Source: Adhaeribacter aerolatus
GTDB taxonomy: Bacteria > Bacteroidota > Bacteroidia > Cytophagales > Hymenobacteraceae
DNA: 55,051 nt
Assembly: GCF_007991635.1 (NCBI RefSeq)
Contig: NZ_BJYS01000050.1
Coordinates: 1 to 55,051, forward strand
Reading direction: 5' to 3'
Shown here: piece after piece, positions 1-55,051 of the stretch
Position numbering within the stretch: the first letter of the stretch is position 1
Layout: each line of letters opens with the position of its first letter
The notes under the pieces: generated by a model
Seen by the model: the letters and a program-made list of their open reading frames with translations, nothing else
The model's database searches: none
What the model was told of the DNA's origin: nothing
Translations under genes and position numbers: made by a program

Positions 1-1919
1 ACGGAAGCATCCTGGTGGGAAGAGAGCACGCGCAGGAAATCGTTTTTGCGGCCCACGTACACGGTGGTCATGCCCGAGCAGCCGGTGGCATCGGTTACAG
101 TAACCGAGTAGAAGCCCGGCGAAGCGGCCGAGATGTCCTGGGTAGCCGGACCAGCGTTCCAACGGTAAGTGTAAGGAGCCGTGCCGCCTTGCACACTCAA
201 GTCAATGGCACCCGCCCCGTTGAGTGCGCCCCACATGCCGTACCACGGTTCGGCTTGTACTACCCGTGTGGTTAACGCTAAGTGGCAGCCTGGCGGTGGC
301 GGCGGAGTTGTTGGTCCGGTAATGGTATAAGAAGCCATTCTTTGGCAGGTACCGGTTGCATCAGTTACCATTACCATGTAAGTTCCAACCATTAATCCGG
401 TAAGGTCTTGTGTAGTACCAACGGTAGTGCCACCCATCGTCCAAAGGTAAGATAAAGGCGGGGTACCGCCGGTTACCGTCAAGTCTATGGCGCCATTGCT
501 GCCGCCAACCGTAGTAACATTGGTTGTTAATGCCGACAGGGTTATATTGCAAGCAGTACCGCTACCTACTGTATAAGTAGCAACTTGCCGGCAGCCGCTA
601 GCATCCACTACGGTAACTGTATAAGTACCGGCCATTAACCCGGTAAGGTCTTGTGTAGTACCAACTGTGGTACCACCCATCGTCCAGTTATAGGTAATAG
701 GGGCAACACCATTGGTTACGGTCAGGTCGATGGCACCATTGTTACCGGGTGGGGTTGTTTCGTTTGTTGTAGCTGCCGATAATACCAGGTTACAGGCCAC
801 CCCAGAAACATTTATGGTTACAGAAGTTGTGGTTTGGTTACCTTCGTTGTCTTCTGCTACAAATGTAATTACATACGATCCGGTAGTGGTTGGGGTCCAG
901 GAAAAGCCGGATTGAACCGGATTGCCAACTAGCGCGGGGGTTAAAGTAGCTCCCGGAGGCATACCCAAGGCAAATAAAGTTACCGTACTGCCGGAAGGCA
1001 TATCAGTAGCTCTGACATTAAAATTAACCGGAACACCAACGGTTGCCTCAATAGCCGGCGTTGGATTAGGTGTAACTGTAAAATCAAAAACCGGCGGCGG
1101 CGGTGGCACTACTTGTACCGAAATCAAGAAGTCAGCCACTACTTTGGCCCCACGGGCATCCGTAATGGCAATTGCTGCATTGTATAAGCCATTAGGTCTG
1201 CCTAATGTTGTCCAGGTTATAACACCGGTAGTGGCGTTAATGGTTAAACCGGCCGGGTTGGTGCCACCACCCATTTCGGCAGATGTAGCCAGCCGGTAGG
1301 TAAGCGCATCTCCTTCAAAATCGGTGGCCGGAATTGGGAAGGTGGCATTGGTTAGACTATTAGATAAAGTTCTGATAGGAGGCAGGGTTACAACCGGCGA
1401 ATTATTACCGGTTCCTACCTGTACAGTAGTTTCCACCCGATAAGTATCATCGGCGTTATTGCGCAAGGTGCTTATCCGGCAGCAGCTCTGGAAAAAGGCT
1501 GTATAAGTGCCGTTAGTAGCATACGTATGGGTAAAAGTGGCTTCACCGTAAAACCAGTCCTGGGTTAAGTTAACGGATGTAACCGACAAAGAGTAATCGA
1601 ATTCAGTACCATCTCCAAAATCAAATTCAACATCCGGATTCATGGTCATGCCTACATTGGGATTTGGGAAAAAGTAACTTCTCCGAAATGCCTGAGATAC
1701 TTTAAATTCTACTGTTCGGGGACCAACTACCCGCCAACTAATGTTTCCGTACCGGAAGTGAGAAGCATTGGAAGTAGTAACGCCAACGCATAAAATAAAG
1801 GAAAGTACCAAAGCCAAGGAATAAAGCGCTTTGAGCCTGAATAGTCCTGGGCTATTGTTTTCCGGCTTTGCACAGGAATTTATTCCCGGCTGTTCAAAAT
1901 GAAGTAATTTTTCATGCAT
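1..1919 (-). CDS. SprB-repeat surface protein, partial (3' end beyond window)
   Basis: An open frame of 639 codons starts at the ATG at 1919 and has no stop before the left edge, so the C-terminus is missing. The N-terminus has a polar stretch followed by a hydrophobic segment (about residues 30-52, ending VGVTTSNA), probably an export signal. Residues about 165-270 look like a cadherin/He_PIG-type Ig domain (TDFEGDALTYRL, GVITWTT), followed by a second Ig-like domain. Three SprB-type repeats follow (pattern GAIDLTVTGGTPP, Y-W, TTQDLTGL, AGTYTVTVTDA-GC), encoded at about 590-745, 355-505 and 80-225. Such repeats occur in Bacteroidota cell-surface adhesins such as SprB that are secreted by the type IX system. 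The sorting domain, if present, lies outside the window. Surface location is inferred; the ligand is unknown. Confidence 0.8.
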   Translation of the reverse strand, partial: MHEKLLHFEQPGINSCAKPENNSPGLFRLKALYSLALVLSFILCVGVTTSNASHFRYGNISWRVVGPRTVEFKVSQAFRRSYFFPNPNVGMTMNPDVEFDFGDGTEFDYSLSVTSVNLTQDWFYGEATFTHTYATNGTYTAFFQSCCRISTLRNNADDTYRVETTVQVGTGNNSPVVTLPPIRTLSNSLTNATFPIPATDFEGDALTYRLATSAEMGGGTNPAGLTINATTGVITWTTLGRPNGLYNAAIAITDARGAKVVADFLISVQVVPPPPPVFDFTVTPNPTPAIEATVGVPVNFNVRATDMPSGSTVTLFALGMPPGATLTPALVGNPVQSGFSWTPTTTGSYVITFVAEDNEGNQTTTSVTINVSGVACNLVLSAATTNETTPPGNNGAIDLTVTNGVAPITYNWTMGGTTVGTTQDLTGLMAGTYTVTVVDASGCRQVATYTVGSGTACNITLSALTTNVTTVGGSNGAIDLTVTGGTPPLSYLWTMGGTTVGTTQDLTGLMVGTYMVMVTDATGTCQRMASYTITGPTTPPPPPGCHLALTTRVVQAEPWYGMWGALNGAGAIDLSVQGGTAPYTYRWNAGPATQDISAASPGFYSVTVTDATGCSGMTTVYVGRKNDFLRVLSSHQDAS

Positions 1920-3189
1920 AGTTTTAAAAATTTAAGTTGAAAAAATTAGAGTAAAGGAGAAATGAAAATAAAAAATCAGGCAGGGTTTACCTGCTGGTTA
2001 GCAACGGAACCCTGTTGTAATTTTCCATAAGAAACACCGGGTACAGAACTTTAATAATTTAAAATATTTACCCAATTCGAAACCTACGTGTAAACCTTGC
2101 GCTTACCCATTTAGCCCAAAAAGATACCCGCAGCGCTTATTAAAAATGATAATTGAAAAGCTATAACTATTAAGTCCGGCTTTATTAAGCAAAAAGAAAA
2201 ATACCTTATGCCTCCCCGTAAAAATTACAATGTTAGCATATAGTCTGTACACGATTATTCTTATAACCAGGCATTAAATCCTGAAACGCTATCCCTGCTT
2301 CCCAAATAGTTTATATTGTGGCACCCAACACAAAAACGCTGGTCATGCTTCAGCCAATTAGCGGCCGGTTAATATGTATTATAACTAGTAAAGGGTATTA
2401 AATTTTGTTTAATCAGGTAATTTGAGTTTAGACAAACCCAGATGCTAAATAGAAAAAATACTTTGTCTTATTAAAAAGTAAAGAAACGGCAGAATTTCCC
2501 CACTGAACCTAGGTTGGGGTGGAGCTAAAAAAAACGGACTACCGGCAATTCGCTGAACAATAAATACTTAATTAGTTTAGGCCTTGCCGGGATTCTTGTT
2601 AATGCGTTGTAAATTAATTGGGGTGCAGCTATTTTAGCCTGCACGTGTATTGGTTTGAACTCTTTTTTAACAGGCGGTGCTTCCAGCTTATTTCCTTCTC
2701 TAATCCTATTTCTAAGAGGTAGCCTATCAAATAACATGGTAATGAAACAAATCACTTCCATTTGTCCTTAACTTTATTAGCCCTGAATATTTAAAAATTG
2801 CATTCCTAAATAAAGAACAAGTGCAATATAATAGAAAGCATATTTAAACACAATACCTAAAAATGAGTATCTTATATTTTTTTATAAATATCTTAAAAAT
2901 TATAGGCTGACAATATAATATTTTCAATTATCCATTTAATTTAAACAACAACTGGCAACATTATTTTCTATATAATTCATACAGTACAAACCTCTCGTAA
3001 GTTATAAAAATTTGCAAGCTAATAATTTATTACCTGCCAGTTTAACGACCTTATAAGCATAAAATGAATGTTAATAAAAACTTCCGTTGCGCCGTAATAA
3101 AAAAAACCGCCTTGCTTTTATTTATTAAAAAATTTTAATATTTAAATCGCGCGTACTACATTAGTGCGCTTTAACCGATTACAACCTGT
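1920..3189. other. Long AT-rich intergenic region, no convincing gene
   Basis: This 1.27-kb gap separates the minus-strand SprB-repeat gene from the plus-strand GHMP kinase, so it should hold both promoters. It is AT-rich with many short A and T runs. One 78-codon minus-strand frame (2525-2761) lacks any recognisable domain, and I do not call it a gene. No tRNA, hairpin with U-tail or convincing repeat was found. Confidence 0.5.
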
Positions 3190-4185
3190 ATGATTATTCA
3201 AACCCGGGCTTATGCCAGAGCGGCTATTTTGGGCAATCCGTCCGATGGCTACTTTGGCAAAACTATTTCGCTGATAGTTAAAAATTTTGGGGCGCAGATT
3301 CAGCTTTACCAAACTCCCGAACTGGAAATTGCGCCGCAGCAGCAAGATTGTCACCAATACAAAAATATTCATGACCTCTGCGAACAAATAAGCCTGACGG
3401 GTTACCATGGAGGCATTCCGCTGGTAAAAGCTGCTATTAAAAAGTTCTGCGAATTTTGCCAGCAGCAAGGCATTACCCTGCCCAATAAAAACTTTACGGT
3501 TCGGTATAGCTCCTCAATCCCCCGGCAGGTGGGCCTGGCCGGCTCCAGCGCCATTATTATCTCTACCCTACGGGCGCTTTCCGAGTTTTATGAGGTGCAG
3601 ATTCCGCAGGTCTATTTTCCCAGCCTGGCCATGTCGGCTGAGGTAGACGAGCTGGGCATTAATGCCGGTTTGCAGGACCGGGTCATTCAGGTGTACGAAG
3701 GCCTGGTTTACATGGATTTTAACAAAGAATTAATTCAGCAGCAGGGCCACGGCCACTACGAACCCTTAGACCCGGCTTTCCTGCCGAATTTGTTTATTGC
3801 CTATAAAACCGAATTAAGCAAGGTATCGGGTAAAGTGCTAAACGATGTGCGGACACGCTACGACCAGGGCGATAAATTTGTAATAGATACCCTGGCCAAT
3901 ATTGCCAACTTAGCCGACTTAGGCAAAGAAGCCCTGCAGCAAAAAGATTACAAAACGCTGCACGCCCTCATGAACGAAAATTTTGATTTACGCTGCAAAA
4001 TCATGAACATCAGCGACAGCAACATGGAGCTCATTAACACGGCCCGGGCCTGCGGCGCTTCGGCTACCTTTACCGGGTCCGGCGGCTCTATTATCGGGCA
4101 ATATTACGGTGATAAAATGCTGAACAATTTAATAGTAGAACTTAAAAAGCTAAACGCCCGGGTAATTAAACCAACGGTTGTTTAG
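3190..4185 (+). CDS. Glucuronokinase-like GHMP kinase
   Basis: A 331-residue sugar kinase of the GHMP superfamily (galactokinase, homoserine kinase, mevalonate kinase, phosphomevalonate kinase). The glycine/serine-rich ATP loop is at residues 111-121 (PRQVGLAGSSA) and the C-terminal GHMP motif is TFTGSGGS near residue 296. The N-terminal signature GNPSDGYFGKT (15-25) and the internal LGINAGLQDRV and GLVYMDF segments match, as I recall them, plant glucuronokinase (GLCAK). That enzyme phosphorylates D-glucuronate to glucuronate-1-phosphate. The gene lies 119 bp upstream of a galU-type uridylyltransferase on the same strand, which would supply the next step to a UDP-sugar. The stop codon sits inside a heptamer repeat array. 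GHMP membership is clear; the glucuronate substrate is inferred, and other sugars (heptose, arabinose) are possible. Confidence 0.82.
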   Translation: MIIQTRAYARAAILGNPSDGYFGKTISLIVKNFGAQIQLYQTPELEIAPQQQDCHQYKNIHDLCEQISLTGYHGGIPLVKAAIKKFCEFCQQQGITLPNKNFTVRYSSSIPRQVGLAGSSAIIISTLRALSEFYEVQIPQVYFPSLAMSAEVDELGINAGLQDRVIQVYEGLVYMDFNKELIQQQGHGHYEPLDPAFLPNLFIAYKTELSKVSGKVLNDVRTRYDQGDKFVIDTLANIANLADLGKEALQQKDYKTLHALMNENFDLRCKIMNISDSNMELINTARACGASATFTGSGGSIIGQYYGDKMLNNLIVELKKLNARVIKPTVV

Positions 4186-4214
4186 TCTTTAGTAATTAGC
4201 TGTTAGCAATTAGT
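4180..4214. repeat. Degenerate heptamer array at the kinase gene end
   Basis: Five consecutive 7-mers of the form NNTTAGY can be read (GTTTAGT, CTTTAGT, AATTAGC, TGTTAGC, AATTAGT). The TAG stop of the upstream kinase lies in the first unit. The period and degenerate core resemble the other heptamer arrays in this window. Confidence 0.5.
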
Positions 4215-4304
4215 TTTAATATTTGGCTTTTACCTGGTTAAAATTATTAACTTAAAATTAAGCGTTATCAGCTGACAACTATAAAATTAACATAACTAAA
4301 ATAT

Positions 4305-5189
4305 ATGATAAAAAAAGCCGTAATACCGGCCGCCGGATTGGGCACCCGTTTTTTACCGGCCACCAAAGCCCAGCCTAAAGAAATGCTGCCGATTATTGAT
4401 ACCCCTACTATCCAGTATGTGGTGCAGGAGGCCGTTGATTCGGGCATTGAAGATATTCTGATTATTTCGGGAAAGGGCAAGCGGGCCATCGAAGACCATT
4501 TTGACCGCAATTTTGAACTGGAAGAACGCCTGCAGCAGAAAGAAGAAGCGTTGTACCAGGAAATGCGCCGGCTGTCGGATATGGCCAATATATATTTTAT
4601 CCGGCAGAAAGAAATTGTAGGCTTAGGCGATGCCATTTATTACGCCCGCCAGCACACCGGCAACGAGCCTTTTGCCGTCCTGCTCGGCGACACGGTTATG
4701 ACTTCGGTTATTCCGGTAACCCAGCAACTCGCCGATTTATACAACCAATATCAGTCTACGATTATTGCGGTAGAAACAGTACCGGCCGATAAGGTAAACC
4801 GCTACGGTATTGTGGGCGGCCAGAAAATCAGCGACTCGATGCTACAATTAAATCAGCTAATAGAAAAACCGGCCATTGAAACGGCTCCTTCTAACCTGGC
4901 TATTGCCGGACGCTATATTTTAACGCCGGGTATTTTTAAAGCCATTGAAAGTACCCCTAAAGGCAAAAACAACGAATTGCAGCTAACCGATGCTCTCCTG
5001 AATTTGTTAAAGCGGGAGCAAATTTATTCGCATACCATAGAAGGCAAGCGCTACGACATTGGCAATAAATTAGACTTCCTGAAAACTACCGTAGAATTTG
5101 CGCTGCACCGGGAAGAATTTGCTAATCCTTTTTTCCGCTTTTTACAGGAGATTGTAGCCACCCATCAACCAAACGGCGACAAAGCATAA
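4305..5189 (+). CDS. galU: UTP--glucose-1-phosphate uridylyltransferase
   Basis: A 294-residue bacterial GalU-type nucleotidyltransferase: UTP plus glucose-1-phosphate gives UDP-glucose and pyrophosphate, cytoplasmic. The nucleotide-binding signature is at the N-terminus (AAGLGTRFLPATKAQPKE, about residues 9-26). LLGDT carries the metal-binding Asp, and IEKP and GRYIL are typical of the family. The length is normal. It follows the glucuronokinase-like gene and was probably co-transcribed with it. In that setting it could act on glucuronate-1-phosphate, although the sequence itself looks like standard GalU. An imperfect hairpin follows the stop. Confidence 0.92.
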   Translation: MIKKAVIPAAGLGTRFLPATKAQPKEMLPIIDTPTIQYVVQEAVDSGIEDILIISGKGKRAIEDHFDRNFELEERLQQKEEALYQEMRRLSDMANIYFIRQKEIVGLGDAIYYARQHTGNEPFAVLLGDTVMTSVIPVTQQLADLYNQYQSTIIAVETVPADKVNRYGIVGGQKISDSMLQLNQLIEKPAIETAPSNLAIAGRYILTPGIFKAIESTPKGKNNELQLTDALLNLLKREQIYSHTIEGKRYDIGNKLDFLKTTVEFALHREEFANPFFRFLQEIVATHQPNGDKA

Positions 5190-5206
5190 TTATTTATATT
5201 TTAGAA

Positions 5207-5253
5207 TCAGGCGGGAAAATCTACTTAACCAATAATGGAGTAGTTTTTCCTGA
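5207..5253 (+). terminator. Imperfect hairpin after galU
   Basis: The arms GGAAAA-t-CTAC and GTAG-t-TTTTCC, plus an outer TCA/TGA pair with a bulge, can fold around a loop of about 15 nt. It lies 18 nt after the galU stop and before the convergent ligD-like gene. The U-run is inside the stem, so termination is only probable. Confidence 0.4.
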
Positions 5254-5293
5254 CTGATATTTGGGCTTACTTCTTTTCCCCGCATAAAATTAT

Positions 5294-6922
5294 TTATTTT
5301 GACTTCTTTAAAGCCTGGAGGCACTTGGGTAAACCAATGCCTTGGCCCAGCACACCTTTAAACAAATCTCCTTTTTGCTTCAGCCGCTCCGGCATATTTT
5401 TAATTGTAAACTGCGCCGGGTGCAAACCCTTTTTCACTTCGGTCCACGCCAGCGGGGCCGATACGGTGGCGCCGGGCTTAGGACGGACACAATAAGGCGC
5501 TGCAATGGTCTGGCCTATGGCATTCTGTAAAAAATCGAGGTATATCTGGTAGCGACGTTCTTTGGGCTGGCGTTCGAGGCTGGTGAGCTGGGGTAATTGC
5601 GCGTGTACTTTTTTTGCGAGTAGATGGGCAAATTCCTTTACTTCGGCAAAAGGATATTTGGCCTGGAGCGGGAAATAAAGGTGCATACCGGTCGCGCCCG
5701 AAGTCTTGGCGTAACAATCGGCCCCAATGGCATCAGCAATTTCTTTTACCAACAACGCCACTTCAATCACCTCATCGTAAGTATTTTCGCCCGGGTCCAA
5801 ATCTATTACGGCCCAATCTGGTTTTTCCAGGGCTTGAATGCGGGAGTTCCAGGGGTTTAGCTGAATGCAGCCCAGGTTATTCATATAAGCCAAGGTGGCT
5901 TTGTGCTGACACACAATATAATTGACCTCCTGGTTCGTAGATTCCGAATGAATATCTGTTGTCTCAATCCACTCCGGCACGTTATCGCCCACATCTTTCT
6001 GAAAAAAGCCGGGTGCCCCGGCTCCGTTCGGATGCCGCAGCAACGATTCGGGCCGATCTATTAAATACGGCAGCAAAATATCGGCAATGTTCTGGTAATA
6101 ATTTATCAGGTCGCCTTTGGTAATATGTTCGTCGGACCAGTAAAGTTTATCGAGGCTGGTTAAATGTACCACCTGCCCTTCTATTTCCCGGTCCTCCTCT
6201 TTATTGGATTTATCTTTACCCGCTTTTTTCTCTTTTGTAGCCACTGCCTTTTCTTTTATACGTCCGGTGCCTTTGGGTTTAATTAATTTCTTTTCTGACG
6301 CTTCGGGCATATCTGATTTCTTCGCGGCTACTTTCGGTTTATTTTGTTCTTTGGCGCTGGTCTTGGTTTTTGTGCGCTTGCTGCCTTCTACAAAATCTTC
6401 GGCATCGTAAGCTTCCGGCACTGCCCAGTCGTCCGGTTTTTTCACGAGCAACCAGGCATTTTCCTGCCGGCCTTTCATCCGGATTAAAGCAAACTCGCCC
6501 CGTAGCTTTTTACCGTGTAGTACAAACCGAATACTGCCGTTCTGCAAACCGGCTAATAATTCTTGTTCGCCTTTTTTCCGGTCGTTCATATCCACAACCT
6601 GGTAATCCCCTTCGTCCCAGATGGCAACGTGGCCTGCCCCGTAATTACCAGCTGGAATGTCGCCTTCAAAAGTGCGGTAACTAAACGGATGGTCTTCCAC
6701 CATCATGGCCAGCCGTTTATCGTTAGGATTCAGCGACGGGCCTTTGGGTACGGCCCAGCTCTTTAGTACGCCTTCCATCTCCAACCTAAAATCGTAATGC
6801 AGCTTAGAGGCTTCGTGCCGCTGCACTACAAATTTTAAAGCACCTTTATTGGAATCAGCAGAGTCGGCTGGCTCCTTGGTCTGGCTAAAATCACGCTTTT
6901 GGTTATATTCTTGCAGGCCCAT
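5294..6922 (-). CDS. LigD-like protein: 3'-phosphoesterase + polymerase domains, no ligase
   Basis: A 542-residue protein related to bacterial non-homologous end-joining LigD. Residues about 28-165 form the 3'-phosphoesterase domain, with the family motif HEASKLHYDFRLE placing the catalytic H36, H42, D44 and R46. A Lys/Glu-rich, low-complexity linker covers about 175-248. Residues about 252-535 are the primase-polymerase domain: metal-binding DLD (374-376), SGATGMH (408-414) and a further Asp in YLDF (463). The ATP-dependent ligase domain, central in PE-LIG-POL proteins of many Bacteroidota, is absent; no nucleotidyl-transfer KxDG motif is visible. Its role would be end trimming and fill-in during DNA repair, needing a ligase supplied elsewhere. 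No ku gene lies in this window. Confidence 0.9.
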   Translation of the reverse strand: MGLQEYNQKRDFSQTKEPADSADSNKGALKFVVQRHEASKLHYDFRLEMEGVLKSWAVPKGPSLNPNDKRLAMMVEDHPFSYRTFEGDIPAGNYGAGHVAIWDEGDYQVVDMNDRKKGEQELLAGLQNGSIRFVLHGKKLRGEFALIRMKGRQENAWLLVKKPDDWAVPEAYDAEDFVEGSKRTKTKTSAKEQNKPKVAAKKSDMPEASEKKLIKPKGTGRIKEKAVATKEKKAGKDKSNKEEDREIEGQVVHLTSLDKLYWSDEHITKGDLINYYQNIADILLPYLIDRPESLLRHPNGAGAPGFFQKDVGDNVPEWIETTDIHSESTNQEVNYIVCQHKATLAYMNNLGCIQLNPWNSRIQALEKPDWAVIDLDPGENTYDEVIEVALLVKEIADAIGADCYAKTSGATGMHLYFPLQAKYPFAEVKEFAHLLAKKVHAQLPQLTSLERQPKERRYQIYLDFLQNAIGQTIAAPYCVRPKPGATVSAPLAWTEVKKGLHPAQFTIKNMPERLKQKGDLFKGVLGQGIGLPKCLQALKKSK

Positions 6923-7096
6923 TGATAATAAATTGACGTGAGTTAAATAGTTTCTGCCTGCTTTTACGAGAAATATTAATTTTGTATAATACTGTTGGTA
7001 TCTAAAATCAGATCCAGCTTCACCGGCTCACTTTTTCTGAGAAATTGAAGTTTGAATCTTACCACTGGCTATTGCTGCATAAAACTTACAAAGCTG

Positions 7097-8131
7097 CTAC
7101 AAAACAAAACGCAGTTCAAAATACATCCACTGGTGAGAACGGGCACCTTTAAATTCCGGTGTAATCCAAACGACCGAACTCTCGAAACTAACGCCGCCGT
7201 AAGCCCCCACCAAGCCGGCTGTTTTCTGTAAAACCGTACGCTTAACCAACTCGCCCGGCAAGGTATAAGGGTTGCTTTTGTTTAACAGGCCGCCTTGCAG
7301 CGTTGCGTTGTAGCCCACCAGTTTACCGGTTAATCTGCCCTGCGCATAAAACTGGAACTTCTGAGTACCTCGCCGGTTCTCACGGGTTGTTATGCCTAAA
7401 TTCTGAAAATATGAATTCATTTTACCGGCCCGCAAAAACAAACCACCCGCCGCTCCGGTGTACAAGGTTCCTACCGAAGCATCGGCCTGGCCAATTAATT
7501 CCAGCACCTTACCCGCCGCTAACAATTGCTGATCCAGGGCCGCCTGATAACCCAAAATTAAATCGGTTCGGAGTTGGTTATCCCAACCCAAGGGCCGCGG
7601 CGAATCTAACAATTCATGGGCCTTTATTTGCAATTGTTTGGCGCCGGCTCCTGGTCCTAAAAACCCAAGTGCTAATCCAGAGGTAAGTCGTTGCTTTCTG
7701 GCAGCATTGTTCGCGATTAAATATTGGGTAGCATAGATATAACCGGCATAGGGCCGGTCGCCGTAGCGAATATTGGGGTCCAATATTTTTAGAGGGGTAA
7801 ACGTATCGAACTGAATCTGAAGCCCATGGTAGCGGTTTCCACCGGCCGGGTGTAACAGTATATTATTTACTGGTGATGCCGCCAGCCCCGGGTGTACTAG
7901 ATTAATGCCCAATCCCTGCGTATAATAATAATCGGTCCGGAAAGTGGCATCGTTGGCAAAAGTACCGGCTACAATCCTGTCGTTGCTGCGGGTGCTGTCG
8001 GGTGGGTTAATTAAAGCGGCCTTTACCGGCCCAGCCACCAAGATAAACGCGAGAAAAAAAGAAGCTTTTAAACGTAGAGACAAAACAGTTGGAAAATATT
8101 TTAATCGAAGCCATTTATACGGCAATTCCAC
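7097..8131 (-). CDS. LpxR-like outer-membrane lipid A deacylase (DUF2219)
   Basis: The C-terminal region matches the LpxR family: NDATFRTDYYYTQG near the mature N-terminus and YGDRPYAGY in the middle, then alternating barrel-like strands ending in an aromatic-rich YFELRFVL. LpxR removes the 3'-acyloxyacyl chain of lipid A in the outer membrane. The frame is open back to 8272, but that extension has only a TTG start and runs antisense through the neighbouring DUF4112 gene. I prefer the GTG at 8131 (TTG at 8083 is an alternative), which places the signal peptide (SFFLAFILVAGPVKA) near the N-terminus. With that start the two divergent genes are about 39 bp apart. The family is fairly sure; activity is inferred. 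Confidence 0.75.
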   Translation of the reverse strand: MELPYKWLRLKYFPTVLSLRLKASFFLAFILVAGPVKAALINPPDSTRSNDRIVAGTFANDATFRTDYYYTQGLGINLVHPGLAASPVNNILLHPAGGNRYHGLQIQFDTFTPLKILDPNIRYGDRPYAGYIYATQYLIANNAARKQRLTSGLALGFLGPGAGAKQLQIKAHELLDSPRPLGWDNQLRTDLILGYQAALDQQLLAAGKVLELIGQADASVGTLYTGAAGGLFLRAGKMNSYFQNLGITTRENRRGTQKFQFYAQGRLTGKLVGYNATLQGGLLNKSNPYTLPGELVKRTVLQKTAGLVGAYGGVSFESSVVWITPEFKGARSHQWMYFELRFVL

Positions 8132-8170
8132 AATAATAATCGTATTAAAACGAATAACGTATGCGCTATT

Positions 8171-8668
8171 ATGTTTCAAAATAATCAACATTATATACAT
8201 CCGGGCCATCAGGCGGTTCAGGACGAAAGACTGCGCTGGATTGAAATGGTTTCGCGGTTTATGGATAGCCAATTCCGGTTACCCGGCACCAACTTCCGGT
8301 TTGGCCTTGATCCAATTCTGAGCTTTATACCTTTTGGCGGCAGTGCAGCCAGCTTTGCCGTTTCGGCGGGTTTATTGGTTACCATGTTTAAATACGGGGT
8401 AAGCCGCAAAGTTTTAATTATGATGCTGGGTAACCTGGTATTGGATGCGATTATTGGCAGTATTCCGGTTATTGGCACTTTGTTCGATTTTGCTTTCAAA
8501 GCTAACCAAAGAAACGTATCGCTGCTGCGCAAGCACTACCAGGAAGGTAAGTACCAGGGACACGGCACTGGCTTATTAATTGTTATTGTAATAGCGCTGT
8601 TGTTAATACTGGGGCTGATTGTTTACGGCACCTGGCAATTAATTCAGTACTTTGTATCCCTAATTTAA
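8171..8668 (+). CDS. DUF4112 membrane protein
   Basis: A 165-residue protein with the DUF4112 hallmark: a dimerisation-like DSQFRLPGTNFRFGLDP segment (about residues 31-47) followed by FIPFGG and hydrophobic helices. A further transmembrane segment lies at the C-terminus (about 135-160, rich in Ile/Leu/Val). The middle segment GSIPVIGTLFDFAFKAN with a following basic stretch is typical of the family. The biochemical role is unknown. The ATG at 8171 is the only start that keeps the whole conserved region. The gene is divergent from the LpxR-like gene and ends 2 nt before a strong hairpin. Confidence 0.8.
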   Translation: MFQNNQHYIHPGHQAVQDERLRWIEMVSRFMDSQFRLPGTNFRFGLDPILSFIPFGGSAASFAVSAGLLVTMFKYGVSRKVLIMMLGNLVLDAIIGSIPVIGTLFDFAFKANQRNVSLLRKHYQEGKYQGHGTGLLIVIVIALLLILGLIVYGTWQLIQYFVSLI

Positions 8669-8670
8669 AA

Positions 8671-8717
8671 ACCAGCTTCTAACCGGCTCCTTTATCAGGA
8701 GCCGGTTAGAAGCTGGT
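8671..8717. terminator. Perfect 21-bp hairpin between convergent genes
   Basis: The arms at 8671-8691 and 8697-8717 are perfectly complementary, with a 5-nt loop (ttatc). The arm begins accagcttctaacc. It sits between the DUF4112 stop and the end of the minus-strand ABC operon, so it can serve both strands. A long U-tail is absent on either side (short A-run at 8667-8671). Confidence 0.7.
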
Positions 8718-8780
8718 GAAAACACGCCACAATAGCAACCAGCGTTGGACCCAGGCTGCGTATGTATTATTGATTAATAT

Positions 8781-9875
8781 TTACCGGGCTTTATTTGGCT
8801 GCAACCGCTGGATGAGATAATTATTTACATTTTGCAGGGCGAGCACCAACAGAATGATGCATAAACCGGGAAACAGTAATAACCACCAGGCATCTGTATA
8901 AGCCCGGAAACCCCGGATTGCCTGTCCCCAACTGGGCGTTTCGGGAGGCAGGCCATAACCTAAAAAGGTAAGGGTTGATTCCAGCGCAATGAGGTTGCAA
9001 ATACCAAACGTAACCGCCACCATTATTGGCACCAGCATATTGGGCAAAGCATGCCGGGTTAAAATACGGACCGGCGAAAAACCCAGCGAAACCGCGGCTT
9101 CCATATAAGGCAGGCCTTTTTGCTTTAGGGTTTCGGCTCGTGCTAATCGGGCAATACCGGGCCAGAAGGTAAACATGCCTAACCAAATTATATTTTGAAC
9201 AGATGGTGGGAAAAAGGCCGCCAAACACAAAACCAGTAGCAGCCGCGGTACTGCGCCAAAAATCTCTATTATTTTTAAAAGAAAGAAGTCTACGGGCAGC
9301 GGAATTCTCCGGCCAAAAAAAGGCAGCTTTAAGAAAAGAAACCACAGTGCTTTATTTAGCAGATAACTTGTTACGGCCACCAATATTATTTTTAAAACCG
9401 AGTTACCATCCGGATTGTTGCCCGGCAGGAAACTGAATCTGGCCACGAAAGCAAAAAAAACGAAAAAGAAGGAAGCTATCAGTAACGCCAGCCCTTTACC
9501 CAGCGACCATTTTATACCCGTATCCCCGTAATAACCTGCTACTATACCCAACCCCACCCCTACCAGGGTAGCCAGCGCCATGGTTGGCACACTTATCCGG
9601 AGGGCGGTGCGGGCGCCATACACCAGAATAGCCAATAAATCGCGCCCCATGTAATCGGTACCCAACCAGTGAAACGGTTTACCAACTTCGTACATCTCCC
9701 AGTTAAAGGGTTCCAGAAGCGGTGTATGCGCCATTGCCTCTCCCGGCGAGAAAGCCAGCGGCAGCCAGTCGGCAAATAAGGCCAGCACCAGCAACAGCAG
9801 CAGGTAGGCGATAGCCGGTATCGTTATCCATTTGCTGTGAGTTGCGTTGGTCAGGCTTCTGAATAATTTACGCAT
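8781..9875 (-). CDS. Peptide-type ABC transporter permease (DppC/OppC family)
   Basis: A 364-residue inner-membrane permease. The N-terminal helix (TIPAIAYLLLLLVLALFADWL) precedes the family motif HWLGTDYMGRDLL. The ATPase-contacting EAA loop is EAAVSLGFSPVRILTRHALPN, in the C-terminal half. I chose the ATG at 9875, which follows the upstream permease stop by 1 nt; the frame stays open to 9962 but would overlap that gene. An insertion between the first helices and the core (about residues 150-190) gives extra hydrophobic segments. It pairs with the DppB-like permease and the binding protein upstream. No ATPase gene is in the operon, so ATPases must be encoded elsewhere. The substrate is probably oligopeptides. 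Confidence 0.88.
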   Translation of the reverse strand: MRKLFRSLTNATHSKWITIPAIAYLLLLLVLALFADWLPLAFSPGEAMAHTPLLEPFNWEMYEVGKPFHWLGTDYMGRDLLAILVYGARTALRISVPTMALATLVGVGLGIVAGYYGDTGIKWSLGKGLALLIASFFFVFFAFVARFSFLPGNNPDGNSVLKIILVAVTSYLLNKALWFLFLKLPFFGRRIPLPVDFFLLKIIEIFGAVPRLLLVLCLAAFFPPSVQNIIWLGMFTFWPGIARLARAETLKQKGLPYMEAAVSLGFSPVRILTRHALPNMLVPIMVAVTFGICNLIALESTLTFLGYGLPPETPSWGQAIRGFRAYTDAWWLLLFPGLCIILLVLALQNVNNYLIQRLQPNKAR

Positions 9876-9876
9876 A

Positions 9877-11256
9877 TTATGCTGGTTGTAAACGGGTCCG
9901 GGGGTCGGCCAGGAAATAAAGATAATCGGCCAGCAAATGGGCAAAAGCCTGAATCGTGGCAATTAATAAAACCAAGCCGATAATAACCGGATAATCCCGC
10001 CCTGTCACCGAATCGACCAGCAGCAGGCCGGTACCCGGTATACCAAAGATATATTCTATTACCAATGCGCCCGCAATAATACCGGGCAGACTACCGGTAA
10101 ATAATGTTATTAACGGCAACAACGAATTCCGGAAAGCGTGCTGCTGCAGTACACTTTCTTCGGACAAACCTTTGGCGCGGGCCGTTATTACAAACTGCTG
10201 ATTTAATACCTGTTGCAGGTTCTGGTATAATTGGGTAGTAATATAAGGCAAGCTGGTTAAAAGCAGGCACAAGGCCGGAAGCAAAAGGTGCCACAACCGG
10301 TTCAAAATCCATTCCAGCCAATTACTGGCCGGCTCCTCTTCGCCCAGGCCAAATACCGGAAACCAGCCTAAATAGCCGGGCCCCGCCAGGTAAGTAAATA
10401 GCAATTGTGCTAATATAAATAAAGGGGTACTATCCAGCGCGTACAAAATATTCAGCACCGCTGACCGTCCATTACGCCAACGGCATAAAGCAAGCGCTAA
10501 TTTTATACTTACGGCAAAGGTTAAAGCTACACTGCCGGCGAGCAGCAGCATGGTATTACCAATTGCCTCTGCGATAACTCTCGTAACCGGCTCTTTAAAA
10601 CGAATAGACTTTCCCAAGTCACCTGCCAGTAAACCCTGCAGCCACAGATGATATTGGTTTTGCGATCCATGCCACCGAATGCGCGGTGTTAATAAATATA
10701 TGGGTTTAGGATGTTGCTGCATCTGGGTAAACCGCTCCTGTAGGGCTGCTACTTTTGGCTTATAAGTAGTAGTCTGCACCATCAACTCCCCTAACACATG
10801 GCTTATAACAGCCGGATCGGCGGTTTGAAACAATGTCTGAACATTTTCCTGCCAATTCGCAGGTGTGCTGCCGGCTGACATTTCAGTTGCTGCATTCAGA
10901 TGCGTTAAACTTTGGTAATAGGCCGCTACCAACGGCCAGTTACCATGCCGGTTCAGTAAATTCTGGAGTAAGGTTTGGTCCTGTTCCGGGAAAACTTTTT
11001 TCAAGGTGTCGGGTTGCGCCCGGTTACGGACCGAAAAATAAAACAAAGGTTTATCTTCACCGCTTTCCTGCAACTGTCTCAAATAAATCTTACGGTTATT
11101 CTTAAAACTTCCGCCACCCACCGCCGACATTTCTGCTTCCGTCTTAATATCGCTGTATCGTCCCGGAATAATCCGGCTTAATAAAAAAACCAGCGACCCA
11201 ATCAGCCAAACCGTAGGCAGAATGAGCAACAGCCTTTTCAGGAAGTACCCCAACAT
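9877..11256 (-). CDS. Peptide-type ABC transporter permease (DppB/OppB family)
   Basis: A 459-residue inner-membrane permease that starts with the typical KRLLLILPTVWLIGSLVFLLSR helix. It has the EAA-type loop (ARAKGLSEESVLQQHAFRNS) and the IEYIFGIPGTGLL segment near the C-terminus. It is longer than classical DppB (about 340) because of a roughly 130-residue polar region after the first helix, which is probably periplasmic. This extended loop is seen in many Bacteroidota homologues. The start is 4 nt after the upstream binding-protein stop and the stop is 1 nt before the DppC-like start, indicating one operon. Confidence 0.88.
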   Translation of the reverse strand: MLGYFLKRLLLILPTVWLIGSLVFLLSRIIPGRYSDIKTEAEMSAVGGGSFKNNRKIYLRQLQESGEDKPLFYFSVRNRAQPDTLKKVFPEQDQTLLQNLLNRHGNWPLVAAYYQSLTHLNAATEMSAGSTPANWQENVQTLFQTADPAVISHVLGELMVQTTTYKPKVAALQERFTQMQQHPKPIYLLTPRIRWHGSQNQYHLWLQGLLAGDLGKSIRFKEPVTRVIAEAIGNTMLLLAGSVALTFAVSIKLALALCRWRNGRSAVLNILYALDSTPLFILAQLLFTYLAGPGYLGWFPVFGLGEEEPASNWLEWILNRLWHLLLPALCLLLTSLPYITTQLYQNLQQVLNQQFVITARAKGLSEESVLQQHAFRNSLLPLITLFTGSLPGIIAGALVIEYIFGIPGTGLLLVDSVTGRDYPVIIGLVLLIATIQAFAHLLADYLYFLADPRTRLQPA

Positions 11257-11260
11257 AACG

Positions 11261-12997
11261 CTACTGGGATTTCAGGGTAAAAGCACTAACATCGTACCCG
11301 GGTTTCTGCCCCGAAATTTTAAGGTTACTAAAACGCTTACTTACCGCAATGCGCTCATTGGTTACGTACAAGAAAATATAGTTGCTTTGCTCGTGCAGCA
11401 CCTCCTGTAACTTTTTCAGCATCCGGGCTTTTTCTGGTATATCAGAAGTACTGTTTATCTGTTCAATCAGTTGGTCGCTGGCGGGATTGCCAAAGTTTGT
11501 AAAGTTAGCGCCCCCACCAACTGCATTTTCGGTGTGCAGAATTTCTTTAAAATTATTTACAAATGGGTTACCGGTCAGGTAACGTAAAAAAACTTCAAAC
11601 CGGTGATTTTTAAGATTATCAGTCAGCAATAAACCTTCTATCGGCTGAATAGAAACCGGAATATTTATCTTGGCAGCGGCCTCCTGAAAATAAAGGGCGA
11701 TTCTTTCAAATTCGGTATTGCCGGCTTTATAGTTTAAAGTAACGGTTAACGGTTCCCAGCGCCCGCCTATTATTTTCTGCCAACGATTATCTTTTTTTAC
11801 CCAACCGGCCTGCTGTAAGAGCCCGGTTGCTTTATCCGGATCATGGGCATACGGGGTAATAGCAGTATTATAAAATCGTTTATCGGTAGGGGCAACCGGT
11901 CCTACCGTACGGGTGGCAAACCCCGCCAGCGCCCCGTTTATAATTTGGTCTACGTTTAACAAATGCGCCAGGGCCTGCCGGGTACGGGCATCGGCAAATT
12001 TTGCCAGCCGGCCATTTATACCCAGGTAGGTAAAGTCATACGACTCCGGCGAGAACAAATTATACTTCTGTTTAAAATCTTTGTCGGCGCTTAACTGCTG
12101 ATAGGTATAAACCGGTATGCCGGCATACACATCTATTTCCTGTTTTTGGAGTGCCTGCACGGCGGCGGTGTTATCGGGTATAATGCGGTAAATTATTTTA
12201 TCTGGATTGGCTGTCAGGCGGGTGGTATCGCTTAAACCACTGCCCCACCAGTTTTGCTTTTTAATTAACCTTACAAATTGTCCGGTTTTCCAATCATCGA
12301 GCAAGTAGCCGCCACTCCCCTGCACAAATGCTTTGTTACGGCTAAAACGGTCGGAGTTAAACCAATCGGCAAATTCTTGTATGCTGGGGTGATTGCTTAG
12401 AGAATCTGCTTGCCGGGTTAGCTGCGCGAAAGAAAAGGCTCTTAATAACCCCTTGGGATCGATGAGGTACTCCGGCAGAATGGCAAAATCCCCCGTCATT
12501 AAATTCATGTCGGGTGTATATTTTTCACAAATTAACTGAAAGGCCAGCGGATTGGCTTTATCGGCTACTACCTCTTTAATGAAATCGTACCGATCGGCTA
12601 AACGGCCGTTTTCCAGGCGGGGAGCCCGGAGCAACTTTAAAGAAAAAATAACATCGGCCGCCGTAACAGGCTGATTATTCGACCACTTAGCTTGTTCCCG
12701 GAGCTTAAAATTAAAAACTGCCGTACTGTCCGTTTTCTGAACAACCGGTAGCGCGGCGGCTAAAACCGGATATATTTCTTTTGTCTCTGGGTCCGGCGCT
12801 AACAAGCTTTGGTATACCAGGTTAATAATTTCGAGCGCTGCCGCATTATTGTAATTTACCGGATTCAGATTTTCCGGGTCCTGCGAGGCTCTGATTCTTA
12901 CGGTATTATCCTGCCCGGACGATGGTTTCTGGCAAGCGTAAAAAAATAAATAAACAAATAAAGTAAAGATTAAAACAGTAAGCGTCGCTCTTCTCAT
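11261..12997 (-). CDS. Extracytoplasmic solute-binding lipoprotein, family 5 (peptide/nickel type)
   Basis: A 578-residue SBP_bac_5 protein and the first gene of the importer operon. The N-terminal hydrophobic segment ends in FFYAC (Cys about residue 22), a plausible lipobox. Family features are ASQDPENLNPV, VYQSLLAPDP and the WSNNQPVTAADVIFSLK stretch. It should capture a peptide-like ligand in the periplasm and hand it to the two permeases encoded immediately downstream. The ligand is not predictable from sequence. The ATG at 12997 is the only start in front of the signal. Confidence 0.88.
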   Translation of the reverse strand: MRRATLTVLIFTLFVYLFFYACQKPSSGQDNTVRIRASQDPENLNPVNYNNAAALEIINLVYQSLLAPDPETKEIYPVLAAALPVVQKTDSTAVFNFKLREQAKWSNNQPVTAADVIFSLKLLRAPRLENGRLADRYDFIKEVVADKANPLAFQLICEKYTPDMNLMTGDFAILPEYLIDPKGLLRAFSFAQLTRQADSLSNHPSIQEFADWFNSDRFSRNKAFVQGSGGYLLDDWKTGQFVRLIKKQNWWGSGLSDTTRLTANPDKIIYRIIPDNTAAVQALQKQEIDVYAGIPVYTYQQLSADKDFKQKYNLFSPESYDFTYLGINGRLAKFADARTRQALAHLLNVDQIINGALAGFATRTVGPVAPTDKRFYNTAITPYAHDPDKATGLLQQAGWVKKDNRWQKIIGGRWEPLTVTLNYKAGNTEFERIALYFQEAAAKINIPVSIQPIEGLLLTDNLKNHRFEVFLRYLTGNPFVNNFKEILHTENAVGGGANFTNFGNPASDQLIEQINSTSDIPEKARMLKKLQEVLHEQSNYIFLYVTNERIAVSKRFSNLKISGQKPGYDVSAFTLKSQ

Positions 12998-13099
12998 CTA
13001 AAGCTTAGTTCTTGTGTTTTTTAAACACCCTAAGATAGCACGAGAGAAATTAACTTACGGTTAATCTTTACTTTATTTATATTTTTTAATTTTAGATAA

Positions 13100-13285
13100 C
13101 TAGTTTTTATCATCCCAGCCACCGCTGCCGATACCTGGCTCCAGTGGAGTAGTAGTAGTGGTTTTGGCTGCTTTTACGGTAGTAGTAGTTTTGCTAGTGG
13201 CGGCTTTATCATCGCCTACTGGTGTCAGGCCACCGTTTTGTAAGGTAGCTAATTGCAATAAAAGGGAAAAAAGTAATTCTAACAT
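13100..13285 (-). CDS. Small hypothetical protein with Thr-rich tail
   Basis: A 61-codon ORF. The N-terminus (about residues 1-17) is hydrophobic and Leu-rich, like a signal anchor or small membrane peptide. The remainder is polar with Thr runs (TTTT, TTTTT) encoded by AGT/ACT trinucleotide repeats, and ends GSGGWDDKN. It lies alone between the ABC importer promoter region and the next plus-strand gene. It matches no family I know. The compositional bias could also arise by chance; treat as tentative. Confidence 0.35.
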   Translation of the reverse strand: MLELLFSLLLQLATLQNGGLTPVGDDKAATSKTTTTVKAAKTTTTTPLEPGIGSGGWDDKN

Positions 13286-13641
13286 GGCTGTATTTTTTTA
13301 AGTGTTTGGTTTCTGATTTGATGTAACAAATATCAGTATTTCTTTATGCGAAAAAAAGGACAATGTGCCACAAAAAGTAACAAGGGTTTTTAACCATAAA
13401 AACCCACCAGCAAAAACAAAAAAGGGTCTAAATATTATATTTCGCCATAAATTATTTTTAATTTTGACGTAAACATCCTTTATTTGTAACAAATTTATTA
13501 AAAATTAATTTATTAAAATATTCTATTTTTAGGAAATATATCCACCTATACACACTTATAGGTATTATCCAATTCTGATAAATTAATTTTTACTACCTTG
13601 CAATTTAAATTTTAAAAGAATATAATTTAACCTTTTTTAAG

Positions 13642-15132
13642 ATGGAAGACTTGCGGAAGCTCGTGCAAATTGTAACTAACAGAGGTCAGAAGGCTCATCC
13701 TTTAATCGAAACAAAAAATAAAAATGCGGCCAAAGAAACCGATTTATTTTTAAGAATAAAGAGAGGCCAGTTACAAACCGATGAAGATGCGGCGGCGGCT
13801 TTATATAAATGTAAGCCCGACGATCCCCGGCTCAAGATGCTCAAGTCGCGGCTGCGCAAAAAACTGCTTAATCACTTGTTTTTCCTCGATTTTTCGGATA
13901 GCCGCCTGAAAGTATCGGTGCGGTACGAGCAGGAATGCCTTACCCTTTTGCACCAGGGTCGTACCCTCATGAATGAGGGTGAGCACCGGATTTCGGCTAA
14001 GCTGCTGCAGAATGCCTTAAAGCTGGCCATCGAAGCGGAGTTTACCGCTATCATCATTTCCTGCCTGGAACTTCTGCTGATTAACTACTCGCTTACGGTT
14101 AAATCTAACCTGTATTACAAAACCAAGAAAACGCTCGAACATTACCGAAAGTTAGCGGCATTTGAACACGAAGCCGAAGATTTGTACTATACAGCAAAAT
14201 TAGAACAAAACAAATCTATTTTAGCTAAACGCGAGTTCTTGCCTAAGTTACAAAAATCCTTAGCCCGTTTAAAAGAACTTTGGGAAGCCACACAATCGGC
14301 GAATATTTTTGAATATTTTTATATTTTGGACATTACCAAGCAAGAGCTTTATGGCAATTTTACCGAAATATTAAAGATTACCACCACCTCCGAAAAACTT
14401 TTGCAGGAAGGCAAAATAAACAAGAAACGGTTCGATGTGCGGTATAATATCTTTATAACGGTTTACGCTTATTTACGGGTAAAAGATTACCAGAGCGGCT
14501 TAGCCTTTGCCGAAGCTAATTTAAATGCTTTTAACCGGTCTACGAACAACTGGTTTGCCTTTATGGAAAACTATATGTTGCTGGCCATGCACGCCGGCAA
14601 GTACGACCTGGCCGTTAAAATATTTGAAGACGTATCGGGTAATTCCTTTTTCAAAAAAATCAGGGAGAATGCGAAGGAGCGCTGGACGCTCTACAGCAGT
14701 TACCTGTATTTTGTAAACCCAACCAAAAACTTGCTGCGGCAATCGTCTTACAAACAGCTTATTTCTTCTATTCCGGAATACAGCAAAGACAAACAAGGGT
14801 TTAACGTAGCTATTATGGTGTTGCAGTTTCTTTACCACGTGCGGGCCAAAGACACCGATGTTTTGGGTTACCTCATCGAAAGCTTAAAGAAATATGCCGG
14901 CCGCCATTTACGCGATAACTTTAGCAAGAGAAGCCTATATTTCTTTAAACTGCTGGTAGTAGTAGTAAATGCCAACTTAGATTACCAGGAAGCCCTGAAG
15001 AAAGGTAAAACCTTTTACGACCGGCTGCAGGATACCCCGGAACCCGGTGATGCCTTTGCCGAAATTGAAATAATTCCTTACGAGCAATTATGGGCCATAC
15101 TGCTGAATATATTGCAGGAACTAGAGCAATAA
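13642..15132 (+). CDS. Hypothetical helical (TPR-like) protein
   Basis: A 496-residue protein I cannot assign. It has no signal peptide and no transmembrane segment. The sequence is almost entirely helix-forming and Leu/Lys/Glu-rich, with repeated patterns such as LLQEGKINKKRFDVRYN and YDLAVKIFEDVSG, reminiscent of tetratricopeptide-like scaffolds. The N-terminal 100 residues (RIKRGQLQTDEDAAAAL, RLKMLKSRLRKKLLNHL) are basic. It is a stand-alone transcription unit, preceded by an AT-rich gap and closed by a strong bidirectional hairpin. A cytoplasmic scaffold or regulatory role is only a guess. Confidence 0.8.
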   Translation: MEDLRKLVQIVTNRGQKAHPLIETKNKNAAKETDLFLRIKRGQLQTDEDAAAALYKCKPDDPRLKMLKSRLRKKLLNHLFFLDFSDSRLKVSVRYEQECLTLLHQGRTLMNEGEHRISAKLLQNALKLAIEAEFTAIIISCLELLLINYSLTVKSNLYYKTKKTLEHYRKLAAFEHEAEDLYYTAKLEQNKSILAKREFLPKLQKSLARLKELWEATQSANIFEYFYILDITKQELYGNFTEILKITTTSEKLLQEGKINKKRFDVRYNIFITVYAYLRVKDYQSGLAFAEANLNAFNRSTNNWFAFMENYMLLAMHAGKYDLAVKIFEDVSGNSFFKKIRENAKERWTLYSSYLYFVNPTKNLLRQSSYKQLISSIPEYSKDKQGFNVAIMVLQFLYHVRAKDTDVLGYLIESLKKYAGRHLRDNFSKRSLYFFKLLVVVVNANLDYQEALKKGKTFYDRLQDTPEPGDAFAEIEIIPYEQLWAILLNILQELEQ

Positions 15133-15151
15133 ACCACCTTTAATCTTTATG

Positions 15152-15204
15152 TACAAAAGCACCCCGGCTAATTTAAATATTAAATAACCTGGGGTGCTTT
15201 TGTA
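15152..15204. terminator. Bidirectional terminator between convergent genes
   Basis: Two perfectly complementary 14-nt arms, tacaaaagcacccc at 15152-15165 and its complement at 15191-15204, flank a 25-nt AT-rich loop. It lies between the convergent helical-protein gene (+) and the S41 protease gene (-). The AT ends of the arms provide U-runs on both strands. Confidence 0.75.
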
Positions 15205-15219
15205 TTTATCCGGAGCCCC

Positions 15220-16962
15220 TTAGTTCTCGCTACCGGAAGAATTGTTTGACTTAACATAAGCCAGCGATTTAGGCTTACCAATAATTTTGTAAGATCCGTC
15301 TCCTTTTAAAATATCGGCATAAAGCTTTTTATTATTCAGTACTTTTAAGGCTTCTTTAATTTCTGCATCATCTTTGAAAGAAGCTTCCACCTTGCCGCTC
15401 TGAAAGTAATAACGGGCAACAATTTCGGCCTCCAGTACTTCTTTTATTTCTTCTTTATACGCAATCAAATCATCTTTTTTGTTTTCCTGCAGACGGCTTT
15501 CCAGGGCTTCAAATTCTTTTTTTATGTGCTCAAAGTTTTTTTCTTTCTGCGCCTGTTTTTTAAGGTCCTGCAAATGCTTTTCGCTTCTGGTGGTATAGCT
15601 GTAATCCCGGTTAGCTATAAATTTAAGAAATTGGTCGTAATCGGCGTCGGTCATTTTGTACTGGCGGGGAGCCGGCAAAACCGGGTGTGTGTTGCGGTAA
15701 TAGGTAGCAAAATCGAAGTGCAGCATCTTATTGATTAAACTATTGGTAATATTGCTGTAGCTAATTTCGGGGGTGGTTACATCCGGATAAATACCGCTGC
15801 CATCATAAACCAGACGGCCATGCCGGGTTCTGAATTCGTGCATCAGCGAGTCGGAAATCTGGATAACGCTGCCATCGGAGTTGCGGTGCGAATAATCCAT
15901 GGCCTGAATGCAGCGCCCGCTGGGCGTATAATATTTGGCCACTGTAACTTTTAACAAAGAATTATACGGCAAGCTAATGGTTTGCTGTACCAACCCTTTG
16001 CCAAAGGTGCGCTGCCCAATAATAGTACCCCGGTCCAAATCCTGAATAGCTCCCGATACAATTTCAGATGCCGAAGCCGAACCTTTATCTACCAGTACTA
16101 CCAGCGGGATTTTAGCATCTACGGGTGTAAAAACGGCTTTATACGTTACATCCCGGTCGGATACCCGGCCTTTCTGGGTAACAATGGGCTGTCCTTTTTC
16201 AACAAACAGGTTTACAATATTTACCGACTCCTGCACAATGCCACCGCCGTTGCCGCGTAAATCTAATACCAATCCTTTAATGCGGTGTTTTGCTTTCAGC
16301 GTTATAAATGCATCCCGCACCTCCTGGGCCGCATTTTCTAAAAATTTATCCAGCTTTATATAGCCGGTGCTGTCGTTTATGAGGCCATAATAAGGCACGT
16401 TTTTAAACGTAATTACTTCCCGGGTTAAGGTTTTCTCAATGGGTTTACTTTCGCCGTCTCTTTTAATCACAATCGAGAGGCTGGTCCCTTTCTGACCTTT
16501 AAGCAAATCGGTAGTGCCGGTGCTATTTTTACCGGCAACAGAAACCCCGTTGATAAATAAAATTTCATCTCCGGCCCGGATGTCGGCTTTTTGTGCCGAA
16601 AATCCTTCGTAAGGCTCCGATATAATTACTTTACCAGCCTTGTTATTAAAAACCGAAGCACCTATACCGGCATATTGCTTGCTCACATAGTTCATCTTAA
16701 AATCTTCCAGTTCCGACTCTGGTATATATTCGGTGTAGGGATCTAACGAGCTCAGCATGGCGCCAATGCCTTCCTGCATTAATGCGCCGGGATTTACCTG
16801 GTCTACATAATGATTGTTCAGTTGGCGGTAAAGCGAAGCAAAAGTGTCGAGGTGCCGGGCAATCTCGAAATACCGATCGGCGAAGCCAGAAGACACAACG
16901 AAAGCCGTGAGCAGCGATAAAGAAACAAGATAAGGCTTAAGTGGGGTAGTAATTTTTTTCAT
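15220..16962 (-). CDS. Carboxyl-terminal processing protease (S41 family)
   Basis: A 580-residue periplasmic serine protease of the CtpA/Prc type. The start is the ATG at 16962 (MKKITTPLK); the frame extends 4 codons further only to a TTG. A signal-anchor helix (YLVSLSLLTAFVVSSGF) is followed by a PDZ domain (about residues 85-165, QYAGIGASV, ISEPYEGFSAQKADIRAGDEIL). The peptidase core has the catalytic Ser in GSASASEIVSGA and the Lys in RTFGKG. The C-terminal 150 residues are charged and probably helical. It degrades or trims envelope proteins from the C-terminus. Divergence from flanking genes suggests monocistronic expression. Confidence 0.92.
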   Translation of the reverse strand: MKKITTPLKPYLVSLSLLTAFVVSSGFADRYFEIARHLDTFASLYRQLNNHYVDQVNPGALMQEGIGAMLSSLDPYTEYIPESELEDFKMNYVSKQYAGIGASVFNNKAGKVIISEPYEGFSAQKADIRAGDEILFINGVSVAGKNSTGTTDLLKGQKGTSLSIVIKRDGESKPIEKTLTREVITFKNVPYYGLINDSTGYIKLDKFLENAAQEVRDAFITLKAKHRIKGLVLDLRGNGGGIVQESVNIVNLFVEKGQPIVTQKGRVSDRDVTYKAVFTPVDAKIPLVVLVDKGSASASEIVSGAIQDLDRGTIIGQRTFGKGLVQQTISLPYNSLLKVTVAKYYTPSGRCIQAMDYSHRNSDGSVIQISDSLMHEFRTRHGRLVYDGSGIYPDVTTPEISYSNITNSLINKMLHFDFATYYRNTHPVLPAPRQYKMTDADYDQFLKFIANRDYSYTTRSEKHLQDLKKQAQKEKNFEHIKKEFEALESRLQENKKDDLIAYKEEIKEVLEAEIVARYYFQSGKVEASFKDDAEIKEALKVLNNKKLYADILKGDGSYKIIGKPKSLAYVKSNNSSGSEN

Positions 16963-17188
16963 AAGCAAAAGCAATTGGCTTTCAAAAAATACAAGGCAAC
17001 CAATATATACATTTATTCTTTTAAGTTGATAATGCAGAAGTGCTTTTAACTACACCCGCATTACTATATTGTAAAATTAATATATTATATATAAGTTTTA
17101 AAGCGTTTCTTAATATTTATTTTTCTAAGATTAATACCATGTAGCACGTAACCTGATTTTTCTTTTGTTTTAGCAGAAAAGAATAAAA

Positions 17189-17827
17189 TTATTCCTGAGA
17201 ATCGGTATAATTTTCCAGTTCGGCCAAGCCACCTTCTTCAAAAATCCAATCCAGTAAATCCATTAACACTTCTACATTCCATTGTTCTAAAAAATAGAGG
17301 TTAAACCAAATGCGGGTATCGTTTTTACTGTTTATTTCCAAACGGTTATATTTTTTTACATAACTTAAATCGCGCCATAGAATCAGTATAACCTTACTGG
17401 ATGGGGATTTACGGAGGAGTATTCCTGTTTTGATTATTTGGCAAGTTCCAACCCTAAACGAATTATTTGTTTTAAGCGCCGCTACAGCATCTTTTAAAAG
17501 TCGCTCTCCTATCCGGAGCCATAAATTATCGGCTAAATTCTCGTACAAACCAGCCAGGTAATTATCCCGGATGCCAAAAAAACTTCTTAAAACCAGGTTA
17601 AACTCCTGAGTGGCCGTTTTCAGGCTTATTTGGTAACTCCTCCCCACCGGAAACATGCCAAACTGCAATAATTTAGTTCCGAATCTGAAATGACTTATTT
17701 CGGCCAGCTTTATGCTGGTATTACCTAAAATAAACTGGCTATTATTTAATAGCAGCGAATGGCTTTTTTCCCCGAAGGAATTCAGCCTTATTTTTTCGTG
17801 CAGGTCTTCTGAAACCGGTTTCTCCAA
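17189..17827 (-). CDS. Hypothetical protein
   Basis: A 212-codon frame that I do not recognise. The only start that includes the N-terminus is the TTG at 17827; an in-frame stop precedes it by one codon, so the gene may have an unusual start or begin further inside. No signal or membrane segment is evident. The central part (FGMFPVGRSYQISLKTATQEFNL, then VILILWRDLSYVKKY) alternates hydrophobic and polar residues like beta-strands, and the C-terminus is acidic (ending YTDSQE). It lies between the S41 protease and GNAT genes on the same strand, with gaps over 140 bp on each side. Confidence 0.65.
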   Translation of the reverse strand: MEKPVSEDLHEKIRLNSFGEKSHSLLLNNSQFILGNTSIKLAEISHFRFGTKLLQFGMFPVGRSYQISLKTATQEFNLVLRSFFGIRDNYLAGLYENLADNLWLRIGERLLKDAVAALKTNNSFRVGTCQIIKTGILLRKSPSSKVILILWRDLSYVKKYNRLEINSKNDTRIWFNLYFLEQWNVEVLMDLLDWIFEEGGLAELENYTDSQE

Positions 17828-17970
17828 ATTTTATATAACCAGCTTTTAAAATAGCTTTTGAAATATCGCCATGCCGTAAGCTTTGGTCCTAATTCTTAGC
17901 TACGTACGAAGCAAGCCCCCTAAAAGATAAACCTGTGTAGCCGGAGGCAAGCCCAACAAACTAACCGCTT

Positions 17971-18429
17971 CTAAGCCAGTGAAGTCGGTTTCTTCATACA
18001 CACACTACTTTCAACGTGCTCGTACTGCCCATAATTGGGCATTACCTGGTAGCCGCTTTTGGTATAAAGGTTTATGGCTTCGGGCTGGGCTTTACCGGTT
18101 TCTAATATTACCTCTTTAAAGTTTAACTCCAAAGCCCATTTTTCCAATTCCTTTAAAATAAAACTGGCAATACCTTGTTGCCGGAATTCGGGCCGCATGT
18201 ACATTCTTTTAATTTCTCCTACCTGGTTGGTGTAAGCCTTTACAGCGCCACAACCTACCGGCATCCCGTTTAATTGGGCTACCACTACATGCCGGATAGC
18301 ATCTATTTTGTTAAATTGGGCAAAAAACGAATGGTCTTCGCCGTCCCGGATACGGAGATCTTCATCGAGCAAACGAACGAGTTGTATAAATTCCGGATTA
18401 GTAGCATCTGTTCTGGTTAACGTTAGCAT
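17971..18429 (-). CDS. GNAT family N-acetyltransferase
   Basis: A roughly 152-residue acetyltransferase. The acetyl-CoA-binding motif is RQQGIASFILKELEKWA, preceded by the strand IKRMYMRPEFR (motif A) and followed by FKEVILETGKAQPEAINLYTKSGY (motif B). It transfers an acetyl group from acetyl-CoA to an amine; the substrate is unknown. I chose the ATG at 18429. The longer frame to 18501 would start inside a perfect 27-bp hairpin and adds residues outside the family. Confidence 0.85.
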   Translation of the reverse strand: MLTLTRTDATNPEFIQLVRLLDEDLRIRDGEDHSFFAQFNKIDAIRHVVVAQLNGMPVGCGAVKAYTNQVGEIKRMYMRPEFRQQGIASFILKELEKWALELNFKEVILETGKAQPEAINLYTKSGYQVMPNYGQYEHVESSVCMKKPTSLA

Positions 18430-18465
18430 TCGGTTAGCTGGTAGGTGGTTAAGGTTCTTGTTTTG

Positions 18466-18527
18466 CCAGATTAAAAAAATAGCTTTCCCGGTAAAAAGCA
18501 ACCGGGAAAGCTATTTTTTTAATCTGG
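18466..18527. terminator. Perfect 27-bp inverted repeat (terminator of the adhesin cassette)
   Basis: The arms at 18466-18492 and 18501-18527 are exactly complementary around an 8-nt loop (aaaaagca). The centre of each arm is GC-rich (ctttcccggt) and the outer part holds A7/T7 runs, so each strand ends in a U-run. It lies about 105 bp past the PorE-like gene and just upstream of the GNAT start. It therefore ends the 18.6-28.2 kb transcript and separates it from the GNAT gene. Confidence 0.8.
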
Positions 18528-18632
18528 TCGAAAAGTAAGATACAGGAGCCAGAATTACAATGCGGCGGTATTAAGAAATATTAAAGTAATTTATAGGTAA
18601 AAGCTGTTTAGGGTTGAATAATAAAATAGGCT

Positions 18633-20615
18633 TTAGTTAACCTTTAATATTTTAAACTCAGTCCGACGGTTTAACTGGTGGTCGGCTTCGGAGCAGTTTA
18701 CGTTATCGGCGCATTTGTTCAGCAAACGGGTTTCACCGTAGCCTTTGGCGGTAATCCGGTCAGCGGCAATCCCTTTCGAAATAATATATTTTACGGCGGC
18801 TTCGGCCCGCATCTGCGAAAGCAAATTGTTATACGAGTGGCTGTGGCGGCTATCGGTGTGCGAACTTAACTCAATTTTAATGGTCGGGTTATCTTTCAGG
18901 GTGCGCACCAGTTTATCTAACTCTACGGCCGCGTCGGGCCGGATGTCGTATTTATCTAAATCATAATAAATATTTTCGATAATAATGGGTTTGTTCAGGG
19001 TGTTGCGGTTTAAAACCATGCCCATTTTAATCATATCCAGCGTAGACTCGCAATTAGGCGCTACCGTAACCGAACGGGTTAAATAACCGGGTTTGCTGCC
19101 TTTTACTACGTACTGCACCCCATCGAGAATTGGGAAAGAAAAAACACCGTTGGCATCCGAAAAAGCTTTGACGGCAGTGGTATCCCCTTCTTTAAATAAT
19201 TGCAGCAATACGTTTTCTACCGGCGCTTCGCGGAATACGCCCGGCTTTACCTGAATTTTTTCGATGGCTTTACCCGCCAGGTTACAAGGCACCCGCACCA
19301 GTTTAAAAGTATATAAATCATCGGAGCCATCGGCGGTTTCACGGTTAGAACTCAAGTAACCGGCTTCGTTGGTTTTATCGAACAAAATGCCAAAATCGTC
19401 TTGCGGCGAATTAAGGGGTGCTCTTAAGTTCCGGAGTTTACTCCAGGTGCTGCCCGAGCCTTCAGCGGCGTAAATATCCAACCCGCCCATGCCGTTGTGC
19501 CCTTCCGACGAAAAATAAAAAGTGCTGTCGGGGCCAAAAGTGGGGAACATTTCTTTACCAGGCGTATTAATATTCTGCCCTAAGTTTTCGGGTTTGCCCC
19601 AGGTACCATCGGCTTGTTTCTGAGAAACGTAAATATCGGTTTCGCCTTGCCCGCCGGGCATATCCGAAGCAAAATATAAATAATTGCCGTCCGGCGACAG
19701 AGCCGGGTGCCCTACAGAATATTCGGCTACTTTGTTATAAGGAAAAGCTTTGGGTTCAGTCCATTTTTCTTCTTTTTTCTCCGAAATAAATATTTCTAAA
19801 CGATTAATATATTCGTTGCCGCCCTGGAATTTTACCCAGCTGAACGGATCGGTATTGGCTTTTTTGGTTTTCTTTTTTACTTTGTTGATGCGGGTAAAAT
19901 ATATGGCTCCCTGATCGGGCGAGAAAGCGGCTGAACCATTCTGAAATTTATTATTGATGGGCTCGGGCAACAGCTCGGGCGCCTGCCAGGTGCTGTCGTT
20001 GCCTTTGGCGTAAAAGAGTTTAAAATCGGGTTTACCAGTCCAGCCCGAAACTTCAGCTTTTTTTTCGGTGCCCGGCCGGTTAGAGGTAAACACCAAGCCT
20101 TCCTGGTAATACGTGGGGCTAAAATCGGCATTATCGGAATTAAGAGCAGTTACTTTTTTTAACTCGTAGGCCAGCGGCTTGGCCAGCCAATCCTGGGCCC
20201 GGGTACAAGCAGCGGCCAGGTTTTCGGCAACAGCGGCTTCGGCCGGCACGGCCTGCGCGTAGGCACTATACGATTGCTGGGCTTTGGCATAATTGCCGTT
20301 TTTGCGGGCTGCTTCGGCATAATTCCAGATATCCTTCGCCGTATGGCCGGTAAAACCTATTACCTGCGCGTACCAGAACTCCGTTTCTTTGGGGTTATTC
20401 ATGAGCCGGTAGCAGTCGGCAATTTTCTGGCTTACTTCTAACGTAGGCTGGCCTTTTTCCAATACTTTTTTGTAGGCATCTACCGCTTTGGCATAATGGA
20501 ATTGCTGGTACAGGGCGTTGGCTGCTTTTAACTCTTTTTTCTGCGCCGAAACGGGCGTAAACACCCCTATCAGCAACGAACATAAGATTACAGCAAAAGT
20601 ATATCGACGTATCAT
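18633..20615 (-). CDS. PorE-like outer-membrane protein: TPR, PD40, CRD and OmpA domains
   Basis: 660 residues. Signal peptide about 1-24 (ending TPVSAQ). TPR-like helices about 25-140. WD40-like/PD40 repeats about 160-430 (SPDGNYLYFASDMPGG, FGPDSTFYFSSEGH, GYLSSNRE). A carboxypeptidase-regulatory-like fold about 445-535 (DANGVFSFPILDG). An OmpA peptidoglycan-binding domain about 548-660 (YYDLDKYDIRPDA, ELSSHTDSR, RITAKGYGET). This order matches PorE of the T9SS and related gliding-motility proteins. It follows the PorP-like gene by 30 bp. The likely role is anchoring the PorP-adhesin complex to peptidoglycan; whether it is the core PorE or a cassette-specific paralogue cannot be decided here. 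Confidence 0.9.
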   Translation of the reverse strand: MIRRYTFAVILCSLLIGVFTPVSAQKKELKAANALYQQFHYAKAVDAYKKVLEKGQPTLEVSQKIADCYRLMNNPKETEFWYAQVIGFTGHTAKDIWNYAEAARKNGNYAKAQQSYSAYAQAVPAEAAVAENLAAACTRAQDWLAKPLAYELKKVTALNSDNADFSPTYYQEGLVFTSNRPGTEKKAEVSGWTGKPDFKLFYAKGNDSTWQAPELLPEPINNKFQNGSAAFSPDQGAIYFTRINKVKKKTKKANTDPFSWVKFQGGNEYINRLEIFISEKKEEKWTEPKAFPYNKVAEYSVGHPALSPDGNYLYFASDMPGGQGETDIYVSQKQADGTWGKPENLGQNINTPGKEMFPTFGPDSTFYFSSEGHNGMGGLDIYAAEGSGSTWSKLRNLRAPLNSPQDDFGILFDKTNEAGYLSSNRETADGSDDLYTFKLVRVPCNLAGKAIEKIQVKPGVFREAPVENVLLQLFKEGDTTAVKAFSDANGVFSFPILDGVQYVVKGSKPGYLTRSVTVAPNCESTLDMIKMGMVLNRNTLNKPIIIENIYYDLDKYDIRPDAAVELDKLVRTLKDNPTIKIELSSHTDSRHSHSYNNLLSQMRAEAAVKYIISKGIAADRITAKGYGETRLLNKCADNVNCSEADHQLNRRTEFKILKVN

Positions 20616-20645
20616 AAAAAACTGAATACTAATAAAATATTGATC

Positions 20646-21629
20646 TTAGAAATACCGGACGGTCAGGGTGCGGGCTTCTTCTTTTTTGAAAAAGTAAAAG
20701 CCAATAGATACTTCGTGCGTGGCGTAGCTTCTCAGGCTGGTAAGGGTAATATCGTGCGAGTACCCAATTTTTATTTTGGGTGTGAAATAAATTTCGGTCA
20801 TGCCCATCCAGGCGTTGCGCATACTCAAATCCTGGTTTTCGGGGTTGGGCTTGCTTAAATATTTAACCCCCATGCGGTAACCGCCGCCCAGCCAAATCCG
20901 GTCCCCGATTAGGAAAAAGCTGTTCAGATCCAGGTTAGCCGTACTTTTTAAATCATCTTTCAGCAAAACACTGGGCTTAAACTTAATCATATCGCTTAAG
21001 TCGAAAACATAGCCGGTGGTAATAAAGTAATGCCGCGTGGGCGTGGCTACAAAATCGTTTTTAAACCCAACCAGGTTGGAGGCTGATAAGCCCAGATAAA
21101 AGCGTTCGGTGTTAAAAAATATCCCGGCTTTTGCGTCGGGCAGCATCGATCTCTCATAACTGGTCGGGATCGCACTATCATATCCCGGCTCGGTGGGGTG
21201 TAGTTGGGTACCATCGATGTAATATTCCGAAGCGCCACCCGCCAGGCCTAATGCCAGACGCGCGCTTTCGCCGAGTCGTACTCGGAACGCCGTGCTGAGG
21301 TAAAAGCTTTTCTGCCCCTGCGCCCCAATCTGGTCGTTCATGACGTGTAAACCCAGGCCTATTTTTTCTTTGGCCACGGCGGCATCTAAACTCAGGGTTT
21401 GCGTGGTGGGTGCTCCTTCCAGACCTACCCATTGCGTACGGTAAATGCCGTTAATATTTAAAATGCCTTTGCTGCCGGCATAAGCCGGGTTGATAACCAG
21501 GCCATTAAAAATATACTGGCTGTACTGCGGGTTTTGCTGGGCCGAGGCCCCGTAGCCCAAGAGTAATAACCAGAAGAGTAAAAGTTTTTTCATATCCTGC
21601 TGCTTTTTATCTTTCTTAATACCAAACAT
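20646..21629 (-). CDS. PorP/SprF-family type IX outer-membrane protein
   Basis: A protein of about 327 residues with the family signature after the signal peptide: QNPQYSQYIFNGLVINPAYAGSKG, then ALSLDA-type strands, and C-terminal beta-strands ending GFYFFKKEE. SprF-like proteins are needed for surface localisation of type-B CTD adhesins, usually the one encoded next door. The start may be the ATG at 21629, 1 nt from the adhesin stop, or the ATG at 21593, which gives a cleaner signal peptide (MKKLLLFWLLLLGYGASAQ). It is co-directional and tightly spaced with the adhesin upstream and the PorE-like gene downstream, so the three form one operon. Confidence 0.92.
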   Translation of the reverse strand: MFGIKKDKKQQDMKKLLLFWLLLLGYGASAQQNPQYSQYIFNGLVINPAYAGSKGILNINGIYRTQWVGLEGAPTTQTLSLDAAVAKEKIGLGLHVMNDQIGAQGQKSFYLSTAFRVRLGESARLALGLAGGASEYYIDGTQLHPTEPGYDSAIPTSYERSMLPDAKAGIFFNTERFYLGLSASNLVGFKNDFVATPTRHYFITTGYVFDLSDMIKFKPSVLLKDDLKSTANLDLNSFFLIGDRIWLGGGYRMGVKYLSKPNPENQDLSMRNAWMGMTEIYFTPKIKIGYSHDITLTSLRSYATHEVSIGFYFFKKEEARTLTVRYF

Positions 21630-21630
21630 C

Positions 21631-24600
21631 TTAGCGCATAATCATTACATAGCCTTTGTAAGTTTTGTAGTTGCCGTCGCATTCCTTCACGTTTAACACA
21701 TAAAAGTAAGTGCCGGCACTCAGGCCACCGCCGTCCCAATTGTTCTGGTAGCTTTTGCCCCGATACACCTCGTTACCCCAGCGGTTAATAATAACCAGGT
21801 CATTATCCGGGAAATTCAGGATATTCGGTATCTCCCACTTGTCGTTGGTGCCATCGCCGTTCGGCGAAAACACATTGGCGATGGTCAGGTTCGATTTGGC
21901 CCGGCTCGGGTCGGCTTCTAACGTTACCGGTTCGCTGGTGCAACTGGCCGTTACAGAAGAAACTTTAATAATGCCTTTGCCGCTGTTTTCCGGGGCCGTA
22001 ACGGTAATATTGTTTGTTCCCTGGCCGCTGGTAACCGTCCAGCCGGTGGGCACTTCCCAGGTATAACCGGTAGCACCGCTTACGGCTGCCACAGAGTAAG
22101 ATAAGCCGGTACAAGAACTGCTTTCCTCTTTTATTTCGCCAAGGGCCTGCGGTGCCGGATTTACCTTTACGGCGAGGGTACTCGGGAAACTGGTGGCGCA
22201 GGAACTGCTCGCCGTAACTGAAATATTGCCGGTGGTGCTGCCGGCCGTAACCGTAATGGTATTGGTGTTCTGGCCACTGACTATTACCCAACCCGCTGGT
22301 ACCTCCCAGGCGTAATTAAGGGCGCCGGGCACTGGTTCGATGGCATAAATTAAATTTTTGGTGCCGTCACAAACCACCGGTTCGCCGGTTACCACCCCTA
22401 CTTCTACCGCCGGGGTTTGGCTCGGATTTACACTAATACTGCTGGCCTGGCTTTCGCCGCAACCGTTTACCGCTTTTACCGAAACACTGCCGGCTTTTGA
22501 CCCGGCAACAACCGTAATACTGGTGGTTCCCTGTCCGGCCGTAATAATCCAGTCAGCAGGCACAACCCAGTTGTAAGCAGTAGCAGTTTCTATTGCCTCA
22601 ATGGTATAAGTAATATTCTCCTGGCCAATGCAAGCCAATACCTGGCTGGTCCGGATGCGACCGGGGGCCGGTGAGGGTGTAGTAGCCGAGGTAACCGCTA
22701 CGGTACTGGCCTTACTGTTACCGCAATCGTTGGTTGCCGATACCGAAATATCGCCGGATACTTTACCAGCGGTTACGGTAATGGTAGTAGTGCCTTGTCC
22801 GGCCGTTATTTGCCAGTCGGCCGGAACCGTCCAGGTGTAAGCAGTAGCACCCGGCACAGCAGCAATTTTATACTGGCTGCCGGTAGTACCCGCACATTGG
22901 TTCAGAATACCCGAAATGGCTAAAGGCTGGTCGGGTGCATTGGTAATAGCTACTGCCAGAGCCTGCGCCGTGCTGGCACCGCAACCATTACCGGCCGCTA
23001 CCTTTACGCTACCGGAAACTGTACCGGTTTTTACTTTAACCGCCGTAGTTCCCTGACCCGAAATAATCGTCCAGCCGGTTGGTACGGTCCAGGTATAAGT
23101 AGTAGCTCCGTTTACAGCACCTATCGAATATTCTACCTCATGCTGATTTGCACAAACTTGCGTGGTTCCTTTTATAGCCAAGGGTATGGGTGGCGCCGAG
23201 CCGGTAACCGCTACTGGTAAAATACTAGCTGTACTGAAACCACAACCGTTTTCGGCAATAACCGAGATGGTGCCGGGGCTGCTGCTGGCTGTTACGGTAA
23301 TGGCAGAAGTACCTTGCCCGCCGGTAATTGCCCAACCCGCTGGTACCGACCATATATAATTTGAAGCATTTTCAACGGATTGAATCGCATACGTCAGGTC
23401 AGCTACACCCGCGCACACGCTGCCGCTGCCCGAGATAATGCCTGGTAACCCCGGTACCCCAGTAGCCGACCCAACATTAATACTGGCCGCTACGCTGGTA
23501 CCGCAATCATTAACGGCAGCCACCGTGATGGCGCCTTTACCGGCACCGGCGGTAACCGTAATAGCTGTTGTTCCTGCACCGGCCGTAATCGTCCAGTCGG
23601 CTGGCACCGTCCAGATATAAGAAGTAGCGCCTGGTACCGGAGCAATCCGGAAAGTATTACCGGTACTGGTGGCGCAAGGGGCAATACTACCCAGAATAGC
23701 CACGGGTACGGTTGGCAACGAGCCGGGGGTTACCGCTAAAGCTGCTGCCGGACTAGCCCCGCAATTATTAAAAGCAATCAGCGAAACGGTACCGGCAGTG
23801 CTGCCTGCCGTAACGGTAATGCTGTTGGTTCCCTGGCCGGCGGTAATATTCCAGCCGCTCGGCACCGACCAGTTGTAAGTAGTAGCACCGGCTACCGGCA
23901 ATACTGAGTAAGTAACATTGGTTTGACCCGCACAAATCGCGAGGCTGCTGCTAGAAATAACACCTGGGTTGGCCGGGGCATTGCTGGTAGGCGCTACATT
24001 AATTTCGCGCGGAGTACTGGTGCCACAACTGTTAGTGGTACTTACCGAAATAATCCCAGCCGTATTACCGGCGCTTACTACAATGGCATTCGTACCTTGG
24101 CCCGCGGTAATATTCCAGCCCGTTGGCACCGTCCAGTTATAGCTGGTAGCTCCGGCCACCGGCAGCACCGAATAGGTAATACCAGTTTGGCCGGCACATA
24201 AATTAGTATTACCCGTTATGGCACCAGGTGTAACTGGCGCTATGGCACTTACACTTACTGCCTGTATTTTAGCAGAACTGCTGCCGCAATTGTTTTTTGC
24301 TGTTACTGAAATATCACCTGGCTGGGTACCGGCCATTACCGTTATACTGGTTGTTCCCTGACCGGATACAATATTCCAGCCGACCGGCACCGTCCAGACA
24401 TAAGCATTAGCATTGGCCACGGCGGCAATGGAATAAGTTAGGTTATTTTGTCCGGCACAAGGAATAAAAGTACCTGTTATAGCAATAGGCGCTATGGGCA
24501 CACTTAATACCGGCGTTACGTTTAGTTCGCTGGCTGCGCTGGTACCGCAGCCGTTTACGGCGGCTACCGTAACTTTGCCGGACGTTTCACCGGCTGTTAC

Positions 24601-27600
24601 TGATATGGCCGTTGTGCCCTGACCACTGTTAATAATCCAGCCGGCGGGTACCGTCCAGGCATAACTGGTGGCCCGGTTTACCGCGGCAACCGAGTAGGTA
24701 ATATTGGTTTCGCCGGAGCAAGGCTGTAACTGACTGGCGGTAATAGCCCCGGGAGCCGGTGAGGGAGCCGTGGAGGCAACCACCGGCAATGCTTTGGCAG
24801 AACCAGGTCCGCAATTATTTGTTGCGGCTACAGTAATTTCACCGGGAATGCTGCCGGTAGTTACGGTAATACTGGCAGTACCCTGGCCACCAATAATTGA
24901 CCAGCCGGTCGGGACGGTCCAGGCATAACCAGTAGCACCCGCTACCGGATTTACCGAGTAGGTTACATTGGTTTCGCTTACGCAAGGATTTTCTTTACCA
25001 ATAATGCTAAGCGGCTCAGCAGGCACGGTAGTACTAGGCGTAACGGCTAAAGTAGCAGCAATACCCGCCCCACAGCCATTTATGGCAGCTACTGCAATAT
25101 TGCCGGAAGTAGCACCCGCGGTAACAGTAATCGTAATGGTTCCCTGCCCGGCCGTAATCGACCAGCCGGCCGGTACGGTCCAGGCGTAACTGGTAGCACC
25201 CGCTACGGCTGCAATGGAATAAGTTAAGCTGCTCTGGCTGGCGCAAGGCTGTTTGGTTGTTCCGGTTATTTCGCCGGGTATTTCGGGTTTGTTGGTGGGG
25301 CTTACCGCTAAACTTTTGGTGGTACTGGGGCCGCAATCGCTGAACACAGTTACCGTAACATTGCCAGGGTTATTGCCAGCAGTAACCGTAATATTAGTAG
25401 TACCCTGGCCACTGTTAATTGTCCAGCCGGCGGGTACCGTCCAGGTATAACTGGTGGCACCCGGCACGGCTTCCACACTGTAACTATTACCGGTGCTGGC
25501 TGCACAAGGTGCTGTTGCACCTGTAATATTGCCTGGCATTGTATTCGTAATAGGGTTTACCGGCAGATTAGTTGCCGTACTAATGCCGCAACCATTAGCG
25601 GCTGTAACGGCAATAGTACCGGCATTACTACCAGTAGTTACCGTAATGGTGTTGGTACCTTGTCCGTTGGTAATCGTCCAGCCGGTAGGTACCGTCCAGT
25701 TATAAGCATTTACACCACTAATGGCCGTAACCGAATAAGTTGCACTTACCCCAATACAAGGTCCGGAATTACCAGTAATGGCGGCGGGTTGTGCCGGCGG
25801 TGCGGTTGAAGCAATTACGGCATACGTGCGGGGCTGCGTGCTGCCACAGCCATTTACAGCGGCTACCGCAATATTGCCGGAAGTAACACCCGCCGTAACA
25901 GTAATCGTAGTGGTTCCCTGCCCGGCGGTAATGGTCCAGCCAGCCGGTACGGTCCAGGCGTAACTGGTAGCACCCGCTACGGCTGCAATAGAATAAGTTA
26001 AGCTGCTCTGGCTAGCGCAAGGTTGTTTGGTTGTTCCGGTTATTTCGCCGGGTATTTCGGGTTTGTTGGTGGGGCTTACCGCAAAATTTTTGGTGGCACT
26101 AGGCCCGCAATCATTGAAAGCGGTTACTGTAACATTACCAGCATTACTTCCCGCGGTAACTTTAATTCTGGTAGTTCCCTGTCCTTCCGTAATGGTCCAG
26201 CCATTGGGCACCGTCCAAGTATAGCTGGTGGCACCCGGTATGGCTTCCACACTGTAACTATTACCGGTGCTGGAAACGCACGGTGCTGTTATGCCGGTAA
26301 TATCACCCGGCGCCGTGTTCGTGATGGATCTAACTGCCAGATTTGCCGCTGTACTAATGCCGCAACCGTTAGCCGCTGTAACAGCCACATTTCCCGGGTT
26401 ATTGCCGGCTATTACCGTAATGGTGTTGGTGCCTTGTCCACCGGTAATGGTCCAGCCGGTGGGTACGGTCCAACTATAAGAGTTTACACCGCTCACGGCC
26501 GTAACCGAATAAGTAGTACTTACCCCAATACAAGGTCCGGAATTACCGGTAATCGCAGCGGGTTGCGCCGGTGGTGTAGTAGAAACAGAAACGGCATACG
26601 TACGGGGCTGGCTACTGCCACAACCATTTACGGCGGCTACCGAAATATTACCGGAAGTAGTGCCCGCTGTAGCGGTAATCGTGGTGGTTCCCTGGCCGGC
26701 GGTAATGGTCCAACCAGCCGGTACGGTCCAGGTATAGGAGGCAGCATCTGCAACGGGCGCAATTGAATACGTAAAGCCTGACTGATTGGCACAAACATTA
26801 GCCGTAGCCGGGTTGGCCGTTATGGGGCCTGGCATAGGAGGCAATAATTTAGAAGCTTGTATATCTTTCCGGCTAGCGGTACTTACCGCACAAACATTTT
26901 CGGCGGTAACCGAAATTTGACCGCCACTGCTGCCAGCGGTAACGGTAATAGATGCCGTATTTTGCCCGCTGGTAATCGTCCAGCCGGTTGGTACCGTCCA
27001 GTTATAAGAACGGGCCCCAGCTATAGGGGTAATGCTGTAAGTATTGCCGGTACTATTAACGCAAACCGAAACCGGTCCGGCAATATTGCCGGGATCGGAA
27101 GGCGCCACGCAAACTTTAATAGTAGCACTGTTATTTTCAATTATTTCGTCAAACCCATCGCCGGCAATAGTAGCGCTGTTCACGATAAAATCTGAAGGGC
27201 TGGTATTAATGCGGGTAACAATGGTGAGTGTTTCGGTAACTCCAACGGGTAAATTATTAATAACCCAAAGTGAGGTTGCCGGATCGTAAGCGGTGCCGCT
27301 GGTGGTACTGGAACTAATATAAGTTAAACCGGCCGGTAAAACATCATTCACCCGCACATTGGTTCGGTCCAGCGGCCCCAGGTTACGGGCCGTAATAGTA
27401 AAGGTAATATTTTCGCCAACCGAGTATAACTCGGGAAACTTAACACCCGGACTCTTGCTCTTGGTAACGGCCAAATCTGTAGGAATGGTAATAATATTAT
27501 TAACCAGGTTTACATTGCCGGACCGGGACAGTAAACGGCCCTGAATGGTAGCACCGGTTTCCATGTTAATGGTTTGATTGGCCATAATGGTACCCCGGAA

Positions 27601-28155
27601 GAAACTACCGGCGCCAATGGTAACACTGCCATTTACCTGCCAGAAAATATTGCCAATCCGTGGCTTAGCCAATTCCAGTAGGTCGATGGTAGCACTGTTC
27701 GAAGCCAGCAGATTGCCATCCACCTGAAAAATAAATATCGCATCGGGGTTGCCGTCGTTGTCCAGGCTCAGGGTACCGGTTAAAGCGGCATTACCATTAA
27801 ATTTATAAACGCCCGGCTTCAAAGTTTTTCCGCCCAGGTTTTGTCCAGTCAGGTTTTGGGTAGCGGCTTGGGTAGCTGCCGTATTGTAAGCAATGGTCAA
27901 ATCGGTTTGGGCTGTAATGGCGGTACTGTTGCCCAGATGGGTACCCCCGCGAATGGTGCCCGGCGGGAAACCGGTTAAGCTGTTAGCCGGTGCCACGCCT
28001 AGGTTACCATCTACCTCTGTATTACCGGCGTTGGTTACCCCGGTTCCGGCCAGCACCGTAAAACGGGCAGCCGACCCGAGCGCAGGCCGCACCTGCGCCA
28101 TTCCGGCCATTGCTATAAAAGAAGAAAGTATCAGACAGAGTATAATTTTTTTCAT
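21631..28155 (-). CDS. Giant adhesin: DUF3494 head, DUF11, 20 PKD-like repeats, T9SS type-B tail
   Basis: 2174 residues from the ATG at 28155 (the frame extends 3 codons to a TTG). Signal peptide about 1-22. An ice-binding-like DUF3494 domain covers about 25-225 (VDGNLGVAPANSLTGFP, GVYKFNG, NGSVTIGAGSFFRGTI). A DUF11 module follows at about 230-345 (ARNLGPLDRTNVRVNDVLP). Next are 20 tandem modules of 83-88 residues, each with W-T-V-P-GW-I-GQ-T-ITVTAG and a Cys-containing C-G pair. The last about 85 residues are the gliding-motility/T9SS type-B sorting domain (FSPNGDGTNDKW, NRWGNEVYRG, AGTYFYVL, KGYVMIMR). A secreted, outer-membrane-attached fibre is expected. The head could bind ice or another ligand; DUF3494 also occurs in mesophiles. 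Confidence 0.93.
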   Translation of the reverse strand: MKKIILCLILSSFIAMAGMAQVRPALGSAARFTVLAGTGVTNAGNTEVDGNLGVAPANSLTGFPPGTIRGGTHLGNSTAITAQTDLTIAYNTAATQAATQNLTGQNLGGKTLKPGVYKFNGNAALTGTLSLDNDGNPDAIFIFQVDGNLLASNSATIDLLELAKPRIGNIFWQVNGSVTIGAGSFFRGTIMANQTINMETGATIQGRLLSRSGNVNLVNNIITIPTDLAVTKSKSPGVKFPELYSVGENITFTITARNLGPLDRTNVRVNDVLPAGLTYISSSTTSGTAYDPATSLWVINNLPVGVTETLTIVTRINTSPSDFIVNSATIAGDGFDEIIENNSATIKVCVAPSDPGNIAGPVSVCVNSTGNTYSITPIAGARSYNWTVPTGWTITSGQNTASITVTAGSSGGQISVTAENVCAVSTASRKDIQASKLLPPMPGPITANPATANVCANQSGFTYSIAPVADAASYTWTVPAGWTITAGQGTTTITATAGTTSGNISVAAVNGCGSSQPRTYAVSVSTTPPAQPAAITGNSGPCIGVSTTYSVTAVSGVNSYSWTVPTGWTITGGQGTNTITVIAGNNPGNVAVTAANGCGISTAANLAVRSITNTAPGDITGITAPCVSSTGNSYSVEAIPGATSYTWTVPNGWTITEGQGTTRIKVTAGSNAGNVTVTAFNDCGPSATKNFAVSPTNKPEIPGEITGTTKQPCASQSSLTYSIAAVAGATSYAWTVPAGWTITAGQGTTTITVTAGVTSGNIAVAAVNGCGSTQPRTYAVIASTAPPAQPAAITGNSGPCIGVSATYSVTAISGVNAYNWTVPTGWTITNGQGTNTITVTTGSNAGTIAVTAANGCGISTATNLPVNPITNTMPGNITGATAPCAASTGNSYSVEAVPGATSYTWTVPAGWTINSGQGTTNITVTAGNNPGNVTVTVFSDCGPSTTKSLAVSPTNKPEIPGEITGTTKQPCASQSSLTYSIAAVAGATSYAWTVPAGWSITAGQGTITITVTAGATSGNIAVAAINGCGAGIAATLAVTPSTTVPAEPLSIIGKENPCVSETNVTYSVNPVAGATGYAWTVPTGWSIIGGQGTASITVTTGSIPGEITVAATNNCGPGSAKALPVVASTAPSPAPGAITASQLQPCSGETNITYSVAAVNRATSYAWTVPAGWIINSGQGTTAISVTAGETSGKVTVAAVNGCGTSAASELNVTPVLSVPIAPIAITGTFIPCAGQNNLTYSIAAVANANAYVWTVPVGWNIVSGQGTTSITVMAGTQPGDISVTAKNNCGSSSAKIQAVSVSAIAPVTPGAITGNTNLCAGQTGITYSVLPVAGATSYNWTVPTGWNITAGQGTNAIVVSAGNTAGIISVSTTNSCGTSTPREINVAPTSNAPANPGVISSSSLAICAGQTNVTYSVLPVAGATTYNWSVPSGWNITAGQGTNSITVTAGSTAGTVSLIAFNNCGASPAAALAVTPGSLPTVPVAILGSIAPCATSTGNTFRIAPVPGATSYIWTVPADWTITAGAGTTAITVTAGAGKGAITVAAVNDCGTSVAASINVGSATGVPGLPGIISGSGSVCAGVADLTYAIQSVENASNYIWSVPAGWAITGGQGTSAITVTASSSPGTISVIAENGCGFSTASILPVAVTGSAPPIPLAIKGTTQVCANQHEVEYSIGAVNGATTYTWTVPTGWTIISGQGTTAVKVKTGTVSGSVKVAAGNGCGASTAQALAVAITNAPDQPLAISGILNQCAGTTGSQYKIAAVPGATAYTWTVPADWQITAGQGTTTITVTAGKVSGDISVSATNDCGNSKASTVAVTSATTPSPAPGRIRTSQVLACIGQENITYTIEAIETATAYNWVVPADWIITAGQGTTSITVVAGSKAGSVSVKAVNGCGESQASSISVNPSQTPAVEVGVVTGEPVVCDGTKNLIYAIEPVPGALNYAWEVPAGWVIVSGQNTNTITVTAGSTTGNISVTASSSCATSFPSTLAVKVNPAPQALGEIKEESSSCTGLSYSVAAVSGATGYTWEVPTGWTVTSGQGTNNITVTAPENSGKGIIKVSSVTASCTSEPVTLEADPSRAKSNLTIANVFSPNGDGTNDKWEIPNILNFPDNDLVIINRWGNEVYRGKSYQNNWDGGGLSAGTYFYVLNVKECDGNYKTYKGYVMIMR
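25060..26610 (-). repeat. 774-bp higher-order tandem duplication inside the adhesin gene
   Basis: Segments offset by exactly 774 bp are nearly identical, for example ccatttatgg at 25076 against ccatttacag at 25850. The same offset holds for landmarks near 25253/26027 and 25493/26267. The unit is 258 codons, three PKD-like modules (modules 2-4 duplicated as 5-7), with module 8 resembling module 5. The edges are approximate. Confidence 0.8.
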
Positions 28156-28330
28156 CCAATACAATTTAAAGTAAATTTATACCAAAAACTTTCACGCCTA
28201 GAGCTACTTTAATTAAGTACAATTCTCATCGAAGCCAAATATCCGAAATAAAAATTATATTTACCAAGGCCTGCACAACAAAATATACAACTTCAACGTA
28301 AGGGTATATTTTTTTACATTTAAATCTAAT

Positions 28331-28372
28331 ATATACCCCATAAAGCATTCTGGCACACATAAAGGGGTATAT
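28331..28372. promoter_or_regulatory. Inverted GGGGTATAT repeat upstream of the adhesin gene
   Basis: The arms atatacccc (28331-28339) and ggggtatat (28364-28372) are exact inverted copies about 180-220 bp upstream of the adhesin start. A third, partial copy (agggtatatt) is at 28301-28310. This could be an operator for the adhesin operon; no regulator is known. The rest of 28156-28744 is AT-rich, and I see no gene in it. Confidence 0.3.
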
Positions 28373-28744
28373 TTAATCTAACTATTTTGCAATAACCCGC
28401 GATTATTTATATATAAATTAAACTATGTATTTAGGAATAATTTAATTTATAAAATAAAATATCGGTACAGTACACAAAATAATTCAATAACTATAACCAG
28501 GTAAAGTTCAATAAAAATAACTTATAAGCCGAACAAGAAAGGCCAAATCAAACCCGGTTAAAAGTTACTTATATTATATTTTGTAAAGAGAAAGGTGTTT
28601 AGGAATTATAAATTAGCTGGTACCGCTGCCCTTGCGGCGTGTTTTCACCAGCAAGTGGCATAGCTGAAGCATTGAGATTGGCGATGATAACACCACCCTT
28701 GATGCCAAAAATTGCTTAAACTATATTTGAAAAAGAGCTATAAA

Positions 28745-29941
28745 TTATTCTGGTTGAGAACCGGAGAGATTGGCAGAATTACCAGATAAAACTTCTTCGC
28801 CTAAAAACGGCTGAATAAGCGGAGTTAATAACTGTAGGGCATATTTTTTCTTGATTTCCAGGGGCTTACCTTCGGCGTAATCATTAACCAAACCCTGCGG
28901 AAAAACAAGACTGGCGGCAAATTCGCCATATTCTTCAATAACTTTAAGCCGAATTGGCTGCAGGCGGCTTTTACGGCGCTCGGCTTCTTCGCGGGTAACG
29001 AGGTAATCCGGACGACGGGGACGCGGCGGCCTTTCCATTGGTATATTTAAATCGCGGGCTTCTTCCTGGGCCTCCTGGAAAGCTTTCTGAAATAGTTTGT
29101 AATGGGCATGGTCTTTAATGCGCCCCATCAGGCCTTTGGTGTTTTGCCAATCTCGGTAATCGGTGAGCGGCTCTAGCACCAGGTTCACCAGTACTTCGTT
29201 CGGAATAACCGAGCCGGACGGTTTGTTTAATTTTATGGCCAGGCTCTCACGGAAATCATAAAGGTGTTTTAGAATATATAATTCAAAATAAGTCAGGCGA
29301 TCGGCGCCGCGCAATTTCAGATAGCGGTCGGTTTGACCTTTCTGTTCTATTCCTTCCAGCAAACGGCATTCTTCCCATACCCAGTCCAGGCGGTTCAGTA
29401 ACTCCACCTGCGAGAGCAAACGGTCTTTCAGGGCGTGTAAATACACCACATCGGCAGCGGCATAATTTAATTGCTCTTCAAAAAGCGGCCTAATATTCCA
29501 GTTGCTTACCTGGTACGATTTATCTATCTCAATATTAAACAATGCGGCCATCATGTTGGCAAAAGAAGTGCGCCCGTAATTCAGAACTTTAGAAGCAATT
29601 TCGGTATCCAAAATATTGCGAGGCTGGCAACCCAATTTTTTTAGCAGCAAAATATCATTGCTGGCGCTATGGAATATTTTTAACACCGCCGGATCTTGGA
29701 TAATTCTCCAGAGCGGTTTTAAACTGGTTATACCAAAAGGATCAATTAAAAAGCAGGTATCTAAATCGGCTACCTGAATCAGGCAAAGCGTCAGGCCGTA
29801 GGTGTAGCGGTTATCGTCAAATTCCAAATCAAAAGCCAGAGTCGGGGCTTTTTCTAATTTCACTATGGCCTCTTGGAAAGCAGCATCATCAGAAATATAT
29901 TTTACCTCGTACCCATTCAACGGAATTATTGCATCAGCCAT
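28745..29941 (-). CDS. rnd: Ribonuclease D
   Basis: A 398-residue 3'-5' exoribonuclease with a DEDD nuclease domain: D38 and E40 in FDLEFD, D96 in HSASNDILLLKKLG, and Y160/D164 in LNYAAADVVYL. An HRDC domain follows (about residues 205-290, DRLTYFELYILKHLYDFRE, with PNEVLVNLV). The C-terminal 90 residues are variable. It is involved in stable RNA 3' maturation and turnover in the cytoplasm. It is monocistronic, with gaps of several hundred bp on both sides. Confidence 0.92.
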   Translation of the reverse strand: MADAIIPLNGYEVKYISDDAAFQEAIVKLEKAPTLAFDLEFDDNRYTYGLTLCLIQVADLDTCFLIDPFGITSLKPLWRIIQDPAVLKIFHSASNDILLLKKLGCQPRNILDTEIASKVLNYGRTSFANMMAALFNIEIDKSYQVSNWNIRPLFEEQLNYAAADVVYLHALKDRLLSQVELLNRLDWVWEECRLLEGIEQKGQTDRYLKLRGADRLTYFELYILKHLYDFRESLAIKLNKPSGSVIPNEVLVNLVLEPLTDYRDWQNTKGLMGRIKDHAHYKLFQKAFQEAQEEARDLNIPMERPPRPRRPDYLVTREEAERRKSRLQPIRLKVIEEYGEFAASLVFPQGLVNDYAEGKPLEIKKKYALQLLTPLIQPFLGEEVLSGNSANLSGSQPE

Positions 29942-30062
29942 GTACTATTCGCTTATTTTATCAAAATTAAATAATCTGCTTTACATTAATAGTATACAAG
30001 CTAACAAACCATTATTTCCTTTGTTTTAGTCCGGATTTAATTTGGCTAATTAAATATATTTA

Positions 30063-30225
30063 AGAGCATGTTTAAAATTTGTTCTTTGGGCTGCAAAGGC
30101 TTGCTATTGGAACCTGACTTCGCCTATTTTTCGGGACGTAGCGCTGCTATGCCCCTCAAAATGAGTCTCGCCAGAACGTAATTCCTATCCTTTTCGCTCT
30201 CAAAAACAAAATTTAAACAAGCTCT
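30063..30225. mobile_element. MITE-like element with terminal inverted repeats
   Basis: About 163 bp bounded by imperfect inverted repeats of about 26 nt. The left end is agagcatgtttaaaatttg, and the right end reads agagcttgtttaaattttg on the complement. Inner segments (acctgacttcgcc against its near complement around 30160-30180) extend the symmetry, so the whole can fold into one long hairpin. It has no ORF and is in the gap between rnd and tesA. A non-autonomous repeat or structured palindromic element is likely. Confidence 0.5.
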
Positions 30226-30381
30226 AAATAGAATAATGCTTCGCCGAATCAGGAATTAAAATCATCATCAATCCGAATTACAATATTTTATCTGATGGAT
30301 ATGTTTTCTGAAAAAATACTGGAGCAATAGCTTGGCTTAATCTGCTGGTCAGTTCATATAAATTTCTATGGAGATCAACTT

Positions 30382-31065
30382 CTATAATACTTCTTCAAGC
30401 ACTTCCCAAACGTTTTTGGCCAGTATGCGGTGGCCCTTTTCGGTCGGATGAATGCCGTCGCCCTGGTTTAGCTCACGCATCCCGCCTACCCCTTCGAGCA
30501 GGAAAGGCACAAAAGCCATATTATTTTTTTCTGCTATCTGCCGGAATATTAACCTAAACTCCGCCGCGTACTTGCCTCCCATATTGGGCGGAATTTCCAT
30601 ACCGGCCAGCACCAGTTTTACATCCGGATATTTGGCTTTTACTTTATCCACGATAATCTGCAAATTACGGGCTGTTTCGGTAACCGGTATGCCGCGCAAA
30701 CCGTCGTTCGCCCCCAGTTCCAGCACAAATACATCTATTTTTTGGCGCAACAGCCAATCTATCCGGTTTTTGCCGCCAGCGGTAGTTTCGCCGCTCAGTC
30801 CCGCATTTATAACTTTATAGAGCAAATTTAACGAATCTATTTTCTGCTGAATTAATGCCGGAAAGGCTTCGGACGGATCTAAGCCATAACCGGCGGTCAG
30901 GCTGTTGCCGAAGAACAAAATGGTCTTCATTTCTGCTATTTTATTTTCTTCCACTATTTTTTCTGCAGCTGTTGTAGTTTCCTGCGCTTGATTTTTACTA
31001 TCGGAATTACAGCCAGCCAGCACCAGTACGGAAAACAGCCACGCGTATATAATATTTTTAAGCAT
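30382..31065 (-). CDS. tesA: TesA-like SGNH/GDSL esterase lipoprotein
   Basis: 227 residues with an N-terminal lipoprotein signal (VLVLAGC, Cys19). The SGNH hydrolase blocks are all present: nucleophile S55 in FFGNSLTAG, the block II Gly in NAGLSGET, N120 in LGANDG, and D203/H206 in DGIHP. It belongs to the multifunctional esterase/thioesterase/lysophospholipase I family and is probably membrane-anchored in the periplasm. It is divergent from ybbA-ybbP with about 170 bp between the starts, a neighbourhood conserved from E. coli. Esterase activity is expected; the natural substrate is unknown. Confidence 0.9.
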   Translation of the reverse strand: MLKNIIYAWLFSVLVLAGCNSDSKNQAQETTTAAEKIVEENKIAEMKTILFFGNSLTAGYGLDPSEAFPALIQQKIDSLNLLYKVINAGLSGETTAGGKNRIDWLLRQKIDVFVLELGANDGLRGIPVTETARNLQIIVDKVKAKYPDVKLVLAGMEIPPNMGGKYAAEFRLIFRQIAEKNNMAFVPFLLEGVGGMRELNQGDGIHPTEKGHRILAKNVWEVLEEVL

Positions 31066-31233
31066 AAAATTTATTTTACCTGATTATTATAAAACCAGCG
31101 TTTATTTAAACAAGGTAGCGGGGTTAAGGGTTTAGATATTAAAATAATTTTCGTACTTAAGAGTTTATTATAGTAATAAAACAACATCCGGGAGGCAATA
31201 TATTCAAAAGCGCCTTCATAACCCAAAAGCAAA

Positions 31234-31947
31234 GTGGCGACAATATTAGATATCCGGAACCTGGGCAAAACCTACCGGAGCGGCGGCAAAGAACTGGCCG
31301 TATTAACCGATATAAATTTTTCGATTGAAGAAGGCGCGGCCGTTTCTATTGTAGGGCCATCGGGCAGCGGCAAAACTACTTTATTAGGCCTTTGTGCCGG
31401 CTTGGATCGGGCGTCTTCCGGTTCGGTAGAACTAAATAACATCCGGCTCGATGACCTCAGCGAAGACCAGCGGGCTCAGGTGCGCAACCGGTACGTGGGT
31501 TTTATTTTCCAGAATTTTCAGCTATTACCTACGCTTACGGCCCTCGAAAATGTAATGGTACCGTTAGAACTACGCGGCGAGAAAAATATTAAAAACCAGG
31601 CCTTGGACTTACTCGATAAAGTTGGCTTGGCGCACCGGCACCACCATTACCCGGCCCAACTTTCGGGCGGCGAGCAGCAACGGGTATCGCTGGCACGGGC
31701 TTTCTCTAACCGACCCAAAATATTATTTGCCGATGAACCTACCGGTAACCTGGATGCCGAAACCAGCGACAAAGTAGAGAAATTATTATTTGATCTGAAC
31801 CAGGATGCCGGCACTACCTTGGTATTGGTAACCCACAACCTTGATTTAGCAGCCAAGACCCAACGCATTATCCGGATTAAAGGCGGCCACATTGCTTCCG
31901 ACGAATTGGTTAACAGTGATCAGTTGGCAGGGAACAGTTATCAGTGA
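31234..31947 (+). CDS. ybbA: ABC transporter ATPase, YbbA family
   Basis: A 237-residue ATPase starting at a GTG (MATILDIRNLGKTYR). Walker A GPSGSGKTT, Q-loop FQNFQLLP, signature LSGGEQQRVSLARAF, Walker B ILFADEPTGNLD and H-loop VTHN are all intact. It is close to LolD/MacB-type ATPases and works with the FtsX-like permease encoded next. Its last about 12 codons (VNSDQLAGNSYQ) are encoded by a heptamer repeat array, so the C-terminal tail is repeat-derived and differs from the family. Confidence 0.92.
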   Translation: MATILDIRNLGKTYRSGGKELAVLTDINFSIEEGAAVSIVGPSGSGKTTLLGLCAGLDRASSGSVELNNIRLDDLSEDQRAQVRNRYVGFIFQNFQLLPTLTALENVMVPLELRGEKNIKNQALDLLDKVGLAHRHHHYPAQLSGGEQQRVSLARAFSNRPKILFADEPTGNLDAETSDKVEKLLFDLNQDAGTTLVLVTHNLDLAAKTQRIIRIKGGHIASDELVNSDQLAGNSYQ

Positions 31948-31981
31948 TCAGGAAACAGTAATCAGTTAACAGTAAACAGGA
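31912..31981. repeat. Heptamer array spanning the ybbA stop
   Basis: Ten consecutive 7-mers of consensus AWCAGTN can be read from 31912: AACAGTG, ATCAGTT, GGCAGGG, AACAGTT, ATCAGTG, ATCAGGA, AACAGTA, ATCAGTT, AACAGTA, AACAGGA. It begins within the last codons of ybbA and continues into the spacer. Confidence 0.7.
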
Positions 31982-32038
31982 AAGAGTTAGTTAGCTCCAG
32001 GAACATCTATCAATTAGAAATTAACCACCAGAGATTCT

Positions 32039-32073
32039 CGAATAACGAACTACGAGGAACGAATAACGAAACC
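32039..32073. repeat. Heptamer array before ybbP
   Basis: Seven-base units of type GAAyAAC run up to the start codon: GAATAAC, GAACTAC, GAGGAAC, GAATAAC, GAAACC. The same motif (GAACAAC) occurs inside thrC at 48.3 kb. Confidence 0.55.
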
Positions 32074-34635
32074 ATGGACATTGACCGGACTATTTTTAAG
32101 ACACCTTTAAACTTGCCCTGGCTGCTAAAAATGGCTTGGCGCGATAGCCGGCGAAACCGTTCGCGCTTGTTTTTATTTGTGTCGTCTATTATTCTGGGTA
32201 TTGCGGCCTTGGTGGCCATTTATTCGTTTGGCTACAACCTGCGCGACGATATAGATAATCAGGCTAAAACTTTACTTGGAGCCGATTTGGTTATTTCGAG
32301 CAACCAGGTTCCAGCCCCGGCTTTGCAAAAAATGATTGATTCGTTAGGCACTACTCGCTCGCAGGAACGGAGTTTTGCTTCGATGATTTATTTCATTAAA
32401 AATCAGGGTACCCGTTTGGTACAGGTTAAAGCGTTAGCGGGCGCTTATCCGTATTACGGGGCTCTCGAAACCACCCCCACCAGTGCTAACCAGAATTTCC
32501 GGAACAGCCGGAAAGCCCTGGTAGATAAAACCTTGATGTTGCAGTTTAATGCCCACGTGGGCGATTCTATCAGAATAGGAAATTTATCTTTTGCCATTGC
32601 CGGCATATTAAACAAAGCGCCGGGCCAAACTGGCCTTACGAGTACCGTGGCGCCGGCTGTTTATATTCCGCTGCAATATTTAGAGCAAACCGGCTTGGTG
32701 CAAAAAGGCAGCCGCGTTAACTACCGGTATTATTATAAGTTTGACGAAGGCGTTGATGCTGAAAAACTATCCAAAGCCATAGAACCTCGCCTGGATAAAG
32801 AAGGCCTTAACCAAGATACCATTGCCTCTACTAAAGAAAATACCGGCCGTTCCTTCGCTGATTTAACCCGCTTTTTAACTTTAGTAGCTTTTATTGCTTT
32901 GCTGTTGGGCTGTATTGGTGTGGCCAGTGCCATTCATATTTACATGCGCGAAAAAGTAGCCAGCATAGCCGTTTTACGCTGCCTGGGCATTAAGGCCAAA
33001 CAAGCTTTCCTGATTTATTTAATCCAGATTGTGGGCATCGGCTTATTAGGTTCGCTCATTGGGGCGGCTTTGGGCACCCTGGTGCAAAGGGCTCTACCCG
33101 CCGTACTCGGCGATTTTCTACCCATTGAAATTACCATGGCTACTTCGTGGGCCGCCATTGGACAAGGCGTTGCTTTAGGGGTAATTATTTCTTTGCTTTT
33201 TGCCTTGTTGCCTTTGGTTTCGGTCCGGAATATTTCACCGCTGAACACGCTGCGGCTTTCTTTAGAAGAAGTAAATTTTCGCCGCGATCCGCTGCAATGG
33301 CTGGTGTACGGCCTCATTATTTTGTTTGTCTTAAGCTTTAGCTTGCTGCAAATGGAAAACTGGCGCCAGGCGGTATATTTTACCGGTGGCGTATTATTGG
33401 GTTTTGCGGTACTTACCGCCGTAGCCTACGGTTTAATGTGGCTGATGCGCCGGTCTATTCCCAATTCCTGGGGCTATCTGTGGCGGCAGGGTTTTGCTAA
33501 TTTATACCGGCCCAATAATCAAACTTTAATTTTATTGGTCTCTATCGGCTTAGGCACCGCTTTTATTTCTACGCTTTATTTTGTGCAGGGCATCTTGATA
33601 GATAGGGTTAGTTTATCGGCGAGCGGCAACCAGCCTAACATGGTTTTGTTTGATATTCAGACGAACCAACGCGATCAGGTAGCCAAAATGGCCCAACAAA
33701 ACAACTTACCTTTGCTACAGCAGGTGCCCATTGTAACCATGCGCCTGGAAGAAATAAATGGCCGCACCGGCGTAGAAATAAAAGCAGACAGCACCGCTGA
33801 AATAAGGCCTTGGGTTTTCAATCGGGAATACCGGGTTACTTACCGTGATACACTAGTAGATTCAGAAAAAATTATCGAAGGTAAATGGCGTGGCACGGTT
33901 AACTCACCCAACGACACCATCTATATTTCGGTAGCCGAAAATTACGCTGATAATTTGAATGCTAAAATTGGTGACAGACTACTGTTTAATGTGCAGGGAG
34001 CCTTAATACCCACAGTTATAGGCAGTTTCCGGAAAGTAGATTGGAACCGGGTGCAAACCAATTTCCTGGTGGTTTTCCCGAAAGGTGTTTTGGAAGAAGC
34101 ACCACAATTTCACGTGCTGGTAACCCGCGTACCATCCAACCAGGTCTCAGCCCGTTTTCAGCAGGCGTTGGTACGCACCTTTCCCAATGTTTCGGTAATT
34201 GACCTGGCACTTATTTTAGCTACGCTCGATGAAATATTAGGTAAAATCGCCTTTGTTATTAAGTTTATGGCCGCTTTCTGCATCAGCACGGGTTTGGTCG
34301 TACTTATTGCTTCGGTGCTCATCAGCAAGTACCAGCGTATTCAGGAAAGCGTACTCCTGCGTACCTTAGGCGCCAACCGGCGGCAAATCCTGACCATAAC
34401 CGCGCTGGAATATTTCTTCTTGGGTGCCTTAGCTGCTGCTACCGGCATTTTATTATCGGTGGCTGCTAGTTGGGCCTTAGCCAGGTTCAGCTTTGAAGCG
34501 CCTTTTAACCCGTCTTTAGGACCACCACTGGCTGTATTTGCCATTGTTTCTTTACTTACAGTAGCCATTGGCTTGTTAAACAGCCGCAGCGTATTAATTA
34601 AATCGCCGCTGGAAATTCTGCGCACCGAAGTATAA
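32074..34635 (+). CDS. ybbP: FtsX-like ABC transporter permease, YbbP family
   Basis: An 853-residue inner-membrane permease that starts with a short cytoplasmic segment (LKMAWRDSRRNRSRLF), a transmembrane helix (LFVSSIILGIAALVAIY) and a large periplasmic domain. Two blocks of FtsX-type helices follow, at about 265-380 (FLTLVAFIALLLGCIGVASAIHIY) and at the C-terminus (about 720-850, FVIKFMAAFCISTGLVVLIASV). Each is followed by the FtsX LRTLGANRRQI/LRCLGIKAKQA pattern. It pairs with the YbbA ATPase upstream. The family is probably a MacB/LolCDE-like mechanotransmitting system, not a classical importer; its substrate is unknown. Confidence 0.9.
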   Translation: MDIDRTIFKTPLNLPWLLKMAWRDSRRNRSRLFLFVSSIILGIAALVAIYSFGYNLRDDIDNQAKTLLGADLVISSNQVPAPALQKMIDSLGTTRSQERSFASMIYFIKNQGTRLVQVKALAGAYPYYGALETTPTSANQNFRNSRKALVDKTLMLQFNAHVGDSIRIGNLSFAIAGILNKAPGQTGLTSTVAPAVYIPLQYLEQTGLVQKGSRVNYRYYYKFDEGVDAEKLSKAIEPRLDKEGLNQDTIASTKENTGRSFADLTRFLTLVAFIALLLGCIGVASAIHIYMREKVASIAVLRCLGIKAKQAFLIYLIQIVGIGLLGSLIGAALGTLVQRALPAVLGDFLPIEITMATSWAAIGQGVALGVIISLLFALLPLVSVRNISPLNTLRLSLEEVNFRRDPLQWLVYGLIILFVLSFSLLQMENWRQAVYFTGGVLLGFAVLTAVAYGLMWLMRRSIPNSWGYLWRQGFANLYRPNNQTLILLVSIGLGTAFISTLYFVQGILIDRVSLSASGNQPNMVLFDIQTNQRDQVAKMAQQNNLPLLQQVPIVTMRLEEINGRTGVEIKADSTAEIRPWVFNREYRVTYRDTLVDSEKIIEGKWRGTVNSPNDTIYISVAENYADNLNAKIGDRLLFNVQGALIPTVIGSFRKVDWNRVQTNFLVVFPKGVLEEAPQFHVLVTRVPSNQVSARFQQALVRTFPNVSVIDLALILATLDEILGKIAFVIKFMAAFCISTGLVVLIASVLISKYQRIQESVLLRTLGANRRQILTITALEYFFLGALAAATGILLSVAASWALARFSFEAPFNPSLGPPLAVFAIVSLLTVAIGLLNSRSVLIKSPLEILRTEV

Positions 34636-34767
34636 ACTAAAACTGCTAAAAAATTTGAAGCTTTTATCTAGCTCCAATTTGCAAACCATAACCCAAATTA
34701 ACTGGCAGGCATATTAGCTTGTGCCTGTTTAATATTACCAATTAATTTAGGATTGCAGCTTAGCTTA

Positions 34768-35133
34768 TTATAAAAACAAGGTGTTTATTTCGGATAAAAG
34801 TTCATTAGAATTGAATGGCTTAGACATGTATGAGTTTGCCCCCAGCAACATACATTTTGCAGCTTCGCTTAAATCGGATTTACAGGAAACAACTATAATA
34901 GGAATATTGCTTTTGGCACCCATTTTAGAACGAATATAGGTAGTGGTTTCATACCCATTCATTATTGGCATTTCTATATCCATTAGTACCAAATCATATT
35001 CGTTCTGAATTAATTTATTTATTGCTGCTTGTCCATCTTCGGCAATATCTAAGTCAAACCCAAAATCAGTTGTAACTTTTGCTACCAAACTCTGGTTAAA
35101 TTTATCGTCCTCTGCCAACAGAATTTTAAACAT
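34768..35133 (-). CDS. Single-domain response regulator receiver
   Basis: A 121-residue CheY-like receiver without an output domain. The acidic pocket is E8-D9-D10, the phosphoacceptor is D52 (LVLMDIEMPIMNG), the switch Ser is near residue 83 and the conserved Lys is K105 (SKPF). It probably works as a phosphotransfer or diffusible switch with a histidine kinase encoded elsewhere; hybrid kinases often use such receivers. It is alone on the minus strand and converges on ybbP. Confidence 0.9.
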   Translation of the reverse strand: MFKILLAEDDKFNQSLVAKVTTDFGFDLDIAEDGQAAINKLIQNEYDLVLMDIEMPIMNGYETTTYIRSKMGAKSNIPIIVVSCKSDLSEAAKCMLLGANSYMSKPFNSNELLSEINTLFL

Positions 35134-35723
35134 ATTCCTTTAATCGTTATTAGTTGTTTTAACTGGTTTAAAGGTAAATATTAAATTTTAACTATATGCA
35201 ATTTTATTAAAAAATTACAATAACTACTTTGTTAAGGATTATAAATACATTTTTTACTTTTTCAATACCGAATCATTACATTTAATAACAGCTTATACAA
35301 TTTGTACAAATAATAAATCTAACATAGTTATCATTATACGCTTATACAGCTTTAATCAAGCATATTTTATTATTTTATTGTAGAAGCTATATATACTTAT
35401 TGATATTTTAAATCATAACACAATTATTTACCAATATAACATTTTCCATTTTATAGACATTAATTCTAGTTTTTGAAATTTACACACATTAACATATTTA
35501 CATTATACTAAGACTTACTAAATAATTCCAGAGGGTGTAGTTGAATAACAACTAACTGAAAATGGCGGGTTAAACTAATACCGTGTAAAGCAATTAGCGG
35601 CTATACCAGAACCTACTAGTTTTAGTACATCAATAATGCAGACAGCATAATCCTTAAACTTTTCGGGTGGACACTTCTATAGCCATAAAGAATATTGTCT
35701 CTATTAATTTAAAATAACAAAAA
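35134..35723. other. AT-rich gap without a recognised gene
   Basis: About 590 bp upstream of the receiver gene and downstream of the ilv terminator. It is strongly AT-rich with no open frame that resembles a protein. The receiver promoter must lie near 35140-35250, but I cannot point to a convincing motif. Confidence 0.5.
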
Positions 35724-35752
35724 AGCCCAACGTTTAAAATTAACGCTGGGCT
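35724..35752 (-). terminator. Terminator of the ilv operon
   Basis: An 11-nt stem (agcccaacgtt, with one mismatch) around a 7-nt loop lies about 100 bp past the ilvA stop on the minus strand. A plus-strand A-run at 35715-35724 supplies the U-tail in the transcript. Confidence 0.7.
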
Positions 35753-35852
35753 AATAGAATATTATTAATTATTCTAATCTTTTATGGAGACCAAAGCTGG
35801 CAGTTAAAAAGCGCTAGCCAGCTAGCCAAATCTAAAATTTTAGATTCGGTAC

Positions 35853-37127
35853 TTAAATAATAAAGTGATAAAACTCTGGGCGGTCGTTAATGTATTCGCA
35901 ATTAAAGTTACGATCGGCCATTCGCTTTACCAATGCTTGGAAATCGTCGCGGTTTTTTAGTTCTATGCCTACCAAGGCCGGGCCTTTTTCGCGGCTGTTT
36001 TTCTTGGTGTACTCAAAATGGGTTATATCGTCGGTAGGTCCCAAAATATCGTTTACGAACTCCTTTAAGGCACCGGCGCGTTGCGGGAAGTTTACGATAA
36101 AATAATGCTTCAGGCCTTCGTACAGCAACGAGCGCTCTTTAATTTCTTCGGTACGCGTAATATCGTTGTTGCCGCCGCTTACCACGCACACCACGTTTTT
36201 GCCTTTTATTTCGTCTTTAAAGAAGTCTAAAGCCGCAATAGATAAAGCACCAGCCGGTTCGGCCACAATGGCTTCTTCGTTGTAAAGCTGCAAAATGGTG
36301 GTACAGATTTTACCTTCGGGTATGGTTAGCATATCGTCCAGGTTTTCGCGGCAAATTTGGAAGGTTAAATCCCCTACCGATTTTACCGCCGCTCCATCTA
36401 CAAACTTATCGATCTGGTCGAGGGTTACTTTCTGGCCGGCTTCCAGCGATTTTTTCATGGAAGGCGCACCAGCCGGCTCCACCCCCACAACTTTGGTTTC
36501 AGGGCTCATCGCTTTAAAATAAGTAGAAACGCCGGCAGCCAGACCGCCACCGCCAACTGGTACAATTAGTAAATCTACCGGCCCTTTCATGTCTTCCAGA
36601 ATCTCTACGCCCACAGTGCCTTGCCCTTCAATTCCTTTGGGGTTATCGAAAGGATGAATGAACGCCATTTGATGCTGCTCTGAGAACTTAAGCGCTTCGT
36701 AATAACAATCATCAAAAGTATCGCCCACCAGTACTACCTCAGCGTGTTCGCGGCCAAATAATTGTACTTGTTTAATTTTTTGGTTGGGTGTGGTGATTGG
36801 CATAAAAATATGCCCCTTAATACCCATATAGTGGCACGAATAAGCTACGCCCTGGGCATGATTACCGGCACTGGCACAGACTACACCATTTTGTAACTGG
36901 TCCGCAGTCAGGCTTTTCATTATATTATAGGCACCGCGTAATTTATAAGAACGTACTACCTGTAAATCTTCCCGCTTCAGGTAAATATTTGCTTCGTACC
37001 GCTCCGATAAATTCATACTCCGGATAAGTGGCGTACGCACCACTACTTCCTTTAATCTTTCTTCGGCAGCTTGTATGCCCGCTACACTTACTTTATCTTT
37101 TACAGCTGCCTGCACTACTTCTGACAT
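35853..37127 (-). CDS. ilvA: Threonine dehydratase (threonine ammonia-lyase), biosynthetic
   Basis: A 424-residue PLP enzyme making 2-oxobutanoate from threonine, the first committed step of isoleucine synthesis. K62 in SYKLRGA forms the Schiff base. The phosphate-binding glycine loop is VGGGG (PVGGGGLAAG) and the Ser-rich SGNHAQGVA motif is present (SAGNHAQGVAYS). The C-terminal about 85 residues form one ACT-like regulatory domain (LKEFVNDILGPTDDIT), compared with two in E. coli IlvA, resembling the shorter Gram-positive type. It is the last gene of the ilv operon, 95 bp behind ilvC. Confidence 0.93.
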   Translation of the reverse strand: MSEVVQAAVKDKVSVAGIQAAEERLKEVVVRTPLIRSMNLSERYEANIYLKREDLQVVRSYKLRGAYNIMKSLTADQLQNGVVCASAGNHAQGVAYSCHYMGIKGHIFMPITTPNQKIKQVQLFGREHAEVVLVGDTFDDCYYEALKFSEQHQMAFIHPFDNPKGIEGQGTVGVEILEDMKGPVDLLIVPVGGGGLAAGVSTYFKAMSPETKVVGVEPAGAPSMKKSLEAGQKVTLDQIDKFVDGAAVKSVGDLTFQICRENLDDMLTIPEGKICTTILQLYNEEAIVAEPAGALSIAALDFFKDEIKGKNVVCVVSGGNNDITRTEEIKERSLLYEGLKHYFIVNFPQRAGALKEFVNDILGPTDDITHFEYTKKNSREKGPALVGIELKNRDDFQALVKRMADRNFNCEYINDRPEFYHFII

Positions 37128-37222
37128 TTGATTATCTTTTTAAATAAACTAAAAGACCACCGCAACAGAATAGGGTTTCATTCTTCTGTTACTGTGGCCT
37201 CATAGCTTTAAACTTTATATTA

Positions 37223-38269
37223 TTAGTTATTCTGCGGACGCAGTTTACGCACTTGCGCACCTGCCTGCCACATTTCTGAGTCGCGCAATTCTTTTAACTC
37301 CGCATCCAGTTTCTCGCGGTAATCTGGCTGGCTATTAGTATCGATAGAGCGCTGAGCTTCTTCGCCGGTAGCTACGCTTTCGTACAGTTCTTCGAACACA
37401 GGCGCTACCGCATCGCGGAATTTGTTTTTCCAGTCTAAGGCACCGCGCTGCGCAGTGGTAGAGCAGTTGGCGTACATCCAGTCCATACCGTTTTCGGCAA
37501 CTAATAGAATTAAGCTCTCGGTTAATTCTTCTACGGTTTCATTGAAAGACTCAGATGGCGAGTGACCTTTTTTGCGCAGCAGGTTGTATTGCGCTTCCAG
37601 GATACCCGCTAAAGCACCCATTAAAGTACCACGCTCACCGGTTAAGTCAGAATAAACTTCTTTTTTGAAATCAGTTTCGAATAAATAACCAGAACCAACA
37701 CCAATACCTAAGGCAACCGCTTTTTCACGAGCATTACCAGAAGCATCCTGATAAATGGCAAAGCTGGAGTTCAGACCTTTTCCTTCCAGGAACATGCGGC
37801 GTAAGCTGGTACCAGAACCTTTAGGCGCTACTAAAATAACATCTACATCTTTAGACGGCACAATACCGGTACGGTCGCTGAAAGTAACACCGAAACCATG
37901 TGAAAAGTAAAGGGTTTTACCTGGTTTCAGGGCTTTCTGTACCATTGGCCAAGCTGCAATTTGTCCGGCATCAGAAAGTAAGAACTGCAGAATAGTACCG
38001 CGTTCGCAAGCTTCTTCCAGCTCGAACAAAGTTTCACCTTCTACCCAGCCATCCTTCAGGGCTTTTTCCCAGGTTTTAGAATCTTTACGCTGGCCAACAA
38101 TTACGTTAAAACCGTTGTCGCGTAGGTTTAATGCCTGGCCAGGACCTTGCACGCCGTAACCTAATACTGCGATTGTTTCGTTTTTCAGTACTTCCCGGGC
38201 TTTGTCAAGTGGGAATTCTTCACGGGTTACTACGTTTTCTTCTGTTCCGCCGAAGTTAATTTTTGCCAT
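37223..38269 (-). CDS. ilvC: Ketol-acid reductoisomerase (NADP+)
   Basis: A 348-residue enzyme that converts 2-acetolactate to dihydroxyisovalerate, and the aceto-hydroxybutyrate homologue for isoleucine. The Rossmann motif is GYGVQGPGQALNLRDNG, and GQRKDSKTW follows in the coenzyme-binding loop. The catalytic acidic/His region is SDLTGERGTLMG, and NSQPDYREKL lies near the C-terminus. It is class I length. Several stretches (LNLRDNGFNVI, SHGFGVTF, VILVAPKGSG, SPSESFNETVEE, SQPDYREKL) resemble the fungal mitochondrial Ilv5 type more than the E. coli class II enzyme. Confidence 0.95.
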   Translation of the reverse strand: MAKINFGGTEENVVTREEFPLDKAREVLKNETIAVLGYGVQGPGQALNLRDNGFNVIVGQRKDSKTWEKALKDGWVEGETLFELEEACERGTILQFLLSDAGQIAAWPMVQKALKPGKTLYFSHGFGVTFSDRTGIVPSKDVDVILVAPKGSGTSLRRMFLEGKGLNSSFAIYQDASGNAREKAVALGIGVGSGYLFETDFKKEVYSDLTGERGTLMGALAGILEAQYNLLRKKGHSPSESFNETVEELTESLILLVAENGMDWMYANCSTTAQRGALDWKNKFRDAVAPVFEELYESVATGEEAQRSIDTNSQPDYREKLDAELKELRDSEMWQAGAQVRKLRPQNN

Positions 38270-38400
38270 TGTTTTACTTTTTATTTATTAGTGATTTTTC
38301 CTTAGTTTTTGTTTTCCCGGCTACCGTTTACTTTCCAGTAATATTCAGATCTAACCTTGCTTAATATTGTAACGGTAACAGCATTGCAGTAATCTGTTTA

Positions 38401-38961
38401 CTACAAGTGTGCTTCTGCTTGTTCTCTTAAATAGGTGCTGAGATCTTTCATGTGCTTGGTAATAGCTACCCGGCCGGAACGCGAGAACTGCAGAATACCA
38501 AAGGGCTTTAGCTGCTCAAATAAAGCTTTTGTTTCTTCCAGGTGGCCCGTTTTCTCAATAATAATATATTGCGGGTCTACCGTTAAAATACGAGCGTAGC
38601 TATCGCGCACTATTTTTTCTACCTCGTGGCCACTGATCAGCGAAGTCATCGGTATTTTATACAGGGCCATTTCCTGAAATACGGTTTCGTCTTCGGGGTA
38701 AAAAGAAGCGCGCAGGACATCTACCTGTTTGGAGATCTGCTTCACCAGCTTTTCAACCTGCTCGTAACGCGCCCGGATTATAATGGTATAACGGTAAACA
38801 CCCGGCACCTCCGATTCAGAGGCCGTTAAGCTTTCGATATTTATATGTCGCCGGGTAAAAATAATGACTATCCGGTTCAGCAGACCTACTTTGTTTTCCG
38901 TAAAGGCAAATATGGTATAATTTCTTTCTTCTGAATCGGAATAATTGGGCGCTGTATCCAT
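38401..38961 (-). CDS. ilvN: Acetolactate synthase small (regulatory) subunit
   Basis: A 186-residue protein with an N-terminal ACT domain (about residues 14-90, NYTIFAFTENKVGLLNRI, TRRHINIESLTASESE) and the ALS small-subunit C-terminal domain (HEVEKIVRDSYARIL, LEETKALFEQLKPFGILQFSRSGRVAITK). It binds valine and restrains the IlvB catalytic subunit. It follows ilvB by 149 bp, a gap containing heptamer repeats, and precedes ilvC. Confidence 0.93.
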   Translation of the reverse strand: MDTAPNYSDSEERNYTIFAFTENKVGLLNRIVIIFTRRHINIESLTASESEVPGVYRYTIIIRARYEQVEKLVKQISKQVDVLRASFYPEDETVFQEMALYKIPMTSLISGHEVEKIVRDSYARILTVDPQYIIIEKTGHLEETKALFEQLKPFGILQFSRSGRVAITKHMKDLSTYLREQAEAHL

Positions 38962-38993
38962 TGCTGTTATATTTCTGGCTGTTGCCGGGGTTG

Positions 38994-39063
38994 GGTTAAA
39001 GGTTTAGTATTAAAGGTTACAAGTTTTAGCTACCTGTAACCCTTAACTTTTAGCTTCTAACAA
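38994..39063. repeat. Degenerate heptamer array with internal inverted pair
   Basis: Units such as GGTTAAA, GGTTTAG, TATTAAA, GGTTACA run in one orientation, then turn into GTAACCC, TTAACTT, TTAGCTT, CTAACAA. The pair ggttaca/tgtaacc (39015-39021, 39035-39041) can form a hairpin in the ilvB-ilvN spacer. Confidence 0.45.
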
Positions 39064-39110
39064 ACCGGCTGTTTGTGCTTATTTATTATTTATAATATTA
39101 AAGGTACTTA

Positions 39111-40850
39111 TTAATCTAACCGGATATTAGCTACTGAATCGCCGGCCGGTACCATCGGGAACACGTTCTCTTCTTTCTCCACTACTACTTCCAGTAAGTA
39201 AGGACCATCGTGCTCTAACATTTCTTTAATTTGTCCTTGCAAATATTCGCGTTCGGTTACTTTGCTGCCGGCAATGCCGTAAGCTTTGGCAATTCCCACA
39301 AAATCAGGGTTAACCATTTCGGTAAACGAGTAGCGTTTCTGGTGGAAAAGCTGCTGCCATTGGCGTACCATTCCTAAGAAGTTGTTGTTCAGAATTACAA
39401 TCTTAACCCCAATCTGGTACTGGAAAATACAACCCAATTCCTGGATCGTCATCTGGAACCCGCCGTCGCCGATAACCGCAATTACCTGACGGTCGGGAGC
39501 ACCAACTTTGGCCCCCATGGCAGCCGGTAAACAAAAGCCCATCGTACCCAAGCCACCCGAGGTAATATTGCTGCGGGTTTCTTTAAAGTTATAGTAACGC
39601 ATCCCCACCATCTGGTGCTGCCCTACGTCGGTTACCAAAACGGCTTTCCCTTCGGTTAACTCCGAAATTATCCGCACGGCTTCACCCATCTGCAAGCCGG
39701 GTGTGCTCGGGTACAGTTGTTCCCGAATGACTTTATCGAACTCTATTTTATAAGCATCGAAAAAGCTTTGTACCCATTCTTTATGCTCCCGCTGTTCTAC
39801 CAGCGGCAACAAGGCTTGCAACGCTTCTTTGGCATCGGCGTTTACCGCTACATCAACCCGTACGTTTTTGTTTATTTCGGCCGGATCAATTTCAATATGA
39901 ATAATTTTGGCCTGCTTGGCATAACGTTTTAGATCGCCGGTTACGCGGTCGTCGAAACGCATACCAATGGCAATCAGCACATCGCACTCGTTTGTTTTCA
40001 GGTTAGGGCCGTAATTGCCGTGCATACCCAACATGCCCACGTTCAAAGGATGTTCGGTCTCCAGTCCTGATAACCCCAATATGGTCCAGGCAGCCGGTAA
40101 GCCCGCTTTCTCGATAAAAGCTTTAAAGTCTTCTTCGGCATGGCTTAACAGAACGCCTTGTCCCCAGATAACAAATGGCTTTTTGGCCTGGTTAATCAAT
40201 TCGGCGGCCGCTTCTACTTCGGCTAACTTTAACTTAGGTACCGGAATGTAGCTGGTAATTTTTTTCCACTTTTTATAGTTAAACTCAAAAGTGGCATTCT
40301 GCGCATCCTTGGTAATATCTATCAGTACCGGACCAGGCCGGCCGGAAGTGGCAATGTAAAATGCTTTGGCAATCGCTTCCGGAATTTCTTCGGCGCGGGT
40401 AACCTGATAACTCCATTTGGTAACCGGCATGGTTACCCCTAGTACATCGGTTTCCTGGAAAGCATCGGTACCCAACAAGTGCGAAAATACCTGCCCGGTA
40501 ATACAAACCATCGGGGTAGAATCTATCTGGGCATCGGCAATACCGGTAATTAAATTAGTAGCACCCGGGCCCGAAGTGGCAAAACAAACACCGGGTTTGC
40601 CGGTAATGCGGGCATAACCCTGCGCCGCGTGCGCCCCACCCTGCTCGTGCCGGACCAGATAATGCTTTAGTTGTTCGGAGAAATCATAGAGTGCATCGTA
40701 GATGGGCATGATAGCGCCACCCGGGTATCCAAAAATAGTATCGACCCCTTCTTCCAGCAACGACAGTAACACACCTTGCGCGCCGGTAACGAGCATCTTT
40801 TTGGGCTCGGTTTTCGGTTCCTTTTCCTTAATTTCTACTGCTACACTCAT
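39111..40850 (-). CDS. ilvB: Acetolactate synthase large (catalytic) subunit
   Basis: A 579-residue ThDP enzyme that condenses two pyruvates, or pyruvate with 2-oxobutanoate. The N-terminal PYR domain has the catalytic Glu region (FGYPGGAIMPIYDAL, RHEQGGAHAAQGYAR). The FAD-associated central domain follows, then the C-terminal PP domain with the ThDP/Mg motif GDGGFQMTIQELGCI and NNN (about 455-486). The length is standard. It is the second gene of the operon, 102 bp behind ilvD. Confidence 0.95.
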   Translation of the reverse strand: MSVAVEIKEKEPKTEPKKMLVTGAQGVLLSLLEEGVDTIFGYPGGAIMPIYDALYDFSEQLKHYLVRHEQGGAHAAQGYARITGKPGVCFATSGPGATNLITGIADAQIDSTPMVCITGQVFSHLLGTDAFQETDVLGVTMPVTKWSYQVTRAEEIPEAIAKAFYIATSGRPGPVLIDITKDAQNATFEFNYKKWKKITSYIPVPKLKLAEVEAAAELINQAKKPFVIWGQGVLLSHAEEDFKAFIEKAGLPAAWTILGLSGLETEHPLNVGMLGMHGNYGPNLKTNECDVLIAIGMRFDDRVTGDLKRYAKQAKIIHIEIDPAEINKNVRVDVAVNADAKEALQALLPLVEQREHKEWVQSFFDAYKIEFDKVIREQLYPSTPGLQMGEAVRIISELTEGKAVLVTDVGQHQMVGMRYYNFKETRSNITSGGLGTMGFCLPAAMGAKVGAPDRQVIAVIGDGGFQMTIQELGCIFQYQIGVKIVILNNNFLGMVRQWQQLFHQKRYSFTEMVNPDFVGIAKAYGIAGSKVTEREYLQGQIKEMLEHDGPYLLEVVVEKEENVFPMVPAGDSVANIRLD

Positions 40851-40952
40851 GACTTTTAACCTTAAGTTTATTTAATCAACCATCTTACAAAGATAATTAT
40901 TCCATCCCGAAGAATTATTTTTTTACTTATTTCTGATTATCAGCGAAGTAAA

Positions 40953-42656
40953 TTATCTATCGGTAACACAACCTTCCGATGCCGATGACACCGTTTTGGC
41001 ATATTTATATAATATACCGGAAGTTTTGCGCAAAGGCCGCTCCTGCCAGGCAGCCCGGCGGCGAACGATTTCCTCCTCACTCAGTTCTACTTCTAACCGG
41101 TTATTAACTGCATCAATGGTAATTTTATCGCCATCCTGCAGCAAACCAATCATGCCGCCCACGTGCGCTTCCGGCGTAATATGACCCACCACAAAGCCGT
41201 GCGTACCACCCGAGAACCGGCCATCGGTAATTAAAGCTACTGATTTACCTAACCCAGCACCCATAATTAAAGAAGTAGGTTTCAGCATTTCGGGCATACC
41301 GGGTCCGCCTTTCGGGCCTTCGTACCGGATTACCAAAACATCGCCTTCTTTTACTTTACCAGCTAGAATACCGTCGTTGGCTTCAAACTCCCCGTCAAAC
41401 ACCACAGCCGTACCGGTAAATATTTCGCCTTCTTTACCCGTGATTTTAGCCACGCCGCCTTGCTCCGCTAAGTTGCCGTAGAGAATGCGAATATGTCCGG
41501 TTTCTTTTATTGGTTTATCTAAAGGCATAATTACATCTTGCCCTTCGGCCATATCCGGCACGTTTTCCAGGTTCTCGGCTATGGTTTTACCGGTAACGGT
41601 TAAGCAATCGCCGTGCAGTAAACCAGCTTTCCATAACATTTTCATCACGGCCGGAATACCGCCAATTTTGTGTACCTGCTCCATGTGGTATTTACCACTC
41701 GGCTTCATATCGGCCAGCAAAGGCGTTTTATCGCTGATGCGCTGGAAATCATCGATGGTAATATCTACGCCAGCGGTTCGGGCAATAGCCAGCAGGTGCA
41801 GTACGGCATTGGTAGAACCACCTAAAACCGTAACCACTACCATGGCGTTTTCGAAAGCCTTTTTGGTTAAAATATCCAGCGGTTTAATGTCTTTCTCCAG
41901 CAACTGCCGAATAGCAATACCTGCCTGCACGCATTCTTCGCTTTTTTCGGTGCTGATTGCCGGGTTAGAAGAAGTATAAGGCAAAGCAATGCCTAATGCT
42001 TCGGCGGCGGAAGCCATGGTGTTGGCGGTGTACATACCACCGCACGCGCCGGCACCCGGACACGCATGTTCAATTACGCCTTTGAAATCTTCCGGCGAAA
42101 TAGTACCGGCATATTTTTCGCCGAGCGCTTCAAACGCCGAAACAATATCTAATCTTTTATCAGTGAATTTACCGGCGGCATCGCAGTAATTACCCGAAGC
42201 AATGGTACCACCATAAACCATGATGGCCGGGCGGTTTAAACGGGCAAAACTAATAAGCGCACCCGGCATATTTTTATCGCAGCCTACTACGGCAATTACG
42301 CCATCGTAGCTCTGGGCATTTACCACGGTTTCAATAGAATCCGCAATAATATCCCGCGAAGGCAAAGAATAACGCATACCCGGCGTTCCCATCGAAATGC
42401 CATCGCTTACCCCAATCGTATGAAATATTAAACCCAATACATCGTCGGTACTGTTAACGCCCTTTTTAACCAGTTTGGCTAAGTCGTTCAGGTGCATGTT
42501 ACAAGGGTTACCGTCGAAACCGGTACTTACAATACCCACCTGGGCTTTTTGCAAATCGGCATCGTTTAAGCCAATGGCGTGCAGCATGGCCTGAGCGGCC
42601 GGATTGGTTTCTTCCTGGGTAACCAGGTAGCTGTATCGGTTTAGTTTTGTACTCAT
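40953..42656 (-). CDS. ilvD: Dihydroxy-acid dehydratase
   Basis: A 567-residue Fe-S dehydratase that makes the 2-oxo acid precursors of valine and isoleucine. Cluster-ligand cysteines are C52 (GNPCNMHL), C125 (VGCDKNMPG, with K127, the usual Mg-binding carbamylated Lys) and C198/C204 ([17 protein letters not shown]). The C-terminal SGGTHG region is also present. It is the first structural gene of the operon. Its leader holds the attenuator described at 42719-42848. Confidence 0.95.
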
Positions 42657-42718
42657 GGTTTTAATTAGGGTATTAAAAATTTATTTAACACTAATGCTAT
42701 TTCGGTACCGGCACAGTT

Positions 42719-42752
42719 AAAAAAAAGCGCCACTCTTTCGGGAATGGCGCTT
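42719..42752 (-). terminator. Intrinsic terminator in the ilvD leader (attenuator)
   Basis: Read on the minus strand, an 8-bp GC-rich stem (AAGCGCCA at 42752-42745 with TGGCGCTT at 42732-42725) and a 12-nt loop are followed by a run of 8 U (42726-42719). It lies about 60 bp before the ilvD start, so it would stop transcription before the first structural gene. This is the termination half of an attenuator. Confidence 0.85.
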
Positions 42753-42773
42753 ATCTTCTATTTAAAAACAAAA

Positions 42774-42848
42774 TCACACCATTAACCGCTTAGCGTCGAT
42801 AATGACGCTAAAAATAATCTGGCTTAGGATGACGTGACGAAAGTTCAT
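42774..42848 (-). CDS. ilv leader peptide (attenuator ORF)
   Basis: A 24-codon ORF starts at the ATG at 42848 and ends with TGA at 42776-42774. It encodes the residues MNFRHVILSQ, then IIFSVIIDAK, then RLMV. Ten of the 24 residues are Ile, Val or Leu. An Ile-Ile pair (16-17) lies exactly in the loop of a perfect 8-bp hairpin (42790-42811). The purine-rich gagaaa just upstream could serve as ribosome site. It is too short for usual gene finders. The role is a control peptide for ribosome stalling when branched-chain aminoacyl-tRNA is scarce. It is not expected to have a function as a protein. Confidence 0.8.
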   Translation of the reverse strand: MNFRHVILSQIIFSVIIDAKRLMV

Positions 42849-43171
42849 TATTTTCTCTGTTCGGTAAATGTTTATTTTGGGCCGCTAAGTAATTAATAAT
42901 TCAGAACAAAACAAAATATAAATTTTAATTTCCGTACTATTTTTTCATATTGGCACCCACAAAACCTAATCAGAAGGCAATTAGATTAAATAATTTCAAA
43001 ATATTTAATACAAGTTAACCTTTCTGAGGCAATATTTAAAATTTTCCAATCGGGCTTTTGCCACCTTTTTTTGAGCCTGGCCAGCAGCAGAAAATTTTAT
43101 ACTTATTAAACTAATATTTAGAAAGTTAATTTCGATTACCCAATTTTGTAACGTACAAATTAATACAACGC
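42849..43171. promoter_or_regulatory. Divergent promoter region between ilvD leader and thrA
   Basis: The 323-bp AT-rich gap must contain both the ilv promoter (minus) and the thr/leu promoter (plus). A near match to the Bacteroidota -7 element (TATATTTTG on the minus strand, about 42927) is visible, but a good -33 TTTG partner is not. No thr leader peptide rich in Thr/Ile codons was found in front of thrA. Confidence 0.35.
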
Positions 43172-45616
43172 ATGGTAGTTCTTAAGTTTGGCGGTTCTTC
43201 GGTCAGTACTCCTGAAAATATTTTAAAAGTGCTGGACATTGTCCGATCGCATGCTTCTATTAAACAACTGGCAGTGGTTGTTTCGGCATTTGGCGGCCTT
43301 ACCGACCATTTACTGCACACGAGCCGGCTGGCTGAGCGCGGCGACGATAGCTTTAAACAGGAGTTAGTTAAAATTGAAGACCGGCACCTGGCCGCTATTA
43401 AAGATCTGATTCATGCCAAACGCCAAAGCTCTATTGTAGCCAACGTTAAGTTTATTCTGAACGAACTGGAAGACATTATGCAAGGTGTTTTCCTGGTAAA
43501 AGAGCTCAGCCCCAAAACTTTAGACTTTATTTTGAGTTTTGGCGAGCGCTTGTCGTCGTATATTATAGCCGAGGCTTTCAAAGAAAATGGCTTACCCGCG
43601 GCGGCCGTAGATTATCGCAACTTTATTATTACCGATAGTAATTTTGGCAACGCCCGCGTAAACTTTGAATTAACGAACCAGAATATTCAAAAATATTTTG
43701 CCGGCAACGAAAACCTGCTGGTAATACCGGGCTTCGTGGGTACCACCGAACACGGCACTACTACCACATTGGGTCGCGGCGGCTCCGATTATACCGCCGC
43801 CATTATTGCTGCGGCTATTGAGGCTTCAGGCCTGGAAATCTGGACTGATGTAAGTGGCATGATGACCGCTGACCCGCGCCGGGTTAAAAATGCGATTCCC
43901 ATTGAGGAAATGTCTTATGAAGAGGCGCTGGAGCTTTCGTATTTCGGGGCTAAAATTATTTATCCACCCACGATTCAACCAGCTCTGAGCCGCCATATTC
44001 CGATTAGGCTGAAAAACACGTTTGCGCCGGAGGCCTTTGGTACGCTTATTACCCATAGTCCGCGGCCAAGCGAAGCGCCGGTAAAAGGTATTTCTTCTAT
44101 CGAGCAAATTTCGTTGCTTACCATTTCGGGTAGCGGCATGGTGGGTGCTTCGGGCGTGGCCATGCGTTTCTTTGGGGCGCTGGGCCGTAAAGGCGTTAAC
44201 GTTATTTTAATTACTCAAGCTTCTTCGGAGCACTCTATTAGTATAGGTATTAACCAGAAAGATGCTACCCGGGCGCAACAAACCGTGGAAGAAGAATTCC
44301 GATTGGAAATGCAAGCCGGTATTGTAGATAAGGTGCAGATAGAAAACAACCTGGCGATTGTAGCACTGGTGGGCTCCAACATGAGAAATACGCCGGGTAT
44401 AGCGGGTAAACTTTTCAGTGCTTTAGGCCGCAACGGCATTAATATTAGTGCCATTGCACAGGGCACCTCGGAGCTGAATATCTCGTGCGTTATCCAGAAA
44501 AAAGACGAAGAAAAAGCACTTAATACCCTACACGAGTCGTTCTTCTTGTCGGAAACTAAAACCCTGCATTTGTTTGTGGTGGGCACCGGAACTGTAGGCG
44601 CAACTTTAATGGATCAAATTAGTGGTCAGGCGGCTAACTTATACAAAGGGCACAATATTGCTCTGAAATTAATTGGGTTATCTAATTCTAAAACTGCTAT
44701 TTTCAACGAAGCCGGTATTCCGCTGGACTCCTGCAAAGAAGCATTGCAAAATTCAACGCAGCCTTCTAACATTGAGACCTTTGTTGACAAAATTCTGGAG
44801 TTAAACCTGCCGAACGCCATTTTTGTGGATTGCACGGCCAGCGCCGAAGTAGCCTCGGTTTATAATACCTTGCTCGACAAAAGCATTTCGGTAGTAACAC
44901 CGAACAAAATAGCCGCCTCGGGTAATTACCATACTTATAAAGAATTAAAAACGCTAGCTGCCAAACGGGGCGTTAAATTTTTGTTCGAAACCAACGTAGG
45001 CGCCGGCTTGCCCATTATCAGCACGCTTAACGATTTAATCCGCAGCGGCGATACCGTGCTGAAGATTGAAGGTATTTTTTCGGGCACCATGAACTACCTG
45101 TTTAATACCGTTAGTGCCGATAAGAAATTAAGCACTGTGGTACAGGAAGCCATGGATCTGGGTTACGCCGAACCAGATCCGCGCATCGATTTAAGTGGCA
45201 AGGACGTGGCCCGCAAAATATTAATCTTGGCCCGCGAAACCGGCGAAAACCTGGAACTGGAAGATGTAGCTATTAAGCCATTTTTACCGGCTAACTGCTT
45301 ACAAGACGGACCAATGGATGAATTCTGGCAAAATCTGCGGGATTACGAAAATACCTTTGAAACCCAACGCGCCGAACTAGAAAACCAAGGCAAAGGCTAT
45401 CGCTTGATTGCAGCCTGGGAAGAAGGCAAAGCCCGCGTAGAGTTAAGGGAAATAGAAAAAGGTCATCCGTTTTATTCGGTATCGGGCTCCGACAATATTA
45501 TTCTGTTTACGACCGAGCGTTATAAAGTGCAGCCGCTAATTGTGAAAGGCTCCGGCGCTGGGGCTGAAGTAACGGCTGCTGGGGTATTTGCCGATATTAT
45601 CCGGATTGCCAGTTAA
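43172..45616 (+). CDS. thrA: Bifunctional aspartokinase I / homoserine dehydrogenase
   Basis: 814 residues combining two enzymes of the aspartate pathway. The N-terminal aspartate kinase starts VVLKFGGSSV and has a nucleotide-binding part with GFVGTTEHGTTTTLGRGGSDYTAA. Two ACT domains follow at about 315-460 (ISLLTISGSGM, NNLAIVALVGSNM). The homoserine dehydrogenase NAD(P) motif is VVGTGTVG (about residue 470), with catalytic residues near TPNKIAASG and KIEGIFSGTMNYL. Threonine feedback on the ACT domains is normal for this family. It is the first gene of the plus-strand thr-leu series and diverges from ilvD. Confidence 0.95.
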   Translation: MVVLKFGGSSVSTPENILKVLDIVRSHASIKQLAVVVSAFGGLTDHLLHTSRLAERGDDSFKQELVKIEDRHLAAIKDLIHAKRQSSIVANVKFILNELEDIMQGVFLVKELSPKTLDFILSFGERLSSYIIAEAFKENGLPAAAVDYRNFIITDSNFGNARVNFELTNQNIQKYFAGNENLLVIPGFVGTTEHGTTTTLGRGGSDYTAAIIAAAIEASGLEIWTDVSGMMTADPRRVKNAIPIEEMSYEEALELSYFGAKIIYPPTIQPALSRHIPIRLKNTFAPEAFGTLITHSPRPSEAPVKGISSIEQISLLTISGSGMVGASGVAMRFFGALGRKGVNVILITQASSEHSISIGINQKDATRAQQTVEEEFRLEMQAGIVDKVQIENNLAIVALVGSNMRNTPGIAGKLFSALGRNGINISAIAQGTSELNISCVIQKKDEEKALNTLHESFFLSETKTLHLFVVGTGTVGATLMDQISGQAANLYKGHNIALKLIGLSNSKTAIFNEAGIPLDSCKEALQNSTQPSNIETFVDKILELNLPNAIFVDCTASAEVASVYNTLLDKSISVVTPNKIAASGNYHTYKELKTLAAKRGVKFLFETNVGAGLPIISTLNDLIRSGDTVLKIEGIFSGTMNYLFNTVSADKKLSTVVQEAMDLGYAEPDPRIDLSGKDVARKILILARETGENLELEDVAIKPFLPANCLQDGPMDEFWQNLRDYENTFETQRAELENQGKGYRLIAAWEEGKARVELREIEKGHPFYSVSGSDNIILFTTERYKVQPLIVKGSGAGAEVTAAGVFADIIRIAS

Positions 45617-45633
45617 TTATCCAACCACCCCCT

Positions 45634-45657
45634 TCCCCGCCTTAGCTAAGGCGGGGA
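45634..45657. repeat. 24-nt perfect palindrome after thrA
   Basis: The sequence reads identically on both strands around the centre ttagctaa (arms tccccgcc and ggcgggga). It is 17 nt past the thrA stop. It is probably a REP-like repeat, or could end transcription, but has no U-tail. Confidence 0.6.
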
Positions 45658-45733
45658 GCCGGGCTAACGGGTAGTAAGCTACAAGTCGTGGTTGTAAAAG
45701 AATTGGATATTGCGATTTTCAAATTTGCTGGCG

Positions 45734-45852
45734 CGAGGCTATGCCTCGTGTCTACTATTTATAAGGCCGCTGGCCTATAGTAATACTTAAATACTATTAT
45801 CCGGAGGGCAGAAGAAAATAGACGCAAGCGGGACCCTTGCGTTAGCAAGGGT
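45734..45852. repeat. Cluster of REP-like hairpins between thrA and thrB
   Basis: Four short perfect palindromes occur in 120 bp: cgaggc-tat-gcctcg (45734-45748), aggcc-gct-ggcct (45764-45776), acgcaag/cttgcgt (45822-45842) and acccttgc/gcaagggt (45833-45852). The last two share a strand and cannot form together. The rest of the 375-bp gap has no ORF. Confidence 0.55.
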
Positions 45853-45991
45853 TATTAAAAGTTTAGGCTGGAAAGTGCCACAGCCGAAAAGAGTAATGTT
45901 CCCCATCTAAGTTTAGGAGGGATAAAAGGGTGATTATTTTCGCCCCGAGTAATAATTTATAACCAGGGCCAGGAGCCTTTGGCTTACATGA

Positions 45992-46918
45992 ATGAAAGAG
46001 AGTATCAGAGTATTTTCGCCGGCAACGGTGGCCAATGTGGCTTGTGGTTTTGATGTATTGGGTTTTGCTCTGGAAAGTCCGGGTGACGAGATTGAAGTGC
46101 GCCGCCGGGACGAGCCAGGGTTTACCGTGATTAATAAAACCGCAGATACCGTTTTCCCGGGCGATGTAAATAAAAATACAGCTGTAGTTTCCCTGAAAGC
46201 TTATTTAGAGCATTTGGGTTCGGAAGATGGTTTTGAGATTACGTTTCATTCCAAAATTAAACCCGGTAGCGGTATTGGCTCTAGTTCGGCGAGTGCGGCA
46301 GCCAGTGTGTTTGCCGTGAACGAATTATTAGGCCGGCCGCTGGCTCAAACCGATTTGGTGCAGTTTGCCATGCAGGGCGAAAAAGCCGCCGCTGGTGTAG
46401 CCCACGCCGACAACGTAGCGCCGGCACTTCTGGGCGGTTTTGTGCTGGTGCGCAGCTACGACCCGCTCGATTTAATTCAGATTCCTTACCCGGAAGAATT
46501 GTATTGCACCATTATTCATCCGCAGATAGAAGTAAAAACCGAAGATGCCCGCAAAATATTAAGGAAAGGCATAACCCTGAAAGATGCGGTAACCCAGTGG
46601 GGCAATATTGCCGGCTTAATTGCCGGCCTCATGAAAGGCGATTACCCGCTGATTGGCCGTTCGTTGAAAGATGTAATTATTGAGCCCATCCGCTCCATGT
46701 TAATACCGGGTTTCGATGAAGTAAAGGAAGCTGCTTTGGCCAACGGAGCCTTGGGTGCCAGTATTTCGGGTTCTGGTCCGTCAATGTTTGCATTGAGTAG
46801 TTCCCTGGAAACGGCGCAGCAAGTAGCCCAGGCCATGACCAAAACTTTCAGCCAGTTTGAAATTGAGAACCACAGCTACGTAAGTAAAATTAACAAGCAA
46901 GGTCCGAAAATATTGTAG
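45992..46918 (+). CDS. thrB: Homoserine kinase
   Basis: A 308-residue GHMP kinase that phosphorylates homoserine to O-phosphohomoserine. The N-terminal VFSPATVANVACGFDVLGFAL and the ATP loop KPGSGIGSSSASAAAS (about residues 90-105) are diagnostic, and the C-terminal GASISGSGPSMFAL completes the GHMP signature. It lies in the thr series between thrA and thrC; both flanking spacers contain repeats. An upstream in-frame ATG at 45988 is out of frame, so the start at 45992 stands. Confidence 0.95.
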   Translation: MKESIRVFSPATVANVACGFDVLGFALESPGDEIEVRRRDEPGFTVINKTADTVFPGDVNKNTAVVSLKAYLEHLGSEDGFEITFHSKIKPGSGIGSSSASAAASVFAVNELLGRPLAQTDLVQFAMQGEKAAAGVAHADNVAPALLGGFVLVRSYDPLDLIQIPYPEELYCTIIHPQIEVKTEDARKILRKGITLKDAVTQWGNIAGLIAGLMKGDYPLIGRSLKDVIIEPIRSMLIPGFDEVKEAALANGALGASISGSGPSMFALSSSLETAQQVAQAMTKTFSQFEIENHSYVSKINKQGPKIL

Positions 46919-47159
46919 TCAGAACTGTGATAGTCTGAACTATGATTTAGATGATTAATCAGATTGACTGTGATTTATTTTGAAATAGAAATAAGAAAGA
47001 AAATAAAAAGTAACAATACATCCGTTTGATTATTCTTCAATGATTTATAGCTTAAGCTTTAACAACACAGGTCATTCGCCTAAATAGATGAATTAACAAT
47101 AAATCAAAGTCAGTCTGGTTAATCATTTAAATCATAGTTCAGACTATCACAGTTCTGAC
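46918..47159. mobile_element. MITE-like element with about 62-bp inverted repeats
   Basis: A 242-bp segment bounded by long imperfect inverted repeats (46918-46979 and 47098-47159), with about five mismatches over 62 bp. Both ends read gtcagaactgtgatagtc inward. The centre (118 bp) has no ORF. It fills the whole thrB-thrC spacer, and the left repeat overlaps the last base of the thrB stop. In the thr transcript it could fold into a giant hairpin. Confidence 0.65.
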
Positions 47160-47175
47160 CAACAACTAACAACCA
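47160..47175. repeat. Short heptamer run before thrC
   Basis: Two to three units of AACAACY (caacaactaacaacca) lie immediately 5' of the thrC start codon. They match the heptamer seen inside thrC. Confidence 0.35.
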
Positions 47176-47179
47176 AATT

Positions 47180-48511
47180 ATGTCTTTCTATAGCACCAAT
47201 AAACAAACCCCGGTAGTTACCTTAAAAGAAGCCGTGGTAAAAGGCCTGGCCGATGATAACGGTTTGTTCATGCCGACGCATATTCCGCAATTACCAGCCT
47301 CTTTTTTCGAAAATATTCAGAAGCTGACCTTGCCTGAAATTGCGCTGGAAGTATCTACAGCTTTGCTGAAGGATGAAATTAGCCGGGAAGATTTGCACAC
47401 GATTGTAGAAGACAGCCTGAATTTTGATATTCCGGTGGTACCGGTACACGATAATATTTACTCCTTGGAATTATTCCACGGCCCTACTTCGGCTTTTAAA
47501 GATGTAGGAGCCCGGTTTATGGCGCGTTTGCTGGCGCACTTTACCCAGGATAGCCAGAAGCAAATTACCGTTTTGGTAGCTACCTCCGGCGATACCGGTA
47601 GCGCCGTAGCCAATGGCTTTTTAGGCGTACCCGGCATTAACGTGGTTATTCTTTACCCAAGCGGCAAGGTGAGCAATATTCAGGAAAAACAGCTTACCAC
47701 CCTGGGCCAGAATATTACCGCCTTAGAAATAGATGGCACGTTTGACGATTGCCAATATTTGGTAAAAAAGGCCTTCCTCGACAAAGACCTGAACCAGAAA
47801 ATGCAGTTAACTTCGGCTAACTCCATTAATATTGCCCGGCTTATTCCGCAATCGTTTTACTATCATTATGCTTATGCGCAGGTAAAAGACAAAGGAAAAG
47901 AAGTGGTGTTTGCTACCCCGAGTGGCAACTACGGCAACATTACGGGTGGTTTACTGGCTAAACGCATGGGCTTGCAGGTGCATAAATTTATTGCCGCCAC
48001 TAACGCCAACGATATTGTGCCGGAATATTTGCACACCGGTTTCTTTATCCCGCGGCCATCGGAGCATACCATTTCCAACGCCATGGATGTGGGCAACCCC
48101 AGCAACTTTGCCCGCCTGATGGATATGTACGATAACTCACTGGAGAAAATTCGGGAAGAAATAATTGGTTACAGCTTTACCGACGAGGAAACCCGCCAAC
48201 TGATGCAGGAAGTCCATCAGCAATACGATTACGTACTGGACCCGCACGGTGCTATTGGCTACGGCGCCTTGAAGAAATATTTCGAAGAACAAAATCGAAC
48301 AACGGACAACGAACAACGAACAACGAAACAGATTGGTATTTTTCTGGAAACGGCGCACCCCGCTAAATTTATTGATGTGGTAGAAGATACCATTAATCAA
48401 AAAATAGAAATACCCTTTAATTTACAGGGCTACCTGGAGAAAAAGAAAGAATCTATCCGGATGACAACGGATTACGAAGCATTAAAAGATTTCCTGATTT
48501 CGCAGGCCTAA
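47180..48511 (+). CDS. thrC: Threonine synthase
   Basis: A 443-residue PLP enzyme that converts O-phosphohomoserine to threonine. K107 in HGPTSAFKDVGAR binds PLP. The ATSGDTGSAVA and NSINIARLIPQ motifs are conserved, as is the C-terminal GIFLETAHPAKF. Between GALKKYFEEQ and IGIFLE lies a hydrophilic, Thr/Asn/Gln/Arg-rich insertion (about residues 371-384) encoded by tandem heptamers (48298-48325). It is on the surface loop side and probably harmless as long as the frame holds. It follows thrB. Confidence 0.95.
   Translation: MSFYSTNKQTPVVTLKEAVVKGLADDNGLFMPTHIPQLPASFFENIQKLTLPEIALEVSTALLKDEISREDLHTIVEDSLNFDIPVVPVHDNIYSLELFHGPTSAFKDVGARFMARLLAHFTQDSQKQITVLVATSGDTGSAVANGFLGVPGINVVILYPSGKVSNIQEKQLTTLGQNITALEIDGTFDDCQYLVKKAFLDKDLNQKMQLTSANSINIARLIPQSFYYHYAYAQVKDKGKEVVFATPSGNYGNITGGLLAKRMGLQVHKFIAATNANDIVPEYLHTGFFIPRPSEHTISNAMDVGNPSNFARLMDMYDNSLEKIREEIIGYSFTDEETRQLMQEVHQQYDYVLDPHGAIGYGALKKYFEEQNRTTDNEQRTTKQIGIFLETAHPAKFIDVVEDTINQKIEIPFNLQGYLEKKKESIRMTTDYEALKDFLISQA
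48298..48325. repeat. In-frame heptamer tandem repeat inside thrC
   Basis: Four consecutive units: aacaacg, gacaacg, aacaacg, aacaacg, followed by the partial unit aaaca. The repeat length is 7, which is not a multiple of 3, so gain or loss of one unit would shift the thrC frame. Confidence 0.75.
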
Positions 48512-48625
48512 GCCGCAGTTTTAGCAAAAAACCTAAATTTCTGTTCAGAATTTCTGCTGAACTTAGTAACTTGTAAAAATATATTACCAATAACCATTAT
48601 TTTTTAATTATAAAGATCAATTCTC

Positions 48626-49810
48626 ATGAACGACAAGGTCTATATCTTCGACACCACGCTGCGCGACGGCGAACAGGTTCCCGGTTGTCAGCTTAACACC
48701 CGCGAAAAAATTGAGGTGGCTCTGGCCCTGGAAGAACTAGGCGTTGATATAATTGAGGCTGGCTTCCCTATTTCCAGCCCCGGCGACTTTGCTTCAATCG
48801 TTGAAATTTCGAAAGCGGTTTCAGAACCGGTTATTTGTGCCTTAACCCGCGCTAAGAAAGAAGATATAGATGTGGCCGTAGAGTCGTTGAAATTTGCCAA
48901 GCGCAAGCGTATTCATACCGGCATTGGTGCTTCTGATATGCATATTAAGCATAAATTTAATTCTACCCGCGAAGATGTACTCGAACGCGGTGTTTGGGCC
49001 GTGCAATACGCCAAGCAATTTGTAGAAGACATAGAATTTTACGCCGAAGATGCTGGTCGGGCCGATTTGCCTTTCTTGGCCCAGATGGTGGAAGCGGTTA
49101 TTGCCGCTGGCGCTACCGTGGTAAATATTCCGGATACCACCGGCTATACTTTGCCCTGGGACTATGGCCAGAAAATAAAATACCTCCGCGAAAACGTAAA
49201 AAATATAGATAAAGCCATCATCTCGGTGCATTGCCACAACGATTTAGGTTTGGCTACCGCTAACTCTATTGCAGGCGTTATGAACGGTGCCCGCCAGATT
49301 GAGTGTACCATTAACGGTATTGGCGAACGGGCTGGTAATACCTCTTTGGAAGAAGTGGTGATGATTATGAAGAGTCACAAAGAGCTGGATTTAAATACCG
49401 GTATCAACTCCAAACGCATTTACCCCGTCAGCCGCTTAGTTTCAAGGTTGATGAGGATGCGTGTGCAGCCAAATAAAGCCATAGTAGGCGACAATGCCTT
49501 TGCGCACTCTTCTGGTATTCACCAAGACGGCTTCCTGAAACACCGCGAAACGTACGAGGTAATCGATCCGCACGATGTGGGCGTAGATAACTCTAAAATT
49601 GTATTAACCGCCCGCAGCGGCCGCGCCGCTTTAAAGCACCGGATGGAAAACCTGGGCTACTTTATCTCAAAAGAAGAGCTCGATGAAATTTATAAAGATT
49701 ACTTAGTGTTAGCAGATGAGGTAAAAGTTGTAAATGACGACCACCTGGGCGTACTTTACCAAAAAATTGAGACGAAGAAAGAGAAGGCAGGTATTAAAGC
49801 TAATATTTAG
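48626..49810 (+). CDS. leuA: 2-isopropylmalate synthase, short form without regulatory domain
   Basis: A 394-residue HMGL-type TIM barrel. It starts [13 protein letters not shown] (catalytic Arg/Asp region), and the metal-binding HCHNDLGLA and [13 protein letters not shown] follow. The C-terminal subdomain reaches HSSGIHQDG and [13 protein letters not shown]. It ends about 100 residues short of the E. coli/Mycobacterium enzyme, so the leucine-binding LeuA dimerisation (regulatory) domain is missing. It condenses acetyl-CoA with 2-oxoisovalerate, the first step of leucine synthesis. leuC follows by 2 nt. Confidence 0.93.
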
Positions 49811-49812
49811 TA

Positions 49813-51228
49813 ATGACATCGGATAAGAAAACATTATTTCAGAAAATCTGGGATGCGCACGTCGTAACCAGCATCGAAGAAGGACCCGATGTATTGTACA
49901 TCGATAAGCATTTAATTCACGAAGTTACCAGTCCGCAGGCTTTTGCCGGACTGGAAAAAAGAGGTATTGGGGTATTCCGGCCGCAAAACGTTTTGGCCAC
50001 CGCCGACCACAACGTACCCACCAAAGATCAGCATTTACCCATTGCCGAGCCGCTATCGCGCTTTCAGGTAGATAAATTAACCGAAAACTGTAAAAAATTC
50101 GGTATTGAACTCTATGGTTTGGGCCATCCGTTCCAGGGTATTGTCCACGTAATCGGGCCGGAACTAGGCGTAACCTTGCCCGGCATGACCATCGTGTGCG
50201 GCGACAGCCACACCTCTACGCACGGCGCTTTTGGTACCATTGCTTTTGGTATTGGCACCTCCGAAGTTGAGCAGGTTATGGCTACGCAATGCCTCATGCA
50301 AAGCAAGCCTAAAACCATGCGCATTAATATTGAAGGAGAGCTGGCTAACGGCGTGCTTTCAAAAGATATCATCCTGTACATCATTTCTAAAATATCGATG
50401 GGCGGTGCTACCGGTTATTTTGTGGAATATGCCGGTTCGGCTATCCGCAGCCTGAGCATGGAAGCCCGTATGACCATCTGTAACATGAGCATTGAGATGG
50501 GAGCCCGTGGTGGTTTAATTGCCCCCGACGATATTACTTTCGACTATATTAAAGGCCGCGAGTTTGCGCCTAAAGGCGAGAAATTTGAAGAAGCCGTGGC
50601 TTACTGGCGTACGCTCTTCACCGACGAAGGCGCTACTTTTGATGTAGAATATACCTACGATGCCGCCGATATTACGCCGATGATTACTTACGGCACCAAC
50701 CCCGGCATGGGCATTAAAATAACCGAACATATTCCTACGGTTGCAGATTTAAAAGAAGAAAGCGGCAAAGCTTCTTTCGAAAAATCATTGGCGTATATGG
50801 GCTTTAACGCCGGCGACACTTTAATAGACAAACCGGTTAATTACGTGTTTATTGGTTCCTGCACCAACTCCCGCATCGAAGATTTACGCCTGGTAGCTGA
50901 TTTTGTAAAAGGCAAACACAAAGCCCCTAACGTAAACGCCATGATTGTACCGGGCTCGAAGCAGGTAGAAAACCAGGCCAAAGCCGAAGGCTTAGATGTA
51001 ATATTAAAAGAAGCCGGCTTTGAACTGCGCGAACCAGGTTGCTCGGCTTGCTTGGGCATGAACGAAGACAAAGTACCCAAAGGCGAATATTGCGTTTCTA
51101 CCTCCAACCGGAATTTTGAAGGCCGTCAGGGCCCTGGTGCTCGCACCATGCTGGTAAGTCCGCTTACGGCCGCCGCTACTGCTATTACGGGTAAAATAAC
51201 CGATGTTCGTGAATTGTTAAACGCTTAG
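49813..51228 (+). CDS. leuC: 3-isopropylmalate dehydratase large subunit
   Basis: A 471-residue aconitase-type protein. The Fe-S cluster cysteines are in the SCTNSR motif ([14 protein letters not shown]) and in [10 protein letters not shown]. The substrate-loop [12 protein letters not shown] is also typical. With LeuD it isomerises 2- to 3-isopropylmalate. It has the standard length, overlaps nothing, and lies 2 nt after leuA and 6 nt before leuD, indicating translational coupling. Confidence 0.95.
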
Positions 51229-51234
51229 TACGCC

Positions 51235-51861
51235 ATGGAAAAATTTGTAAAGATAACCTCAACGGCTGTTCCGTTACCCATAGAAGATATTGATACCGAC
51301 CAGATTATTCCGGCGCGTTTCCTGAAAGCTACCACCCGCGATGGCTTCGGCGATAACCTGTTCCGCGACTGGCGTTACGATAACCAAAATAATCCGAAAT
51401 CAGATTTCATTCTGAACAACCCTAATTTTAGCGGGCAAGTATTAGTAGCCGGCAAAAATTTTGGTTGCGGTTCTAGCCGCGAGCACGCCGCCTGGGCCAT
51501 TGCGGATTACGGTTTTAAAGTTGTTATTTCCAGCTTCTTCGCCGATATTTTTAAAGGCAACGCCCTGAACAACGGCTTGCTGCCGGTACAAGTAACGGAA
51601 TCATTCTTAGCCACCGTGTTCGAGCATATATTTGCTGATAAAAACACGCAATTAGAAGTAGATTTAGAAGCCCAAACCGTAACCATTGCGGGTACCGGTA
51701 TTTCGGAAAAGTTTGATATTAACCAATACAAGAAAACCTGCTTAATCAACGGCTACGATGATATTGATTATTTGCTGAACCTGCGGGAGAAAATTGAAGC
51801 TTACGAAAAAACAAGTAAATACCTGAATTTAGTAAGTCAAGACCAGGAAGTAGAAGCTTAA
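51235..51861 (+). CDS. leuD: 3-isopropylmalate dehydratase small subunit
   Basis: A 208-residue swivelling subunit of isopropylmalate isomerase. The family motifs [12 protein letters not shown] (N-terminal) and [16 protein letters not shown] are clear. It works with LeuC in one heterodimer. It is the last gene of the leu series; the expected next gene, leuB, does not follow. Confidence 0.95.
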
Positions 51862-51884
51862 GTTTTAAGAATTTTTATAAATAG

Positions 51885-51912
51885 AAAAGCCAGTTCGTTT
51901 GAGCTGGCTTTT
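51885..51912 (+). terminator. Terminator after leuD
   Basis: A 12-bp stem (aaaagccagttc paired with gagctggctttt, one G-U pair) closes a gttt loop, followed by further T residues. It begins about 24 nt past the leuD stop. Confidence 0.75.
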
Positions 51913-51920
51913 TTGTTTTC

Positions 51921-52006
51921 ACTAGCTAAAGCTAGTGGCCATTCATTTGTCCAGAAAATACTGTTTATCTACTCGTCCCTGAATTGCCTCCATCTTTAGA
52001 TGGAGG
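51921..52006. repeat. Two REP-like palindromes after leuD
   Basis: actagct-aa-agctagt lies at 51921-51936, and cctccatc-ttta-gatggagg at 51987-52006. They lie just 3' of the decayed Y1 transposase and resemble the palindromes that such transposases recognise. Confidence 0.5.
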
Positions 52007-52028
52007 AACCAGATTATTTTAAAAGGCT

Positions 52029-52440
52029 TTAGCCCAACTTTTCAAAACCATAGATCCGCCTAAAGTCTTCCTGCTCCTCTGCATAGGTTTTAAACTGATG
52101 ATGCCTCTCTTGATTTTTAATGTAGCACCTTATCCACCATAGACTCACTCACCGATACCGCAAAATATTCTTCCTGCTATTCAAATTTACCCGCACATAA
52201 GTTATTTTTGTTTATCCAGAACGAAGATTCTCCTTTTATTTGCTGCATTATTGTAGCTATGTTCTGACTTATCCCTAAAGAAATTAGGCAATGTACGTGG
52301 TCAATATGGCCATTAATAAAATCAATATAGATACCCTTTTCTTTGGCGTTCTCCTGAATTTGCCGGAACACTTTTTGCCGGATTTCTCTGGTTAAGAAAG
52401 GCTCCCGGTTTTTATACCAGTTAGTATGAATGACCTTCTA
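52029..52440 (-). pseudogene. Decayed REP-associated tyrosine transposase (Y1_Tnp, IS200-like)
   Basis: On the minus strand, from an in-frame stop near 52440, the frame reads WYKNREPFL, then NAKEKGIYIDFINGHIDHVHCLISL (the HxH metal-binding motif of Y1 transposases) and IKGESSFWINKN. It then meets a premature TAG where the family has Trp (after KFE). Past this stop the same frame continues EEYFAVSVSESMVDKV. A frameshift follows, after which IKNQERHH and EDFRRIYGF conclude the protein in another frame. The N-terminal about 15 residues are gone. One nonsense and one frameshift mutation make it non-functional. Confidence 0.8.
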
Positions 52441-52473
52441 TAGCTGAAAGTATAAATCATTTCCTCCACACCC

Positions 52474-52578
52474 GTCATTCCGGAGGAATCTTCTGCATAG
52501 AAAGCATAACAGGCAAATACCAGACTTGGTTTATTACCTGTTTACCCAATTTATGCAGAAGATTCTTAACAGAATGAC
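52474..52578. repeat. Structured inverted repeat before the TonB receptor gene
   Basis: The left arm (52474-52499, gtcattccggaggaatcttc) and right arm (52552-52578) are near-complementary over 26 nt, with further pairing inside (aacagg/cctgtt). It resembles widespread intergenic palindromic repeats of Bacteroidota. No ORF lies in the remaining 52580-52815. Confidence 0.5.
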
Positions 52579-52815
52579 AAGTAAGAAAAGCAGGTTGTTA
52601 TGCTGTTATGGAACAGTATATTTACTATTTGGTATTAGTAGACCACACCAAATGAATCCAGATTTTAAGGAAAGGCATAAGTTCTGATTATTTTAATTTT
52701 AGAATTCCTTATAAAGTCAATCAATATTATTGAGTCCATTATAAAAATGCCATCATAAACAACCTGCGGGAATTTAGATTTCTATCCAGTTTTCTATTTA
52801 TCCGTAAAATTACTT

Positions 52816-54978
52816 ATGCGGAAATTATACTTAAGCTTGCTGCTCTGGCTGGTTTGCCTGGCGGCTAACGGGCAAAATTCCCTTACCTGGATAGTACGCG
52901 ATAGCAGCAACAACGAACCATTACCGGGCGTTACGGTTTTACTCGAAAATACCACCAATGGTACAACCACCGATGCGCGGGGCCGGGCCACTCTCCAGAA
53001 TATTCCGGCGGGAGAACAAACCATTATTTTCAGTTTCCTGAGCTACGGTAAAAAACAGGCTACTTACAACTTTCCGCTGGCAAATCCGGCCAAGCCCATT
53101 ACCATTTTACTGGTCCCCACCCACGCTGCCCTGGACGAGGTGCTGATTAGTTCTACCCGTACCAATGCCCGCATCGAAGACTTACCTATTCGGGTAGAGG
53201 TGCTGGGCCAGGAGGAGATGAACGAAGAGAGTTTAATTGTACCGGGCAATATCACGAGTTTACTCGGCGACTTGGCCATTATTACCGTGCAGCGGGCCAA
53301 TCCGGTTAATGGCAACGATGTAATCCGGATGCAGGGTTTAGACGCGCGCTATACCCAAATATTACGCGATGGTTTACCCTTATACGGCGGCTTTTCGGGG
53401 AGTTTAGGTGTGCTCTCTATTCCGCCTTTAGATTTAAAACAGGTCGAAATTATCAAAGGATCGGCCTCTACGCTTTACGGGGGCGGCGCTATTGGAGGCT
53501 TGATTAATTTTATCTCTAAAACGCCCGCCGATTCGGCCCAAACTTTGGTGTTATTAAATGCTACCACCCTGCGGGAGTATAACCTCAATGCGTATGCCTC
53601 GCGCAAATGGAACAAAGTGGGTTTTACCTTATTTGCCGGCGCCAATCACAAACAAGCCAACGATGTTAACCGCGATGGCTTTGCCGAAGTGCCCTACGAT
53701 GACAACATGACTATCCACCCTCGTTTATTCTTTTACCTTAAACCGGGCACCGATTTAAATATTGGCTACACCGGCACCTATAACTACCGCCAGGGCGGCG
53801 ATATTCAGGCTATTCAAAAGCGGGCTACCTCCGACCATCCCTATCTTCAAACCGAGAAGGTTTTCCGGAATATGGCGGAGTTGCAATTTCGTCATCAGCT
53901 AAACGAACAGAACAGCCTTACGGTAAAATCGGCGGGTAATATTTTTAACCGGCATTTAAAATTACCGGGTTTTGATTTTGAAGGCACCCAGTATAATTCT
54001 TACACCGAAATAAATAACCTCTGGCAAACCAAAAAGCAAAGCTTAATTACCGGGCTTAATTTAACTACCGAAACCTTCCGGAAAAATACCGGCCCAGCGG
54101 TTGCCTTTACCGATTACCAAAACCTGATACCGGGCGTATTTGTGCAGCACGATTGGCAGCTAACGCCTACTTTCTCTTTAGAAACCGGCTTGCGGTACGA
54201 CCACCACAACCGGTTTGGTAATTTTGTATTGCCGCGCATCTCGTTTTTTTACAAGCCCGTGAATACCCTGGCGGCGCGACTGGCTTTTGGCACCGGTTAC
54301 AAGGCTCCTTCGCTCTTCGACTTTACCGATCCTTCTCTTTACCTGATTGATTTTTCCCGGAATATTAAACCTGAGAAATCTAAAGGCATAAATGCTGATA
54401 TTAATTACAAACTCTTGCTGTTTAATACCATTAACGTTAATATTAATCAGGCTTTTTATTACACGTATATTAACCAGGTTAATATTTTAACGACCAACAG
54501 TGCCGGCCTGCAAACCCTGATAAACGGCGATTATAAAGTTAACAGCGTGGGTACCGATACCTACGTACGCCTGCAATACGATGAGGTTGAGCTTTACCTG
54601 GGCTACAACCATACCGCTGCCTACCAGCAATATACCCGGCAACGCGTAAACATGCCTTTTAATCCCCGCGACAAGTTCTCGACTACGTTGGCTTACGAGG
54701 TAGAAGAAAGCTGGCGCTTAGGGGTAGAAGCCAGTTACAGCGCCAACCAATATTTATTTAATAACCAGAAAGTAAAAAATTACCTTTTTACGGCAGCCGT
54801 AATCCAGAAGAACTTTGGCCGGAATAGCCTGGTTTTAAACTGCGAAAATATCTTTGATGTGCGCCAATCTAAATTTGAACCCTTGGTAGAAGGCACCGTT
54901 ACCAACCCTATCTTTAAGCCGCTTTACATGCCGGTAGAAGGTCGGGCTATAAATATATCTCTTAAGCTTTCGATCTAA
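52816..54978 (+). CDS. TonB-dependent receptor with CarboxypepD-reg-like domain
   Basis: A 720-residue outer-membrane receptor. The signal peptide is about 1-21 (LLLWLVCLAANGQ). A carboxypeptidase-regulatory-like fold spans about 22-105 (NEPLPGVTVLLENT, TDARGRATLQNIPAG). The plug domain follows at about 115-230 (VIRMQGLDARYTQILRDGLP, IIKGSASTLYGGGAIGGLIN), then the 22-strand barrel with the terminal aromatic-poor strand ending ISLKLSI. It takes up a ligand by TonB energy transfer; iron chelates or vitamin-type ligands are possible, but the substrate is unknown. No SusD partner gene follows in the visible 73 bp. Confidence 0.92.
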   Translation: MRKLYLSLLLWLVCLAANGQNSLTWIVRDSSNNEPLPGVTVLLENTTNGTTTDARGRATLQNIPAGEQTIIFSFLSYGKKQATYNFPLANPAKPITILLVPTHAALDEVLISSTRTNARIEDLPIRVEVLGQEEMNEESLIVPGNITSLLGDLAIITVQRANPVNGNDVIRMQGLDARYTQILRDGLPLYGGFSGSLGVLSIPPLDLKQVEIIKGSASTLYGGGAIGGLINFISKTPADSAQTLVLLNATTLREYNLNAYASRKWNKVGFTLFAGANHKQANDVNRDGFAEVPYDDNMTIHPRLFFYLKPGTDLNIGYTGTYNYRQGGDIQAIQKRATSDHPYLQTEKVFRNMAELQFRHQLNEQNSLTVKSAGNIFNRHLKLPGFDFEGTQYNSYTEINNLWQTKKQSLITGLNLTTETFRKNTGPAVAFTDYQNLIPGVFVQHDWQLTPTFSLETGLRYDHHNRFGNFVLPRISFFYKPVNTLAARLAFGTGYKAPSLFDFTDPSLYLIDFSRNIKPEKSKGINADINYKLLLFNTINVNINQAFYYTYINQVNILTTNSAGLQTLINGDYKVNSVGTDTYVRLQYDEVELYLGYNHTAAYQQYTRQRVNMPFNPRDKFSTTLAYEVEESWRLGVEASYSANQYLFNNQKVKNYLFTAAVIQKNFGRNSLVLNCENIFDVRQSKFEPLVEGTVTNPIFKPLYMPVEGRAINISLKLSI

Positions 54979-55051
54979 GGTAGGTTTAGGCTGGCAGGTG
55001 GTAAATCAACTTTAATTATTGTTCTCCATTCTCCTTTTACCAGCTATGTAA

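Follow-up and report, generated by a model that had tools for sequence, protein, structure and literature searches.

A predicted ribosome-mediated attenuator upstream of ilvD in Adhaeribacter aerolatus, and similar leaders in other Bacteroidota

In Proteobacteria and Actinobacteria, the control of amino-acid operons by leader-peptide attenuation is a classical mechanism. The locus described here raises the question whether the isoleucine/valine genes of Adhaeribacter aerolatus, a member of the Bacteroidota, are preceded by a device of this kind, and how widely such a device occurs in the phylum.

The ilvD leader and its conservation in the genus

The window, i.e. the whole stretch of DNA that was analysed (55,051 nt), contains a five-gene minus-strand cluster, ilvD-ilvB-ilvH-ilvC-ilvA (42656-35853, NCBIfam assignments), which is separated by 515 nt from the divergent thrA (43172, plus strand); thrB and thrC come after thrA. 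The sequence-only reading of this DNA had placed a leader ORF of 24 codons before ilvD. It is present at 42848-42774 on the minus strand, and 10 of its 24 residues are Ile, Val or Leu (Table 1). The perfect 8-bp hairpin with an Ile-Ile loop that had been described within the ORF is formed by UUAGCGUC and GACGCUAA around a 6-nt loop, AUUAUC. The proposed antiterminator, AAUGGUG with CGCCAUU, is longer than claimed, i.e. 8 contiguous pairs are joined by 3 further ones (CGG/CCG). The U-tailed terminator has an 8-bp stem that includes one G-U pair and can be extended to 11 pairs; of the 8 U, 2 are pairable. The segment GCGCCAUU is common to the antiterminator pairing and to the 5' arm of the terminator, which ends 68 nt before ilvD.

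Table 1. Features of the ilv locus (positions in the window)
Feature	Position	Strand	Basis or remark
Possible -33 element TTTG of a Bacteroidota-type promoter, weak	42912..42915	-	inferred from consensus
Possible -7 element TTACTTAG, 19 nt after TTTG	42885..42892	-	consensus guess; not among sigma-70-like sites
Leader ORF MNFRHVILSQIIFSVIIDAKRLMV followed by stop, 24 codons	42774..42848	-	start, frame and stop kept in 8/8 genus genomes, no indels
8-bp ORF-internal hairpin, probable pause/protector; loop = Ile16-Ile17 codons	42790..42811	-	fold; all genus cells paired
Control codons Ile16-Ile17 (AUU AUC), final Ile codons ahead of the predicted switch point	42798..42803	-	genus alignment, switch model
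Antiterminator 5' strand CGGUUAAUGGUGU, ORF tail to stop codon	42776..42788	-	duplex prediction
Antiterminator 3' strand GCGCCAUUCCCG, terminator 5' arm and loop start	42739..42750	-	duplex prediction
Intrinsic terminator hairpin, 11 pairs, 6 G-C	42725..42752	-	core pairs kept in 8/8 genus genomes
Terminator U tract, 8 U, first two able to pair in stem	42719..42726	-	sequence
ilvD, dihydroxy-acid dehydratase, first regulated gene	40953..42656	-	TIGR00110, 738 bits vs cut-off 618
ilvB, acetolactate synthase large subunit	39111..40850	-	TIGR00118
ilvH/ilvN, acetolactate synthase small subunit	38401..38961	-	TIGR00119
ilvC, ketol-acid reductoisomerase	37223..38269	-	TIGR00465
ilvA, threonine ammonia-lyase; same-transcript membership uncertain	35853..37127	-	hairpin and T tract in ilvC-ilvA gap

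The stability of the 149-nt stretch, which the same reading had proposed to check by folding, is well above that of shuffled sequences (z -3.31; 1 of 200 shuffles equally stable). The antiterminator duplex by itself shows a modest gain (z -1.50; 7 of 100 shuffles as good). Within 42600-43200 the leader terminator is the only terminator-like site, 0.3 being expected, and the sole plus-strand terminator in 42700-43171 is the reverse side of the same hairpin. The combination of a short I/L/V-rich ORF and a terminator at 40-70 nt occurs at one minus-strand place in the whole window, the ilvD leader; on the plus strand there are two places, whose terminators are weak (about -10 kcal/mol). A search for a short ORF rich in Ile/Val/Leu and followed by a terminator was negative upstream of the divergent thrA, and likewise before leuA (a leuA-type match lies at 48635-49792; 571.8 bits, under its cut-off). 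We also note a hairpin with a short T tract in the ilvC-ilvA gap (37128-37222, minus strand), about 28 nt before ilvA and with an energy of -17.6 kcal/mol; it may be a transcript end before ilvA or a means of tuning ilvA separately.

A promoter region upstream of the leader had also been claimed, and this part did not stand up well: what is found is consensus-like only, and promoter-like sites are no commoner than in shuffles. In Bacteroidota the -33 box is TTTG, to which the first element of Table 1 corresponds. The -7 box consensus is given as TAnnTTTG in the accessible text of PMC9723704, and the TTAGCG of the putative -7 region is kept in 7 of the 8 genus upstream sequences. Judged by these motifs, transcription would start near 42880. 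The minus strand also carries one sigma-70-like site (42874-42847), the number of such sites being at chance level; if it were used, transcription would start inside or after the leader, i.e. too late.

The element was recovered in all 8 genus genomes by DNA search, the ilvD genes of the other seven being 89-98% identical to that of A. aerolatus. Leader ORF and terminator are kept in every one of them (8/8; shuffle expectation 0.05), as is the antiterminator. The first ten leader codons diverge without indels, as in MNFRHVILSQ, MNFNTVILSQ and MLFTSSVLNR. Codons 11-24 read II(F/L)SVIIDAKR(L/W)MV in 8/8 genomes, so that Ile11, 12, 16 and 17 are present throughout. There are 7, 8 and 13 variable leader sites at codon positions 1, 2 and 3, respectively, which is a mild coding signature. 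Codons 11-24 are near-invariant largely at silent sites as well, which implies that the RNA itself is constrained.

The inner hairpin is paired in 100% of cells in the 8 genus sequences, with 7 of its 8 pairs invariant; the pairs of the inner hairpin and the terminator taken together are intact in 97% of cells, and those of the antiterminator are formed in 64 of 64 cells (100%). Two-sided changes are seen in none of the 19 pairs of inner hairpin and terminator, nor in the antiterminator, where the pairs likewise hardly vary. Covariation, which the sequence-only reading had suggested as a check, is uninformative within the genus because the paired sites vary too little. The spacing from the leader stop to the U tract is confined to 49-51 nt, and the distance from the U tract to ilvD ranges from 67 to 147 nt.

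A folding model of the proposed switch

The nascent RNA up to nt 111 was folded downstream of a model ribosome, placing each codon in the A site in turn; the ribosome's footprint was assumed to reach 15 nt beyond the start of the P codon. With the A site at codons 2-18 all 8 antiterminator pairs are formed, codon 19 leaves 6 of the 8, and codons 20-25 leave none. A relative from the genus (L085) follows the same course, with 6-8 pairs through codon 19, then zero from codon 20 on. The final Ile ahead of this modelled edge is codon 17. The description as an Ile/Val/Leu leader thus holds in part, i.e. the model points mainly to Ile, with a possible contribution from Val15, because Leu22 and Val24 lie past the predicted switch point.

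Folded without a ribosome, the first 75 nt bind the ORF tail in the upstream segment (-17.8 kcal/mol), and the lowest-energy fold of the 111-nt RNA is the antiterminator (-27.0 kcal/mol). For the full-length RNA the structure with the terminator is always the most stable, which means that the choice between the two structures must be kinetic. The energies of terminators and duplexes were calculated with simple models that ignore kinetics. The inner hairpin is near-invariant but by itself does not hold the antiterminator strand. The outer 1:2 helix, which appears in the minimum-energy fold, is weakly supported: it is paired in 76% of genus cells, with a z of 0.57 in the window and a mean z of -0.63 over 63 leaders. 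In one clade this helix appeared by eye to be able to re-form in a shifted register.

The sequence of events that we propose is the following. RNA polymerase would start upstream of 42848 and a ribosome would begin the leader ORF close behind it. If charged Ile-tRNA is scarce, the ribosome would stall at Ile11-12 or Ile16-17, to which Val15 may contribute. The stalled ribosome would open the ORF-internal hairpin while the ORF tail stays free, and this tail could then pair with the emerging GCGCCAUU; no terminator would form, and ilvD and the downstream genes would be transcribed. With ample Ile the ribosome would reach the stop codon and cover the tail, the terminator would form, and transcription would end before ilvD.

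Leaders upstream of ilvD in other Bacteroidota

Two scans were made. In the first, the 450 nt upstream of ilvD were searched for ORFs of 8-45 codons that begin with AUG, contain a run of 8 codons of which 5 or more are I/L/V, and are followed by a terminator at most 160 nt after the stop. Besides the 8/8 of the genus, matches were found in 20 of 62 other genomes of the family (shuffle mean 0.5), at 35 of 80 named loci, these being the best 80 of 577 confirmed (shuffle mean 0.25), and at 37 of 131 loci that make up the phylum sample together with the two remaining family loci (shuffle mean 0.4). The reverse strand gave 10 matches in 150, with a spacing scattered over 29-153 nt. Among the named matches are Aquimarina, Tenacibaculum, Winogradskyella, Arenibacter, a Maribacter MAG and Saprospiraceae. 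Between genera the peptides vary widely (e.g. MKPFITIIIIIVVVIII, MRLQSVISIIVIIPLPQGG and MLSTVISLVIIRVIGITYRPGKALC). A few of the 100 survey matches, such as L069 and L185, have a peptide or a spacing that makes them look spurious.

Although up to 160 nt were permitted, the distance from the leader stop to the U tract has a median of 55 nt (48-67) in 63 leaders and of 50 nt (44-78) in the other 37; from the U tract to ilvD the survey as a whole gives 7 to 336 nt. The duplex between the ORF tail and the terminator is more stable than in shuffles, with a mean z of -2.62 (63 leaders) and -2.54 (37 leaders), and at most 5 of 100 shuffles were as good for 44/63 and 24/37 leaders. The midpoint of the antiterminator strand falls within 12 nt of the end of the stop codon in 60/63 (null 30.5) and 30/37 leaders (null 16.8). 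Ile and Val make up 747 of the 1576 codons before the predicted switch versus 41 of the 524 after it; shuffling the codon order gave 593.6 +/- 9.3 Ile/Val codons before the switch, the highest of 1000 shuffles being 620. In 99 of 100 leaders the last Ile or Val lies 0-3 codons ahead of the switch. The contrast between codons before and after the switch is partly built in, because AU-rich codons pair poorly with a G-C-rich arm.

In the second scan the spacing was set to 40-70 nt and the search was extended up to 1400 nt upstream of ilvD. Here, 129 of 281 loci have a match on the sense strand, as against a single one on the opposite strand (1/281); the 129 are distributed as 8/8 in the genus, 33/64 in the rest of the family, 49/80 among the named loci and 39/129 in the phylum sample. 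Of the family sample, 72 of 120 genomes have an ilvD match and all 72 were examined; of the phylum sample, 218 of 296 genomes matched, two of which (G000 and G011) were already included, 129 were added and 87 were left out. Of the 129 added loci, 12 have distant homologues and most have closer ones; species may overlap between the named and the remaining locus sets. A 34% paralogue (L002) and the second copies of genus loci (L112-L119) were dropped before the counts. As a further control, the scan was run on 450-nt stretches elsewhere in these loci, with 47 matches in 1080, 29 of them at a spacing of 44-67 nt. This control was set aside as a background because it picks up real-looking units: at 27 loci the best unit lies 468-1222 nt upstream of ilvD. 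The reverse-strand control, 1/281, was taken instead.

The device is clearly not universal in the phylum. The second scan gave no match at 152 of the 281 loci, which include many members of the family and all 12 loci with the most distant IlvD (43-47% identity). Some misses may reflect an ilvD that is not the first gene of its operon, or little upstream DNA; loci fetched as regions carry about 650 nt upstream, and their match rate is a lower bound.

Two or more leader/terminator units in series are present at 27 of 281 loci. The second unit of one of these (L033) looks spurious, which leaves about 26. In total 157 units were counted at 129 loci, and Oceanihabitans sediminis (L064) has three in series; the tandem loci further include L020, L021, L034, L077, L009, L016, L058, L102 and L103. 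Aquimarina is among the genera with tandem units. The upstream units resemble the single ones both in mean antiterminator z (-2.74 vs -2.50) and in having the last Ile or Val at most 3 codons before the switch (28/28 vs 101/102). The U tracts of tandem units are 125-222 nt apart. At two loci (L009 and L104) ilvE lies between the units and ilvD (TIGR01122, above cut-off). An example of tandem attenuators is known from Salmonella, at mgtCBR, as far as the accessible text of PMC3641672 goes. For tandem amino-acid leaders in Bacteroidota, a narrow search for tandem attenuators in the open-licence literature found no report. These units pose the question of why the same amino acids should be checked twice or three times.

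Alternative explanations, related leaders and known systems

The same genome has candidates for further leader peptides. Upstream of a trpE-like gene (L293, contig C16; 396.7 bits, below the family cut-off) lies the ORF MKNITLHTAGWWHLLEN, which contains two adjacent Trp codons and is followed, 73 nt past its stop, by the U tract of a terminator of -16.5 kcal/mol. We regard this ORF and its terminator as a probable trp attenuator; in the duplex test its antiterminator was no better than shuffles (z 0.12). Another ORF, MSTSKKNISSPVSTEVFSGSPATFLHCFHHHHSSHEE, lies 208 nt upstream of hisG (L291, contig C7; 190.5 bits). It contains HCFHHHHSSH, ends in LHCFHHHHSSHEE, and is probably a His leader peptide. 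No terminator passing the filter was found in the hisG leader; judged by eye, its 3' end can pair with the stretch just before AUUUUU. Judged by these sequences, leader peptides appear to serve at least three pathways in this organism. The Rfam family Bacteroid-trp (RF01692), which we take to be a Trp leader, has no match in the Adhaeribacter genome, and the control genome of Bacteroides ihuae does match it.

Other explanations of the ilvD leader can be weighed against these data. We consider it very improbable that the terminator is operated by a riboswitch, a T-box or a protein-bound leader, the ORF being incidental. The strong nucleotide conservation of codons 11-24, largely at silent sites too, would fit such an element as well. 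However, no T-box, riboswitch or other Rfam family matches at gathering score in the window, and the unlike leaders of other genera share Ile/Val codons and spacing, which a shared aptamer does not predict. The one weak match (Thr_leader, RF00506, at 42719-42829 on the minus strand; 28.8 bits against a cut-off of 55, E 0.0023) belongs itself to a leader-peptide family; it shows no homology and is a likeness of architecture.

Still less probable is a hairpin that acts as a plain terminator or as a 5' stabilising stem and keeps ilvD at a constant basal level, the ORF being due to chance or merely structural. It would agree with the modest antiterminator score against shuffles, and regulation at this locus is itself a prediction; but the frame is kept in 8/8 genomes, with no indels among the diverging first ten codons, and neither the spacing nor the codon content found across the phylum would be expected. 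Least probable is that the leader governs ilvD translation (by reinitiation or translational attenuation) or encodes a functional micropeptide and has no part in termination: the conserved C-terminal SVIIDAKRxMV (8/8) and the peak of leader genes at short main-gene distances in Bacteroidetes (accessible text of PMC4833913) speak for it, but the leader stop is 117 nt from the ilvD start as compared to a peak of 11-14 nt in that source, within the genus the gap between U tract and ilvD differs widely while that from stop to U tract is nearly constant, and the antiterminator strand accounts for the C-terminal conservation as well.

A ribosome-mediated transcription attenuator that senses Ile, with Val in a secondary role, is therefore in our judgement the very probable nature of the ilvD leader. 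This was the central claim of the sequence-only reading, and it is supported by the conservation in the genus, the leaders across the phylum, the antiterminator at the stop codon and the trp and his leaders. For the phylum we go less far, and lean slightly towards the view that attenuation is an ordinary control of branched-chain amino-acid operons across much of Bacteroidota, that it takes a compact form in which the ORF tail serves as the antiterminator strand and translation of the leader probably begins with no Shine-Dalgarno pairing, and that the units are stacked in several lineages. If this is true, transcription and translation would be closely coupled in Bacteroidota, and where units are stacked the polymerase would pass several amino-acid checks.

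With the ilv, leu and thr attenuators of Proteobacteria the ilvD leader shares control codons for the end product, an antiterminator that competes with a terminator, predicted masking at the stop codon and a position before the first gene. It differs from them in that it has two Ile-Ile pairs and no long run of control codons, that its antiterminator strand is the ORF tail itself, and that its AUG has, by eye, no clear Shine-Dalgarno-like sequence. Surveys by Lyubetsky's group (2007, 2010), which PMC4833913 cites, may already list Bacteroidetes cases. Bacteroidota mRNAs are mostly without Shine-Dalgarno sites according to the accessible text of PMC9723704, which also suggests leader-peptide attenuators before amino-acid operons of Flavobacterium psychrophilum. 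In the general description given there, phylum, gene class and proposed mechanism are as here; it is at this level, without operon, codons or antiterminator, that the two can be compared. Bacteroid-trp, listed as probably cis-regulatory in Table 1 of PMC2864571 (accessible part), is a cis-regulatory element of the same phylum that differs from the ilvD leader in operon and sequence. The earlier statement that such attenuators are much less documented in Bacteroidota is thus right, but undocumented they are not, given these two precedents. In other words, attenuators of this type are already noted in the phylum, and it is their breadth and tandem use that we did not find described in the sources as accessible.

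Among more remote cases, the Corynebacterium ilvBNC leader (PMC10272879 and PMC11857589, accessible parts) is a leader-based regulation of branched-chain amino-acid genes outside Proteobacteria, in another phylum and with another gene order. Some sORFs of B. thetaiotaomicron are called 'reminiscent of leader peptides' in the accessible text of PMC7366714, and the ilvD motif of Veillonella, as presented in that of PMC8632094, is a different element.

From the leaders one can predict, in a form open to testing, how the synthesis of isoleucine and valine is controlled in many members of a large phylum that has been little studied; they also offer an indirect test of whether ribosomes trail RNA polymerase closely in Bacteroidota. 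The leader ORFs are, moreover, short genes of a kind that automatic annotation tends to overlook.

Two observations concern ilvD itself. At E <= 0.001, no ilvD match was obtained for 48 of the 120 genomes of the family sample, so many members of the family may have lost the synthesis of branched-chain amino acids. The IlvD proteins of the genus are 68-73% identical to those of Saprospiraceae, Flavobacteriaceae and others (among the best 80 of 577 confirmed loci), and their identity to other genera of their own family is lower, 59-65%; this closeness to outside families suggests transfer or an old paralogue.
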